Shown here: positions 1 through 41,157 of the stretch, piece after piece
How positions within the stretch are numbered: the first letter of the stretch is position 1
How the letters are laid out: each line of letters starts with the position of its first letter
DNA from: Synechocystis salina LEGE 00031
Lineage (GTDB): Bacteria; Cyanobacteriota; Cyanobacteriia; Cyanobacteriales; Microcystaceae
Direction of reading: 5' to 3'
NCBI RefSeq assembly: GCF_015207985.1
Contig: NZ_JADEVV010000038.1
Coordinates: 1 to 41,157 of the forward strand
DNA: 41,157 bases
Position numbers and translations under genes: made by a program
The notes under the pieces: model-generated
Told to the model about the DNA's origin: nothing
The model's database searches: none
Seen by the model: only the letters and a program-made list of their open reading frames with translations

Positions 1-58
1 CACCACCTTCATAGGTCTTGACTATCCTTTCTCTTAGATCAACTGATAGAGCTGGCAT
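1..58 (-). CDS. IS630-type transposase, N-terminal fragment cut by window edge
   Basis: Reading leftward from an ATG at 58-56 gives MPALSVDLRERIVKTYEGG, running off the window. This resembles the start of IS630/Tc1-type transposases, whose first domain is a helix-turn-helix that binds the terminal inverted repeat. Only 19 residues are visible, so the catalytic DDE part and the intactness of the gene cannot be judged. About 50-70 bp upstream of the start should lie the element's inverted repeat. I see no second copy in the window to define it. Family assignment is by recall of the N-terminal pattern. Confidence 0.6.
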   Translation of the reverse strand, partial: MPALSVDLRERIVKTYEGG

Positions 59-267
59 TTTACTTTTCGATGAACTCCCCTGAATATTTGTCCCTCATTG
101 TACCACCTCGTCATAGAATCCGCCGTAAAATAACAAAAACATCATCAACTAAGCTCGGCTTTATCCATTCAGGGAGCATAGCAAAATAGATGAATCCAAG
201 TATCAAACAATTGGGGGGAAATTTTTACTACATGGGTGTTTCCGGGGGATGTGGGAAAAGTCTGAAA

Positions 268-1123
268 TCACCAAAACTGTCGCCGAACCAAGGCCAGAGC
301 ATCGACAAAAGTAGGGTACTGCTTGGAGTACCAGGTGGCTTGAGGAAAAATCCAGGGAGAGTCTGACTGAGAGTGGTGAGCAAAGACGGTCACAAGGTCA
401 AACAACGCTAACAGAGCCGGAGTGGTGCAGAGTATGGCTTTATCGGACCACTGCCTCTGAGTTTGAATGCCAAGATGTGCCCGAGCCTCCTCAAAAGTAA
501 CCTCCACCTGCCAGCGTTGTCGAAACCATTGGAGAATTTCTAAAGGGGTTATGTCTAAATCAGTGCAGAGTAGAGCTTGAGATTGATATTGTCCTTGAGG
601 AGCCCGGACTAATACCCAGCGAATGGGAACAGGGGGCATGCCCGTTTTGTACCAGACAGCGGTGTTAAAGGGTAGAGCCCAAGTACGCTGAGCCCAGGGA
701 ATTGGCACCAACAGCATTAAGCACAACCAACGTAGTCCACTTGCCTTGACAACATGGCTATCACTGGAGCGTACTGGGTCTCGATAGATGCCTCGTGCCG
801 CAATCCGTCTTCCCCAACGACGTTCTATCGTGTCGTCTAACCCCAGAAGTAGGGGACCATTGGGGGCGAACAAAGAGACCAGATATCTTGCCAGTATTTG
901 GCTGGCTTGGCGACTGGACCAGATGGCACGATTTAAGACCCGATGATAGCGTTGAAATTGTTTGTCTTGTAGCCAAACCCATCACCCACAAAATTGATGT
1001 CACCGTCCGCTTTCCTGGGGCAAGGATAGCTCATATCAGTAAGACTACGGCTGAGGACCACATTTGCCCAGAGAACAAGCATCGGAAAGCAAAAATCAGA
1101 GGTAAAAATGTCTGTGGTATCAT
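268..1123 (-). pseudogene. IS701-like (DDE) transposase, degenerate and internally deleted
   Basis: The coding trace starts near an ATG at 1123, hits an in-frame TGA at 1033-1031, changes frame at about 970-980, and then runs open to the stop at 268. The pieces align in order with one transposase family as I remember it: AILAPGKRTV, VMGL, QFQRYHRVLNRAIW, GLDDTIERRWG, ARGIYRDPVRSS, then EVTFEEARAHLG near the end. The junction ALPF-NTAVWY at about 663 joins the part before the central catalytic region directly to the C-terminal part. Roughly 130-150 residues, including the expected second catalytic Asp, are therefore missing. The first Asp (in GLDD) and the C-terminal Glu region remain. With one stop, one frameshift and one large deletion this copy cannot encode an active transposase. 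Confidence 0.8.
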
Positions 1124-1229
1124 TGCTTTCACGCCTCGATTCATTATTTAATCCGACCTTCCACCCATTTCTTTCCCTATGGATAAAGTCGAGCTTAGAG
1201 AAACCAGGGACTTTAACCAGTGTTTCAGC

Positions 1230-2918
1230 CTAATCAACTCCCAAATTGAGATAAATAGTGCTGTTACTAATGGAGGTGGAGCCAGGCTCTTGATTAATGG
1301 TCAGGGATCGTAAATTTTTAAACAGGGGTTTGAGGGACAACTCTAATACCCTCAGCACCGGCAGTTGTTGACTAAAAAATGGTTCTCCCCTTTGCCAATC
1401 GAGGTAAACGTAACTGTCATCGGGCAGAGTGGACAATGCCTGTTGAAATTCCGGTTGATCGGCCAAGGAAGGACTGGTTTGGTCTAACACTTGGGACAAG
1501 GCTTCGAGGGAACTAGCCAAAATCACCCGATCACCGACTCGGCAATGGACGCCCCTAACCTGAGTTTGTAGGCTGGTAATATTCCGCTTGGCCAGGGTTT
1601 GGAGACTAGTCCAAGCCAATATCCGTTGTCCCTGTAGATCCAAAGTTGATAATTGGTAACCAGCGGCGATTGCCAATTGATCTAAGTGTTCTAAAGCTAA
1701 GTCAGTGGTGGCGGCATCTCTGTCCCGAGCGGCAAAGACCCAATCACTTTGGCTGGGATTAGTTTTGGGCAAAAAGATTAATTGATAATCGCTCTGCACC
1801 CAAGGAAAAATATCAGTGGCTAAATCCAAACCTAGGGGCTGTTGCCAATCATTAACTAACTTGCTCAATGCCTGTTGGAGGGGACTATGGGGGGCTAAGC
1901 CAGTGGCCAACTGTTGCCATTGTTGAGCTAGGTTTTGCCCATTAATGACTAAGCTACTGCTGGGGGGAAGATTAACTAAATCAGTCGCGACAGAAGAGCC
2001 ATTGGCTGTTTCCGGCTCTGCTCCCCCCCTTGGTACCCCCGTTAAAGCACTGTGGGCCACCAATCCCTGGGCTTGGAGAGACAAGGCCACCGTTAAGGTT
2101 TGCTCGATCGCCGTTTGGTCAGAATTTTTCTCTATGGCCGGTCGCTGGCCAAGCCAAGCAGAAAGGGCGGGAAAATTAGCATAAACTATGCCCAACTTTG
2201 GTTCGCTCAAACTAGCTAGGGCCTGTTGGTAAGTTTCGGTTTGGGCCAAGCTCAGGGAAGGGGCCTGCAAGCTATTCAATGCCTGGCGCAAAACCTGGGG
2301 ATGATTGGCAAAGAGGACATAGTCTCCCACCACTGCACTGGCCAGTAAATTGCCGTTGGGCACCGGGCTAACGGGGTGTTTATAGGTAATCTTGACTCCC
2401 TGGTAACGGTCAAATACCAGATCCGTATCTCCGGCGATCGCCGCAGTGGCGTAGGACAGTTGCAAAAATTCCCGACTCAGTTCTGGATCTTGGCTGTGAA
2501 CCACCAATAGATACCCTGGTTGAGCCCCATTGGCCCCATTGTGGTCGTAATCTAAATCGGTCACCGCCAGGGTAACTTCCTCCCCCAACCAGGGCTTCAC
2601 TTCTTTGCGATAATCCAGCCCCGTTTTAGCCAGTAAACTCTGCTCCAAATCCGCCAACTCCCGATGGGATCGACGCCGCCGCCCAGGATTAACTGCCAAT
2701 TGGGTAAAGGCCTCCAGGCGATCGGGATTGACCAGCAAAGACACCATAATTGGTGATTGGCCAGGAATTAACCCTGGGGCCATGGGGCCACGGTTCACCC
2801 CTCCCTGGGTCAAATTAAGGGGGCTATGGCCGAGCACCAGGGCAGTGCCCCAGCCGGCTAAAGTCAATAAGAAGATTGCAACGGCGGCCAGTAGAACGAA
2901 AAAAGAACGGGGTTTCAC
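1230..2918 (-). CDS. DUF3352 domain protein, membrane-anchored
   Basis: This 562-residue protein begins with a GTG codon. Residues 7-30 form a hydrophobic anchor or uncleaved signal sequence (FFVLLAAVAIFLLTLAGWG), so the body probably lies in the periplasm. The rest resembles the cyanobacterial DUF3352 family: the region around residues 85-125 (RRRSHRELADLEQSLLAKTG, then EVTLAVTDLD) and the later repeated pattern of DRDAATTDLALEHL. No catalytic motif is visible and the function of the family is unknown to me. The gene stands alone, with 311 bp to scpB's end upstream and transposon debris downstream. A start further upstream is not supported because there is no in-frame ATG close by. Confidence 0.8.
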   Translation of the reverse strand: MKPRSFFVLLAAVAIFLLTLAGWGTALVLGHSPLNLTQGGVNRGPMAPGLIPGQSPIMVSLLVNPDRLEAFTQLAVNPGRRRRSHRELADLEQSLLAKTGLDYRKEVKPWLGEEVTLAVTDLDYDHNGANGAQPGYLLVVHSQDPELSREFLQLSYATAAIAGDTDLVFDRYQGVKITYKHPVSPVPNGNLLASAVVGDYVLFANHPQVLRQALNSLQAPSLSLAQTETYQQALASLSEPKLGIVYANFPALSAWLGQRPAIEKNSDQTAIEQTLTVALSLQAQGLVAHSALTGVPRGGAEPETANGSSVATDLVNLPPSSSLVINGQNLAQQWQQLATGLAPHSPLQQALSKLVNDWQQPLGLDLATDIFPWVQSDYQLIFLPKTNPSQSDWVFAARDRDAATTDLALEHLDQLAIAAGYQLSTLDLQGQRILAWTSLQTLAKRNITSLQTQVRGVHCRVGDRVILASSLEALSQVLDQTSPSLADQPEFQQALSTLPDDSYVYLDWQRGEPFFSQQLPVLRVLELSLKPLFKNLRSLTINQEPGSTSISNSTIYLNLGVD

Positions 2919-3184
2919 AACGGACTGATACCCTCTTGCGACAATTCCTTCCCATTATCGGGGCTGTCGGCGGCCTTGCCCGATCTTTTTAGCTGTTTGA
3001 GCGGGAAAAATCGCTAAATAAAACCGGTTGTGAAAACCTCCCCGAAGCCGGTTCAGCAAAGTTGGCTTCCTGCTTATAGCTTCCTGCCAGAGTTTCTGTC
3101 GCAGGGGTCTTCATTGGCAACTACGGGATCAGTCGATCCGGATCAGGCACAACACTGGTTTTTGGATATGGAATATTCACTTTT

Positions 3185-3676
3185 TTACTTATTTGAATTT
3201 TTTTCAGCAAAATCCGCTGGTAAACGATCAATTTCAAAGTATTGGTGAAACTTGTCGGTGATCTCCAACCAATAGGATCTCCCTTCCGTTTGCTTTCTTT
3301 TACGAACAAAACCCGCTTCCACCAATTCCTGCACCTGTTGGTAGGCCCCACTGCCCCGTAGTTCGATCAATTCTGTTTGCAGTAGGGGGGATTTCATGGC
3401 GATCGCCGCCAGGGTACGGAGGCTAGCGGTGCTGAGGTCGGCGGGGACAAAATCTTGGATCAAATGTTGAAAGGCGGCCCGCAGTTGCAGGCTGTAACCC
3501 TGGTTTGTTTCGATAATTTCCAGGGCACTGTCCCGGTGGGCATAGTCCTCCATCAACTCCATCAGGGCATCCTCCACTAAAGGCCTTTCCTGGCCACTAA
3601 TGCTGACCAAATCGGCGATCGCCACCGGTTTAGCCTGGAGATAAAGGATCGCTTCAATGGTGGTGGCAAGACGCAT
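3185..3676 (-). CDS. scpB: Segregation and condensation protein B
   Basis: ScpB forms the dimeric winged-helix subunit that binds ScpA and, with it, closes the SMC ring in bacterial chromosome condensation and segregation. The 163-residue product starts at ATG 3676 with RLATTIEAILYLQAKPVAIADL, the usual ScpB opening helix. The family core follows at about residues 80-145: STASLRTLAAIAMKSPLLQTELIELRGSGAYQQVQELVEAGFV, where family members have a conserved Ile-Glu-x-Ile-Arg-Gly segment. Two winged-helix domains fit the length. It lies 33 bp downstream of the stop-side of no other same-operon partner: the small exported gene ends at 3710, so co-transcription with it is possible. scpA is not in the window. 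Confidence 0.9.
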   Translation of the reverse strand: MRLATTIEAILYLQAKPVAIADLVSISGQERPLVEDALMELMEDYAHRDSALEIIETNQGYSLQLRAAFQHLIQDFVPADLSTASLRTLAAIAMKSPLLQTELIELRGSGAYQQVQELVEAGFVRKRKQTEGRSYWLEITDKFHQYFEIDRLPADFAEKNSNK

Positions 3677-3709
3677 TGGACAAGGAGAAGTATTTGGGGG
3701 AAGAGAACA

Positions 3710-4024
3710 TCAGCGGCCAATTAGCTTCATGGCTTGGCCAGGGCATTGCTTCACCACTTCGGGGCGCAACTTTTGGCGCACATTGTCAGCATTCAACAAA
3801 TCTCTACTACCCACTTCCGTAATCAAATAGGCCCTAGCAGCATCCCTAGCCACATCGGGGGATTTCCCTTCACCGAGAGCTTGGCAGATTAGTCTGGCCG
3901 CCGTTTGTATCTGAGCTTGGGTTGGTTCCGCGGCCATGGCTGAAAAAGTGGGACTAAGGACAAGGGGAGCGACAACAGTTAAACCAAGGGATGTCAATGC
4001 CCCAAGGCGAGATCGATTGCCCAT
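3710..4024 (-). CDS. Small exported hypothetical protein
   Basis: From the ATG at 4024 the product has 104 residues: MGNRSRLG, a hydrophobic stretch ALTSLGLTVVAPLVLSPTF, and a likely signal-peptidase site at AMA-AEP near residue 32. The mature part is about 72 residues and carries one Cys pair candidate (C in LICQAL and C in VKQCPGQ). I choose this start because GAGG lies 5 bp before it. The frame is open to an upstream ATG at 4084, which would overlap the mscS gene by 8 bp and would bury the signal peptide 20 residues in. No family is recognised. It follows the MscS gene closely on the same strand and may be co-transcribed with it. Confidence 0.65.
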   Translation of the reverse strand: MGNRSRLGALTSLGLTVVAPLVLSPTFSAMAAEPTQAQIQTAARLICQALGEGKSPDVARDAARAYLITEVGSRDLLNADNVRQKLRPEVVKQCPGQAMKLIGR

Positions 4025-4076
4025 AATAACCTCAGAAATAGTTGGGAAAACTCGTCCATCCGTGGCCATCAAGCCC

Positions 4077-5516
4077 CTAACCAAATAGCCGCTGGAGACG
4101 CTTACGCACCCAGTTCATAATATTACTATCTTCTTCCTCCAAAGCAAGGAGGCCCTTGGTAGCCAGTTCTTCTTTGCGGCGCATTAACTCCCCTTGGTGT
4201 TCCCCCAAAGCATTGATAATGGCTTCACGGAAATCAGGGTTAGTTTGTAGTAACTGTTCAAATTGGGGAAACCGCACCACAAACAAGAGGCATTTTTCCT
4301 TGGCTTTGACCGAGGCGGTGCGGGGAATGCCCAACATCAAGGCTAACTCACCAAAGAAACTACCGGGGCCCAAGCTGGCCAGCACCCGGCCTAACTTGTC
4401 GGTGTACACTTCCACCAGCCCGGAAATGACAATGTAAAAACCGTCGGCGGGCTCCTGTTCCCGAAAGAGCACTTCCTCTGGTTTGAGGGATTGCAACTGC
4501 CCAATTTCCACCAACTGGCGAATTTCCAACTCGTTTAAACTACCAAAGTAATCGCTGGATTTTAAGACTTGACTGAGGGAAATCATTGGCTCTTGTTTCC
4601 CCTGGTCAGACGGAATTGGTAAATCTAAATCTGGCCGCAGATATTTGGCGATCGCCTCGGGATTTTTTAGCCACAGTTCCCGTTGGGGCCAGGGAATGCC
4701 AATGCCATTACGCTTAAAGTAAAAACAGATGGTGTAGCGCAGGGCACTGAGAATTTCCGGGTGCTGGCCCATGTATCTTTCCTCAATCCAAACCCAGAGC
4801 TCAAATTCCAAGGCATTATCGCCAAAATTCTGGAAAATAACCTGGGCCGGGGGAGTTTTGACCACGCAGGCTTGGCTATAGGCACACATCAACAGGGTTT
4901 CTGTCACCAATACCGGCTCCGTGCCGTAGGCTACCCCCACAGATACGGTCAAACGCACCGTTTCCGTTTCGTAGTGATAGTTAATCACCTGATTTTCGAT
5001 CAGTAGACTACTGGGCAAAATCACCTTGGAACCATCCTTGAGTCCCACCACCACCGCCCTGGTGGACACTTCCCGCACATAGCCCTGGATGTTTTGGAAA
5101 CGGATGTAATCACCAATTTTCACCTTCTGTTCTACTAGTAGGGTTACCCCACTGACAAAATTACGGGTGACATTTTGCAGGCCTAAACCAATCCCTAGCC
5201 CCAGGGTGCCCCCCACCACCGTGAGGGAAGATAGGTTAACGCCACTAGTTTGGAGCATGGCAATAAACAAAAAAGAACCCATGCCATAGCTCAACAGATT
5301 GGCCACAATGTAGCGGATGCCTTGCTCATAGATAAAACGCCGCAGAATAATGCCCCGCAGAACCCGGTTGAGGTAGTGGGTTAAAACGAATATGGCCAGG
5401 GCCGATAGGACTAACTGGAACAAGTCCAACAGGGAAAGTTGGGTGCGCCCAAAATTCAGAGTGGTGGCGTCGAGGGTATCAAAAATTTTGGAGAAAGCAA
5501 TGGCAACAAAGGGCAT
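4077..5516 (-). CDS. MscS-family channel with C-terminal cyclic-nucleotide-binding domain
   Basis: The 479-residue protein has transmembrane segments at about residues 27-45 and 68-88 and a pore-lining helix from about 95 to 125 with the small-residue pattern VVGGTLGLGIGLGLQNV typical of MscS TM3. The cytoplasmic beta domain follows (VKIGDYIRFQNIQGYVREVSTRAVVV, residues 132-157). Residues 315-440 form a CAP-type cyclic-nucleotide-binding domain. Its phosphate-binding cassette is GSFFGELALMLGIPRTASV (385-403), with the Glu and Arg expected to bind cAMP or cGMP. This is the architecture of the bacterial cyclic-nucleotide-gated (bCNG) branch of the MscS superfamily, in which ligand rather than tension is thought to gate the channel. 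The C-terminus (440-479) is charged and helical. Confidence 0.88.
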   Translation of the reverse strand: MPFVAIAFSKIFDTLDATTLNFGRTQLSLLDLFQLVLSALAIFVLTHYLNRVLRGIILRRFIYEQGIRYIVANLLSYGMGSFLFIAMLQTSGVNLSSLTVVGGTLGLGIGLGLQNVTRNFVSGVTLLVEQKVKIGDYIRFQNIQGYVREVSTRAVVVGLKDGSKVILPSSLLIENQVINYHYETETVRLTVSVGVAYGTEPVLVTETLLMCAYSQACVVKTPPAQVIFQNFGDNALEFELWVWIEERYMGQHPEILSALRYTICFYFKRNGIGIPWPQRELWLKNPEAIAKYLRPDLDLPIPSDQGKQEPMISLSQVLKSSDYFGSLNELEIRQLVEIGQLQSLKPEEVLFREQEPADGFYIVISGLVEVYTDKLGRVLASLGPGSFFGELALMLGIPRTASVKAKEKCLLFVVRFPQFEQLLQTNPDFREAIINALGEHQGELMRRKEELATKGLLALEEEDSNIMNWVRKRLQRLFG

Positions 5517-5820
5517 GAAAATTCCATGAAAGTTGACAAAGGCAAGTTCCCGTGGGGACAGCCATAAATATTTGGCAAATTGACGACAAATCCGCTGGTT
5601 AGACCTAGTTTTCCCGATTAATCTATCTCTGGATAGACGCGGAAAAAGACTTGAAAGTCGAAAGTAAAGGAAGGCATGGGCTGAAATTCGCCATAATTTA
5701 ACTTAGTTAGCTAAATTACGGAACTAACAGCTATTTCCTCTTGAAGGCTAACCATTGCTTCTAATAAATACCTAAGCGATCATTTCCCCTTCTCCTCTCC
5801 TTTCCCATCCACCCTACTCT
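5517..5820. other. Intergenic region between divergent mscS-like gene and remA
   Basis: These 304 bp hold the promoters of two divergent genes. The stretch 5690-5730 is AT-rich and contains the 8-bp palindrome TTAGCTAA at 5707-5714. I cannot place a -35/-10 pair with confidence and see no gene or RNA structure. The remA ATG at 5821 has no clear Shine-Dalgarno sequence. Confidence 0.4.
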
Positions 5821-6090
5821 ATGGAAATTCAACTCATCAACATTGGCTTTGGCAACATCGTTTCTGGCAATCGGGTTGTTGCCATTGTCAGTCCGGAATC
5901 GGCCCCCATTAAAAGGATTATCAGCGATGCCAAAGAACGTAGTCAGTTGATTGATGCCACCTACGGCCGGCGCACTAGGGCTGTGATCATTATGGACTCT
6001 AATCAAGTAATTCTCTCGGCTATTCAACCAGAAACTGTGGCTAACCGTTTTGTGGTGGATAAGGATTTTAAAGAAAACGCGAAAAAGTAA
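5821..6090 (+). CDS. remA: RemA-like DNA-binding regulatory protein (DUF370)
   Basis: This 89-residue protein opens with [31 protein letters not shown], the characteristic start of the RemA/DUF370 family, and carries [28 protein letters not shown]. In Bacillus subtilis RemA is an oligomeric DNA-binding activator of biofilm-matrix genes. The role in cyanobacteria is not established to my knowledge. In many bacteria remA lies just before gmk (guanylate kinase). Here the next gene is convergent pgeF, so that link is lost. The gene stands alone with its promoter in the preceding divergent region. The first ATG is used; no alternative start fits. Confidence 0.88.
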
Positions 6091-6274
6091 CCCGCTGATT
6101 TGCCGAACTCCTGCGGTAATTTTGGCCAGCCCCCAACTCCGTTTAAAAGGGGGTGATGCTATCGGAAAGGGGATCGAAATATTTATCGATCCTAGCTTGA
6201 CGAATATCCCCTCTAAGCCCTGGCAAAGAAGGAAATTGAGATTGGATGTTAGTCAACGCTATTTTGTCTCCACG

Positions 6275-7069
6275 TCAGCGGCTGACAATGCCCGACCATT
6301 GCACTTCTTTGGTGTGGGTACGGCGATAGGAGAAAAAAAGTTCTTCCATTTGGAAGGTGCAGTGGGGGGCCACCGCAATTTGTTCTGGGGCCAAACCTAA
6401 ATCCAACAGTTGCAACTCATTAATACGGCGCACATCGAGGCGACATTTTTCTGGTTGTCCATCGGGCAATACCGGCGGATTGGCCATGGTGGATAAATAA
6501 TCCCATTGCTGTGCTTCTGTGGTTAACCTTTGCACCGCAGGCACACTCTGACCCACTTCCAAGGCCACCCAGGGGTCCACTTGGTAGACCTCTCCGGCGA
6601 TCGCCGGCCCAAGGGCAATGCGTAAATCCCTTAAATCACTACCTAGGGCGAGAAACCTGTCGATGGTTTTGGGCACAATTCTGGCTTTGGTACCCCGCCA
6701 GCCCGCATGAACCGCCGCCACCCGTTTACTAGTCAAATCACCGATCAACACCGGAGTACAGTCCGCACTGGCCACCCAGACCCCCTGGTGGGGAGCGTCA
6801 CTAATCACGCCATCGGCTGGGGGATGAACACTATCAGGGGCGGGGGGTGTTTGACTAATTTCCGTCGCCGTTAGGGCCACGTCCCCATGCACTTGTTTGA
6901 CCCGCAACGCTTTTCCTTGGGAGTCAAGATAATTGATTAGTACTTCGGGTAGCTGGGGATAGAAGGCCCTAGTGAAAAAGCCATGGGACCAAGGATCCAA
7001 CAAAGCACAGGTGAGATAGGGTGAACCCTTGATGTTTTGCCATCCCCAGAGATTGTCCCCCATTGTCAT
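6275..7069 (-). CDS. pgeF: PgeF/YfiH family purine nucleoside phosphorylase-like (laccase-domain) protein
   Basis: The product (264 residues from ATG 7069) has the three zinc-ligand motifs of the DUF152/LACC1 family: KQVHGD (His), SADCTPVL (Cys) and AAVHAGWRGT (His). It ends with the conserved FHCT-like segment, here PHCTFQMEELFFSYRRT. Members were once called polyphenol oxidases; bacterial YfiH/PgeF is described as a peptidoglycan editing factor and related enzymes act on purine nucleosides, so the exact substrate here is open. The open frame begins at a TTG (7081), but ATG codons at 7069 and 7063 are better starts. The gene converges with remA and ends 184 bp from it. Confidence 0.88.
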   Translation of the reverse strand: MTMGDNLWGWQNIKGSPYLTCALLDPWSHGFFTRAFYPQLPEVLINYLDSQGKALRVKQVHGDVALTATEISQTPPAPDSVHPPADGVISDAPHQGVWVASADCTPVLIGDLTSKRVAAVHAGWRGTKARIVPKTIDRFLALGSDLRDLRIALGPAIAGEVYQVDPWVALEVGQSVPAVQRLTTEAQQWDYLSTMANPPVLPDGQPEKCRLDVRRINELQLLDLGLAPEQIAVAPHCTFQMEELFFSYRRTHTKEVQWSGIVSR

Positions 7070-7245
7070 CGGTCTAGCCAAAAAAGTTGTGATGTTTGAG
7101 TGGTTTTAATTTCGACGGCGGATCGGAAGTGGTGGAGGTTTCCGCCCTAATTTGTTGGCTCAAAAGCCTATTCTTAGTGCCCATAACCTAATTTCACCTG
7201 GTCATCCTAGCATGGCCTAAGTTTTCCGTAAATCCGTTGATCCCC

Positions 7246-8100
7246 CTAATTAAGTCGGGGGAAACGTAAATTGAGCAGAATTGATTGGATATAGTTCAAA
7301 AAGCTATTGGCCTGGCGGGCCTGGAGCCAAATTTTCCCCTGGCCGGTGAAGCGGCACAGTCGGCCCTTACCGCCCCACACATCCCCCCGTAGGCGATCGG
7401 TAGCTAGCCCTTCCTGTTTAGTCATTTCGTAATCCAGGGTATCTTCAAATGCAACAATATAATCAGGGTTATAGGCCAGGTTGCCATCGATGGAAATCTC
7501 CACCAAACCACCGTAGAGGCTAAACCACAAATCCCCCTGTCCGACTAAACGCAATAAAAAACTCTCGCTATCGTTATAAAAATGCTTCATGCTGGCGAAA
7601 TTAGTGTCAATTTTCACCGTTGGTTGACAAGCGAGGAAATTATCTGCCCGCAAATAAATCCCCTTTTCTATAGTTAAAAAGTGATGGCAAATATCCCCTG
7701 GTAGAGCCGGTGCCAATTGGAGGTGACCAACGTTTTGTTCCGCCGTAAATTGATTGAGAAATAGGGCATCCGTACCGAGAGCTTTGCGTAAAATATCCAG
7801 TAGCCCTCCCCGTAATTTGTTAACGAAGAGAATATAACGGTCCATGGTGGTGACTACGTTGGCATCGACAAAGACAATTTGCCCGGGCTTTATAGTCAGC
7901 TCCAGGGTAGCGTACAGGGCATGGCCATTAATACTGTAGGGAAGATTAAATTCATCATCCATGGGACGCCCTTGACTGTCCGCCCCTGCTTCCCGGGGAT
8001 GGGCAAAGAGATGCTGGGTGTAATCCTCTTCCAAATCCTCTTCAGGATCAATCTGTTCCAGACTTTGTTCGAGCTTTTCTAGGGATTCTTCTTCCATCAT
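7246..8100 (-). CDS. AIM24 family protein, longest of three tandem paralogues
   Basis: This 284-residue protein has a very acidic N-terminal extension (residues 1-35, EEESLEKLEQSLEQIDPEEDLEED), followed by an AIM24/TIGR00266-type beta-helix domain. Family features are GQIVFVDANVVTTMDRYI (where relatives read GE-x-hyd-x-x-x-x-G-x-hyd), YLRADNFLACQPTVKID, FLLRLVGQGDLWFSLYGGLVEI and the closing VAFEDTLDYEM. The domain is named after yeast mitochondrial Aim24; the bacterial members have no assigned reaction. It is the last gene of a three-gene run on the minus strand, 63 bp after its neighbour. It is the most diverged of the three. Confidence 0.83.
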   Translation of the reverse strand: MMEEESLEKLEQSLEQIDPEEDLEEDYTQHLFAHPREAGADSQGRPMDDEFNLPYSINGHALYATLELTIKPGQIVFVDANVVTTMDRYILFVNKLRGGLLDILRKALGTDALFLNQFTAEQNVGHLQLAPALPGDICHHFLTIEKGIYLRADNFLACQPTVKIDTNFASMKHFYNDSESFLLRLVGQGDLWFSLYGGLVEISIDGNLAYNPDYIVAFEDTLDYEMTKQEGLATDRLRGDVWGGKGRLCRFTGQGKIWLQARQANSFLNYIQSILLNLRFPRLN

Positions 8101-8163
8101 GGCGGGACAGGTTTTAGTTACAGGGCAATGGCATTAGTGGTTCCGACTTGTGATTTTACTGAT

Positions 8164-8844
8164 TTAGCGCAGTTTGAAGTTTTCCGGTTTGAGCTGGTGA
8201 CCCACTTCCTGGGCAAAACTGCGGGGACCATGGGTTTGGCAAAAAATTGTACCTGTGCCACTAAATTCATAGAGAATTTCTTGCTTGGGCACCAGACGTT
8301 TGGGCCATGGACGCAACTCCTGATATTGCTTGACTTTGAGGCTATTATCAAAGGCCACCACATGGTCAGAGTTGACAATTTGTTTGCCATTCACTTCCAG
8401 GGAATACATGGCCCCAAAGGAACTGATTAACACATCTCCAACGCCCACCAAACTTAGCCAGGAATAGGGTTCTTTTTTGGCGGCGGATTTGTAGCCCATG
8501 AAAATGTCCACCTTACCATCGGATGCCAGGTAGGAGCTCTGGCGCACAATTAATTTCCTGCCCCCCAGTTGATAGTGCCCCAGGTTGCCCACCAGCGCAG
8601 GGGCTAAGTAAATTTCGCCGCCATTTTCCCCGGCTTGATAATTGTTTAAAAACATGGTTTTAATTTGATTGCCCCGGCTGGTCTGTTTCCCTCCCCCATC
8701 GCTGGTGCGCCGCACGGAACTTTGCACCGAGATATCTTGACTCATGGCAATTAAAGAGCCATTCTGGGCCGCTAATTCTTCGTTGGCCTCCAGGATTACC
8801 CTGGCGATCGCCGTTTGGGGGGAATTGAGAAGTTTAATTTTCAT
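8164..8844 (-). CDS. AIM24 family protein
   Basis: The product is 226 residues long and is AIM24 domain throughout: an N-terminal AIARVILEANEELAAQNGSLIAMSQDI, a glycine-rich middle (NYQAGENGGEIYLAPALVGNLGHYQL), LIVRQSSYLASDGKVDIFMGYKSAAK, LVGVGDVLISSFGAMYSLEVNGKQIV and VAFDNSLKVKQYQE. This is the most canonical of the three neighbouring paralogues, all on one strand with short gaps (19 bp to the upstream gene, 63 bp to the downstream one), so they are probably one transcript. No signal peptide or membrane segment is visible, so a cytoplasmic location is likely. Function is unknown; relatives are linked to membrane and respiratory-complex organisation in yeast only. Confidence 0.85.
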   Translation of the reverse strand: MKIKLLNSPQTAIARVILEANEELAAQNGSLIAMSQDISVQSSVRRTSDGGGKQTSRGNQIKTMFLNNYQAGENGGEIYLAPALVGNLGHYQLGGRKLIVRQSSYLASDGKVDIFMGYKSAAKKEPYSWLSLVGVGDVLISSFGAMYSLEVNGKQIVNSDHVVAFDNSLKVKQYQELRPWPKRLVPKQEILYEFSGTGTIFCQTHGPRSFAQEVGHQLKPENFKLR

Positions 8845-8863
8845 AGGGCAGGCAGGGGAAAAA

Positions 8864-9523
8864 TCAGCGCAGTCGTAGCCGGATAAAACGACCTAAACTA
8901 CTTAAACTGCGGGATTGCCAATAGATGTTGCCGGTGCCCTGTAAACGGGAACTCAGCCCCCGACCGGACTGCAGATCACCGATAATTCCCCTGGGGAAAT
9001 TAACTTTGAGCTTAAGCTTGGGCTGAAACGCCAGTAAATGGGAATGTTCCACCACAAAACTCTGGGGGCAGGATAACTGGTTGAGGGTGCCGTAACTACC
9101 AAGGAAGACGCGGCCCTTGCCCTGGAGTTTCAAACCGAATAAACCCTGCCCCGCCCACCAACTGGAGAAACCAAGCCAATGCACCCCCATATTGACGCCG
9201 CTGGTATGGGCAACATGCACTCCAGGGTTGATGAATATGCCATTTTTGGGTAATTCTAAGCGAGTCAAATTTCCTGGTAGGGCTTTGCCTAAGGTAAAAC
9301 TCAACGGTTGATCGGTGGGGTTATGGATGGCGTTGACCATTAAGTTTTCCTTGCCCAATAAAAACCTAGCCAGGGCCCTCAGCCAGCCTCCTCCACACAG
9401 CCGACTAATTATCAGTCCCCCATCCATGCTAATTAGGGAACCGGGGTTAATGTAGAGCCGTTCCTTGGGTTTGAGGGTAACGGCCAACACCGAGTTGGGA
9501 TAGTGGCGAATTTTGTAGAGCAC
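8864..9523 (-). CDS. AIM24 family protein, first gene of the run
   Basis: A 219-residue AIM24-domain protein starting at GTG 9523. Typical segments are SVLAVTLKPKERLYINPGSLISMDGGLIIS, ALPGNLTRLELPKNGIFINPGVHVAHTSGVNMGVH, LFGLKLQGKGRVFLGSYGTLNQL and VVEHSHLLAFQPKLKLKV. It precedes two further paralogues at 19- and 63-bp distances. The 240-bp gap before the divergent M23 peptidase gene (9524-9763) should hold the operon promoter. Nothing in the protein indicates an enzyme active site. Confidence 0.82.
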   Translation of the reverse strand: MLYKIRHYPNSVLAVTLKPKERLYINPGSLISMDGGLIISRLCGGGWLRALARFLLGKENLMVNAIHNPTDQPLSFTLGKALPGNLTRLELPKNGIFINPGVHVAHTSGVNMGVHWLGFSSWWAGQGLFGLKLQGKGRVFLGSYGTLNQLSCPQSFVVEHSHLLAFQPKLKLKVNFPRGIIGDLQSGRGLSSRLQGTGNIYWQSRSLSSLGRFIRLRLR

Positions 9524-9874
9524 GGCTCAGCAGGGGAAGAACAACAACGGAGCAACATTGATTCCATTTTGAACCAATTAGCCTCAATCTATACCAAACC
9601 AAGACTAATTTGACGGGGCTTAAAACTTAAAGTCAGTAGCCTAGGGGCGCGCTGTAAAAGTGAAATTCTCCACAGAAAAATCTCGTTGCAATCCTCCATT
9701 TACTGAGGAGACTTTTGCCAAATGCTTCCCCATCAGGGGCGGTGGAAGCATTAATGATCATTTTTGGGCTTTTTCAACATACCCGGGTATGTCTCCAGAG
9801 ATAGGTTAACCGTCGCCAGGGGACAATTCTGGGCATACACTAGGGAGCAGTGTGAAACGTGTGAGGATTGTGCC

Positions 9875-10540
9875 ATGAATTCTTTCTGGGGGACTTGTCG
9901 TCAAAAGCATTGGTTAAGTGGAAATTTACCCAAATCCTTGGGCAAAAAACGTCGGCGACGGCCGTTCATAGTTCTCCTTGCTTTGGTCCTAGCCAGTAGC
10001 GCCTTAACCATTGGTTTGGCTCCCAATAACCAGGCCACTGCCCAATATGCTCCGGTGGCGACCAGTTCCGGTAATCCCTGGCAGTACGCTTCTTTTCCAG
10101 TGGAAAATTTCCAGCAATATACTTCTGGGTTTGGTCCCCGCCGGGCCCCCACTGCTGGAGCTAGCACTTTCCACAATGGTTTAGACTTGGCTGCTCCCCT
10201 GGGAAGTTATATTCGTAATTGGTGGCATGGCACAGTGGTGGAAATGTCGGACCATACCGGTTGTGGCACTATGGTACGGATTCAATCCGGTGCTTGGCAG
10301 CATACTTACTGTCATTTAATGGGACGGGTGGAGGTCCACCAAGGCCAAAGGTATTTGGTCGATCGCCAGGGGGGCATTGTGCTTCAACAGGGGCAACAGG
10401 TGGTAGCAGGAATGCGCATTGGTCGGGTGGGGATGACGGGCCGCACGACGGGACCCCATCTGCACTGGGAACTGCGCCATAACGGAGTTTTAGTAGATCC
10501 GGCCCTAGTGCTACAGGCCATGTACGGCGGGGCAATCTAG
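9875..10540 (+). CDS. M23 family metallopeptidase, membrane-anchored or exported
   Basis: From ATG 9875 the product has 221 residues. A basic stretch KKRRRRP (about residues 26-32) precedes a hydrophobic segment FIVLLALVLASSALTIGLA, which is a signal anchor or signal peptide. The peptidase domain begins at FGPRRAPTAGASTFHNGLDLA, giving the HxxxD zinc motif, and contains GPHLHWEL with the HxH motif. These are the LytM/M23 zinc ligands, so the enzyme should cut peptidoglycan peptide bridges in the periplasm. The frame is open to an earlier ATG at 9764, which adds 37 residues with four Cys; I prefer 9875 because GAGG lies 9 bp ahead and the signal sequence is then near the N-terminus. larB follows 15 bp downstream. 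Confidence 0.85.
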   Translation: MNSFWGTCRQKHWLSGNLPKSLGKKRRRRPFIVLLALVLASSALTIGLAPNNQATAQYAPVATSSGNPWQYASFPVENFQQYTSGFGPRRAPTAGASTFHNGLDLAAPLGSYIRNWWHGTVVEMSDHTGCGTMVRIQSGAWQHTYCHLMGRVEVHQGQRYLVDRQGGIVLQQGQQVVAGMRIGRVGMTGRTTGPHLHWELRHNGVLVDPALVLQAMYGGAI

Positions 10541-10555
10541 CCCAAATAGGCCAGA

Positions 10556-11389
10556 ATGGTCAATGGCCCTGTTTTTCAGTTTTCTGCACCGATGACCCCA
10601 GACTCCCTCCAACAATTACTCGCGGCGATCGCCAGCGGCCACACCAGTAGCCAAGAGGGTTTTGAGCAGCTTAAACATCTCAGCTTCCAGGCGATCGATG
10701 ATTTTGCCAAAGTGGACCACCAACGGCAACTGCGGACGGGCTTTCCGGAGGTGGTGTGGGGCCCCGGTAAAACTCCAGAACAAATTGAGCAAATTGTCCA
10801 AGCCTTAGCGGTGCATAATCCGGTGGTGATGGTGACTAGGGTGGAGCCGGCGGTGGCGGATATTTTAGGGGAGCGCATTCCCCTGTTGCACTACTACGCC
10901 CAGGCCAAAATCTGCGCATTACTGCAAACCCCTTTACAGGTTAAGCATCCCGGCACCATTGGCATACTCAGTGCGGGTACCGCAGACTTACCTGTGGCAG
11001 AGGAAGCGGCCACTACAGCGAGTCTGTGCGGTTTCAAAGTGGAAAAAATCTGGGATGTGGGGGTGGCAGGCCTGCACCGGTTATTAAGCCATCGGGCCTT
11101 AATTCAGTCCATGGATGTGTTGATTGTGGTGGCGGGTATGGAGGGGGCCTTGCCTAGTGTAGTGGCGGGGTTAGTGGACTGCCCTGTGATTGGAGTACCC
11201 ACCAGCGTCGGCTATGGCACTAGTTTTGGCGGCGTGGCTCCCCTGTTAACCATGCTCAATTCCTGTGCGGTGGGGGTAGCGGTGGTCAATATTGATAACG
11301 GCTTTGGGGCGGCCATGTTGGCCGGACAAATTCTCCGCACCGGCGATCGCCTAAAATCAGCTTTGCCCCACGGTGGGCAGGGCCGCTAG
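10556..11389 (+). CDS. larB: LarB, pyridinium-3,5-biscarboxylate synthase for nickel-pincer cofactor
   Basis: LarB carboxylates and hydrolyses nicotinic acid adenine dinucleotide in the first step of nickel-pincer nucleotide synthesis. It was formerly annotated as an AIR carboxylase-like PurE relative. The 277-residue product shows GFPEVVWGPGKTPEQI, GTADLPVAEEAATTASLCG, WDVGVAGLHRLLSH, VVVAGMEGALPSVVAGLVDCPVIGVPTSVGYG and the terminal NIDNGFGAAMLAGQILR, all typical of LarB. A start at the internal ATG 10592 (MTPDSLQQLL) would give a more usual length of 265. The gene is 15 bp after the M23 peptidase gene. Its last 33 bp overlap the convergent gene at 11357. Confidence 0.92.
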   Translation: MVNGPVFQFSAPMTPDSLQQLLAAIASGHTSSQEGFEQLKHLSFQAIDDFAKVDHQRQLRTGFPEVVWGPGKTPEQIEQIVQALAVHNPVVMVTRVEPAVADILGERIPLLHYYAQAKICALLQTPLQVKHPGTIGILSAGTADLPVAEEAATTASLCGFKVEKIWDVGVAGLHRLLSHRALIQSMDVLIVVAGMEGALPSVVAGLVDCPVIGVPTSVGYGTSFGGVAPLLTMLNSCAVGVAVVNIDNGFGAAMLAGQILRTGDRLKSALPHGGQGR

Positions 11390-11767
11390 GAGGGTTGTGA
11401 CGCAATGGCGAGCTTTGTCGTCTAATTTAGTCCAATCCACCTCCCCTTGGTCATTGAACAATTGTTGGTCTATTTCCGCCGTGAAAACTTCATCCTCGTC
11501 CGGCAGCTGATCCCCAAAGGGCTGGGGCTGGTAATTGGCAAAACACACTTGAAAACATAAATCCCAAATGTTGACCCCATAGGTTTGCTCCTCATTTTCC
11601 AGAATTAACCGATGCCCCGGTATGGGTTCCTCCACCTCTTCGTAGCGACTACGCCAAGAACAGCTTTCCAAGCCTTGCCGCAGATGGTCAATGGTGCGGA
11701 TTAGGGCTGGTTGCATGAGGCAATCCGCCTGTTCCCAGGCCTGGACTGTGGCAAATTCAGGTTTCAT
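11357..11767 (-). CDS. Conserved hypothetical protein, 136 residues
   Basis: The product is acidic and soluble, with no signal peptide or membrane segment. It contains aromatic-rich segments (QAWEQADCLMQPALIRTIDHL, YGVNIWDLCFQVCFANYQP) and an acidic tail region (DQLPDEDEVFTAEIDQQLFNDQGEVDWTKLDDKAR). I recall similar proteins of this size in other cyanobacteria but no named family or function. It starts at ATG 11767 and converges with larB, overlapping its 3' end by 33 bp. Confidence 0.65.
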   Translation of the reverse strand: MKPEFATVQAWEQADCLMQPALIRTIDHLRQGLESCSWRSRYEEVEEPIPGHRLILENEEQTYGVNIWDLCFQVCFANYQPQPFGDQLPDEDEVFTAEIDQQLFNDQGEVDWTKLDDKARHCVTTLLAALPTVGQS

Positions 11768-11929
11768 TAGTTCGATAGATTAAAATGCTTGGGACTAAAC
11801 CCTTCCCTGCCATGGTACCAGTGGCCATATCCGGGGGGAATTACAACGGTGTTCAAGGGGATTTCGTCGGGCAGAAAGCTCCGTTTTCAGGATAAATTTC
11901 CTGGGAAAAATCAACGAACTCCACAACGT

Positions 11930-14227
11930 CTAAAGCCGCAAGGTCAAACCCACATAGGGGCCATTTAAATTCAGGGAAAAGTCAAAACCATTGTTGCCAT
12001 TACCCTGCCCGTATTTCAAACTATAAAATTGGTAGCCCAACTGGATAGCCACGTTTTCCCTTAAATAGTAATCTAGTCCTAAAATAGCTTTCCAGTTCCA
12101 ATCCGCATCCCCCGATAGGTCAAAGCCGGACACATCCCCCCGGAGCCAAAGGGCCAGGGTATCCGTTAACTGCACCCCCAATTTCCCCCCCACCAAGGGA
12201 TTAATCCAGGTACGGCTAGCGGTTTCATTAATTTGGAATTGTCCCCCCAGGGAAATTAGAGAACTGTTGTAGTTGTAGTTAGTAGTCTGGTCCAAGGCGA
12301 GGCTGAGATTGATTAACCTTGCTCCGATGTAGGGTTCAAACCACCACTGGGGATAACTTCGATTTTGGGACCCTGAACCGTAGACGGGACGGGCGTTGCC
12401 AAAATGGTAGCTAATGGCTAGATCAACAGTGGTTTCGCTAACGGATAAATCAGTGTTGGTATCAATGCTTAAATCCCGTTGCCCTGCCCCGTAAAGTTCA
12501 GCCTGAATGGCGGCAATTACCTCCTCTTCGTTGGCTAAAATTTGGTCTAATTCGGCTAAATCTTGTAATGTGTCAGCAAAATTTGCATTATTTTTGAGGG
12601 ATTGCAACGTATTTAATGCGGTTTGTAGTTGCACTAGGTTTTCTTTGGCATTACTGTCTTGGAGGGTTTGGATAATTTCCCCCAGGTGGGAATCCTTAAT
12701 TTCCTCGAGATTGGCGATCGCCTCCCGCACTTGACCCACCCTCTCCCTGGTTTCCGCCAATTTTTTCTGCAATGCTCCGAGATCTTCCCTGGAACGCAGA
12801 TTAGCAATGCGGCTTTGAATTTCCGTCTGTAGGGTACGCACCGCCTCCAACTTATCCTGGGCTGTTTCGACCCGGTCAATAATATTTTCCAAAGTGGAAC
12901 GGTCCCGATCGCCCTCAATTTGTTTTATTTTATCCAGTCCCCCCAGGGCAATTTTGGCCAAATCCCGGCGGTCAATTTCTTCTAGGGGTAATGTGGCCAG
13001 CAATTGTCTAGTCTCTTCCCGCAGGTTTTGCAACTGGGAAGCAAAGGTTTGGATTTCCGTCACCCGTTGTTGCACCCGGTCCTCTAAACGATCAATGGAA
13101 CCGATGGCACTGTCCCGAAAACCCTGGATGGTGCCCAAGGCGGTCTGGAGTTGGGTTAACTTTTGTTCGATTTCCCGTTCACCAAGGTTCCCCTCCTCCA
13201 CCATTTTTTTCAGTTCATTAATTTTTTCCGCCCAGGCTCCGATGGCCTGTCGATCAACAGCATTACCTAGGGCTTGCAGCGTTTCAATTTTGGCCGAAGC
13301 TGAGGCGATCGCCGCCATCAACTCTTGGCGATCGGGAGCTGCATTACGCACCTGTTCAAACTCAGATTGAATTTGGGTGAGACTTTGGTTAATATCACTT
13401 TTCTTTTGCTGCAAAATGACCGACTGATCGGTAAGAATACCACTAATTCCATTCAAACGATTATTTATATCTGTGTTGAGTAAATAATTGATTGGGCTAA
13501 AAGATGCTAAACCGGGAAAATTGTCCCGCTGACCGGTGGATGCTCCTTTTAAATTGTAATAAAACCCATCTAAAATAATGCCCCAATTACCGTGCCAAGC
13601 TTCGACTCTGCCCCCAGCATAAACTGTTAATCTCTCCAATATGTCCGCAGTGGTAAGGTGATAATCACCATGAACTCCCCTAATTCTGGCTGATCCATAG
13701 GCGTTAATAGGCAGGACTGCACCGGGGGTAATAAAAATTTGCCAACCGCTATTTTGGTCAGTGCTGGCTGTTGGACTAGGGATGGGCTGTTCACTATTCT
13801 CTGTGTCAGTCAACTGTTGGGTAATGTCCTCCGGATAGGAATTTTTTTCTGGATTTATTGCTGGTAAAAGAGTTTGTTCTTCCTTCTTTGTAGACTCGAT
13901 TAACGCTTGGGTTGTAGGCTGTTTTAATTGTGACGGCTGGCTCTTTAAATCTTCGGCAATTGAGGCACTGGCATTCAGGTTATCTTTGGAATCGAGAGAG
14001 GTTTGCCCTGGTTCCTGATTTAGTTCAGCAGTGCTCGAATCGGCAAGATTTTCTACTACAAAGGGCTCTAATTGAATTGAATTTTCCAATAGTAAGGCAT
14101 CATTTAGTTCCGCCGTAGCAGGGGTAAAGTTGGCAAAATCGAGAATTTCATTAGCTAAAACAGAGCAGGGAATTATTCCTGGCAAACTAAGCGTAGCGAA
14201 ATAAAGTAGCCAGCGAAACACCTTCAT
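11930..14227 (-). CDS. Exported protein: beta-barrel-like segments flanking a long coiled coil
   Basis: This 765-residue protein begins with a signal peptide (MKVFRWLLYFATLSLPGIIPCSVLA-NE). Residues 27-155 are a low-complexity acidic, Ser/Thr/Gln-rich linker. Residues 160-230 have alternating amphipathic strands (WQIFITPGAVLPINAYGSARI, LTVYAGGRVEAWHGNWGIIL). Residues about 255-575 are a nearly continuous Gln/Glu/Leu-rich coiled coil. From about 584 to the end are further strands (SETTVDLAISYHFG, WWFEPYIGARLINLSLAL, YVGLTLRL), finishing in a hydrophobic-polar alternation expected of an outer-membrane barrel C-terminus, although the last residue is Leu rather than Phe. I infer an outer-membrane protein. 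It corresponds in position to slr1567 of PCC 6803 as I recall, with no known function. It is divergent from the WD40 gene. Confidence 0.75.
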   Translation of the reverse strand: MKVFRWLLYFATLSLPGIIPCSVLANEILDFANFTPATAELNDALLLENSIQLEPFVVENLADSSTAELNQEPGQTSLDSKDNLNASASIAEDLKSQPSQLKQPTTQALIESTKKEEQTLLPAINPEKNSYPEDITQQLTDTENSEQPIPSPTASTDQNSGWQIFITPGAVLPINAYGSARIRGVHGDYHLTTADILERLTVYAGGRVEAWHGNWGIILDGFYYNLKGASTGQRDNFPGLASFSPINYLLNTDINNRLNGISGILTDQSVILQQKKSDINQSLTQIQSEFEQVRNAAPDRQELMAAIASASAKIETLQALGNAVDRQAIGAWAEKINELKKMVEEGNLGEREIEQKLTQLQTALGTIQGFRDSAIGSIDRLEDRVQQRVTEIQTFASQLQNLREETRQLLATLPLEEIDRRDLAKIALGGLDKIKQIEGDRDRSTLENIIDRVETAQDKLEAVRTLQTEIQSRIANLRSREDLGALQKKLAETRERVGQVREAIANLEEIKDSHLGEIIQTLQDSNAKENLVQLQTALNTLQSLKNNANFADTLQDLAELDQILANEEEVIAAIQAELYGAGQRDLSIDTNTDLSVSETTVDLAISYHFGNARPVYGSGSQNRSYPQWWFEPYIGARLINLSLALDQTTNYNYNSSLISLGGQFQINETASRTWINPLVGGKLGVQLTDTLALWLRGDVSGFDLSGDADWNWKAILGLDYYLRENVAIQLGYQFYSLKYGQGNGNNGFDFSLNLNGPYVGLTLRL

Positions 14228-14509
14228 ATATTTTAATAATCCAAGATAAATCGAAAGGAATTAAAAATAGTCTTAATAAATTAACTAAATATAAGCTAAT
14301 TTGTCAACTAATGACAAACTGTTTATCGGTTTTGTGGTAAAACATGGCTAGTGCGAATGTGACCAATTTTATGTATTTTAGTGGCATTTTTTCAGCACGG
14401 TATTTTTAATATAAATTACCTGAGAGTCTATTCTAAAAGGCGAAAAATGAGAATTAATTGTCCCCAGGCATCTTATTAAGAGGGAAGATCAACAAAAATT
14501 CCTTGCTAT

Positions 14510-14525
14510 CACTGGAGCTCCAGTG
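14510..14525. promoter_or_regulatory. 16-bp perfect palindrome, candidate operator
   Basis: The sequence CACTGGAGCTCCAGTG is its own reverse complement. It lies 56 bp upstream of the TATAAT box of the WD40 gene, a plausible place for an activator or repressor dimer. No matching regulator is known to me. Confidence 0.35.
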
Positions 14526-14580
14526 GGTCGGTTTAAAAGGCGGACTAAAAGCTTATAAAAGGACCCTAAGTAACGCCTAT

Positions 14581-14586
14581 TATAAT
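14581..14586 (+). promoter_or_regulatory. Candidate -10 box of WD40 gene
   Basis: TATAAT matches the SigA-type -10 consensus and lies 40 bp before the ATG at 14627. No good -35 box is seen 17 bp upstream, which in cyanobacteria is common for activator-dependent (type II) promoters. Confidence 0.4.
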
Positions 14587-14626
14587 TAAGTAAACACAAA
14601 TTTTAGTAACTTAACTATTTTTTAAG

Positions 14627-15673
14627 ATGGATAACTATTTCTCCCGATTGAAAAAACTTTCTGGCCCCGTTACATTTTTTTTGACTGTTGCCTGTTTAGT
14701 CTACCCAGGCGAGAGTGCCCGCGCCAACGGTAGCGTCCCTAACCCCTATGTGGTGGCTCAAACTGGGGCCAGCCCATCGGTAACAGTGGAGAATCTCAGC
14801 GGTTTTCAAGGAATTATTACCGCTCTCAATGTTACCCCCGACGGTAAATATCTAGCCGTGGCTACGGCGGACAACCAAATCACCCTGCTCAATTTAGCTA
14901 ACCAAGAGGTAGTTTATAGCCAAAGGAGTCCGGTCAATAATTTTGCCGATTTGGCCGTTAGTGCCGACGGTCAATGGTTGGCGATCGCCGCTGACAATAA
15001 TGTTGATATACGCCGGGTGCGGGACGGCATGAGGGTGAAATCCCTGGCCGGGCATACAGAGAAGGTCAGTGGTGTGGCCTTTAGCCCTGATGGGGAAACC
15101 GTTGTGAGCGTTAGCGGTGGCGATCGTACCATTCGCATTTGGGAGCGGGAATCCGGCAATCTGGTACAAACCCTAGCGGATAACCTCGGTCCCACCACCA
15201 GTGTTGTTTTCACCCCCGACGGTGGTCAATTCATCACCGGGGCGATCGGCCAGGACCGCACCATTAAGTTTTGGGATGCCAACACTTTCCAATTATTGGG
15301 CACCTCTCCCAAGCAGCCTGGCTTCATTAACGGTTTAGCTGTGACCCCCGATGGGAGAAAACTGGTGGGGGCAGTACGGAATTTTGTCAAAGCCTGGAAC
15401 TTAGCCGATGCCAAAGAGTTATTCACCGTCAAAGGCCCCAGCTTAGAAATTAATACCATCGCCGTTTCCCCCAATAATCGCTGGGTAGCCACCGCCAATA
15501 AGGAAGGGACTATCATGATCTTTGATTTAGTCAACGGCAAACAGGTTACAACCCTGAGGGGACACCAAGGTTGGGTTCTTTCCCTGGCTTTTAGTCCCGA
15601 CGGCAATACTCTCTACAGTGGTGCGGAGGATAAAACCGTGAAAATCTGGGACCTGAGCACCCTTGCCCGCTAA
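14627..15673 (+). CDS. Periplasmic WD40-repeat protein
   Basis: The 348-residue product starts with a signal peptide (LSGPVTFFLTVACLVYPGESARA, cleavage near residue 33). From residue about 55 it is a seven-bladed WD40 propeller: repeated segments such as GVAFSPDGETVVSVSGGDRTIRIWE, FTPDGGQFITGAIGQDRTIKFWD and LAFSPDGNTLYSGAEDKTVKIWD. Such propellers are protein-binding scaffolds without catalysis. With a signal peptide it should work in the periplasm, perhaps as a partner of envelope proteins. In PCC 6803 a periplasmic WD-repeat protein of this length (sll1491) is the likely counterpart, from memory. Its stop is 12 bp before the 121-bp repeat that bounds the inserted island. Confidence 0.88.
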   Translation: MDNYFSRLKKLSGPVTFFLTVACLVYPGESARANGSVPNPYVVAQTGASPSVTVENLSGFQGIITALNVTPDGKYLAVATADNQITLLNLANQEVVYSQRSPVNNFADLAVSADGQWLAIAADNNVDIRRVRDGMRVKSLAGHTEKVSGVAFSPDGETVVSVSGGDRTIRIWERESGNLVQTLADNLGPTTSVVFTPDGGQFITGAIGQDRTIKFWDANTFQLLGTSPKQPGFINGLAVTPDGRKLVGAVRNFVKAWNLADAKELFTVKGPSLEINTIAVSPNNRWVATANKEGTIMIFDLVNGKQVTTLRGHQGWVLSLAFSPDGNTLYSGAEDKTVKIWDLSTLAR

Positions 15674-15684
15674 CTTAGAGGTTG

Positions 15685-15805
15685 AAAAATAATTAAGACC
15701 CCTGGGGATAAACCCGGCCTTTCCAGCCGCCCCCCCGACCTCGCCAATGTTGCCAAGCGGAATCGAGGGTCATGAGGCTATATAACAGGGCAATCAACGG
15801 TAGGG
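15685..15805. repeat. 121-bp direct repeat, copy 1 (duplicated 3' end of glycosyltransferase gene)
   Basis: This segment matches 22465-22585 over 121 bp without gaps and with two differences (C/T at 15727 and at 15795). At the other copy it is the last 113 bp of the glycosyltransferase gene plus 8 bp after its stop. Here it is an orphan tail with no glycosyltransferase body. Its right end supplies the final eight codons (PTVDCPVI) and the stop of the radical SAM gene in a different frame. It marks one edge of the 6.78-kb island. Confidence 0.95.
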
Positions 15806-17457
15806 TGGGGTGAGTTGGCAAAATAGGGCAGTTGCTCGTATAGACGAGGGCAAGCCACGGCCAACTGCTGGGAGCGAGAGCTATCCAACGCCTTAGTAAA
15901 ATCTATGAATTGACTCTGGAGTTGTGTTAATTGCTCAAGGGGCGATCGGGGACGTTTGAGAACTGAAATTACGGCCTCAATTTGTTGAATTAAAGCTCTA
16001 TTCATGCCATTGTTCTGCTTGTAGTTTAATAAATTTTTTAAAGCTTCATTAACTACTACCTGTGGCAACATGTCTAGGGATAAAAACTGTGGTGACCAAA
16101 GTATGTTTTCACAATAAAAAGGAAATTGATTTCTTTGGCACCAATCAGCTAAATCTAGTAATCCAAAAATATTGTAAGCTTGAGGGGTAACACGGATGGA
16201 GACCCTTATACCTGCTCGATAATAGGCGATTATGTTCTTCTCAACCAACTTCCACTGGGAAGGATAACGAATATATTCTTGCAATGCTCCGTAACCATCA
16301 AGACTAAAAGCTAATTCCACAACCCTAAATTCTTTTAACATTGTCGGAAGCTTCTTAGCATAAACCATGCCATTGGTCGAAATATATAGTTCAATTTGAG
16401 AAGCATGACCTCCTTCAATTAATCTTTCTAAAACTTCATAAAAACGATGCTGTAATAATGGTTCTCCGCCGGAAAATTGCAAAAGTCTTAACTCTTGAGG
16501 AGAGCGAAAGAGCTCTTCTAAAACTTCTTCGTTGCTGCTCCAGGAATTCGGGTAAGGGAGCCGACTGCAAAATGGCTCATATTCTCCGTTTTGACCATAG
16601 CTTTGCCTAGTGATTGTCAGATTATCAACCTCCACCCAACAACCCTCTTCCCTTAGGGATAGAACTAATTCAACATTGTCCTTGTTGAGCTTTGGCTCCA
16701 AATTCCAGTGGACTTGCCAGGGCCCAGAAGGCAAGGCTCTTTCAGACAAATCACCAGACTTATTTTGCAACGACAAAGTGAGAGTTTCCTGCCCATAATT
16801 CCAGCCCTGAAGATTTAAACCAATCGTAGCCCCTCCTTGATCTGGAAAACTTATTCCAGCGGTGCCACTCGCAAGTTTTCTCGTACATTGACTTCCCTTT
16901 AGTTGACAGTCTCCCCAACCCCAGTAGTAAACACCTCTGCGATAATGAGGCAACAACTGCTCAGACTGGGCCAGTCCACCAGACCATTGGTGATGAACAG
17001 GATCAAGGGCAATTTGGGAACTAAAGTGGGGAGAACACATCCGACATTTTAGATTGCATCGATTCCCTAGCCAGAGGTGTAAAGCCCTTGGAGGCGATAT
17101 TCGATTATCGGAACTAGCCATAGTTTTGACCATTGCTAACAGGTCATCCTGATTAGCTAACCCTAAAGATTGCAGATGTAAAGAATCATTCATTAACTGA
17201 CGCAGATTAGTACCGCCCTCCTCCTCAACGGTGTCGCATAGTCGGCAAGCAGGCACAATTTGTCCCGCCAGCATCTGGTCTCGAATCTCTCGATAGATAG
17301 GAGAGTTCCAAATTTCCTCCAGAGTGTGATGATGGATCGACAAGGAGTTTCCCTGAACTTGAAGATCCTGGTAGCTACGACAACACAAGCGAGCCCGGCC
17401 ATCGTTGAGCAACATGGCTTGAGTAAATGGCAATACGCAAAATGTAGATGAAAGCAT
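15778..17457 (-). CDS. Twitch-domain radical SAM protein with inserted beta-rich domain
   Basis: This 559-residue enzyme starts at ATG 17457, 16 bp after the stop of the preceding fusion gene, so they form an operon. Residues 1-90 are a twitch-like Cys region (C7, C25-C26, CRLC at 71-74) expected to bind an auxiliary iron-sulfur cluster. The radical SAM cluster motif is CNLKCRMC (C134, C138, C141). The SGGEP SAM-binding motif comes only at 329-333, because about 130 residues (175-305, beginning VYYWGWGDCQLKGSQC and rich in beta pattern with four Cys) are inserted in between. The catalytic half ends with LAVACPRLYEQLP. The substrate is unknown; a glycan or peptide modification is inferred from the partner gene. 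The last eight residues are encoded by the duplicated repeat. Confidence 0.82.
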   Translation of the reverse strand: MLSSTFCVLPFTQAMLLNDGRARLCCRSYQDLQVQGNSLSIHHHTLEEIWNSPIYREIRDQMLAGQIVPACRLCDTVEEEGGTNLRQLMNDSLHLQSLGLANQDDLLAMVKTMASSDNRISPPRALHLWLGNRCNLKCRMCSPHFSSQIALDPVHHQWSGGLAQSEQLLPHYRRGVYYWGWGDCQLKGSQCTRKLASGTAGISFPDQGGATIGLNLQGWNYGQETLTLSLQNKSGDLSERALPSGPWQVHWNLEPKLNKDNVELVLSLREEGCWVEVDNLTITRQSYGQNGEYEPFCSRLPYPNSWSSNEEVLEELFRSPQELRLLQFSGGEPLLQHRFYEVLERLIEGGHASQIELYISTNGMVYAKKLPTMLKEFRVVELAFSLDGYGALQEYIRYPSQWKLVEKNIIAYYRAGIRVSIRVTPQAYNIFGLLDLADWCQRNQFPFYCENILWSPQFLSLDMLPQVVVNEALKNLLNYKQNNGMNRALIQQIEAVISVLKRPRSPLEQLTQLQSQFIDFTKALDSSRSQQLAVACPRLYEQLPYFANSPHPTVDCPVI

Positions 17458-17473
17458 TGAAAATAAAGTAGCG

Positions 17474-20400
17474 TCAGGTAATCGGGAGCCCTAGTTTTCG
17501 TTTTAGCCGAAACCATTGGGTTCGAAGACACCAAAATTTGCTGGTCTGCATAGCTTCAATTTCCGCTCTGGCCTCAGTCAAATTTTGAAGAGCTTGTTGA
17601 AATTGACTGTCTAACTCTCGGGCCAATTCCTGTTTCTCTGTTAGGGTTTTGTGCAAAGTATATTGGGAATTTTTCCACTGCTCATTGAGAGCTTTAATAG
17701 TTTGCTCGGATTGTTTTAATTGGTCTTGGAGCGTCTCAACCTTCTGCCCCAAAATTTCTGTTCGCTTTCGATCCCAATTTTGGGGTGCCTGCCATAAGGA
17801 AGCAAGAATTTCCAAACCCTTCTGTAGGCCAATGACTACTTGATCTAAATCCTTTTGAGTGTGGGCATAGCAAAGATTAAAAATTCCGTAGGTGCATACT
17901 CCTTGAGTACTTAGTTCGCGGATCAAAAGATTTTTGCAAAAGTCTGGACTTAGGGAACAGGTGAGTGAGAACCAAAGCTCAGGACGGCAATCATGGCCCA
18001 CTAATGCCGACTCTATGCCATAGTTTTGACAAAGTTGATCATAGGAGTGTTTCAAAAATCGCCCCTTCTCAGCCAGCTCAGAGCAAATTTCTCGTTCTAC
18101 AATTTCACTAATAGTGGCCACTGCCGCCACAATGGATACTGCCTCTAGACCAAAAGTCAGACCGTAATTAATTTCAGATGCCTTTGCCATCAGGGATTTA
18201 CCACCTGCTAGAATTGCTAAAGGCAGACCGTTAGCAAGGCACTTGCCGTAACAGACTAAATCCGCTTGGATTTGCCAAAATTCCTGAGCTCCCCCAGGGG
18301 CAATTCGAAATCCAGAAACGACCTCATCAAAAATTAGCAGTGTTCCTGCTTCTTGCAATAGGGTGTGGATTACTGTCAGGGTTTCTCGGTCAGGAATGGG
18401 CCAGACCATAGGATCGATGATCAAACAGGCCACTTGCTGGGGATGGGCTTTTAAAATTGCTGCCACAGTCTGGACGTCGAGGGTGTCTAGTGTAACAATC
18501 TGAGCTCTTTGGCTTTCTGGTACCCCAGGACAACAAAGAGATGCCATATACCAATCCTGGACGCCATGGTAACCTCTATGGAGAACAATGTCCCTTTTGG
18601 TAATGTGACGGGCTAAGCGTACCGCTGCGGCCGTGGCATCAGAACCATTTTTAACCAGATGAATAGCCTCAACACCTGGAACTAGACGCAATAACAAGGA
18701 TTCTAACTGATACCATTCTGGCCCTACCCATCCTGTATTCGCATATTTGGCAGACTGTTCCGATATGGCCTGCGCCACCCTCGGATGGCCGTAACCTAAA
18801 ATATTGGAACCCCAGGCCGACATCATATCAACGTAGTCCACATGATTGGCTCCCACAATATGACCCTCATAGGCGTGGACAATGGTATGGGGAAAATCCC
18901 GATAGACCTCTTCCGGTGATAGAACAGGGGGAGATGGCGGCGAAAATTGATAACCTTCTCCTGGAGAATAAGCCAAAAGTTTTTCAAAGCGAAAATCCTT
19001 CGGTTTCCCGATCGCCAGAGATTGCTTTAACCAAAGGGAAAGACCATCGGATGTCAACTGGGGAGCAAGTTCTCTACTTTGATGAAAAATAAAATCACGA
19101 ATTTCTGGTTGACAGAGCTTCTCCACTGCCTGTTTGAGTTCTTCCCCGTCGTAGTTACAGACCAAACCTAGTTGAAATTTTTTTATGAAGTGGGCACAGC
19201 TAGAATCGAGGTTGCCCAGAACAATGACCGGGCGATGAACAGCTGCCACCGCCAATAGAACTCGCCAAAGGCGGGGATTTTGATCTGAAGATCCGACAGT
19301 CCTAGTCCCCACCGGAATAACCAAATAGGGGTAGCTCCTCAGATTTTCCACCAGTTCTGATTCGGCCAAAATCCCCCGAGGATGCAAACCCCATTGCTGA
19401 ACCCATTCAGGATGTGTTTGCAGATCAGTGAAGGGATCTTCTTCCGGAATCCCAGAAGCTCCATTGTACCAATCCAGACTAATGCCAGCGGTAGTCAGGG
19501 TTATTTTTAGCGATTCTATTAATTCTGTAGGTTCTAGAGCACCGATTAAAGCGCCAACGGAGTTGGGATAAAGAATGGCATCTTTGGGGAGAACTGGGGG
19601 ATCAGCCATCAATGCTGGACTGACAACCGAAGGTAGTAGCCAAAATTTCAAGCCATACTTATTTTCATAGGCTTCTCGGATTTCTGGATGGGTTACTAGA
19701 CGGAGACTTGCTTGAGACAGAAATTCGGTCATTAAGTCGTCCCCAATATCATTAAAATTGATGTTGCGATCCTCCATCAAATGAATCGCCATTGGAGCTC
19801 CACAAATTTTCTGAAGACTGAGGGCCAAAATAATATCTTCAGAAAAATAAGGAACACAGTAAATTTGCTTTACCCAATGTCCAGAAATTTTTTGAGCAAC
19901 CATATTTAAGGCTTCCTCTCGGGATAAGTCCCTGACATTAACGCAAAAATCTAAATCTCCAAATTCCTGAATACCGCCATACAAGTTCAGGGAGCGCAAA
20001 GATATAATTTGTTGTGCATCAGTCAATAAGCGTGCGATTAGAGAACCGCTTCCATGTTGATTATTAACTTCACAGGAAGTAACAGTGGCCAAGGCTTGAG
20101 TAAGGGGTTGAGCCATAGTTTTAGATTGGTCTAGAGCGGGTAAAAAAGTGAAATTGACTCCGTAAGCAACCAGAGATTGATATAGTCTTGGACAAGCCAC
20201 AGCTAGGGATTGCTGACGAGATTGATCTATTTCTTTCGTGAAACGGCTAAAACTATTTTGTAAAATCTGTAATTGTTCTTGGCTTGGACGAGGGCGATTA
20301 AGGGCGGCAATGAGAGTTTCTACGTGCCAGAGATTGGCCGGAGCGCATTGCTTATTTAAATAGCCTTCCCATTCCTCTAAAGCTTCATTGATAACTCCCT

Positions 20401-22267
20401 GGGGAAGCATATCTAGGGAAAGAAAACGAGGTTCCGTTAGAATATGATCCAAATAAAATGAGAGTTTTTTATCATCGCACCAGCGGACTAAATCAAGCAG
20501 ACTAAAAATATTATAAGCTTGAATTGTTGGTCGAATAGAAACCCGTAAATTATCCTGTTTAAAAGCTAAAATATTAAAGCAAATTTTTTCCCAACGACAA
20601 GGGTAACGAATATAATTTTGTACAGATTCAAACCCATCAACGCTAACGGCTAATTCCACATCTTGAAACTGTTGTAATAACCGGGATATTTTCTGACTAT
20701 ATTTAGTTCCGTTGGTGTTGATATAAAGGGAAATATGGGAAGCAGCATCTTGTTTAATCAGCCATTCCAAAATAGGGATAAAGGAGGGATTAATTAATGG
20801 CTCTCCTCCTGAAAAGTTAATAAAGCGTAGGTTTTCGGGATGGGCAAGAACTTGTTCAAAAACGGTTGCTTCTTGTCCAGACCAAGCCACTGAGTTTTCT
20901 CCTTGGGAGTTGCCTCCATACCAGCGGGAATGAACCGGATCCTGGGCAATGCTGGAGCTATATTGTTGGGAACACATACGACACTTGAGATTACAGGTAT
21001 TACCCAACCAGAGATGCAAAGCGGAAGGAAATGGCGCTTGTCCTTGTTCATTTGTGATAATATTCCCTATTTCAGCTTCCAATTCTTCCCTAGTTTGGGG
21101 AATCGTTCTAGTCGGGAAGTGAGCATTGCAAACCTGGCGTAAACTCGTCCCGCCGTCCTGTTCTTTTTGGTAACATTTTTGACAAGAAGCAGCCTTTTCT
21201 CCAGTCACTAGTGTATGGCGTAGTTTCCGGAAGTAGGCAGAATTCCACGCTTTATCCAGATTCATATTTTCGAGGGAAAGAATTTCTCCTTCCGATTCTA
21301 AATCTAGAGCCAAAGTTTGACTGCATAACTTTATTTTGCCTTTGTTATCAATCACAGTTTGATAAAAGGGCAAAATACAAAAAGTTTTCGAAAAATCTAA
21401 CGCGACAGGGTTAGCTTGATTTCTAGTTAAGGAGCGGGGGGAGTCTGGTGTTAAATTCTGGCTCGAATTAAAATCCTGAATTTGGAAAGCACTTTGAAAG
21501 TGGGAAGCTAAGATAGGATGATCTTGGTAATGTTTAAGTATTTGTTCGTGATTTTCCACTAGGGTTGTTAGATTGCCTTGGGTTCTTTTTTCAAACATTT
21601 TGGGAATGACAATAGGATCCACTCCGAGATGGGCTTGAATTTTAGTTAGTGTCGCATCCCAATTAGTTACTAAATCGGTGTAATCAACCCAGAGTTGTGC
21701 TTCTTGGGCAAAAAGTCCCGTAAAGTAATTCTGACCAGAGCAGTAGTATTGATAAAACCAATCAAAATACCAAGTTTCGTAGGTCAAACTGGGAGAAGGG
21801 GGAGGATTATAGGAACCGGGAACATACCAAATTGGGGAGTGGACATTGGGAGAAAACCAAATATTAGTTGTCATTGCTACCCGAAAACTGATAGCTGCTT
21901 CAACAATATTTCTAGTCAAGACAATGACCCGTAGATCTTGTTTTGAGCGGAGATAATCCCAAACTGAAGAATTGTGCCCCAAATGGTCATACATTAATTT
22001 GGTGCCATCGAAATCTTTAAAGAAAGTCTGGGCCAAAAGGCTGAGGTCGAGGCAATCGCCATCTAATTTTTTTTGATCATTTAAATAGCTATCTTGATGG
22101 CCGTAAAGATTCTCTAGGGTTTGCCGACGCCAATGCACCCAGGGATCGTCCCCTTCCTGTTCGGGATTAAAAATATCCATACCCTGACAGATATTAGGGT
22201 GAGTGCCAAGGGCGGTGATGAGTAGAGTAGAGCCGGTACGAGGATAGCAGAGAATAATGAATTTCAT
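17474..22267 (-). CDS. Fusion: sulfotransferase - radical SAM - glycosyltransferase - class III aminotransferase - coiled coil
   Basis: One open frame of 1597 residues carries several enzymes. Residues 1-265 are a sulfotransferase: CYPRTGSTLL (7-16) is the PAPS 5'-phosphosulfate loop and VIVLTRNIVEAAISF (114-128) the 3'-phosphate site. Residues 290-705 are a twitch radical SAM unit with FCILPFYQT, CQKC (362-365), CNLKCRMC (425-432) and SGGEP (486-490), ending SLAVACPRLYQSL. Residues about 760-1090 look like a GT-B glycosyltransferase. Residues 1115-1490 are a PLP class III aminotransferase close to glutamate-1-semialdehyde aminomutase, with NGSDATAAAVRLAR, IFDEVVSGFR (Asp1314) and the Schiff-base Lys1342 in CYGKCLANGLPL. 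Residues 1495-1575 are coiled coil, followed by TSKFWCLRTQWFRLKRKLGL, an ending I know from cyanobacterial surface-glycan enzymes. All key motifs are present. The product is unknown. Confidence 0.85.
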   Translation of the reverse strand: MKFIILCYPRTGSTLLITALGTHPNICQGMDIFNPEQEGDDPWVHWRRQTLENLYGHQDSYLNDQKKLDGDCLDLSLLAQTFFKDFDGTKLMYDHLGHNSSVWDYLRSKQDLRVIVLTRNIVEAAISFRVAMTTNIWFSPNVHSPIWYVPGSYNPPPSPSLTYETWYFDWFYQYYCSGQNYFTGLFAQEAQLWVDYTDLVTNWDATLTKIQAHLGVDPIVIPKMFEKRTQGNLTTLVENHEQILKHYQDHPILASHFQSAFQIQDFNSSQNLTPDSPRSLTRNQANPVALDFSKTFCILPFYQTVIDNKGKIKLCSQTLALDLESEGEILSLENMNLDKAWNSAYFRKLRHTLVTGEKAASCQKCYQKEQDGGTSLRQVCNAHFPTRTIPQTREELEAEIGNIITNEQGQAPFPSALHLWLGNTCNLKCRMCSQQYSSSIAQDPVHSRWYGGNSQGENSVAWSGQEATVFEQVLAHPENLRFINFSGGEPLINPSFIPILEWLIKQDAASHISLYINTNGTKYSQKISRLLQQFQDVELAVSVDGFESVQNYIRYPCRWEKICFNILAFKQDNLRVSIRPTIQAYNIFSLLDLVRWCDDKKLSFYLDHILTEPRFLSLDMLPQGVINEALEEWEGYLNKQCAPANLWHVETLIAALNRPRPSQEQLQILQNSFSRFTKEIDQSRQQSLAVACPRLYQSLVAYGVNFTFLPALDQSKTMAQPLTQALATVTSCEVNNQHGSGSLIARLLTDAQQIISLRSLNLYGGIQEFGDLDFCVNVRDLSREEALNMVAQKISGHWVKQIYCVPYFSEDIILALSLQKICGAPMAIHLMEDRNINFNDIGDDLMTEFLSQASLRLVTHPEIREAYENKYGLKFWLLPSVVSPALMADPPVLPKDAILYPNSVGALIGALEPTELIESLKITLTTAGISLDWYNGASGIPEEDPFTDLQTHPEWVQQWGLHPRGILAESELVENLRSYPYLVIPVGTRTVGSSDQNPRLWRVLLAVAAVHRPVIVLGNLDSSCAHFIKKFQLGLVCNYDGEELKQAVEKLCQPEIRDFIFHQSRELAPQLTSDGLSLWLKQSLAIGKPKDFRFEKLLAYSPGEGYQFSPPSPPVLSPEEVYRDFPHTIVHAYEGHIVGANHVDYVDMMSAWGSNILGYGHPRVAQAISEQSAKYANTGWVGPEWYQLESLLLRLVPGVEAIHLVKNGSDATAAAVRLARHITKRDIVLHRGYHGVQDWYMASLCCPGVPESQRAQIVTLDTLDVQTVAAILKAHPQQVACLIIDPMVWPIPDRETLTVIHTLLQEAGTLLIFDEVVSGFRIAPGGAQEFWQIQADLVCYGKCLANGLPLAILAGGKSLMAKASEINYGLTFGLEAVSIVAAVATISEIVEREICSELAEKGRFLKHSYDQLCQNYGIESALVGHDCRPELWFSLTCSLSPDFCKNLLIRELSTQGVCTYGIFNLCYAHTQKDLDQVVIGLQKGLEILASLWQAPQNWDRKRTEILGQKVETLQDQLKQSEQTIKALNEQWKNSQYTLHKTLTEKQELARELDSQFQQALQNLTEARAEIEAMQTSKFWCLRTQWFRLKRKLGLPIT

Positions 22268-22464
22268 TGCCGAGTAAATATGGGGAATGACTTTGACAAA
22301 ATAAGCCCCCCATCCAACGGCGAATCAGACTGCCACTTTACCGACCATGAGCAGATCTTTGACCATCAAATATTCTGGGGTTTTTCGAGAATATTAATTA
22401 CCACAAAACTAACCCCAGCCATCAATTAACTCAATAATATTCCCAAATTTCTTAATAGGTTTTA
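22268..22464. promoter_or_regulatory. AT-rich promoter region of the island operon
   Basis: This 197-bp gap precedes the 1597-residue gene on the minus strand. It contains an inverted repeat, AATATTCT at 22369-22376 and AGAATATT at 22388-22395, separated by 11 bp and about 100 bp before the start codon. That could be an operator or a hairpin. I see no clear -35/-10 pair. Confidence 0.35.
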
Positions 22465-22585
22465 AAAAATAATTAAGACCCCTGGGGATAAACCCGGCCT
22501 TTCCAGCTGCCCCCCCGACCTCGCCAATGTTGCCAAGCGGAATCGAGGGTCATGAGGCTATATAACAGGGCAATTAACGGTAGGG
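22465..22585. repeat. 121-bp direct repeat, copy 2 (original 3' end of glycosyltransferase gene)
   Basis: This is the parental copy: 113 bp encode the C-terminus of the intact glycosyltransferase and 8 bp lie after its stop. It matches 15685-15805 with two mismatches in 121 bp. The copies end sharply: left of 22465 and right of 22585 the flanking sequences are unrelated to those of copy 1. Confidence 0.95.
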
Positions 22586-23660
22586 ATAAACCCCAAAACC
22601 GGGAGCACCCATAGAATTTTAAGGTCGGGCCATAGGCGATCGCCATTAAGACCCAGGTAAAAGATCCTAATAAAGCCAGAGGTAAATCGCCCCAGATGAT
22701 TGCCAGCATTAGAGCAATGGGGGCGGTTAAATAAACCAAAGCCATGCCCAGAAGGGTGCCTAGTAGCAGCAGGGGATTGTAATCCAATTGGGTATAGGCA
22801 GTGCGGCTAACCATCTGCCAAATGGTTTCTAGGCGATCGTAGGGCCGTAAGCTCCAATTTTCCCTAGTTAGCCCCAACCAAATAGGTGATTTTTGGGTTT
22901 TTACCTTCTGGGCGAGGGTGCAATCATCGATTAGTGCTTCCTTCAGAGCTTCAATGCCCCCAATGATTTGTAAAGATGACCGTTGAATAAGAATACAGCC
23001 CCCCGCCGCCGCCGCCGTTTTATGGTGGGGATTATTCACCAATGGGAAGGGATAGAGCTTTTGGAAGAAGAAAATAAAGGCTGGAATCAGTAATCTTTCC
23101 CAAATACTCTCACAGCGCAACAGCACCATCAGGGATACCAGGGCTAAATTTTCCCGCTGGGCCTTTTCCACCAAGGCTTTAATGGTTTGGGGGCCATGGG
23201 TAATATCCGCATCGGTGAGGAAAATATACTCGGGCCAGGATTCTGGACTTTGCTTGTCCGACTGCACTGTTTGCCAGCCCTGTTCCACTGCCCACAATTT
23301 TCCTGACCACCCAGGGGGTAGCGGTTGCCCCGACACCACTTCCAGGCGATCGCCATAGCCTAAATCGGTGGCGATACGTTGGGCCACAGTGCCGGTGTTA
23401 TCACTACTTTGGTCATCCACCAAAATGATTCTTAACGGGCCAGGATAATGCTGTTGCAACAAACTGGGCAAACTTTGACCCAAGACGCTGGCCTCATCCC
23501 GAGCTGGAATAATGGCCGCTACGGGGGGATAGTCCTTTAACGGCGATGGCTGATCAAAGTTTAAAACCTGGTCACAGCGCCAAAAATTTCCCCAGCCCCC
23601 CAGCAAAAAGCACCAAATCAGGCAGGAGATTACGGTAATTGCTAAGACAAAGGTGACCAT
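22473..23660 (-). CDS. Family 2 glycosyltransferase, HpnB/CruG-like
   Basis: The 395-residue protein has a transmembrane segment at residues 3-25, a GT-A domain, and two or three C-terminal membrane segments (about 300-370: LLLLGTLLGMALVYLTAPIAL and following). GT2 motifs are VAAIIPARDEASVLGQSLPSLL, ILVDDQSSDNTG, LPPGWSGKLWAVEQGW, FLTDADITHGP (DxD) and DDCTLAQKVK. The PPGWSGKLWA segment is typical of hopene-associated HpnB. Close cyanobacterial relatives include CruG, reported to glycosylate the carotenoid myxol in Synechococcus PCC 7002, so a lipid or carotenoid acceptor is likely. It begins 8 bp after sufA with AGGTGG ahead of its ATG, so it is translated from the same transcript. The gene is complete despite the duplication of its 3' end. 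Confidence 0.85.
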   Translation of the reverse strand: MVTFVLAITVISCLIWCFLLGGWGNFWRCDQVLNFDQPSPLKDYPPVAAIIPARDEASVLGQSLPSLLQQHYPGPLRIILVDDQSSDNTGTVAQRIATDLGYGDRLEVVSGQPLPPGWSGKLWAVEQGWQTVQSDKQSPESWPEYIFLTDADITHGPQTIKALVEKAQRENLALVSLMVLLRCESIWERLLIPAFIFFFQKLYPFPLVNNPHHKTAAAAGGCILIQRSSLQIIGGIEALKEALIDDCTLAQKVKTQKSPIWLGLTRENWSLRPYDRLETIWQMVSRTAYTQLDYNPLLLLGTLLGMALVYLTAPIALMLAIIWGDLPLALLGSFTWVLMAIAYGPTLKFYGCSRFWGLSLPLIALLYSLMTLDSAWQHWRGRGGSWKGRVYPQGS

Positions 23661-23668
23661 TTGTCCAC

Positions 23669-24010
23669 CTACAAATTCTTTTCTAAATTAGGAGCAAAGG
23701 ACAAGCTACAGCTACACACCTGGGCGGCATTGGGGTTGGTGAAGCGGAATCCTCCCCCCATTAAATCTTCGGCATAATCTAATTTGAGATTGTGGAGGTA
23801 ACCTGCACTCTGGCTATCGACCAACACCGTCACCCCGTCACTTTCATACTCCAAATCGTCAGCGGTAATTTCCGGGACAAAATCCAAATGGTATAACCAA
23901 CCGGCGCACCCTCCGGGCCTAACCGCGAGGCGAAAATGGTGGCGGGTTAGTTGGCGACTGTGTTGCAATCGTTTAATTTCCTGGGCGGCACTGGCAGTCA
24001 ATTGCAGCAT
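23669..24010 (-). CDS. sufA: A-type iron-sulfur carrier (SufA/IscA/HesB family)
   Basis: The 113-residue product carries the three conserved cysteines of A-type carriers: the first in PGGCAGW and the pair in VCSCSLSF near the C-terminus. They hold an iron-sulfur cluster for transfer to target enzymes. The segment LDYAEDLMGGGFRFTNPNA is the usual family core. PCC 6803 has two such genes, called IscA and SufA; by its position after sigF this corresponds to the one named SufA (slr1565), from memory. It lies between sigF (133 bp upstream) and the glycosyltransferase (8 bp downstream). Confidence 0.88.
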   Translation of the reverse strand: MLQLTASAAQEIKRLQHSRQLTRHHFRLAVRPGGCAGWLYHLDFVPEITADDLEYESDGVTVLVDSQSAGYLHNLKLDYAEDLMGGGFRFTNPNAAQVCSCSLSFAPNLEKNL

Positions 24011-24143
24011 AGGCTAACGCAATGGCTCAAAAAGAAATCGAGAAATTAGACATAAAGTTCCATCTGCCATACTACCAGGGCGATCGCCGACCTTGGATGA
24101 AATTTTCCGTTAACTGCCGGAGAGCCATTCTAAAGATAAAGAG

Positions 24144-24920
24144 TTAGAAAATTTCCGTATTCAAGGCTTTTTTCAATGCCCCAATGCCCTGTTTGATACG
24201 ACGGGAAACGGTGATCACGCTCACCCCCATCATTTCAGCAGCTTCCTTGTGGGTGAAGTCATGGAGAAAAACAAATTCCACAATGCGGCGGGTACGTTCT
24301 TCCAAACCGGCCAGGGCCTGTTGCAGGCGGATTTGATCCTCTGGGCTAAGCTGAAAACTACGGAATTCGTGGTGGGCTAAACAATCCCCCAGGTTAACCT
24401 GCCCGTCATCGTCGCCGTTTACCTTGGTGTCCAAACTCACCAGCTCACGATTTTGCAATGCTAGTTTGGTTTCCTGCCAGTCCGTCAGGGGCACCGCTAA
24501 AATTTGGGCAATTTCCTCATCGGTGGCAGCCCGGTCATATTTGAGGCGAAATTCTTGCTGGACGGCGATCGCCTGGCGACCCAGATCTAACCAACGACGG
24601 GGAATGCGAACACAATTACTTTTGTCCCGCAGAAAATGCTGGATTTCCCCCCGGACATAGGGGATAGCAAAGGAGCTAAAAGCATTGCCCTTACTCACAT
24701 CAAATCTTTCAATGGCCCGGATTAGTCCCAAACAACCCACCTGGGATAAATCTTCAAAACTTTCATTGCATTGGGCTGTCCAATGGTGCGCTTCTTTCCT
24801 CACCAGACCCAGATTGACTTCCATAATCTGATTACGCACGTCAACGTTGTGGGACTCTGCGTAGATTTTGAATAGTCTCAGAGTCTCAAGTTTGAGGTTT
24901 TCACTGGTGGCATTGGTCAT
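24144..24920 (-). CDS. sigF: Group 3 alternative sigma factor SigF
   Basis: The 258-residue protein has sigma-70 region 2 (NLGLVRKEAHHWTAQCNESFEDLSQVGCLGLIRAIERFDVSKGNAFSSFAIPYVRGEIQHFLRD), region 3 (IPRRWLDLGRQAIAVQQEF) and region 4 with a helix-turn-helix (THKEAAEMMGVSVITVSRRIKQGI). Length and sequence type match cyanobacterial SigF, related to the SigB/SigF factors of Gram-positive bacteria. In PCC 6803 SigF controls type IV pili and motility, pilA among others. No anti-sigma gene is next to it. The 277-bp upstream gap (24921-25197) should hold its promoter. It heads a run sigF-sufA-glycosyltransferase. Confidence 0.93.
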   Translation of the reverse strand: MTNATSENLKLETLRLFKIYAESHNVDVRNQIMEVNLGLVRKEAHHWTAQCNESFEDLSQVGCLGLIRAIERFDVSKGNAFSSFAIPYVRGEIQHFLRDKSNCVRIPRRWLDLGRQAIAVQQEFRLKYDRAATDEEIAQILAVPLTDWQETKLALQNRELVSLDTKVNGDDDGQVNLGDCLAHHEFRSFQLSPEDQIRLQQALAGLEERTRRIVEFVFLHDFTHKEAAEMMGVSVITVSRRIKQGIGALKKALNTEIF

Positions 24921-25197
24921 GGTTTTGGGTTTAGACGACTCTAGTCAATTCTACCGATGGTCAGGCTCTGCCTACATCAGCAAATATATGGAGAAAATAA
25001 AAACTTTTTGCCAACCGATGCCCCAGCAAATACGCTTTGTTTGAGTTTGGGCATCATTCTCCCCCTTGCTCTGTCCGGGAAACTAGTTTGCGTTTGAATC
25101 GTTAGCAACGGAGAGATATGGCGAAGAACCCAGAGTAATTATAAGACTAATTCAAAATCTGGACAATAATATGGGGAAAAAGTCAACAATTCTTCAA

Positions 25198-26085
25198 CTA
25201 AATCCTTAAGCATTGTTTAAGCATTTGCTGAGCTTGCTGTTGATAACCGCCCCCAAACAAATTGAAATGGTTGAGGATGTGATAGAGATTGTAGAGGGTT
25301 TTCCGTTGTTGATAACCAGGCTCTGGGGGATGAATGGCATGGTAACCCTGGTAAAATCCCGCTGGAAACCCGCCAAATAATTCTGTCATGGCAATATCCA
25401 CTTCCCCATCGCCGTAGTAGGTGGCCGGGTCGAGAATTACCGGTTCCCCTGTGGTTAAAATCGCACCATTGCCAGACCACAAATCGCCGTGGACTAAAGC
25501 CGGTGTCGGTTGGCGATCGCCTAGTAAATCCTTCACTTTGGGCACCACCGCCGTTGGATCGGGAAAGTTGCCTCCCCGTCGTCGGGCTAGGGCCAGTTGA
25601 TAGCCGAGGCGATGCTCCGCAAAAAAGTCGGCCCAACTATCGGTCCAAGGATTGGGCTGGGGAGTGGCCCCGATGGTGTTATCAGTCTGCCAACCAAATT
25701 GGGCGCTGCCCCCCGCTTGATGCAATGCCGCCAAATTTTGCCCCATGCGATACCAACTATCATGGTTGCCCTGGCCAAACTCTAGCCATTCCAACACCAG
25801 GTAACTATGGCCGGCGGAACTACCGTGGCAAATGGGCCGGGGAACCCTAATGGTATGGGTGGCCGCCATGGCTTCTAACCCGAGGGCCTCCGCTTGAAAC
25901 ATGGGCCACTGCTGGGCTTGGTTAAGTTTGACAAAATACTTCTGTTCCCCATCCATCAGGCAATAGCCCTGGTTTATGCAACCACCACTCACTGATCGCC
26001 GTTCCTGCCCATGGAAGGGTTGGCCGGTGGTCTGACTGATTTGTTGGGCAATGGTTTGCCAAAGGACAGGGGAATTCACAGGCAA
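25198..26085 (-). CDS. Fructosamine kinase family protein
   Basis: The product is 295 residues long. It has the aminoglycoside-phosphotransferase-like fold of FN3K: an N-terminal RRSVSGGCINQGYCLMDGEQKYFVKLNQ, VLEWLEFG in the hinge, the catalytic loop LVHGDLWSGN, and DPATYYGDGEVDIAMTELFGGFPAGFYQGY. The enzyme phosphorylates ketosamines on glycated proteins or small amines, which makes them fall apart and so repairs glycation damage. The frame begins with TTG at 26085; GTG at 26079 is equally possible and no in-frame ATG is near. glutaredoxin grxC ends 30 bp upstream on the same strand. Confidence 0.9.
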   Translation of the reverse strand: MPVNSPVLWQTIAQQISQTTGQPFHGQERRSVSGGCINQGYCLMDGEQKYFVKLNQAQQWPMFQAEALGLEAMAATHTIRVPRPICHGSSAGHSYLVLEWLEFGQGNHDSWYRMGQNLAALHQAGGSAQFGWQTDNTIGATPQPNPWTDSWADFFAEHRLGYQLALARRRGGNFPDPTAVVPKVKDLLGDRQPTPALVHGDLWSGNGAILTTGEPVILDPATYYGDGEVDIAMTELFGGFPAGFYQGYHAIHPPEPGYQQRKTLYNLYHILNHFNLFGGGYQQQAQQMLKQCLRI

Positions 26086-26115
26086 ATGGAAAGTAGGGAT
26101 AGAGAGTACAAATTC

Positions 26116-26442
26116 CTAAGCTGGGGGGGGAGTTGCTAACAGGGGGTCTAACTGGCCCCGGCTGTCCAGGCTATACAGTTGGTCACAGCCACCAATGCCC
26201 TGGTCATTGACAAAAATTTGGGGTACAGTGCGTCGTCCCTCTGCTCTTGCCGCCATAGCTTGCCTGGCTTGGTCATCGCCGTCAATTTTATACTCGATGA
26301 ACTTAACTCCCTTCCACCACAGTAAAAGCTTGGCCCGGATGCAAAAAGGGCAAGTTTGCCAAGTATATACTTCCACTTTGGCTTTGATCCCATCCGCTTG
26401 GCGGCCACTGAGGAGGGGGAGCCAGTTGAACAAATTAGCCAT
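26116..26442 (-). CDS. grxC: Glutaredoxin 3
   Basis: This 108-residue dithiol glutaredoxin has the active-site motif CPFC at residues 31-34 (TWQTCPFCIRAKLLL), the cis-proline loop RRTVPQIF and the glutathione-binding GGCDQLYSLDSRGQLDPLL. It reduces protein and low-molecular disulfides with glutathione; in Synechocystis the counterpart (slr1562) is linked to selenate, arsenate and oxidative stress responses. An 18-residue N-terminal extension (MANLFNWLPLLSGRQADG) precedes the thioredoxin fold. The sequence from the hisZ stop to its start is 77 bp. Confidence 0.92.
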   Translation of the reverse strand: MANLFNWLPLLSGRQADGIKAKVEVYTWQTCPFCIRAKLLLWWKGVKFIEYKIDGDDQARQAMAARAEGRRTVPQIFVNDQGIGGCDQLYSLDSRGQLDPLLATPPPA

Positions 26443-26519
26443 GACATTACCTGGAGATTGGAACTGGGAATTTCAAATGGGGACTGCAACGGGATTGTCT
26501 TGGTCCTTCTCCTCAAGCA

Positions 26520-27740
26520 TTACAGATCGGCCGGTGTAGCCTCAACCTGGCCATCGGCCCCAACCCAGACGATTTGCCCCACTGCCGTGGTCTCAGCATA
26601 GGTGTGCAGTTCCTCCGGCGATCGCCCACCAAGGTCCAATTCCACCCGGCGATCGGGATGCTGGCGGCGCAACTGTTGGGCATGGCGAAAGGCGGCTCCC
26701 TCAGCGGCATCATCCACCGGGCAAACTAGATAATCGATGGTGGCGGTGCTGGTGGGCAAAGTGCCCAATTCGAGTAAACATTGGTGCAGTTCTTCAATGT
26801 TCAAGGAAAAGCCCGTACCGGGAAAGGATTGCCGTTGGGGATGGTATTGACTGAGGAGTTGGTCATAACGCCCCCCCTGGCCCAACACGTAACAGTTATC
26901 AGTTTGGCGGCTCACCGCTTGGAAAACCATCCCAGTGTAATAATCAAACGGCTGGAGCCAACTCAAATCTAGTACCAAATTGGAGGGCCCATCTCCACTG
27001 GCCGCCACCAAGGACAACAATGCCTGCAGGCGATCGACCCGAGCTAAACATTCTCCTTCCAAGTTTAATTGGGCTAATCTTCCCAACACTTCCTCCACGG
27101 TGCCCCGCAGGTCAAACAGTTGTAAGGCCAAGTTTTTAGCTGCGTCATCGGGATAGGGGAGTTGGGAGAGCTCCACATAGTCCAAACGGGTGATGCAATC
27201 CCGGACAGAGGCTTGGAGAGGGGTAGGTAATTTGGCCAATAGACTTCTAGTCAGGCCAGCGTCACCCAAAATTAGTTGCCAATCGGTTAGGCCCAATTGG
27301 GTGAGGCAATCGGTCAACAGCAGAAGAATTTCCGCATCGGCCCGGACGCCTCCAGCAAAGAGTAATTCTATGCCCGCTTGGAAAAACTCCATTTGCTTCC
27401 CGTGGTAGCCTTCTGGAGGATTGCGAAAGACGTTGGCCCGGTAACACAATCTTTGGGGCTGATTGTCAGTCATGCGGGTCACTACTGCCCGGGCAATGGA
27501 AGCAGTCAATTCTGGCCGTAAACCCAACCGTCCTTCCCCCCGGTCCTGGAGTTGGATAACTTTATGGGCGGAAATTGCTCCCCCGGCCACAAGGGTATCC
27601 AGCCATTCCAAAGTGGAGGTAACAATGCGCTGATAGCCCCAGCGGTGAAAAGTTTGTTGCAGTTGGTCATTGATGCAGGCTTTTTGGGCAACTTCTAGGG
27701 GAAGTAAGTCCCTGGCTCCAGCGGGGGGATGGTGAATCAT
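26520..27740 (-). CDS. hisZ: ATP phosphoribosyltransferase regulatory subunit HisZ
   Basis: The 406-residue protein is a paralogue of histidyl-tRNA synthetase: PAGARDLLPLEVAQKACINDQLQQTFHRWGYQRI is motif 1, LRPELTASIARAVV and CYRANVFR motif 2, and DYYTGMVFQAV plus GGRYDQLL motif 3. It is shorter than HisS, and the usual anticodon-binding domain is weak or absent, which fits HisZ. HisZ activates the short-form HisG in the first step of histidine biosynthesis. hisG is not in the window. It lies 116 bp downstream of aroE on the same strand. Confidence 0.87.
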   Translation of the reverse strand: MIHHPPAGARDLLPLEVAQKACINDQLQQTFHRWGYQRIVTSTLEWLDTLVAGGAISAHKVIQLQDRGEGRLGLRPELTASIARAVVTRMTDNQPQRLCYRANVFRNPPEGYHGKQMEFFQAGIELLFAGGVRADAEILLLLTDCLTQLGLTDWQLILGDAGLTRSLLAKLPTPLQASVRDCITRLDYVELSQLPYPDDAAKNLALQLFDLRGTVEEVLGRLAQLNLEGECLARVDRLQALLSLVAASGDGPSNLVLDLSWLQPFDYYTGMVFQAVSRQTDNCYVLGQGGRYDQLLSQYHPQRQSFPGTGFSLNIEELHQCLLELGTLPTSTATIDYLVCPVDDAAEGAAFRHAQQLRRQHPDRRVELDLGGRSPEELHTYAETTAVGQIVWVGADGQVEATPADL

Positions 27741-27856
27741 GGCAGCTTAGTTTCGGCGGGGGCAAATTTAAATATAATGTTTTCCCGCAACCCCAAGGAA
27801 TATTTCCCCGGTTTTCCTTGGTTGGCAAAATTCTCAAAACCTTTACTTCCAGGTGA

Positions 27857-28729
27857 TCAGGCGGATTTTTCTAGGTGATGGAGTAGGGCTTGGCGCATCA
27901 CATCAACTGGTACGTCCCGTTGTAACCAAATTTTCAATGCCGCAGCCCCCTGTTGCACGAGCATTTCTGCTCCGTCGATGGTCACTAAGCCTCGCTCTTG
28001 GGCCTGTTGTAAAAACTTGGTGGGGCGGGGAGTATAAATTAGGTCATAGGCGATCGCCGTGGGCGGTAATTTTTCCACCAGGTATTGATCTAGGGGGGAT
28101 TGCTCGGGATGGGGAACCATGCCCACGGGGGTACTGTTAATCAATAAAGTCGCTTGGGGGATAACCTTGGATAACTCTTCCCAGGGCAGGACTTGCAAAG
28201 CTTGTTTGATTTCCTGATCTGTCCAACTGTCGGCAAACTGGGCCAGTTTTTCTGGACTGCGACCCACCACAATAATTTCTGGACAACCCAATTGGATTAA
28301 ACCCACCACCACTGCTCTGGCGGCCCCACCGTGACCGAGGACCACCGCCTTCCCCCCTGACCAATCTCGCTTTAACTCCAATAGAGGAGCCAAAAAACCC
28401 TCAACATCGGTATTGGTTCCCTGCCAACCATGGCCATCCCGCCAGAGAGTATTCACGGCCCCCACTTGCTGAGCGGTTTCAGTTATCTGGGTTAATAAAG
28501 GCATCACCGCCTGTTTATGGGGAATCGTCACGCTTAACCCCTGGACTCCACTGGCCCCCAAACCTTCAATGGCTACTGGCAAATCCGCCGGGGCAATGGG
28601 AAAAGCGGCATACACATGGTCACTGGAGATCGCCTGGAGAGCTGCATTGTGCATCACCGGGGAGAGAGAATGGGCCACCGGATGACCAATCACACCGAGA
28701 AGCTTAGTTTTACCGGTAATGGGGAGCAT
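27857..28729 (-). CDS. aroE: Shikimate dehydrogenase
   Basis: AroE reduces 3-dehydroshikimate to shikimate with NADPH. Shikimate-binding residues appear in GHPVAHSLSPVMHNAAL and VTIPHKQAVMP, with the catalytic Lys, and in NTLWRDG and GTNTDVEGF with Asp. The nucleotide-binding loop is VLGHGGAARAVV. From ATG 28729 the product has 290 residues, normal for the family; a TTG three codons upstream (28738) is a less likely start. The upstream gap of 51 bp separates it from the oppositely oriented tRNA-Val. Confidence 0.93.
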   Translation of the reverse strand: MLPITGKTKLLGVIGHPVAHSLSPVMHNAALQAISSDHVYAAFPIAPADLPVAIEGLGASGVQGLSVTIPHKQAVMPLLTQITETAQQVGAVNTLWRDGHGWQGTNTDVEGFLAPLLELKRDWSGGKAVVLGHGGAARAVVVGLIQLGCPEIIVVGRSPEKLAQFADSWTDQEIKQALQVLPWEELSKVIPQATLLINSTPVGMVPHPEQSPLDQYLVEKLPPTAIAYDLIYTPRPTKFLQQAQERGLVTIDGAEMLVQQGAAALKIWLQRDVPVDVMRQALLHHLEKSA

Positions 28730-28780
28730 GGGGGACAATTGTTAATTTAAATGGAGCCATGCTATATTACTAAATCGCTA

Positions 28781-28854
28781 GGACGTATAGCTCAGTTGGT
28801 TAGAGTACATCGTTGACATCGATGGGGTCACTGGTTCGAATCCAGTTACGTCCA
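28781..28854 (+). tRNA. tRNA-Val (GAC)
   Basis: The 74-nt sequence folds as a standard tRNA: 7-bp acceptor stem GGACGTA/TACGTCC, D arm GCTC-AGTTGGTTA-GAGT, anticodon arm CATCG-TTGACAT-CGATG with anticodon GAC, and T arm ACTGG-TTCGAAT-CCAGT. The discriminator base is A and the 3' CCA is not encoded, usual for cyanobacteria. The gene is the attachment site for the transposon end that starts 9 bp downstream. Confidence 0.95.
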
Positions 28855-28863
28855 TAAATTTGC

Positions 28864-28940
28864 TGTACAGTGACACAATCTTTGTCATTGGTGACACATT
28901 GATGTCATCATGCCAAATTTCGTGTCGTGATGACAGATTG
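28864..28940. mobile_element. Terminus of a type V-K CRISPR-associated transposon (CAST), relic
   Basis: Starting 9 bp after the tRNA is TGTACAGTGACAC, the terminal sequence of V-K CAST elements as I recall it from the Scytonema ShCAST left end. Three TnsB-type repeats follow at 28881-28896, 28901-28915 and 28921-28935, each of the form TGTCnTnnTGACA or a close variant. Insertion just downstream of a tRNA gene is the normal home of these elements. The other terminus, tnsB, tnsC, tniQ and a CRISPR array are not present in the window. The end is directly followed by a cas12k fragment, so the interior was deleted. Confidence 0.8.
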
Positions 28941-29121
28941 TTGTAACAAGCCCTAAGAGAGGATAACCCTTCTGGCACCAAACATCAAAATCTTTCTCCT
29001 CGGCCACTAGACGCAAAAGCTCATTGATTAATGGCGTGTTCTTTTCTGCCATTAACTCCCAGAGTTGCCGCCGGGTTGCTTCCGGTGCGATCAGGTCACA
29101 ATGAATTGTAATGATACTCAT
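28885..29121 (-). pseudogene. cas12k: cas12k remnant (first ~59 codons) fused to transposon end
   Basis: The frame from ATG 29121 encodes MSIITIHCDLIAPEATRRQL, then WELMAEKNTPLINELLRLV and DFDVWCQKG. It closely follows the Cas12k N-terminus as I remember it (MSQITIQ, RQQLWKLMA, NTPLINELL, KWQQKGK, V). After about residue 59 (28945) the similarity stops and the remaining 19 codons read through the transposon-end repeats to a stop at 28885. Full Cas12k is about 630-650 residues, so over 90% including all of the inactivated RuvC region is gone. It cannot support RNA-guided transposition. The promoter region toward the divergent regulator is retained. Confidence 0.82.
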
Positions 29122-29214
29122 CTCCAGATAATAACACTATGTTTTTATTCTGTGCTGGAGTTGAATGACGAGAGTCGTAATATAGTTGGACAACCTAACT
29201 AAATTGCTAAGCGA
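29122..29214. promoter_or_regulatory. Divergent control region between cas12k remnant and MerR-type regulator
   Basis: These 93 bp match the position where the CvkR repressor controls cas12k and its own gene in intact systems. Dyads visible are CTCCAG/CTGGAG (29122-29127 and 29155-29160), ACGAgagTCGT (29168-29178) and TAGTT/AACTA (29183-29201), the last containing GTTGGACAAC. The TAGTT/AACTA dyad, 14 bp before the regulator's ATG, is the best operator candidate. Binding is inferred. Confidence 0.45.
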
Positions 29215-30114
29215 ATGTTTTTTACCAGCCACCAGGCAGCAGAAATTACCGGGTGTACCCTACGCCAATTGCAGTATTGGCGTGAGAAGAGGGTGGTAAG
29301 TCCAACGGTGGACGCGACGGGTAGAGGCAGAACCGTTTACTACAACCAAGTAGACCTTTGTGAGTTAATGGTGATGAAACACCTTCTTGGCACTGGTCTG
29401 GAATATACCCAAGCCGTTGAGGTGTTGAACTTATTGCGGGAGAAGGAGCCAGGGTTTGCTGATATGGCTGTGGAAAGTCGCTATATCGTGACCAGAAACC
29501 CAGAAGATAAAGCTCTTATTCTTGAATGCTTTGACTTAGATGCAGTGCAGATGGCTATGTATGCGGGGCAGCTTGTAGTGCCCCTTTGGTTAGACCAAAT
29601 TCACCTAAAATTAAGTCGAAAATTAAGGGATATGTCTGGTACTGAAATGCCTGACATAAATCACCCACCCCAACGGGCCGAAGATGAAGCCCGCAAGCAC
29701 ATAGATCAACACTTAAGTTCTGTTGGGTGGGAGATTGTCTCGATGAAACTTGGGATACGGATGGACAGGCGCAGTGCCCATGCGGTTAGGGAGTATCCCC
29801 TCGCCACCGGCCGGGCAGACTATGCTCTTTTCGTTAATGATTTGCTATTGGGGATAGTGGAAGCTAAACATTTATCAAGTTCATCTTTCAATCCCCACTC
29901 TGCCCTGGAGCAGGCTAAACGTTACTCTAAGGGGGCATTCGATGGGGTTGGTAATTGGCGGGGCTACCGTGTGCCTTTTCTCTACTCCAGCAACGGAGAG
30001 TTAATTTACTTTCTGGATATGCGGGAAGACACTAACATTGCCTGTCAGCTCCAGTTGTTTCACACGCCTCAGGCTCTATTCGAGCTACTAGGCCAAGATA
30101 CAGCGGATTCCTAG
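29215..30114 (+). CDS. CvkR-like MerR regulator fused to HsdR-N-type PD-(D/E)XK domain
   Basis: The 299-residue protein has two parts. Residues 1-125 start with a MerR helix-turn-helix (FTSHQAAEITGCTLRQLQYWREKRVV) and wing (GRTVYYNQVDLCELMVMKHLL), then a helical segment. Residues 150-299 resemble the N-terminal nuclease region of type I restriction subunit R: EDEARKHIDQHLSSVGWEI, then GRADYALFVNDLLLGIVEAK with Asp202, Glu216 and Lys218 as a PD-(D/E)XK triad, and EQAKRY (233-237) matching the QxxxY motif of those enzymes. It is divergent from the cas12k remnant, as CvkR repressors are. All catalytic residues are present, so the nuclease could be active. The role could be repression, abortive defence, or only DNA binding. 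It outlived the transposon it sat in. Confidence 0.8.
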   Translation: MFFTSHQAAEITGCTLRQLQYWREKRVVSPTVDATGRGRTVYYNQVDLCELMVMKHLLGTGLEYTQAVEVLNLLREKEPGFADMAVESRYIVTRNPEDKALILECFDLDAVQMAMYAGQLVVPLWLDQIHLKLSRKLRDMSGTEMPDINHPPQRAEDEARKHIDQHLSSVGWEIVSMKLGIRMDRRSAHAVREYPLATGRADYALFVNDLLLGIVEAKHLSSSSFNPHSALEQAKRYSKGAFDGVGNWRGYRVPFLYSSNGELIYFLDMREDTNIACQLQLFHTPQALFELLGQDTADS

Positions 30115-30190
30115 ACAAAATGGCACGATATAGGACGATCGCCGTTGGGGTAAACCCCTTCACCGTAAACGTTTCAAAAAAAGATCCACG

Positions 30191-33100
30191 ATGAATCAAC
30201 CAGCATTGCCTCTACAAATATCAGCCGAACTAGGCAACTGGTTACAAACAGAGCAGCTAAGTCTGGGACTGAGTACTTACCAAACCAATCGGTTAATGAT
30301 GGTGGGGAGTAACAGCGAAGGCAGACTGGCACTGAATGAACGACTGTTTGATAAACCCATGGGGTTGTACGTGAAGAACCAGAGCCTTTACATGAGCACC
30401 CGCTACCAAATTTGGCGCTTCGATAACTGCCTGCAACCGAGAGAAACTTACCAAGAAGCCGATCGCCTTTATCGACCGAGCCAAAGTTATATCACTGGCG
30501 GTCTTAATGTCCATGACCTGGTGCTGGATAAAAACGGCTCCCTCTTATTCGTCAATACTGACTACAGTTGCCTTGCCACCCTCGAAGAAGGGCATAGCTT
30601 TAAACCCCTGTGGCAACCTCCCTTTATCAAAAAATTGGTTTCCCAAGATAGTTGTCACCTCAATGGCTTAGCGATGGTGGATGGGGAACCCCGCTATATG
30701 ACCGCCTGCGGTGAAACCAATAAACCGGCGGGTTGGCGTAACCATCGGCAAAATGGTGGCATCATCCTGGACATCTCCAGTAGTGAAATCATTGCCACTG
30801 GGCTATCTATGCCCCACTCCCCCCGCTGGCATGACGGCAAACTCTGGTTACTCAACTCCGGCACAGGGGAACTGGGTTACATCGAAGCGGAAAAGTTTGT
30901 GCCGGTTACCTTCTGTCCTGGCTTTGTGCGAGGACTTACTTTCTGGAAACACTGGACGATCGTCGGTTTATCGCAACTGCGCTCCAAGAATTTTGGGGGA
31001 TTAAGACTAGAGGAGCGCTTAAATGAAATCGGTCAAACTCCCCAGTGTGGGGTAATGGTGATTGACCTACGGACAGGGGAAATTGCCCATTCCCTGATTT
31101 TTGCTGGCGTGATTGAAGAACTGTACGACGTGGTGGTTATCCCTGGAGTGACTAAACCGAGGGTGATTGGTTTTCAAGATGAAGACATTGAAAGGCTGAT
31201 TACCTATCCCGGTTGTCAGGGACTGATTACCACCAAACCCGCTGTCAAACGTCCCAGCCTTGGCCCCAAAGCTCCCATTCCTGGGCTAGCCACTAAAGAA
31301 CGGGTGGAGCGGGAAAACCAAGAAGCTAGGGAAATCGAGGACTTAGAACGACAAGCAGAACTGGCGGCCGCCCCGGTCAAATATCAACGGGTTTATCACC
31401 TCAACCCAGAAAGCCTTGTCCCCTATGACAATATGACCTTTCCCAGTCTGCAACAACGCTGGCAACAGCAACCCCAACGGGGAGAAGTGGTGGGGGTATC
31501 AGCCTCTCGGTTAGGGGATTTGGTCGGTTTTGTGATTGGAGAACAGCTCAGTCCAGAGCGGGTTGAAATTATTTCTTTTAACGTTGATCCCAGTCAACGT
31601 CGCCAGGGTATTGGTCTTCGGATGTTGCAAATCTTGGAGCAGCAACTGGTAAGAGAAGGGGTAACGCAATTTGTCTTCCTCTATCCGCCGATCGCCGATA
31701 TTTGTATTGCCTTAGAACCGTTATTGCAACAGTTGGGCTGGCAACCGCCAACTATGTTGAGTCCCCAGGTAAAGGGAAGCCACAAAACCTTTGCTAAGGC
31801 GGCTGATGTTGTTAAAAGTTCGACTAATGTTGCTGTTAATGACACTATCAAGCAAGCTTTTCAGGCAGGAAAACAGTTAGCCCAAGCCGGACAATTAAAA
31901 GAGGCTGTAGAGCAATTTCAGTCCGTTCTATACCAACAACCCAACTATATTCCTGCTCTCAATCAACTGGGGAATGCTTGGCAACAGTTAGGAGAATTAG
32001 ACAAAGCGATCGCCTGTTACCAACAGGTCTTAGAAATTAATCCAAACATGGCCGTTGCCCATTGTAACCTGGGTAGTATTTGGCAAATGCAAGGAAAATA
32101 TAAAGAGGCGATCGCCGCCTATCAAAAAGCCATTGAACTAAAATCTGATTTTGTCTTGGCCTACCGAAATTTAGCAAGTCTTTATACTAGTTACCGGCAA
32201 TTTCAACGGGCAGAAATGGTGCTTTGGCGACTTCTAGAATTTCAGCCTGAAGACCCAGAAAATCACCAACTTTTGGGAAATATACTCCGTCAAATGGGCC
32301 ATCTAGAAGAAGCAATTAGTTGTTTTAAAAATGCTATTAAATTAAACCCTCAGTTCAGTGAAGCTTATTATAGTCTGGGGTGTTTATTGATTACCAAAGG
32401 ACAACTTAATACAGCTAAACAATACTTGCAAAAAATCCTCAAGACTCCATTGGATCAGCTTTCTTTTAATCCATCTTTCGTTTACAGCAGTTTAGGTTTT
32501 ATCTTGGAAAACCAAAATAAATTCCTAGAAGCTCTCCATGCCTACAATCAATCTTTGCAACTCAATCCCGAAGCAACGGAGATTTTTTATCAACGGGAAC
32601 ATCTACGGTTAATCCTTTGTGATTGGGATGACTTTGATCATCGGATGCAAATCCTAACTGAACGCATTCAAAATCATTTAGAAACGCCCCATTCTGCCAA
32701 ACTTACCCCCCTGAGTTTGAATAGCTTTGGGGCCCCGATCGCCTTACATACCACCGTCAATCGTCATTGGAGTCAAACGATTACGGAGGCCATGGCGGAA
32801 CTGAAAGCCCACTGTGGGTTTACGCCCCGCAGGTTTAACCGAGAAAAAATTCGCCTAGGCTATCTATCCGCCGATTTTCGTAGTCATGCGGTGGGTTCCC
32901 TCATTGCCGACATTTTTCAATATCACGATCGCAATTTGTTTGAGGTCTATGGCTATTCCCTAGCAGACACAACCGATGAAACCACAAAAATTATCCAAAA
33001 GGGTTGTGATTTTTTTGTCAATATTGCCTCTCTCTCTGTGGAAGCCGGCGCACGGCGTATTTACGCTGACGAGATTGATATTTTGATTGATTTAGGGGGT

Positions 33101-33934
33101 TACACCACTTCATGTCGCCCAGAAATCCTCGCCCTCCAACCTGCGCCGATTCAAATGCAATATTTGGGTTATCCCAACACTATGGGAGCCGAATTTATTC
33201 AATATATACTTAGCGATCGCCAGATTATTCCTCCAGAACTTACCCCGTATTACACTGAACAGGTGATTGAACTGCCCCAGGCGTTTATTGCCTCCCCAGT
33301 GGAAATCACCAAAAAAGCGCCCCCCCGCTCGGCCTTGGGATTACCCGAAAAGGGATTTGTCTATTGCTGTTTTAATCGCACTGATAAATTTGATCCTTAC
33401 TTATTTACCGTATGGATGCGTATTCTCCAACAGGTTCCCGACTCTGTGCTCTGGCTAAAGGATATTTCCCCTGAAATCACCCAAAAACTACGACAAGATG
33501 CCCAATCCCAGGGGGTTGCACCAGAACGCCTAGTATTTCTTTCGAACATTCCTTTGGCCGACGACTTCATTGCCCACTATCAACGGGCGGATTTATTTCT
33601 GGATACATTTAATTACAGTGCTGCTTCAACGGCGATCGCCGCTTTACAATCGGGACTACCCATTTTGACCTGTCCTGGGGAAACCTTTGCTTCACGGATG
33701 GGAGCCAGCATTTGTCATACCGTTGGCTTGGATGACTTTATTTGCGAGAGTCCCCAATCCTATGAAGAACAAGCTATTTATTGGGGAACCCATCCTCAAG
33801 AATTGCAGGCTATTCGAGATAATTTATTACAAACAAAGGGAGAGTTGCCCCTATTTCAGCCAAAGCAATGGGTTCGTAATTTAGAGTCGGTTTTACAGTC
33901 TCTTTGTAGTGGCGACAACTGTGTACAAGCTTAA
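30191..33934 (+). CDS. TIGR03032 - GNAT - TPR - O-GlcNAc transferase-like fusion protein
   Basis: One 1247-residue frame holds four modules. Residues 1-350 match the TIGR03032 family, a probable beta-propeller (GLNVHDLVLDKNGSLLFVNT, CHLNGLAMVDGEPRYMTACGE, MPHSPRWHDGKLWLLNSGTGEL). Residues about 430-525 are a GNAT acetyltransferase with the acetyl-CoA loop RRQGIG (470-475). Residues 550-800 are tandem TPRs (ACYQQVLEINPNMAVAHCNLG and others). Residues 880-1240 are the GT41/SPINDLY-type O-GlcNAc transferase catalytic region: LGYLSADFRSHAVG, GGYTTSCRPEILALQPAPIQMQYLGYPNTMG, FNRTDKFDP, RADLFLDTFNYSAASTAIAALQSGLP. The protein probably glycosylates proteins, with the other parts binding or modifying the target. 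The start is ATG 30191. The gene follows the CvkR-like gene by 76 bp and is not in any operon I can see. Confidence 0.87.
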   Translation: MNQPALPLQISAELGNWLQTEQLSLGLSTYQTNRLMMVGSNSEGRLALNERLFDKPMGLYVKNQSLYMSTRYQIWRFDNCLQPRETYQEADRLYRPSQSYITGGLNVHDLVLDKNGSLLFVNTDYSCLATLEEGHSFKPLWQPPFIKKLVSQDSCHLNGLAMVDGEPRYMTACGETNKPAGWRNHRQNGGIILDISSSEIIATGLSMPHSPRWHDGKLWLLNSGTGELGYIEAEKFVPVTFCPGFVRGLTFWKHWTIVGLSQLRSKNFGGLRLEERLNEIGQTPQCGVMVIDLRTGEIAHSLIFAGVIEELYDVVVIPGVTKPRVIGFQDEDIERLITYPGCQGLITTKPAVKRPSLGPKAPIPGLATKERVERENQEAREIEDLERQAELAAAPVKYQRVYHLNPESLVPYDNMTFPSLQQRWQQQPQRGEVVGVSASRLGDLVGFVIGEQLSPERVEIISFNVDPSQRRQGIGLRMLQILEQQLVREGVTQFVFLYPPIADICIALEPLLQQLGWQPPTMLSPQVKGSHKTFAKAADVVKSSTNVAVNDTIKQAFQAGKQLAQAGQLKEAVEQFQSVLYQQPNYIPALNQLGNAWQQLGELDKAIACYQQVLEINPNMAVAHCNLGSIWQMQGKYKEAIAAYQKAIELKSDFVLAYRNLASLYTSYRQFQRAEMVLWRLLEFQPEDPENHQLLGNILRQMGHLEEAISCFKNAIKLNPQFSEAYYSLGCLLITKGQLNTAKQYLQKILKTPLDQLSFNPSFVYSSLGFILENQNKFLEALHAYNQSLQLNPEATEIFYQREHLRLILCDWDDFDHRMQILTERIQNHLETPHSAKLTPLSLNSFGAPIALHTTVNRHWSQTITEAMAELKAHCGFTPRRFNREKIRLGYLSADFRSHAVGSLIADIFQYHDRNLFEVYGYSLADTTDETTKIIQKGCDFFVNIASLSVEAGARRIYADEIDILIDLGGYTTSCRPEILALQPAPIQMQYLGYPNTMGAEFIQYILSDRQIIPPELTPYYTEQVIELPQAFIASPVEITKKAPPRSALGLPEKGFVYCCFNRTDKFDPYLFTVWMRILQQVPDSVLWLKDISPEITQKLRQDAQSQGVAPERLVFLSNIPLADDFIAHYQRADLFLDTFNYSAASTAIAALQSGLPILTCPGETFASRMGASICHTVGLDDFICESPQSYEEQAIYWGTHPQELQAIRDNLLQTKGELPLFQPKQWVRNLESVLQSLCSGDNCVQA

Positions 33935-34050
33935 GGTTTTTGCGACGACATTTACAGCCCTATATGACCGCCACCCATGAATCTCGCCATGCTTTTATTT
34001 CTCTGACTTAATTACCAAGACGGCGATCGCCAGAATGTTAGAATTCATTG

Positions 34051-34869
34051 ATGTTTGATAATGTTTGCAAATTTCTAGCGGAAAACTTTTCCGAAGACTA
34101 TGCCAGTTGGTTGCTCGGTCGTCCTGTCACCTTAACTAAACTGAGTCCAACGGAATTATCCCTAGAACCCATTCGTGCCGATTCCCTCATTCTGGAACAA
34201 TCAGAAGACTTGGTTCTACATCTAGAATTTCAGACAGAACCCGATGAAACAATGGGTTTTCGGATGTTGGATTATCGGGTGCGGGTTTATCGTCGTTTCC
34301 CGGCTAAAACCATGCACCAAGTCGTGATTTATCTAAAACCAAGTAAATCCGCATTGGTCTATCAGGATAGTTTTCAACTCGGTGAAACCACCCATCGTTA
34401 TCGGGCGATTCGGCTTTGGGAACAATCTTCAGAGATATTTTTGCAGAGTCCAGGGTTATTACCGTTGGCGATATTAACCAAAAGTGAGGAGCCAACAATA
34501 CGATTAGGAGAGGTTTCTAAGGGATTGGATACAATAGAGAATCAAGGGGTGAGGGCTAATCTGATGGCTGCAACGGCAGTATTCGCAGGATTAGTGATGG
34601 AACCTGAAATGATTAAAACAATTTTAAGGAGTGACATTATGAAGGAATCAGCTTTCTATCAGGAAATTCTTCAGGAAGGTCGTCAGGATGGTCGCCAGCA
34701 AGGTCTTCTTGAGGGTCGCCAGGAGGGTCGCCAGCAAGGTCTTCTTGAGGGCAAGCTGAAAACAATCCCTCTACTTAAAAAATTGGGTTTGTCCATCGCC
34801 GACATTGCCGAGGAATTAGATATTGATATTGCTTTAGTCAATCAGTTTGTCGCTAATCAGAATAATTAA
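34051..34869 (+). CDS. Rpn family PD-(D/E)XK nuclease / putative transposase-associated protein
   Basis: The 272-residue product resembles Rpn/DUF4351-type proteins common in cyanobacteria: FDNVCKFLAENFSEDYASWLLGRP, then SEDLVLHLEFQTEPDETMGFRMLDYRVRVYRRF, which contains the Glu-x-Gln nuclease signature and the following Arg-rich helix, and AIRLWEQSSEIFLQSPGLLPLAILTK. Rpn enzymes cut DNA and promote recombination independent of RecA. The C-terminal part (about 210-245) has a duplicated GRQ-GRQQGLLEG unit (14-residue period) forming a charged coiled coil. Length is normal for the family. A TTG at 34048 could extend it by one residue. It is a stand-alone gene. Confidence 0.8.
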   Translation: MFDNVCKFLAENFSEDYASWLLGRPVTLTKLSPTELSLEPIRADSLILEQSEDLVLHLEFQTEPDETMGFRMLDYRVRVYRRFPAKTMHQVVIYLKPSKSALVYQDSFQLGETTHRYRAIRLWEQSSEIFLQSPGLLPLAILTKSEEPTIRLGEVSKGLDTIENQGVRANLMAATAVFAGLVMEPEMIKTILRSDIMKESAFYQEILQEGRQDGRQQGLLEGRQEGRQQGLLEGKLKTIPLLKKLGLSIADIAEELDIDIALVNQFVANQNN

Positions 34870-35226
34870 AAGTTAAATGCCCTGTCCGTCGGCGATCGCC
34901 CTCTTGCCGTGAAGTAAAATGGCGATCGCCGTTTTCAATGGATAATTAACAATTACGGTAGGGGCACAAGGCCTGCGCCCAAATCTCCACAAACTTCTAA
35001 AATCGCTGCAGGTATAGGCCAATTCTATGTTTTATATTATGGTGACCTTGCGGATCTATGCTTCCACGAATGATATTCTTCCTGGGTATATATACGTTAG
35101 TTATGAGTTATGCCGTTCGGAAACACCCATCCAGCGATCGCGCTGAGAGAATCATCCCTGTCCCCTCTCAACGCCATTAAATTTTAAATTAATCCCCCCA
35201 ATCCTAAAAATCTTAACTTCATTATT
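34870..35226. other. Intergenic region before the RTX-type surface-protein gene
   Basis: This 357-bp gap contains two HIP1 sites 30 bp apart (34891-34900, 34921-34930), the AT palindrome GTATATATAC (35086-35095) and a short hairpin CAGCG-ATCG-CGCTG (35132-35145). It should include the promoter of the 35227 gene. I see no gene or RNA here. The GTG start at 35227 has no clear Shine-Dalgarno sequence. Confidence 0.4.
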
Positions 35227-37875
35227 GTGGCTAACGTATATATTTCTCAAACAGGAAGCAACAACCCCTTCAATGGCATTGATATTGGGAGTTACAGCGC
35301 TCCCACCTTGGCGGATATTGATGGCGATGGCGACCTGGATGCGATCGTGGGGGAATTTGACCGCAATCTCAAATACTTCCAAAACACAGGTAGTAACACC
35401 GCTCCCGTCTACACCGAGCAAACCGGCACGGCTAACCCCTTCAATGGCATTAATATCAGGCGTTACAGCAAACCCACCTTGGCAGATCTCGATGGCGATG
35501 GCGACCTGGATGCGATCGTCGGGGGACGTAACAGCACTCTCAAATACTTCCAAAACACAGGAAGTAGCACCGCTCCCGTCTACACCGAGCAAACCGGCAC
35601 AGCTAACCCCTTCGATGGCATTAATGTCGGGTCTTTCAGCGCTCCCACCTTCGCGGATCTCGATGGCGATGGCGACCTGGATGCGATCGTCGGGGAATCT
35701 TACGGCACTCTCAGATACTACCAAAACACAGGAAGCAGCACCGCTCCCGTCTACACCGAGCAAACCGGCACGGCTAACCCCTTCGATGGCATTGATATTG
35801 GGAGTTACAGCGCTCCCACCTTGGCGGATATTGATGGCGATGGCGACCTGGATGCGATCATCGGGGAACTTAACGGCACTCTCAAATACTACCAAAACAC
35901 AGGAAGCAGCACCGCTCCCGTCTACACCGCCCAAACCGGCACAGCTAACCCCTTCAATGGCATTAATATCGGGAGTTTAAGCGCTCCCACCTTTGCAGAT
36001 ATTGATGGCGATGGTGACCTGGATGCGATCGTGGGGGAAAATGACGGCACTCTCAAATACTTCCAGAGTGTTCCTGCGATCGCCATTACCCCAACAGGTG
36101 GCAACACCCAAGTCACCGAAGGCGGAGCCACGGATAGCTATACAGTAGTCCTAAACGTTCAACCCAGCGCCGATGTGACGATCGCCCTCAATGGTGGCAC
36201 GCAACTCAGCACCAACTTCACCACCCTCACCTTCACCAGCGCCAACTGGAATGTTCCCCAAACCGTCACCGTCACGGCAGTGGATGATGGCATTGGCGAA
36301 GGACCTCACCGGGGTGTGATTACCGCCACCAGCAGCAGCACCGATTCCCGTTTCAATGGCATCGCGATCGACGCTGTACCCGTCAGCATCACCGACAACG
36401 ACCTCCCCACCACTCCCCGCTTCTACACCCAGCAAACCGGCACAGCTAACCCCTTCAATGGCATTAATATCGGGAGTTTAAGCGCTCCCACCTTTGCAGA
36501 TATTGATGGCGATGGTGACCTGGATGCGATCGTGGGGGAAAATGACGGCACTCTCAAATACTTCCAGAGTGTTCCTGCGATCGCCATTACCCCAACAGGT
36601 GGCAACACCCAAGTCACCGAAGGCGGAGCCACGGATAGCTATACAGTAGTCCTAAACGTTCAACCCAGCGCCGATGTGACGATCGCCCTCAATGGTGGCA
36701 CGCAACTCAGCACCAACTTCACCACCCTCACCTTCACCAGCGCCAACTGGAATGTTCCCCAAACCGTCACCGTCACGGCAGTGGATGATGGCATTGGCGA
36801 AGGACCTCACCGGGGTGTGATTACCGCCACCAGCAGCAGCACCGATTCCCGTTTCAATGGCATCGCGATCGACGCTGTACCCGTCAGCATCACCGACAAC
36901 GACCTCCCCACCACTCCCCGCTTCTACACCGAGCAAACCGGCACGGCTAACCCCTTCAATGGCATTGATATCGGGGATTACACCGCCCCCACCTTGGCGG
37001 ATCTCGATGGCGATGGCGACCTGGATGCGATCGTGGGGGAACGTTACGGCAATCTCAAATACTACCAAAACACAGGAAGTAGCACCGCTCCCGTCTACAC
37101 CGAGCAAACCGGCACGGCTAACCCCTTCGATGGCATTGATATTGGGAGTTACAGCACTCCCACCTTCGCGGATCTCGATGGCGATGGCGACCTGGATGCG
37201 ATCGTGGGGGAACGTGACGGCAATCTCAACTACTTCCAAAACACAGGAAGTAGCACCGCTCCCGTCTACACCGAACAAACCGGCACAGCTAACCCCTTCA
37301 ATGGCATTAATATCGGGCGTTACAACACTCCCACCTTCGCGGATCTCGATGGCGATGGCGACCTGGATGCGATCGTGGGTGGATTGTACGGCACGCTCAA
37401 CTACTACCAAAACACAGGAAGCAGCACCGCTCCCGTCTACACCGAGCAAACCGGCATAGCTAACCCCTTCGATGGCATTGATATCGGGGTTTTGAGCGCT
37501 CCCACCTTCGCGGATCTCGATGGCGATGGCGACCTTGATGCGATCGTGGGGGAACGTGACGGCAATCTCATTTACTTCCAGAGTGTTCCTAACTTAGCGC
37601 CCACCGCTGTTGCTTTGAATAATCAGGTCACAACGATCGCTGAAAACACCGACACCACAACCCGTATCAAGGTCGCAGATATTGCCATCACTGATGATGC
37701 TCTAGGAACCAACACGATCTCGCTGAGTGGTGCCGATGCCGCTAGTTTTGAAGTCGATGGAACCGAACTTTATCTCATAGCGGATACAACCTTAGACTTT
37801 GAAGCCAAGCCAAGTCTAGTTATGCTGTTACCGTCACCGTTGATGACACCACCGTTGGTGCTACTCCTGATGTGA
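35227..37875 (+). CDS. FG-GAP/Calx-beta repeat surface protein, 5' part of broken gene
   Basis: The frame starts at GTG 35227 and ends after 882 residues at a TGA reached only because of a frameshift near 37810. It has ten FG-GAP-like repeats of about 57 residues, each with [19 protein letters not shown], whose Asp residues bind Ca2+. Five lie before and one between two Calx-beta-like domains ([27 protein letters not shown]), and four after them. The tail reaches a cadherin-like domain ([25 protein letters not shown]). There is no signal peptide, as expected for type I secretion. Relatives are large adhesins or S-layer-type proteins. The last ~25 residues ([14 protein letters not shown]) are out of frame. 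The intact ancestor would have had about 1270 residues. Confidence 0.8.
35932..36930 (+). repeat. Perfect tandem duplication, 501-bp period
   Basis: Bases 35932-36429 and 36433-36930 appear identical base for base, an offset of 501 bp (167 codons), so the frame is kept. Each unit holds one FG-GAP repeat and one Calx-beta-like domain. Neighbouring FG-GAP repeats show numerous differences, so this duplication is recent. Confidence 0.92.
37805..37814 (+). repeat. 5-bp tandem duplication CCAAG x2 causing a frameshift
   Basis: The sequence is GAAG-CCAAG-CCAAG-TCTAG. In the next paralogous repeat of the same gene it is GAAA-CCAAG-TCTAG. The extra CCAAG shifts the frame and produces the stop at 37873-37875. 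The protein continues in the other frame. Confidence 0.88.
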
Positions 37876-39035
37876 CAGCTAACTTCACCCTGACCGTCAC
37901 GGATGTGAACGAAGCCCCAACGATCGTTGCTTTGAATAATCAGGTCACAACGATCGCTGAAAACACCGACACCACAACCCGTATCAAGGTCGCAGATATT
38001 GCCATCACTGATGATGCTCTAGGAACCAACACGATCGCTCTGAGTGGTGCCGATGCCGCTAGTTTTGAGGCTGATGCCACTGGGTTGTACATCAAAGCGG
38101 ATACAACCTTAGACTTTGAAACCAAGTCTAGTTATGCTGTTACCGTCACCGTTGATGACACCACTGTTGGTGCTACTCCTGATGTGACAGCTAACTTCAC
38201 CCTGACCGTCACGGATGTGAACGAAGCCCCAACTATCGTTGCTTTGGATAATCAGGTCACAACGATCGCTGAAAACACTGACACCACAACCCGCATCAAG
38301 GTCGCTGATATTGCCATTACCGATGATGCCCTAGGAACCAACACCCTCAGCGTCAGTGGCACCGATGCCAGTTTCTTTGAAGTCGATGCCACCGGACTTT
38401 ATCTGAAAGCCGGCACTGTCCTCGACTTTGAAACCCAAAGCAGTTTTTCCGTGACCATAGAAGTGGATGACACAACGGTAGGCAATACCCCCGATGCCAC
38501 TGCTAATTTCACGTTAACCGTCACGGATGTTAACGAAATTGATGGCAATGATGCAGCTAATTTTCTCTTTGGAACCGGAAAAAATGAATTAATTCGAGGT
38601 TTTGGTGGCAATGATATTCTTTTAGGCAATGGCGGTAACGACACCCTCTATGGCGGAGAAGGAAATGATATTCTCAATGGCGGGTTTGGGTTTGGTGATG
38701 ACGTGCTTATTGGAGGACTGGGAAGGGATAAGCTCATTGGTGGATTAGGCAATGATAAGTTTGTCTATAAAGCTTTAAATGAAGCAGGAGATGTAATCCT
38801 TGACTTCAATCGAAACCAAGATCAGTTAATTTTAACTGAGTTATTTACAAGTCTCGATTACGCTGGCACAGACCCCATTGCTGATGGTTATCTCCGCTTC
38901 AATCGCCTAGGATTTAGTACCCAGGTGCAAATTGACGCTGATGGTCTAAGCAATGGCTCCAACTACACCACCCTGACCACCCTAATAGGAGTTTTTCCTT
39001 CTAGCCTCTCCGTGGGGACTAATGTTGTGATCTAA
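37872..39035 (+). CDS. Cadherin-like repeats and RTX calcium-binding C-terminus, 3' part of broken gene
   Basis: This 387-residue frame continues the 35227 gene. It has two to three cadherin-like repeats of about 100 residues ([37 protein letters not shown]; ends [27 protein letters not shown]). RTX nonapeptides follow from about residue 230: [29 protein letters not shown]. They form the Ca2+-binding beta-roll that drives folding outside the cell after type I secretion, and [15 protein letters not shown] is the usual segment after it. The frame's GTG at 37872 overlaps the previous stop, but this is a frameshift product, not a true start. A corrected gene would run 35227-39035. Confidence 0.8.
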
Positions 39036-39063
39036 ATCTCTCTGAATTTGCCTTTACGATTAA

Positions 39064-39390
39064 GTGTATGGCAAATCATATTTTATTGGCGATGACACCG
39101 CTAGTTACTTTATCAATTCCAATTTCTTCACCCTGGCGACTGGTAATGGTGCAACCCAATCTAGCAGTAGTCCTGTTAACCTGAACCTCTTGGCTGGGGA
39201 TACTTTTGGTTTCCAGGTTAGTACGACCAGTAATTTGGGAGGAGCGGGCGGTTTAACTATCAATGATTTTGATTTTAATGCCACCCCTGTGCCCTTTGAA
39301 ACTGATGCTTTACCAGTGCTGGTCAGCATGACCTTTTTGGGAACTGGAATTTGGGCCAAGCGTCGATTTTCGATGAAAAAAATAAAGTAG
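39064..39390 (+). pseudogene. C-terminal fragment with PEP-CTERM-like sorting tail
   Basis: The 108-residue open frame begins immediately after an in-frame stop at 39061 with a GTG, and lacks a signal peptide. It has a beta-rich region (TFGFQVSTTSNLGGAGGLTINDFDFN) and ends PVPFETDALPVLVSMTFLGTGIWAKRRF: a short Pro-Phe-Glu motif, a transmembrane segment and a basic tail. That is the architecture of cyanobacterial PEP-CTERM-like anchor signals recognised by an exosortase. The missing N-terminus suggests a truncated relic of an extracellular protein gene. It lies 28 bp after the RTX gene. A short functional protein cannot be excluded. Confidence 0.5.
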
Positions 39391-39532
39391 TTAACAACTT
39401 GATGGTGACAACATTGGAAATGCCTTGGTACGTCATCTGCCATGAAAGTTGTAGCGGCTCACTAAACCATCCAAGCCCCAGACACAATAAAATATGAGGT
39501 GCCAACGGTTGTCAACTTCAGGAGCATTGCCC

Positions 39533-39745
39533 ATGTCAGTCCAAAACCTGAGTAAACAAGATGTAGCCGCCCTCACTGCCGAGGATGTGGCTCAATTGGC
39601 CCAACGCCTGGAAAATGACGATTACACCGATGCTTTTGAAGGGCTGAAGGATTGGCATCTCCTGCGGGCGATCGCCTTTCAGCGGGAAGACTTAGCGGAA
39701 CCCTATCTTTACCTGTTGGACAATGAAACCTATGACGAAGCTTAA
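39533..39745 (+). CDS. DUF2555 conserved cyanobacterial small protein
   Basis: From ATG 39533, with AGGAG 8 bp ahead, the product has 70 residues: AALTAEDVAQLAQRLENDDYTDAFEGLKDWHLLRAIAFQREDLAEPYLYLLDNETYDEA. This pattern is the cyanobacteria-specific DUF2555 family, which is soluble, acidic and helical. Its function is unknown to me. coaBC starts 12 bp after its stop, so the two are probably co-transcribed. Confidence 0.82.
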   Translation: MSVQNLSKQDVAALTAEDVAQLAQRLENDDYTDAFEGLKDWHLLRAIAFQREDLAEPYLYLLDNETYDEA

Positions 39746-39757
39746 ATCTAGCCACCC

Positions 39758-40972
39758 ATGGTGAAGGGCAAACGCATCCTAATTGGGGTGGGGGGCGGCA
39801 TTGCGGCCTACAAAATTTGTGAGGTGGTGTCCCAACTATTTCAGCAGGGGGCAGAAGTAAAGGTCATTCTCACGGCCGGAGGTGAGAAGTTCGTCACGCC
39901 CCTAACTTTTACCACCCTGGCCCGCCATCCCGCCTACTGTGACGCCGATTTTTGGCAACCCATACACCACCGTCCCCTGCACATTGATTTGGGGGAATGG
40001 GCAGATATTTTCTTGATCGCTCCCCTTACCGCCCATACTTTGGCCAAACTGAGCCATGGTTTTGCGGACGATTTACTGAGCAATACGGTATTAGCTTCCC
40101 GTTGTCCGATTCTTTTGGCCCCCGCCATGAATACGGATATGTGGGAACAGGAGGCAGTGCAAAGGAATTTACAACAGTTGCTGACCGATCGCCGTTACCA
40201 TTTGTTAGCGCCCAATGGGGGGCTGTTGGCCTGTGACCGTAGAGGGATGGGACGTTTGGCCGAGCCAACGCAAATTATTAACCGACTGCAGGCCCTGCTG
40301 TTTACCCAGGGGCAAGAAGATTTACGGGGTAAAAGGATTTTGATCACCGCCGGGGGTACCCAGGAATACCTTGATGCAGTGCGCTTTATTGGTAATCCGT
40401 CCACAGGCAAAATGGGTTTAACTCTGGCTCAATCCGCCGGCGATCGGGGGGCGACGGTAACCCTGATCCATGGCCCCATAGGAGATTTGTCCATACCCAT
40501 GGGAGTAACCAGTGTGGCAGTAGTTAACGCAGAGCAAATGCAACAAGCTTTGATGACCCAAGCTCCCCTGGCGGATTGGATTGTGATGGCTGCCGCCGTA
40601 GCGGACGTTAAACCAGCCCAAACTGTGACAGGTAAAATGGCTAAACAGGATTTACCCGCTAGCTTACCGTTGGCCCCAGTGCCGGATTTAATTGCCCAGG
40701 TTGGTAAACAAAAACAGCCCCATCAATTGCTAGTGGGTTTTGCGGCCCAAACGGGAGATATTATTACCCCGGCCCAGGAAAAGTTACAGAGAAAAAATCT
40801 CGATGTCATTGTCGCCAATCCCATTGACCAACCCCAGGCGGGTTTTGGTAGTGACAGTAATCAGGCGGTAATTATTGACAGGAACGGTTCCCAAACGGCG
40901 ATCGCCCCTTGTACGAAATTGGCCATGGCCCATCAGATTTGGCAATATTTGTTGGAAAGAGTGGGAAGTTGA
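39758..40972 (+). CDS. coaBC: Bifunctional phosphopantothenoylcysteine decarboxylase / phosphopantothenate-cysteine ligase
   Basis: This 404-residue protein catalyses two steps of coenzyme A synthesis: CoaB joins cysteine to 4'-phosphopantothenate, and CoaC decarboxylates the product with FMN. The N-terminal CoaC half has GGGIAAYK, the catalytic His in [18 protein letters not shown], and a substrate-clamp Cys in [13 protein letters not shown]. The C-terminal CoaB half starts at [30 protein letters not shown] and includes [12 protein letters not shown], then TGKMAKQD with a ligase Lys and [10 protein letters not shown]. The two halves are complete and the length is normal. The gene lies downstream of DUF2555. 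Confidence 0.95.
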
Positions 40973-41030
40973 TTAATCCCTAACTTTTTTTGACGGCATG
41001 GTGATCAATTCCCCTTAGTTTTCCTTAATG

Positions 41031-41157
41031 ACAGGACTTACGCAAAAGAAAACTTAAGAGTAGGAGAACGAAGCTGTTGACGCAGGAAATCAGACCATGG
41101 TTGATGAGATATTTCGTAGACTGTCAATGGGCTATTAACGGCTTGACGACGAAGAAA
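41031..41157. mobile_element. Insertion sequence end, cut by the window edge
   Basis: The element appears to start with ACAGGACTTACGCAA at 41031. This type of terminal inverted repeat is known to me from several cyanobacterial insertion sequences. The transposase C-terminus on the minus strand runs into it. The other terminus lies outside the window, so element length and target duplication cannot be determined. Confidence 0.55.
41038..41157 (-). CDS. Transposase C-terminal fragment, cut by the window edge
   Basis: Reading leftward from the edge gives 39 residues (FLRRQAVNSPLTVYEISHQ, then PWSDFLRQQLRSPTLKFSFA) and a TAA at 41040-41038. The stop falls inside the terminal inverted-repeat-like sequence, which is usual for compact insertion sequences. 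No catalytic residues are visible and the family is not identified. Confidence 0.5.
   Translation of the reverse strand, partial: FLRRQAVNSPLTVYEISHQPWSDFLRQQLRSPTLKFSFA

Follow-up and report, generated by a model that had tools for sequence, protein, structure and literature searches.

The window (the whole stretch of DNA analysed, 41,157 nucleotides) carries on its minus strand an intact multi-enzyme gene, P0001, which encodes a single chain of 1597 residues. The frame starts with ATG and has no stop inside; the plus-strand reading of 17474-22267 is riddled with stops. The modules follow one another in the order sulfotransferase, radical SAM, GT-B-type and class III aminotransferase, after which the chain ends in a region with a coiled-coil look and the tail SKFWCLRTQWFRLKRK (Table 1). 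The length is that given in an earlier sequence-only reading, and the domain order given there is borne out by Pfam and NCBIfam profiles and, for the GT-B module, by the fold of a model. Sulfotransfer_3 (PF13469, Pfam) matches residues 4-217 with 32.0 bits against a cut-off of 27, N_Twi_rSAM (NF033640, NCBIfam) residues 293-697 with 304.9 bits against 170, and Aminotran_3 (PF00202, Pfam) residues 1127-1416 with 116.6 bits against 30.5. Each of the motifs named in that reading was also located in the translation: CYPRTGSTLL at residue 7, CNLKCRMC at 425, SGGEP at 486, IFDEV at 1312 and Lys1342, which sits within CYGKCLANG (starting at residue 1339). We take Lys1342 and Asp1314 to be the PLP lysine and the aspartate of a class III aminotransferase.

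Table 1. Coordinates of P0001, its modules and the surrounding insert (window positions)
Feature	Position	Strand	Basis or remark
P0001, 1597-aa mosaic gene	17474..22267	-	ORF list and translation
Sulfotransferase module, residues 4-217, PAPS-type loop PRTGSTLL	21617..22258	-	PF13469 (32.0 bits), relatives
Auxiliary Fe-S (twitch) domain, N-terminal, Cys297/315/362/365	21158..21391	-	PF13186, invariant Cys, BtrN match
Radical SAM core, CNLKCRMC 425-432	20168..21037	-	PF04055, NF033640, model pLDDT 91.8
GT-B-type module, residues 728-1100, without the conserved LSLP loop	18968..20086	-	Relatives and fold
Class III aminotransferase module, residues 1126-1489, Lys1342, Asp1314	17801..18892	-	Profiles, motifs, tree
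C-terminal tail, coiled coil by eye, ends SKFWCLRTQWFRLKRKLGLPIT	17477..17800	-	Translation; common to two C109 proteins
Insert, 6656 bp	15806..22461	.	Missing from nearest same-genus genome G076
124-nt direct repeat, left copy (3' end of hpnB, duplicated, with spacer)	15682..15805	.	
124-nt direct repeat, right copy (3' end of hpnB, native)	22462..22585	.	
Second N_Twi_rSAM gene, 559 aa, 16 nt downstream of P0001	15778..17457	-	

A two-gene insert and the distribution of its architecture

P0001 was acquired recently, within a two-gene insert that lies between hpnB and a WD40 gene. In the nearest same-genus genome, G076, which provides the empty-site comparison (the stretches fetched from three other genomes of the genus gave no WD40 match), hpnB adjoins the WD40 gene and both radical SAM genes are missing at that site; a search of the whole G076 genome with P0001 residues 1-715 gave no match. 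Within the fetched G076 stretch, 12 of the 15 flanking proteins sought were found, 90-99% identical to those of the window, the regional DNA is 89-91% identical, and the 124-nt repeat is present in a single copy. The two copies in the window are 98% identical, with a spacing of 6780, and since they are closer to each other than to G076, the duplication would have followed the split of the two genomes, barring gene conversion. Because the 3' end of the 559-aa radical SAM gene (its final eight codons and stop) lies within the left copy, this gene was either cut or ended at the junction. Given the repeat flanks and the empty site, the P0001 block is a recent gain rather than a frame fusion. Thus, of the earlier worry that the gene might be a frame-fused artefact of one strain, the restriction to one strain has held and the frame fusion has not.

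The two genes occupy nearly the whole insert, with no recombinase gene seen inside, and likely form one operon; scans of 22200-22560 for promoters and terminators found none. Their GC3 values are 0.377 and 0.398, versus 0.445-0.619 in the 11 other genes measured. An origin as a copy of another part of the same genome was considered and ruled out, because the insert is single-copy there save for a short similarity of the GT module to contigs C24 and C109. In the protein encoded by the second gene (15778-17457), an extra stretch of about 137 residues stands between the CxxxCxxC loop and SGGEP; this stretch is present neither in P0001 nor in the third aligned sequence (alignment A1).

The searches made here found the architecture in no second genome. 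Among the matches listed for 386 genomes of the phylum, with the best two candidates scored per genome, the only full-length match to P0001 is in its own genome, and the best match from elsewhere spans residues 719-1099. With residues 1-715 as query, 10 of 50 genomes from the family show matches, which are weak and partial in every genome but the own one (best 2.4e-8). Across 388 genomes of the order, only the own genome exceeds the cut-off of the N_Twi_rSAM family; in the family of G105, 1 of 251 genomes does. Whole-protein pattern scans of genome and viral contigs, in which an exact short peptide match is required, found no relative of P0001; 784 plasmid records match it, none over 80% of the query, and the 36 phage records that match residues 1-715 are all Vibrio phages and cover about half at most. 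The statement that no described system has this order of domains is contradicted neither by the sequence searches nor by paper searches confined to open-licence PMC articles, which turned up no account of the architecture, nor of any NF033640 function. P0001 is a modular glycan-type mosaic protein, a known kind, with an unusual set of partners.

The radical SAM module and its family

Like other members of the N_Twi_rSAM family, P0001 combines an N-terminal four-Cys auxiliary domain with a CxxxCxxC motif, but it adds the fused sulfotransferase, GT-B and aminotransferase modules. In alignment A3 (76 sequences: 74 of the 172 family members and the two window proteins), C297, C315, C362, C365 and the three cysteines of CNLKCRMC are invariant throughout. 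The module keeps 37 of 39 conserved family columns, its 2 departures comparing with 0-8 in relatives. The auxiliary pattern is CX12GX4C...CX2C, and the extra Cys that stands beside Cys315 in most relatives is Ser316 in P0001. A SPASM/twitch domain had been proposed, and an auxiliary Fe-S domain is indeed present; its place, however, is N-terminal to the radical SAM core, whereas in ordinary SPASM/twitch enzymes it is C-terminal.

A profile of the auxiliary domain (A7, 57 sequences) searched against the PDB matches the C-terminal twitch domain of BtrN, with E values of 8.7e-5 and 1.2e-4 and all four cysteines aligned; this is the sole credible match, the next being a zinc finger at 0.06. The twitch pattern CX9-15GX4C...CX2C occurs in 54 of the 57 rows, and the SPASM second-cluster motif CX2CX5CX3C (as defined in PMC6231123) in 0 of 57 within the first 100 residues. 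According to PMC9012708, the twitch enzyme BtrN uses a four-Cys auxiliary cluster and oxidises an aminocyclitol alcohol to a ketone. The likeness of P0001 to this enzyme (2-deoxy-scyllo-inosamine dehydrogenase of the butirosin pathway) lies in the auxiliary domain, which is similar over all four cysteines; the P0001 core is not specially close to the BtrN core, and the auxiliary domain is C-terminal to the core in BtrN but N-terminal in P0001. In the BtrN pathway, radical SAM oxidation is paired with a transaminase step. To our knowledge, BtrN has no such fused partners. An AlphaFold model of the radical SAM module has a high pLDDT (91.8), but its best ten Foldseek matches, headed by the peptide maturases SkfB and SuiB, reach a TM of only 0.35-0.40.

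N_Twi_rSAM genes abound in viral contigs and are often multi-copy, with at least two copies in 71 of 80 viral loci, and long frames of the family are fusions to TPRs, to a second radical SAM domain, or to a methyltransferase and WbsX. In 155 loci, no called N_Twi gene is fused to sulfotransferase, GT-B or aminotransferase modules. An acidobacterial N_Twi_rSAM-methyltransferase-WbsX protein (L165:9818-13504, a 1229-aa frame) is likewise a long mosaic in which N_Twi occurs with a glycosyltransferase, but that glycosyltransferase belongs to another family, and there is no sulfotransferase or aminotransferase match. Two Elusimicrobia MAG contigs, L203 and L207, carry three and four long N_Twi_rSAM frames in tandem; in each, the two frames scanned both carry TPRs.

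A general glycan neighbourhood of the family was also considered, but is not supported by a neighbour census, in which no glycan signal was dominant. On each side of a locus this census took a single gene of 150-480 aa beyond the last N_Twi gene, which leaves genes between copies, such as the L119 aminotransferase described below, uncounted; 6 of the 75 genome loci were without a called N_Twi gene. The 114 genomic neighbours, with 25 of their 90 families listed, include 8 radical SAM, 4 PhyH and 2 GT2 genes, and the 109 viral ones (137 before removal of near-copies) include 15 radical SAM genes, 1 GT7 and 1 class III aminotransferase. Any one sugar or aminotransferase family thus accounts for no more than 2 of the 114 genomic neighbours (GT2, among the families listed) and 1 of the 109 viral ones.

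A pairing with an aminotransferase does occur in viruses. In L119, L153, L157 and L197, a profile search of the 155 loci found a class III aminotransferase at a distance of one gene from N_Twi; L153 and L157 look near-identical. In L197 and in L190 (both Saprospiraceae) the aminotransferase is a full class III enzyme. With the L119 aminotransferase as query, 16 viral loci came up (L281-L296; 59-100% identity, two with a partial gene), three of them the starting contigs L119, L153 and L157 and 13 beyond these; since several are also near-copies, the independent cases are fewer than 16. The N_Twi_rSAM gene overlaps the start of the aminotransferase in all 16, by 1 nt in 14 and by 4 nt in two, and the order, radical SAM before aminotransferase, is that of P0001. 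BLAST detects no similarity between the viral aminotransferase, which is BioA-like, and that of P0001, homology beyond the class being undetectable, so that the pairing counts as a parallel case rather than as descent of both halves from a common source. In addition, a UDP-glucose/GDP-mannose dehydrogenase gene lies 5-7 kb upstream in both loci scanned (L119 and L153), and a pelagimyophage study mentions radical SAM gene cassettes and glycosyltransferases in a host-recognition region (PMC7029224). Class III aminotransferases three to seven genes from N_Twi (L195, L224, L225, L227, L229 and L231) were set aside, as all four scanned are plain HemL. At L119:7165-8001, a HemC (hydroxymethylbilane synthase) gene lies directly upstream of the viral N_Twi_rSAM gene.

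Sulfotransferase, GT-B, aminotransferase and tail

Of 340 genomes of the order, 12, among them the own genome, have a sulfotransferase match that passes 1e-8, and the three closest relatives are single genes, 28-31% identical to the P0001 module. One of the relatives, in G070, lies within a Wzx/Wzy-type cluster; the 10 annotated of its 14 surrounding genes include a flippase, a second sulfotransferase, GT2 enzymes, Wzy and a Wzc-like gene. According to the synechan study (PMC8205485), the sulfotransferases of cyanobacteria are mostly found in such clusters. The synechan xss cluster of Synechocystis 6803, described there, resembles P0001 in using cyanobacterial sulfotransferases and glycosyltransferases for a sulfated exopolysaccharide, but it consists of separate genes, and the passages on it name no radical SAM or aminotransferase gene (PMC8205485).

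At E 0.1, Pfam gives no match for residues 719-1100. The sequences related to this stretch are modules of tandem cyanobacterial GT-GT-FkbM proteins (those of C24 and C109 in the own genome, and others), which are 29-40% identical. In the two own-genome proteins scanned, the GT-like modules have no Pfam match either; both proteins end in a confirmed FkbM methyltransferase domain and match no sulfotransferase, radical SAM or aminotransferase. The glycosyltransferase label consequently rests on the fold. An AlphaFold model made with 20 sequences (mean pLDDT 78) matches 6kih, 3mbo and 2gej, i.e. sucrose-phosphate synthase, BshA and PimA, with a best E of 2.3e-11 and a TM of about 0.6, and on this model residues 728-1100 are a predicted GT-B fold. 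The LSLP loop, kept in 18-19 of 19 rows of the relatives, is deleted in P0001. In one own-genome GT-GT-FkbM protein (L246:4250-7264), the first GT copy is degenerate, with 23 of 63 conserved columns changed.

In the phylum sample, the aminotransferases nearest to the P0001 module (L018, L019 and L020) have PseG as their immediate neighbour, and another relative, L272, occurs with NeuB and a cytidylyltransferase. A nonulosonic-acid product, considered for the PseG-adjacent aminotransferases, has against it that the own genome has a lone NeuB match, of 30.6 bits, over the cut-off of 22.1 but low. A HemL (GSA aminomutase) function was ruled out: the TIGR00713 score, 183 bits, is far under the cut-off of 527.3, and the module falls outside the clade of the four HemLs tested, although its branch is very long (4.45 changes per column) and its place in the tree unsure. 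The NF004856 (PRK06209-type) score of 192 bits is likewise below its cut-off of 486, as are those of the PseG-linked relatives L018 and L020 (422.7 and 375.9).

All three modules depart from columns conserved in their relatives, whose own figures are lowered by partly close kinship among the comparison rows: the sulfotransferase at 20 of 52 columns (1-4 in most of the 11 relatives, 21 of 52 in one), the GT module at 17 of 60 columns that at least 18 of its 19 relatives keep (0-3 in 17 of the 19 rows, 9 of 58 in L017 and 23 of 63 in a C109 copy), and the aminotransferase at 18 of 68, of which three precede residue 1120 (0-8 in 21 relatives). The earlier suggestion that the whole chain could be active was made from the motifs, which are all retained; the changes in the GT module, with its lost loop, and in the long-branched aminotransferase weaken it.

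The tail recurs in the own genome in two C109 proteins (E 3.4e-6 and 3.1e-4) and, more weakly, in one of C35 (0.0045). Of the two C109 proteins, one is a group 1 glycosyltransferase and the other is without a Pfam match; the contig also carries a GT-GT-FkbM protein and two further methyltransferases. A surface-glycan role, as proposed from the sequence-only reading, fits the contexts of the sulfotransferase and aminotransferase relatives and the occurrence of the tail in C109, but the N_Twi neighbour census lends it no such backing.

A possible relay and its alternatives

These findings are best read, tentatively and with considerable doubt, as a relay on a glycan, in which radical oxidation of a C-OH is followed by transamination to C-NH2 and by sulfation; the sugar substrate, the step order, every activity and the envelope location are what we infer here. 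In this model, a sugar or glycan would be held by, or handed along, the one chain. The N_Twi radical SAM module would generate the 5'-deoxyadenosyl radical and, with the four-Cys auxiliary cluster as electron acceptor, a hydroxyl would become a carbonyl by BtrN-like chemistry. The class III aminotransferase would then convert the carbonyl to an amine, and the sulfotransferase would place sulfate from PAPS onto the amino sugar. The GT-B module would bind or transfer the sugar, perhaps as a binding or scaffold part only, given its loss of conserved positions; the tail might dock P0001 with envelope glycosyltransferases, and the adjacent second radical SAM protein could perform a related step. 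Counted in favour of the relay are the domain hits and motifs, the well-kept columns of the radical SAM module, the BtrN match of the auxiliary domain, the viral couples with their shared gene order and upstream dehydrogenase genes, and the glycan contexts of the sulfotransferase, aminotransferase, GT and tail relatives. Counted against it are the departures in the GT, aminotransferase and sulfotransferase modules, the different, BioA-like kind of the viral aminotransferase, the low TM values with peptide maturases atop the Foldseek matches, the N-terminal auxiliary domain unlike that of BtrN, the one NeuB match and the rarity of sugar and aminotransferase neighbours.

Together, P0001 and the viral couple give a concrete, testable reaction for N_Twi_rSAM, namely alcohol oxidation followed by transamination, and the locus shows cyanobacterial glycan-type enzymes undergoing reshuffling and transfer within a small block flanked by repeats. 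A wider form of the hypothesis, in which P0001 is a single-chain amination-sulfation line that starts with a permuted-twitch dehydrogenase, N_Twi_rSAM enzymes at large are dehydrogenases and the viral couples are portable sugar-amination cassettes, is rather doubtful.

It is somewhat unlikely, but the best of the alternatives, that P0001 is a glycan mosaic whose radical SAM module is not a dehydrogenase but epimerises, decarboxylates or otherwise changes a sugar, with the modules acting on different units and no relay. The family profile also matches, within the core, BlsE (cytosylglucuronate decarboxylase) and viperin; furthermore, auxiliary clusters are found across several reaction types, and in this subfamily it is hard to predict fold or function from sequence networks, as noted in PMC6231123. 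The viral couples, however, with overlapping genes in 16 of 16 loci, suggest a carbonyl made for transamination.

Another possibility, an unlikely one, is that the chain is largely a relic or scaffold, in which the radical SAM module is active and the GT module, perhaps with the aminotransferase and sulfotransferase, is catalytically dead. The missing LSLP loop and the changed GT columns would be so explained, as would the altered aminotransferase on its very long branch. Yet Lys1342, Asp1314, the PAPS loop and the radical SAM cysteines are all kept, the frame is open across 1597 codons, and the low departures of the relatives partly reflect their close kinship.

A RiPP-like modification of a peptide or protein, with radical SAM/twitch and aminotransferase as in daptide-type pathways, appears improbable. 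The best Foldseek matches (SkfB, SuiB, a sactipeptide enzyme) point that way, and daptide_amino is among the weak matches of the aminotransferase; its score, however, is 64.2 bits, far under the cut-off of 450, and the sulfotransferase context, the GT module and the tail point to glycans. Finally, an assembly or frame-fusion artefact, which the occurrence of P0001 in one genome only might suggest, is scarcely credible in view of the continuous frame, the repeat-flanked insert inside a 41-kb contig, the empty site in G076 and the GC3 shared by both insert genes (0.38-0.40 versus 0.445-0.619 in 11 others).

Two further loci of the window were noted. At 30191-33934 lies another mosaic, in which TIGR03032/DUF4915, a GNAT acetyltransferase, TPRs and GT41 form one chain of 1247 aa. 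At 35227-39035 there are two overlapping repeat-rich frames, by eye FG-GAP-like and then cadherin-like, with what looks like a frame break where they join near 37870.
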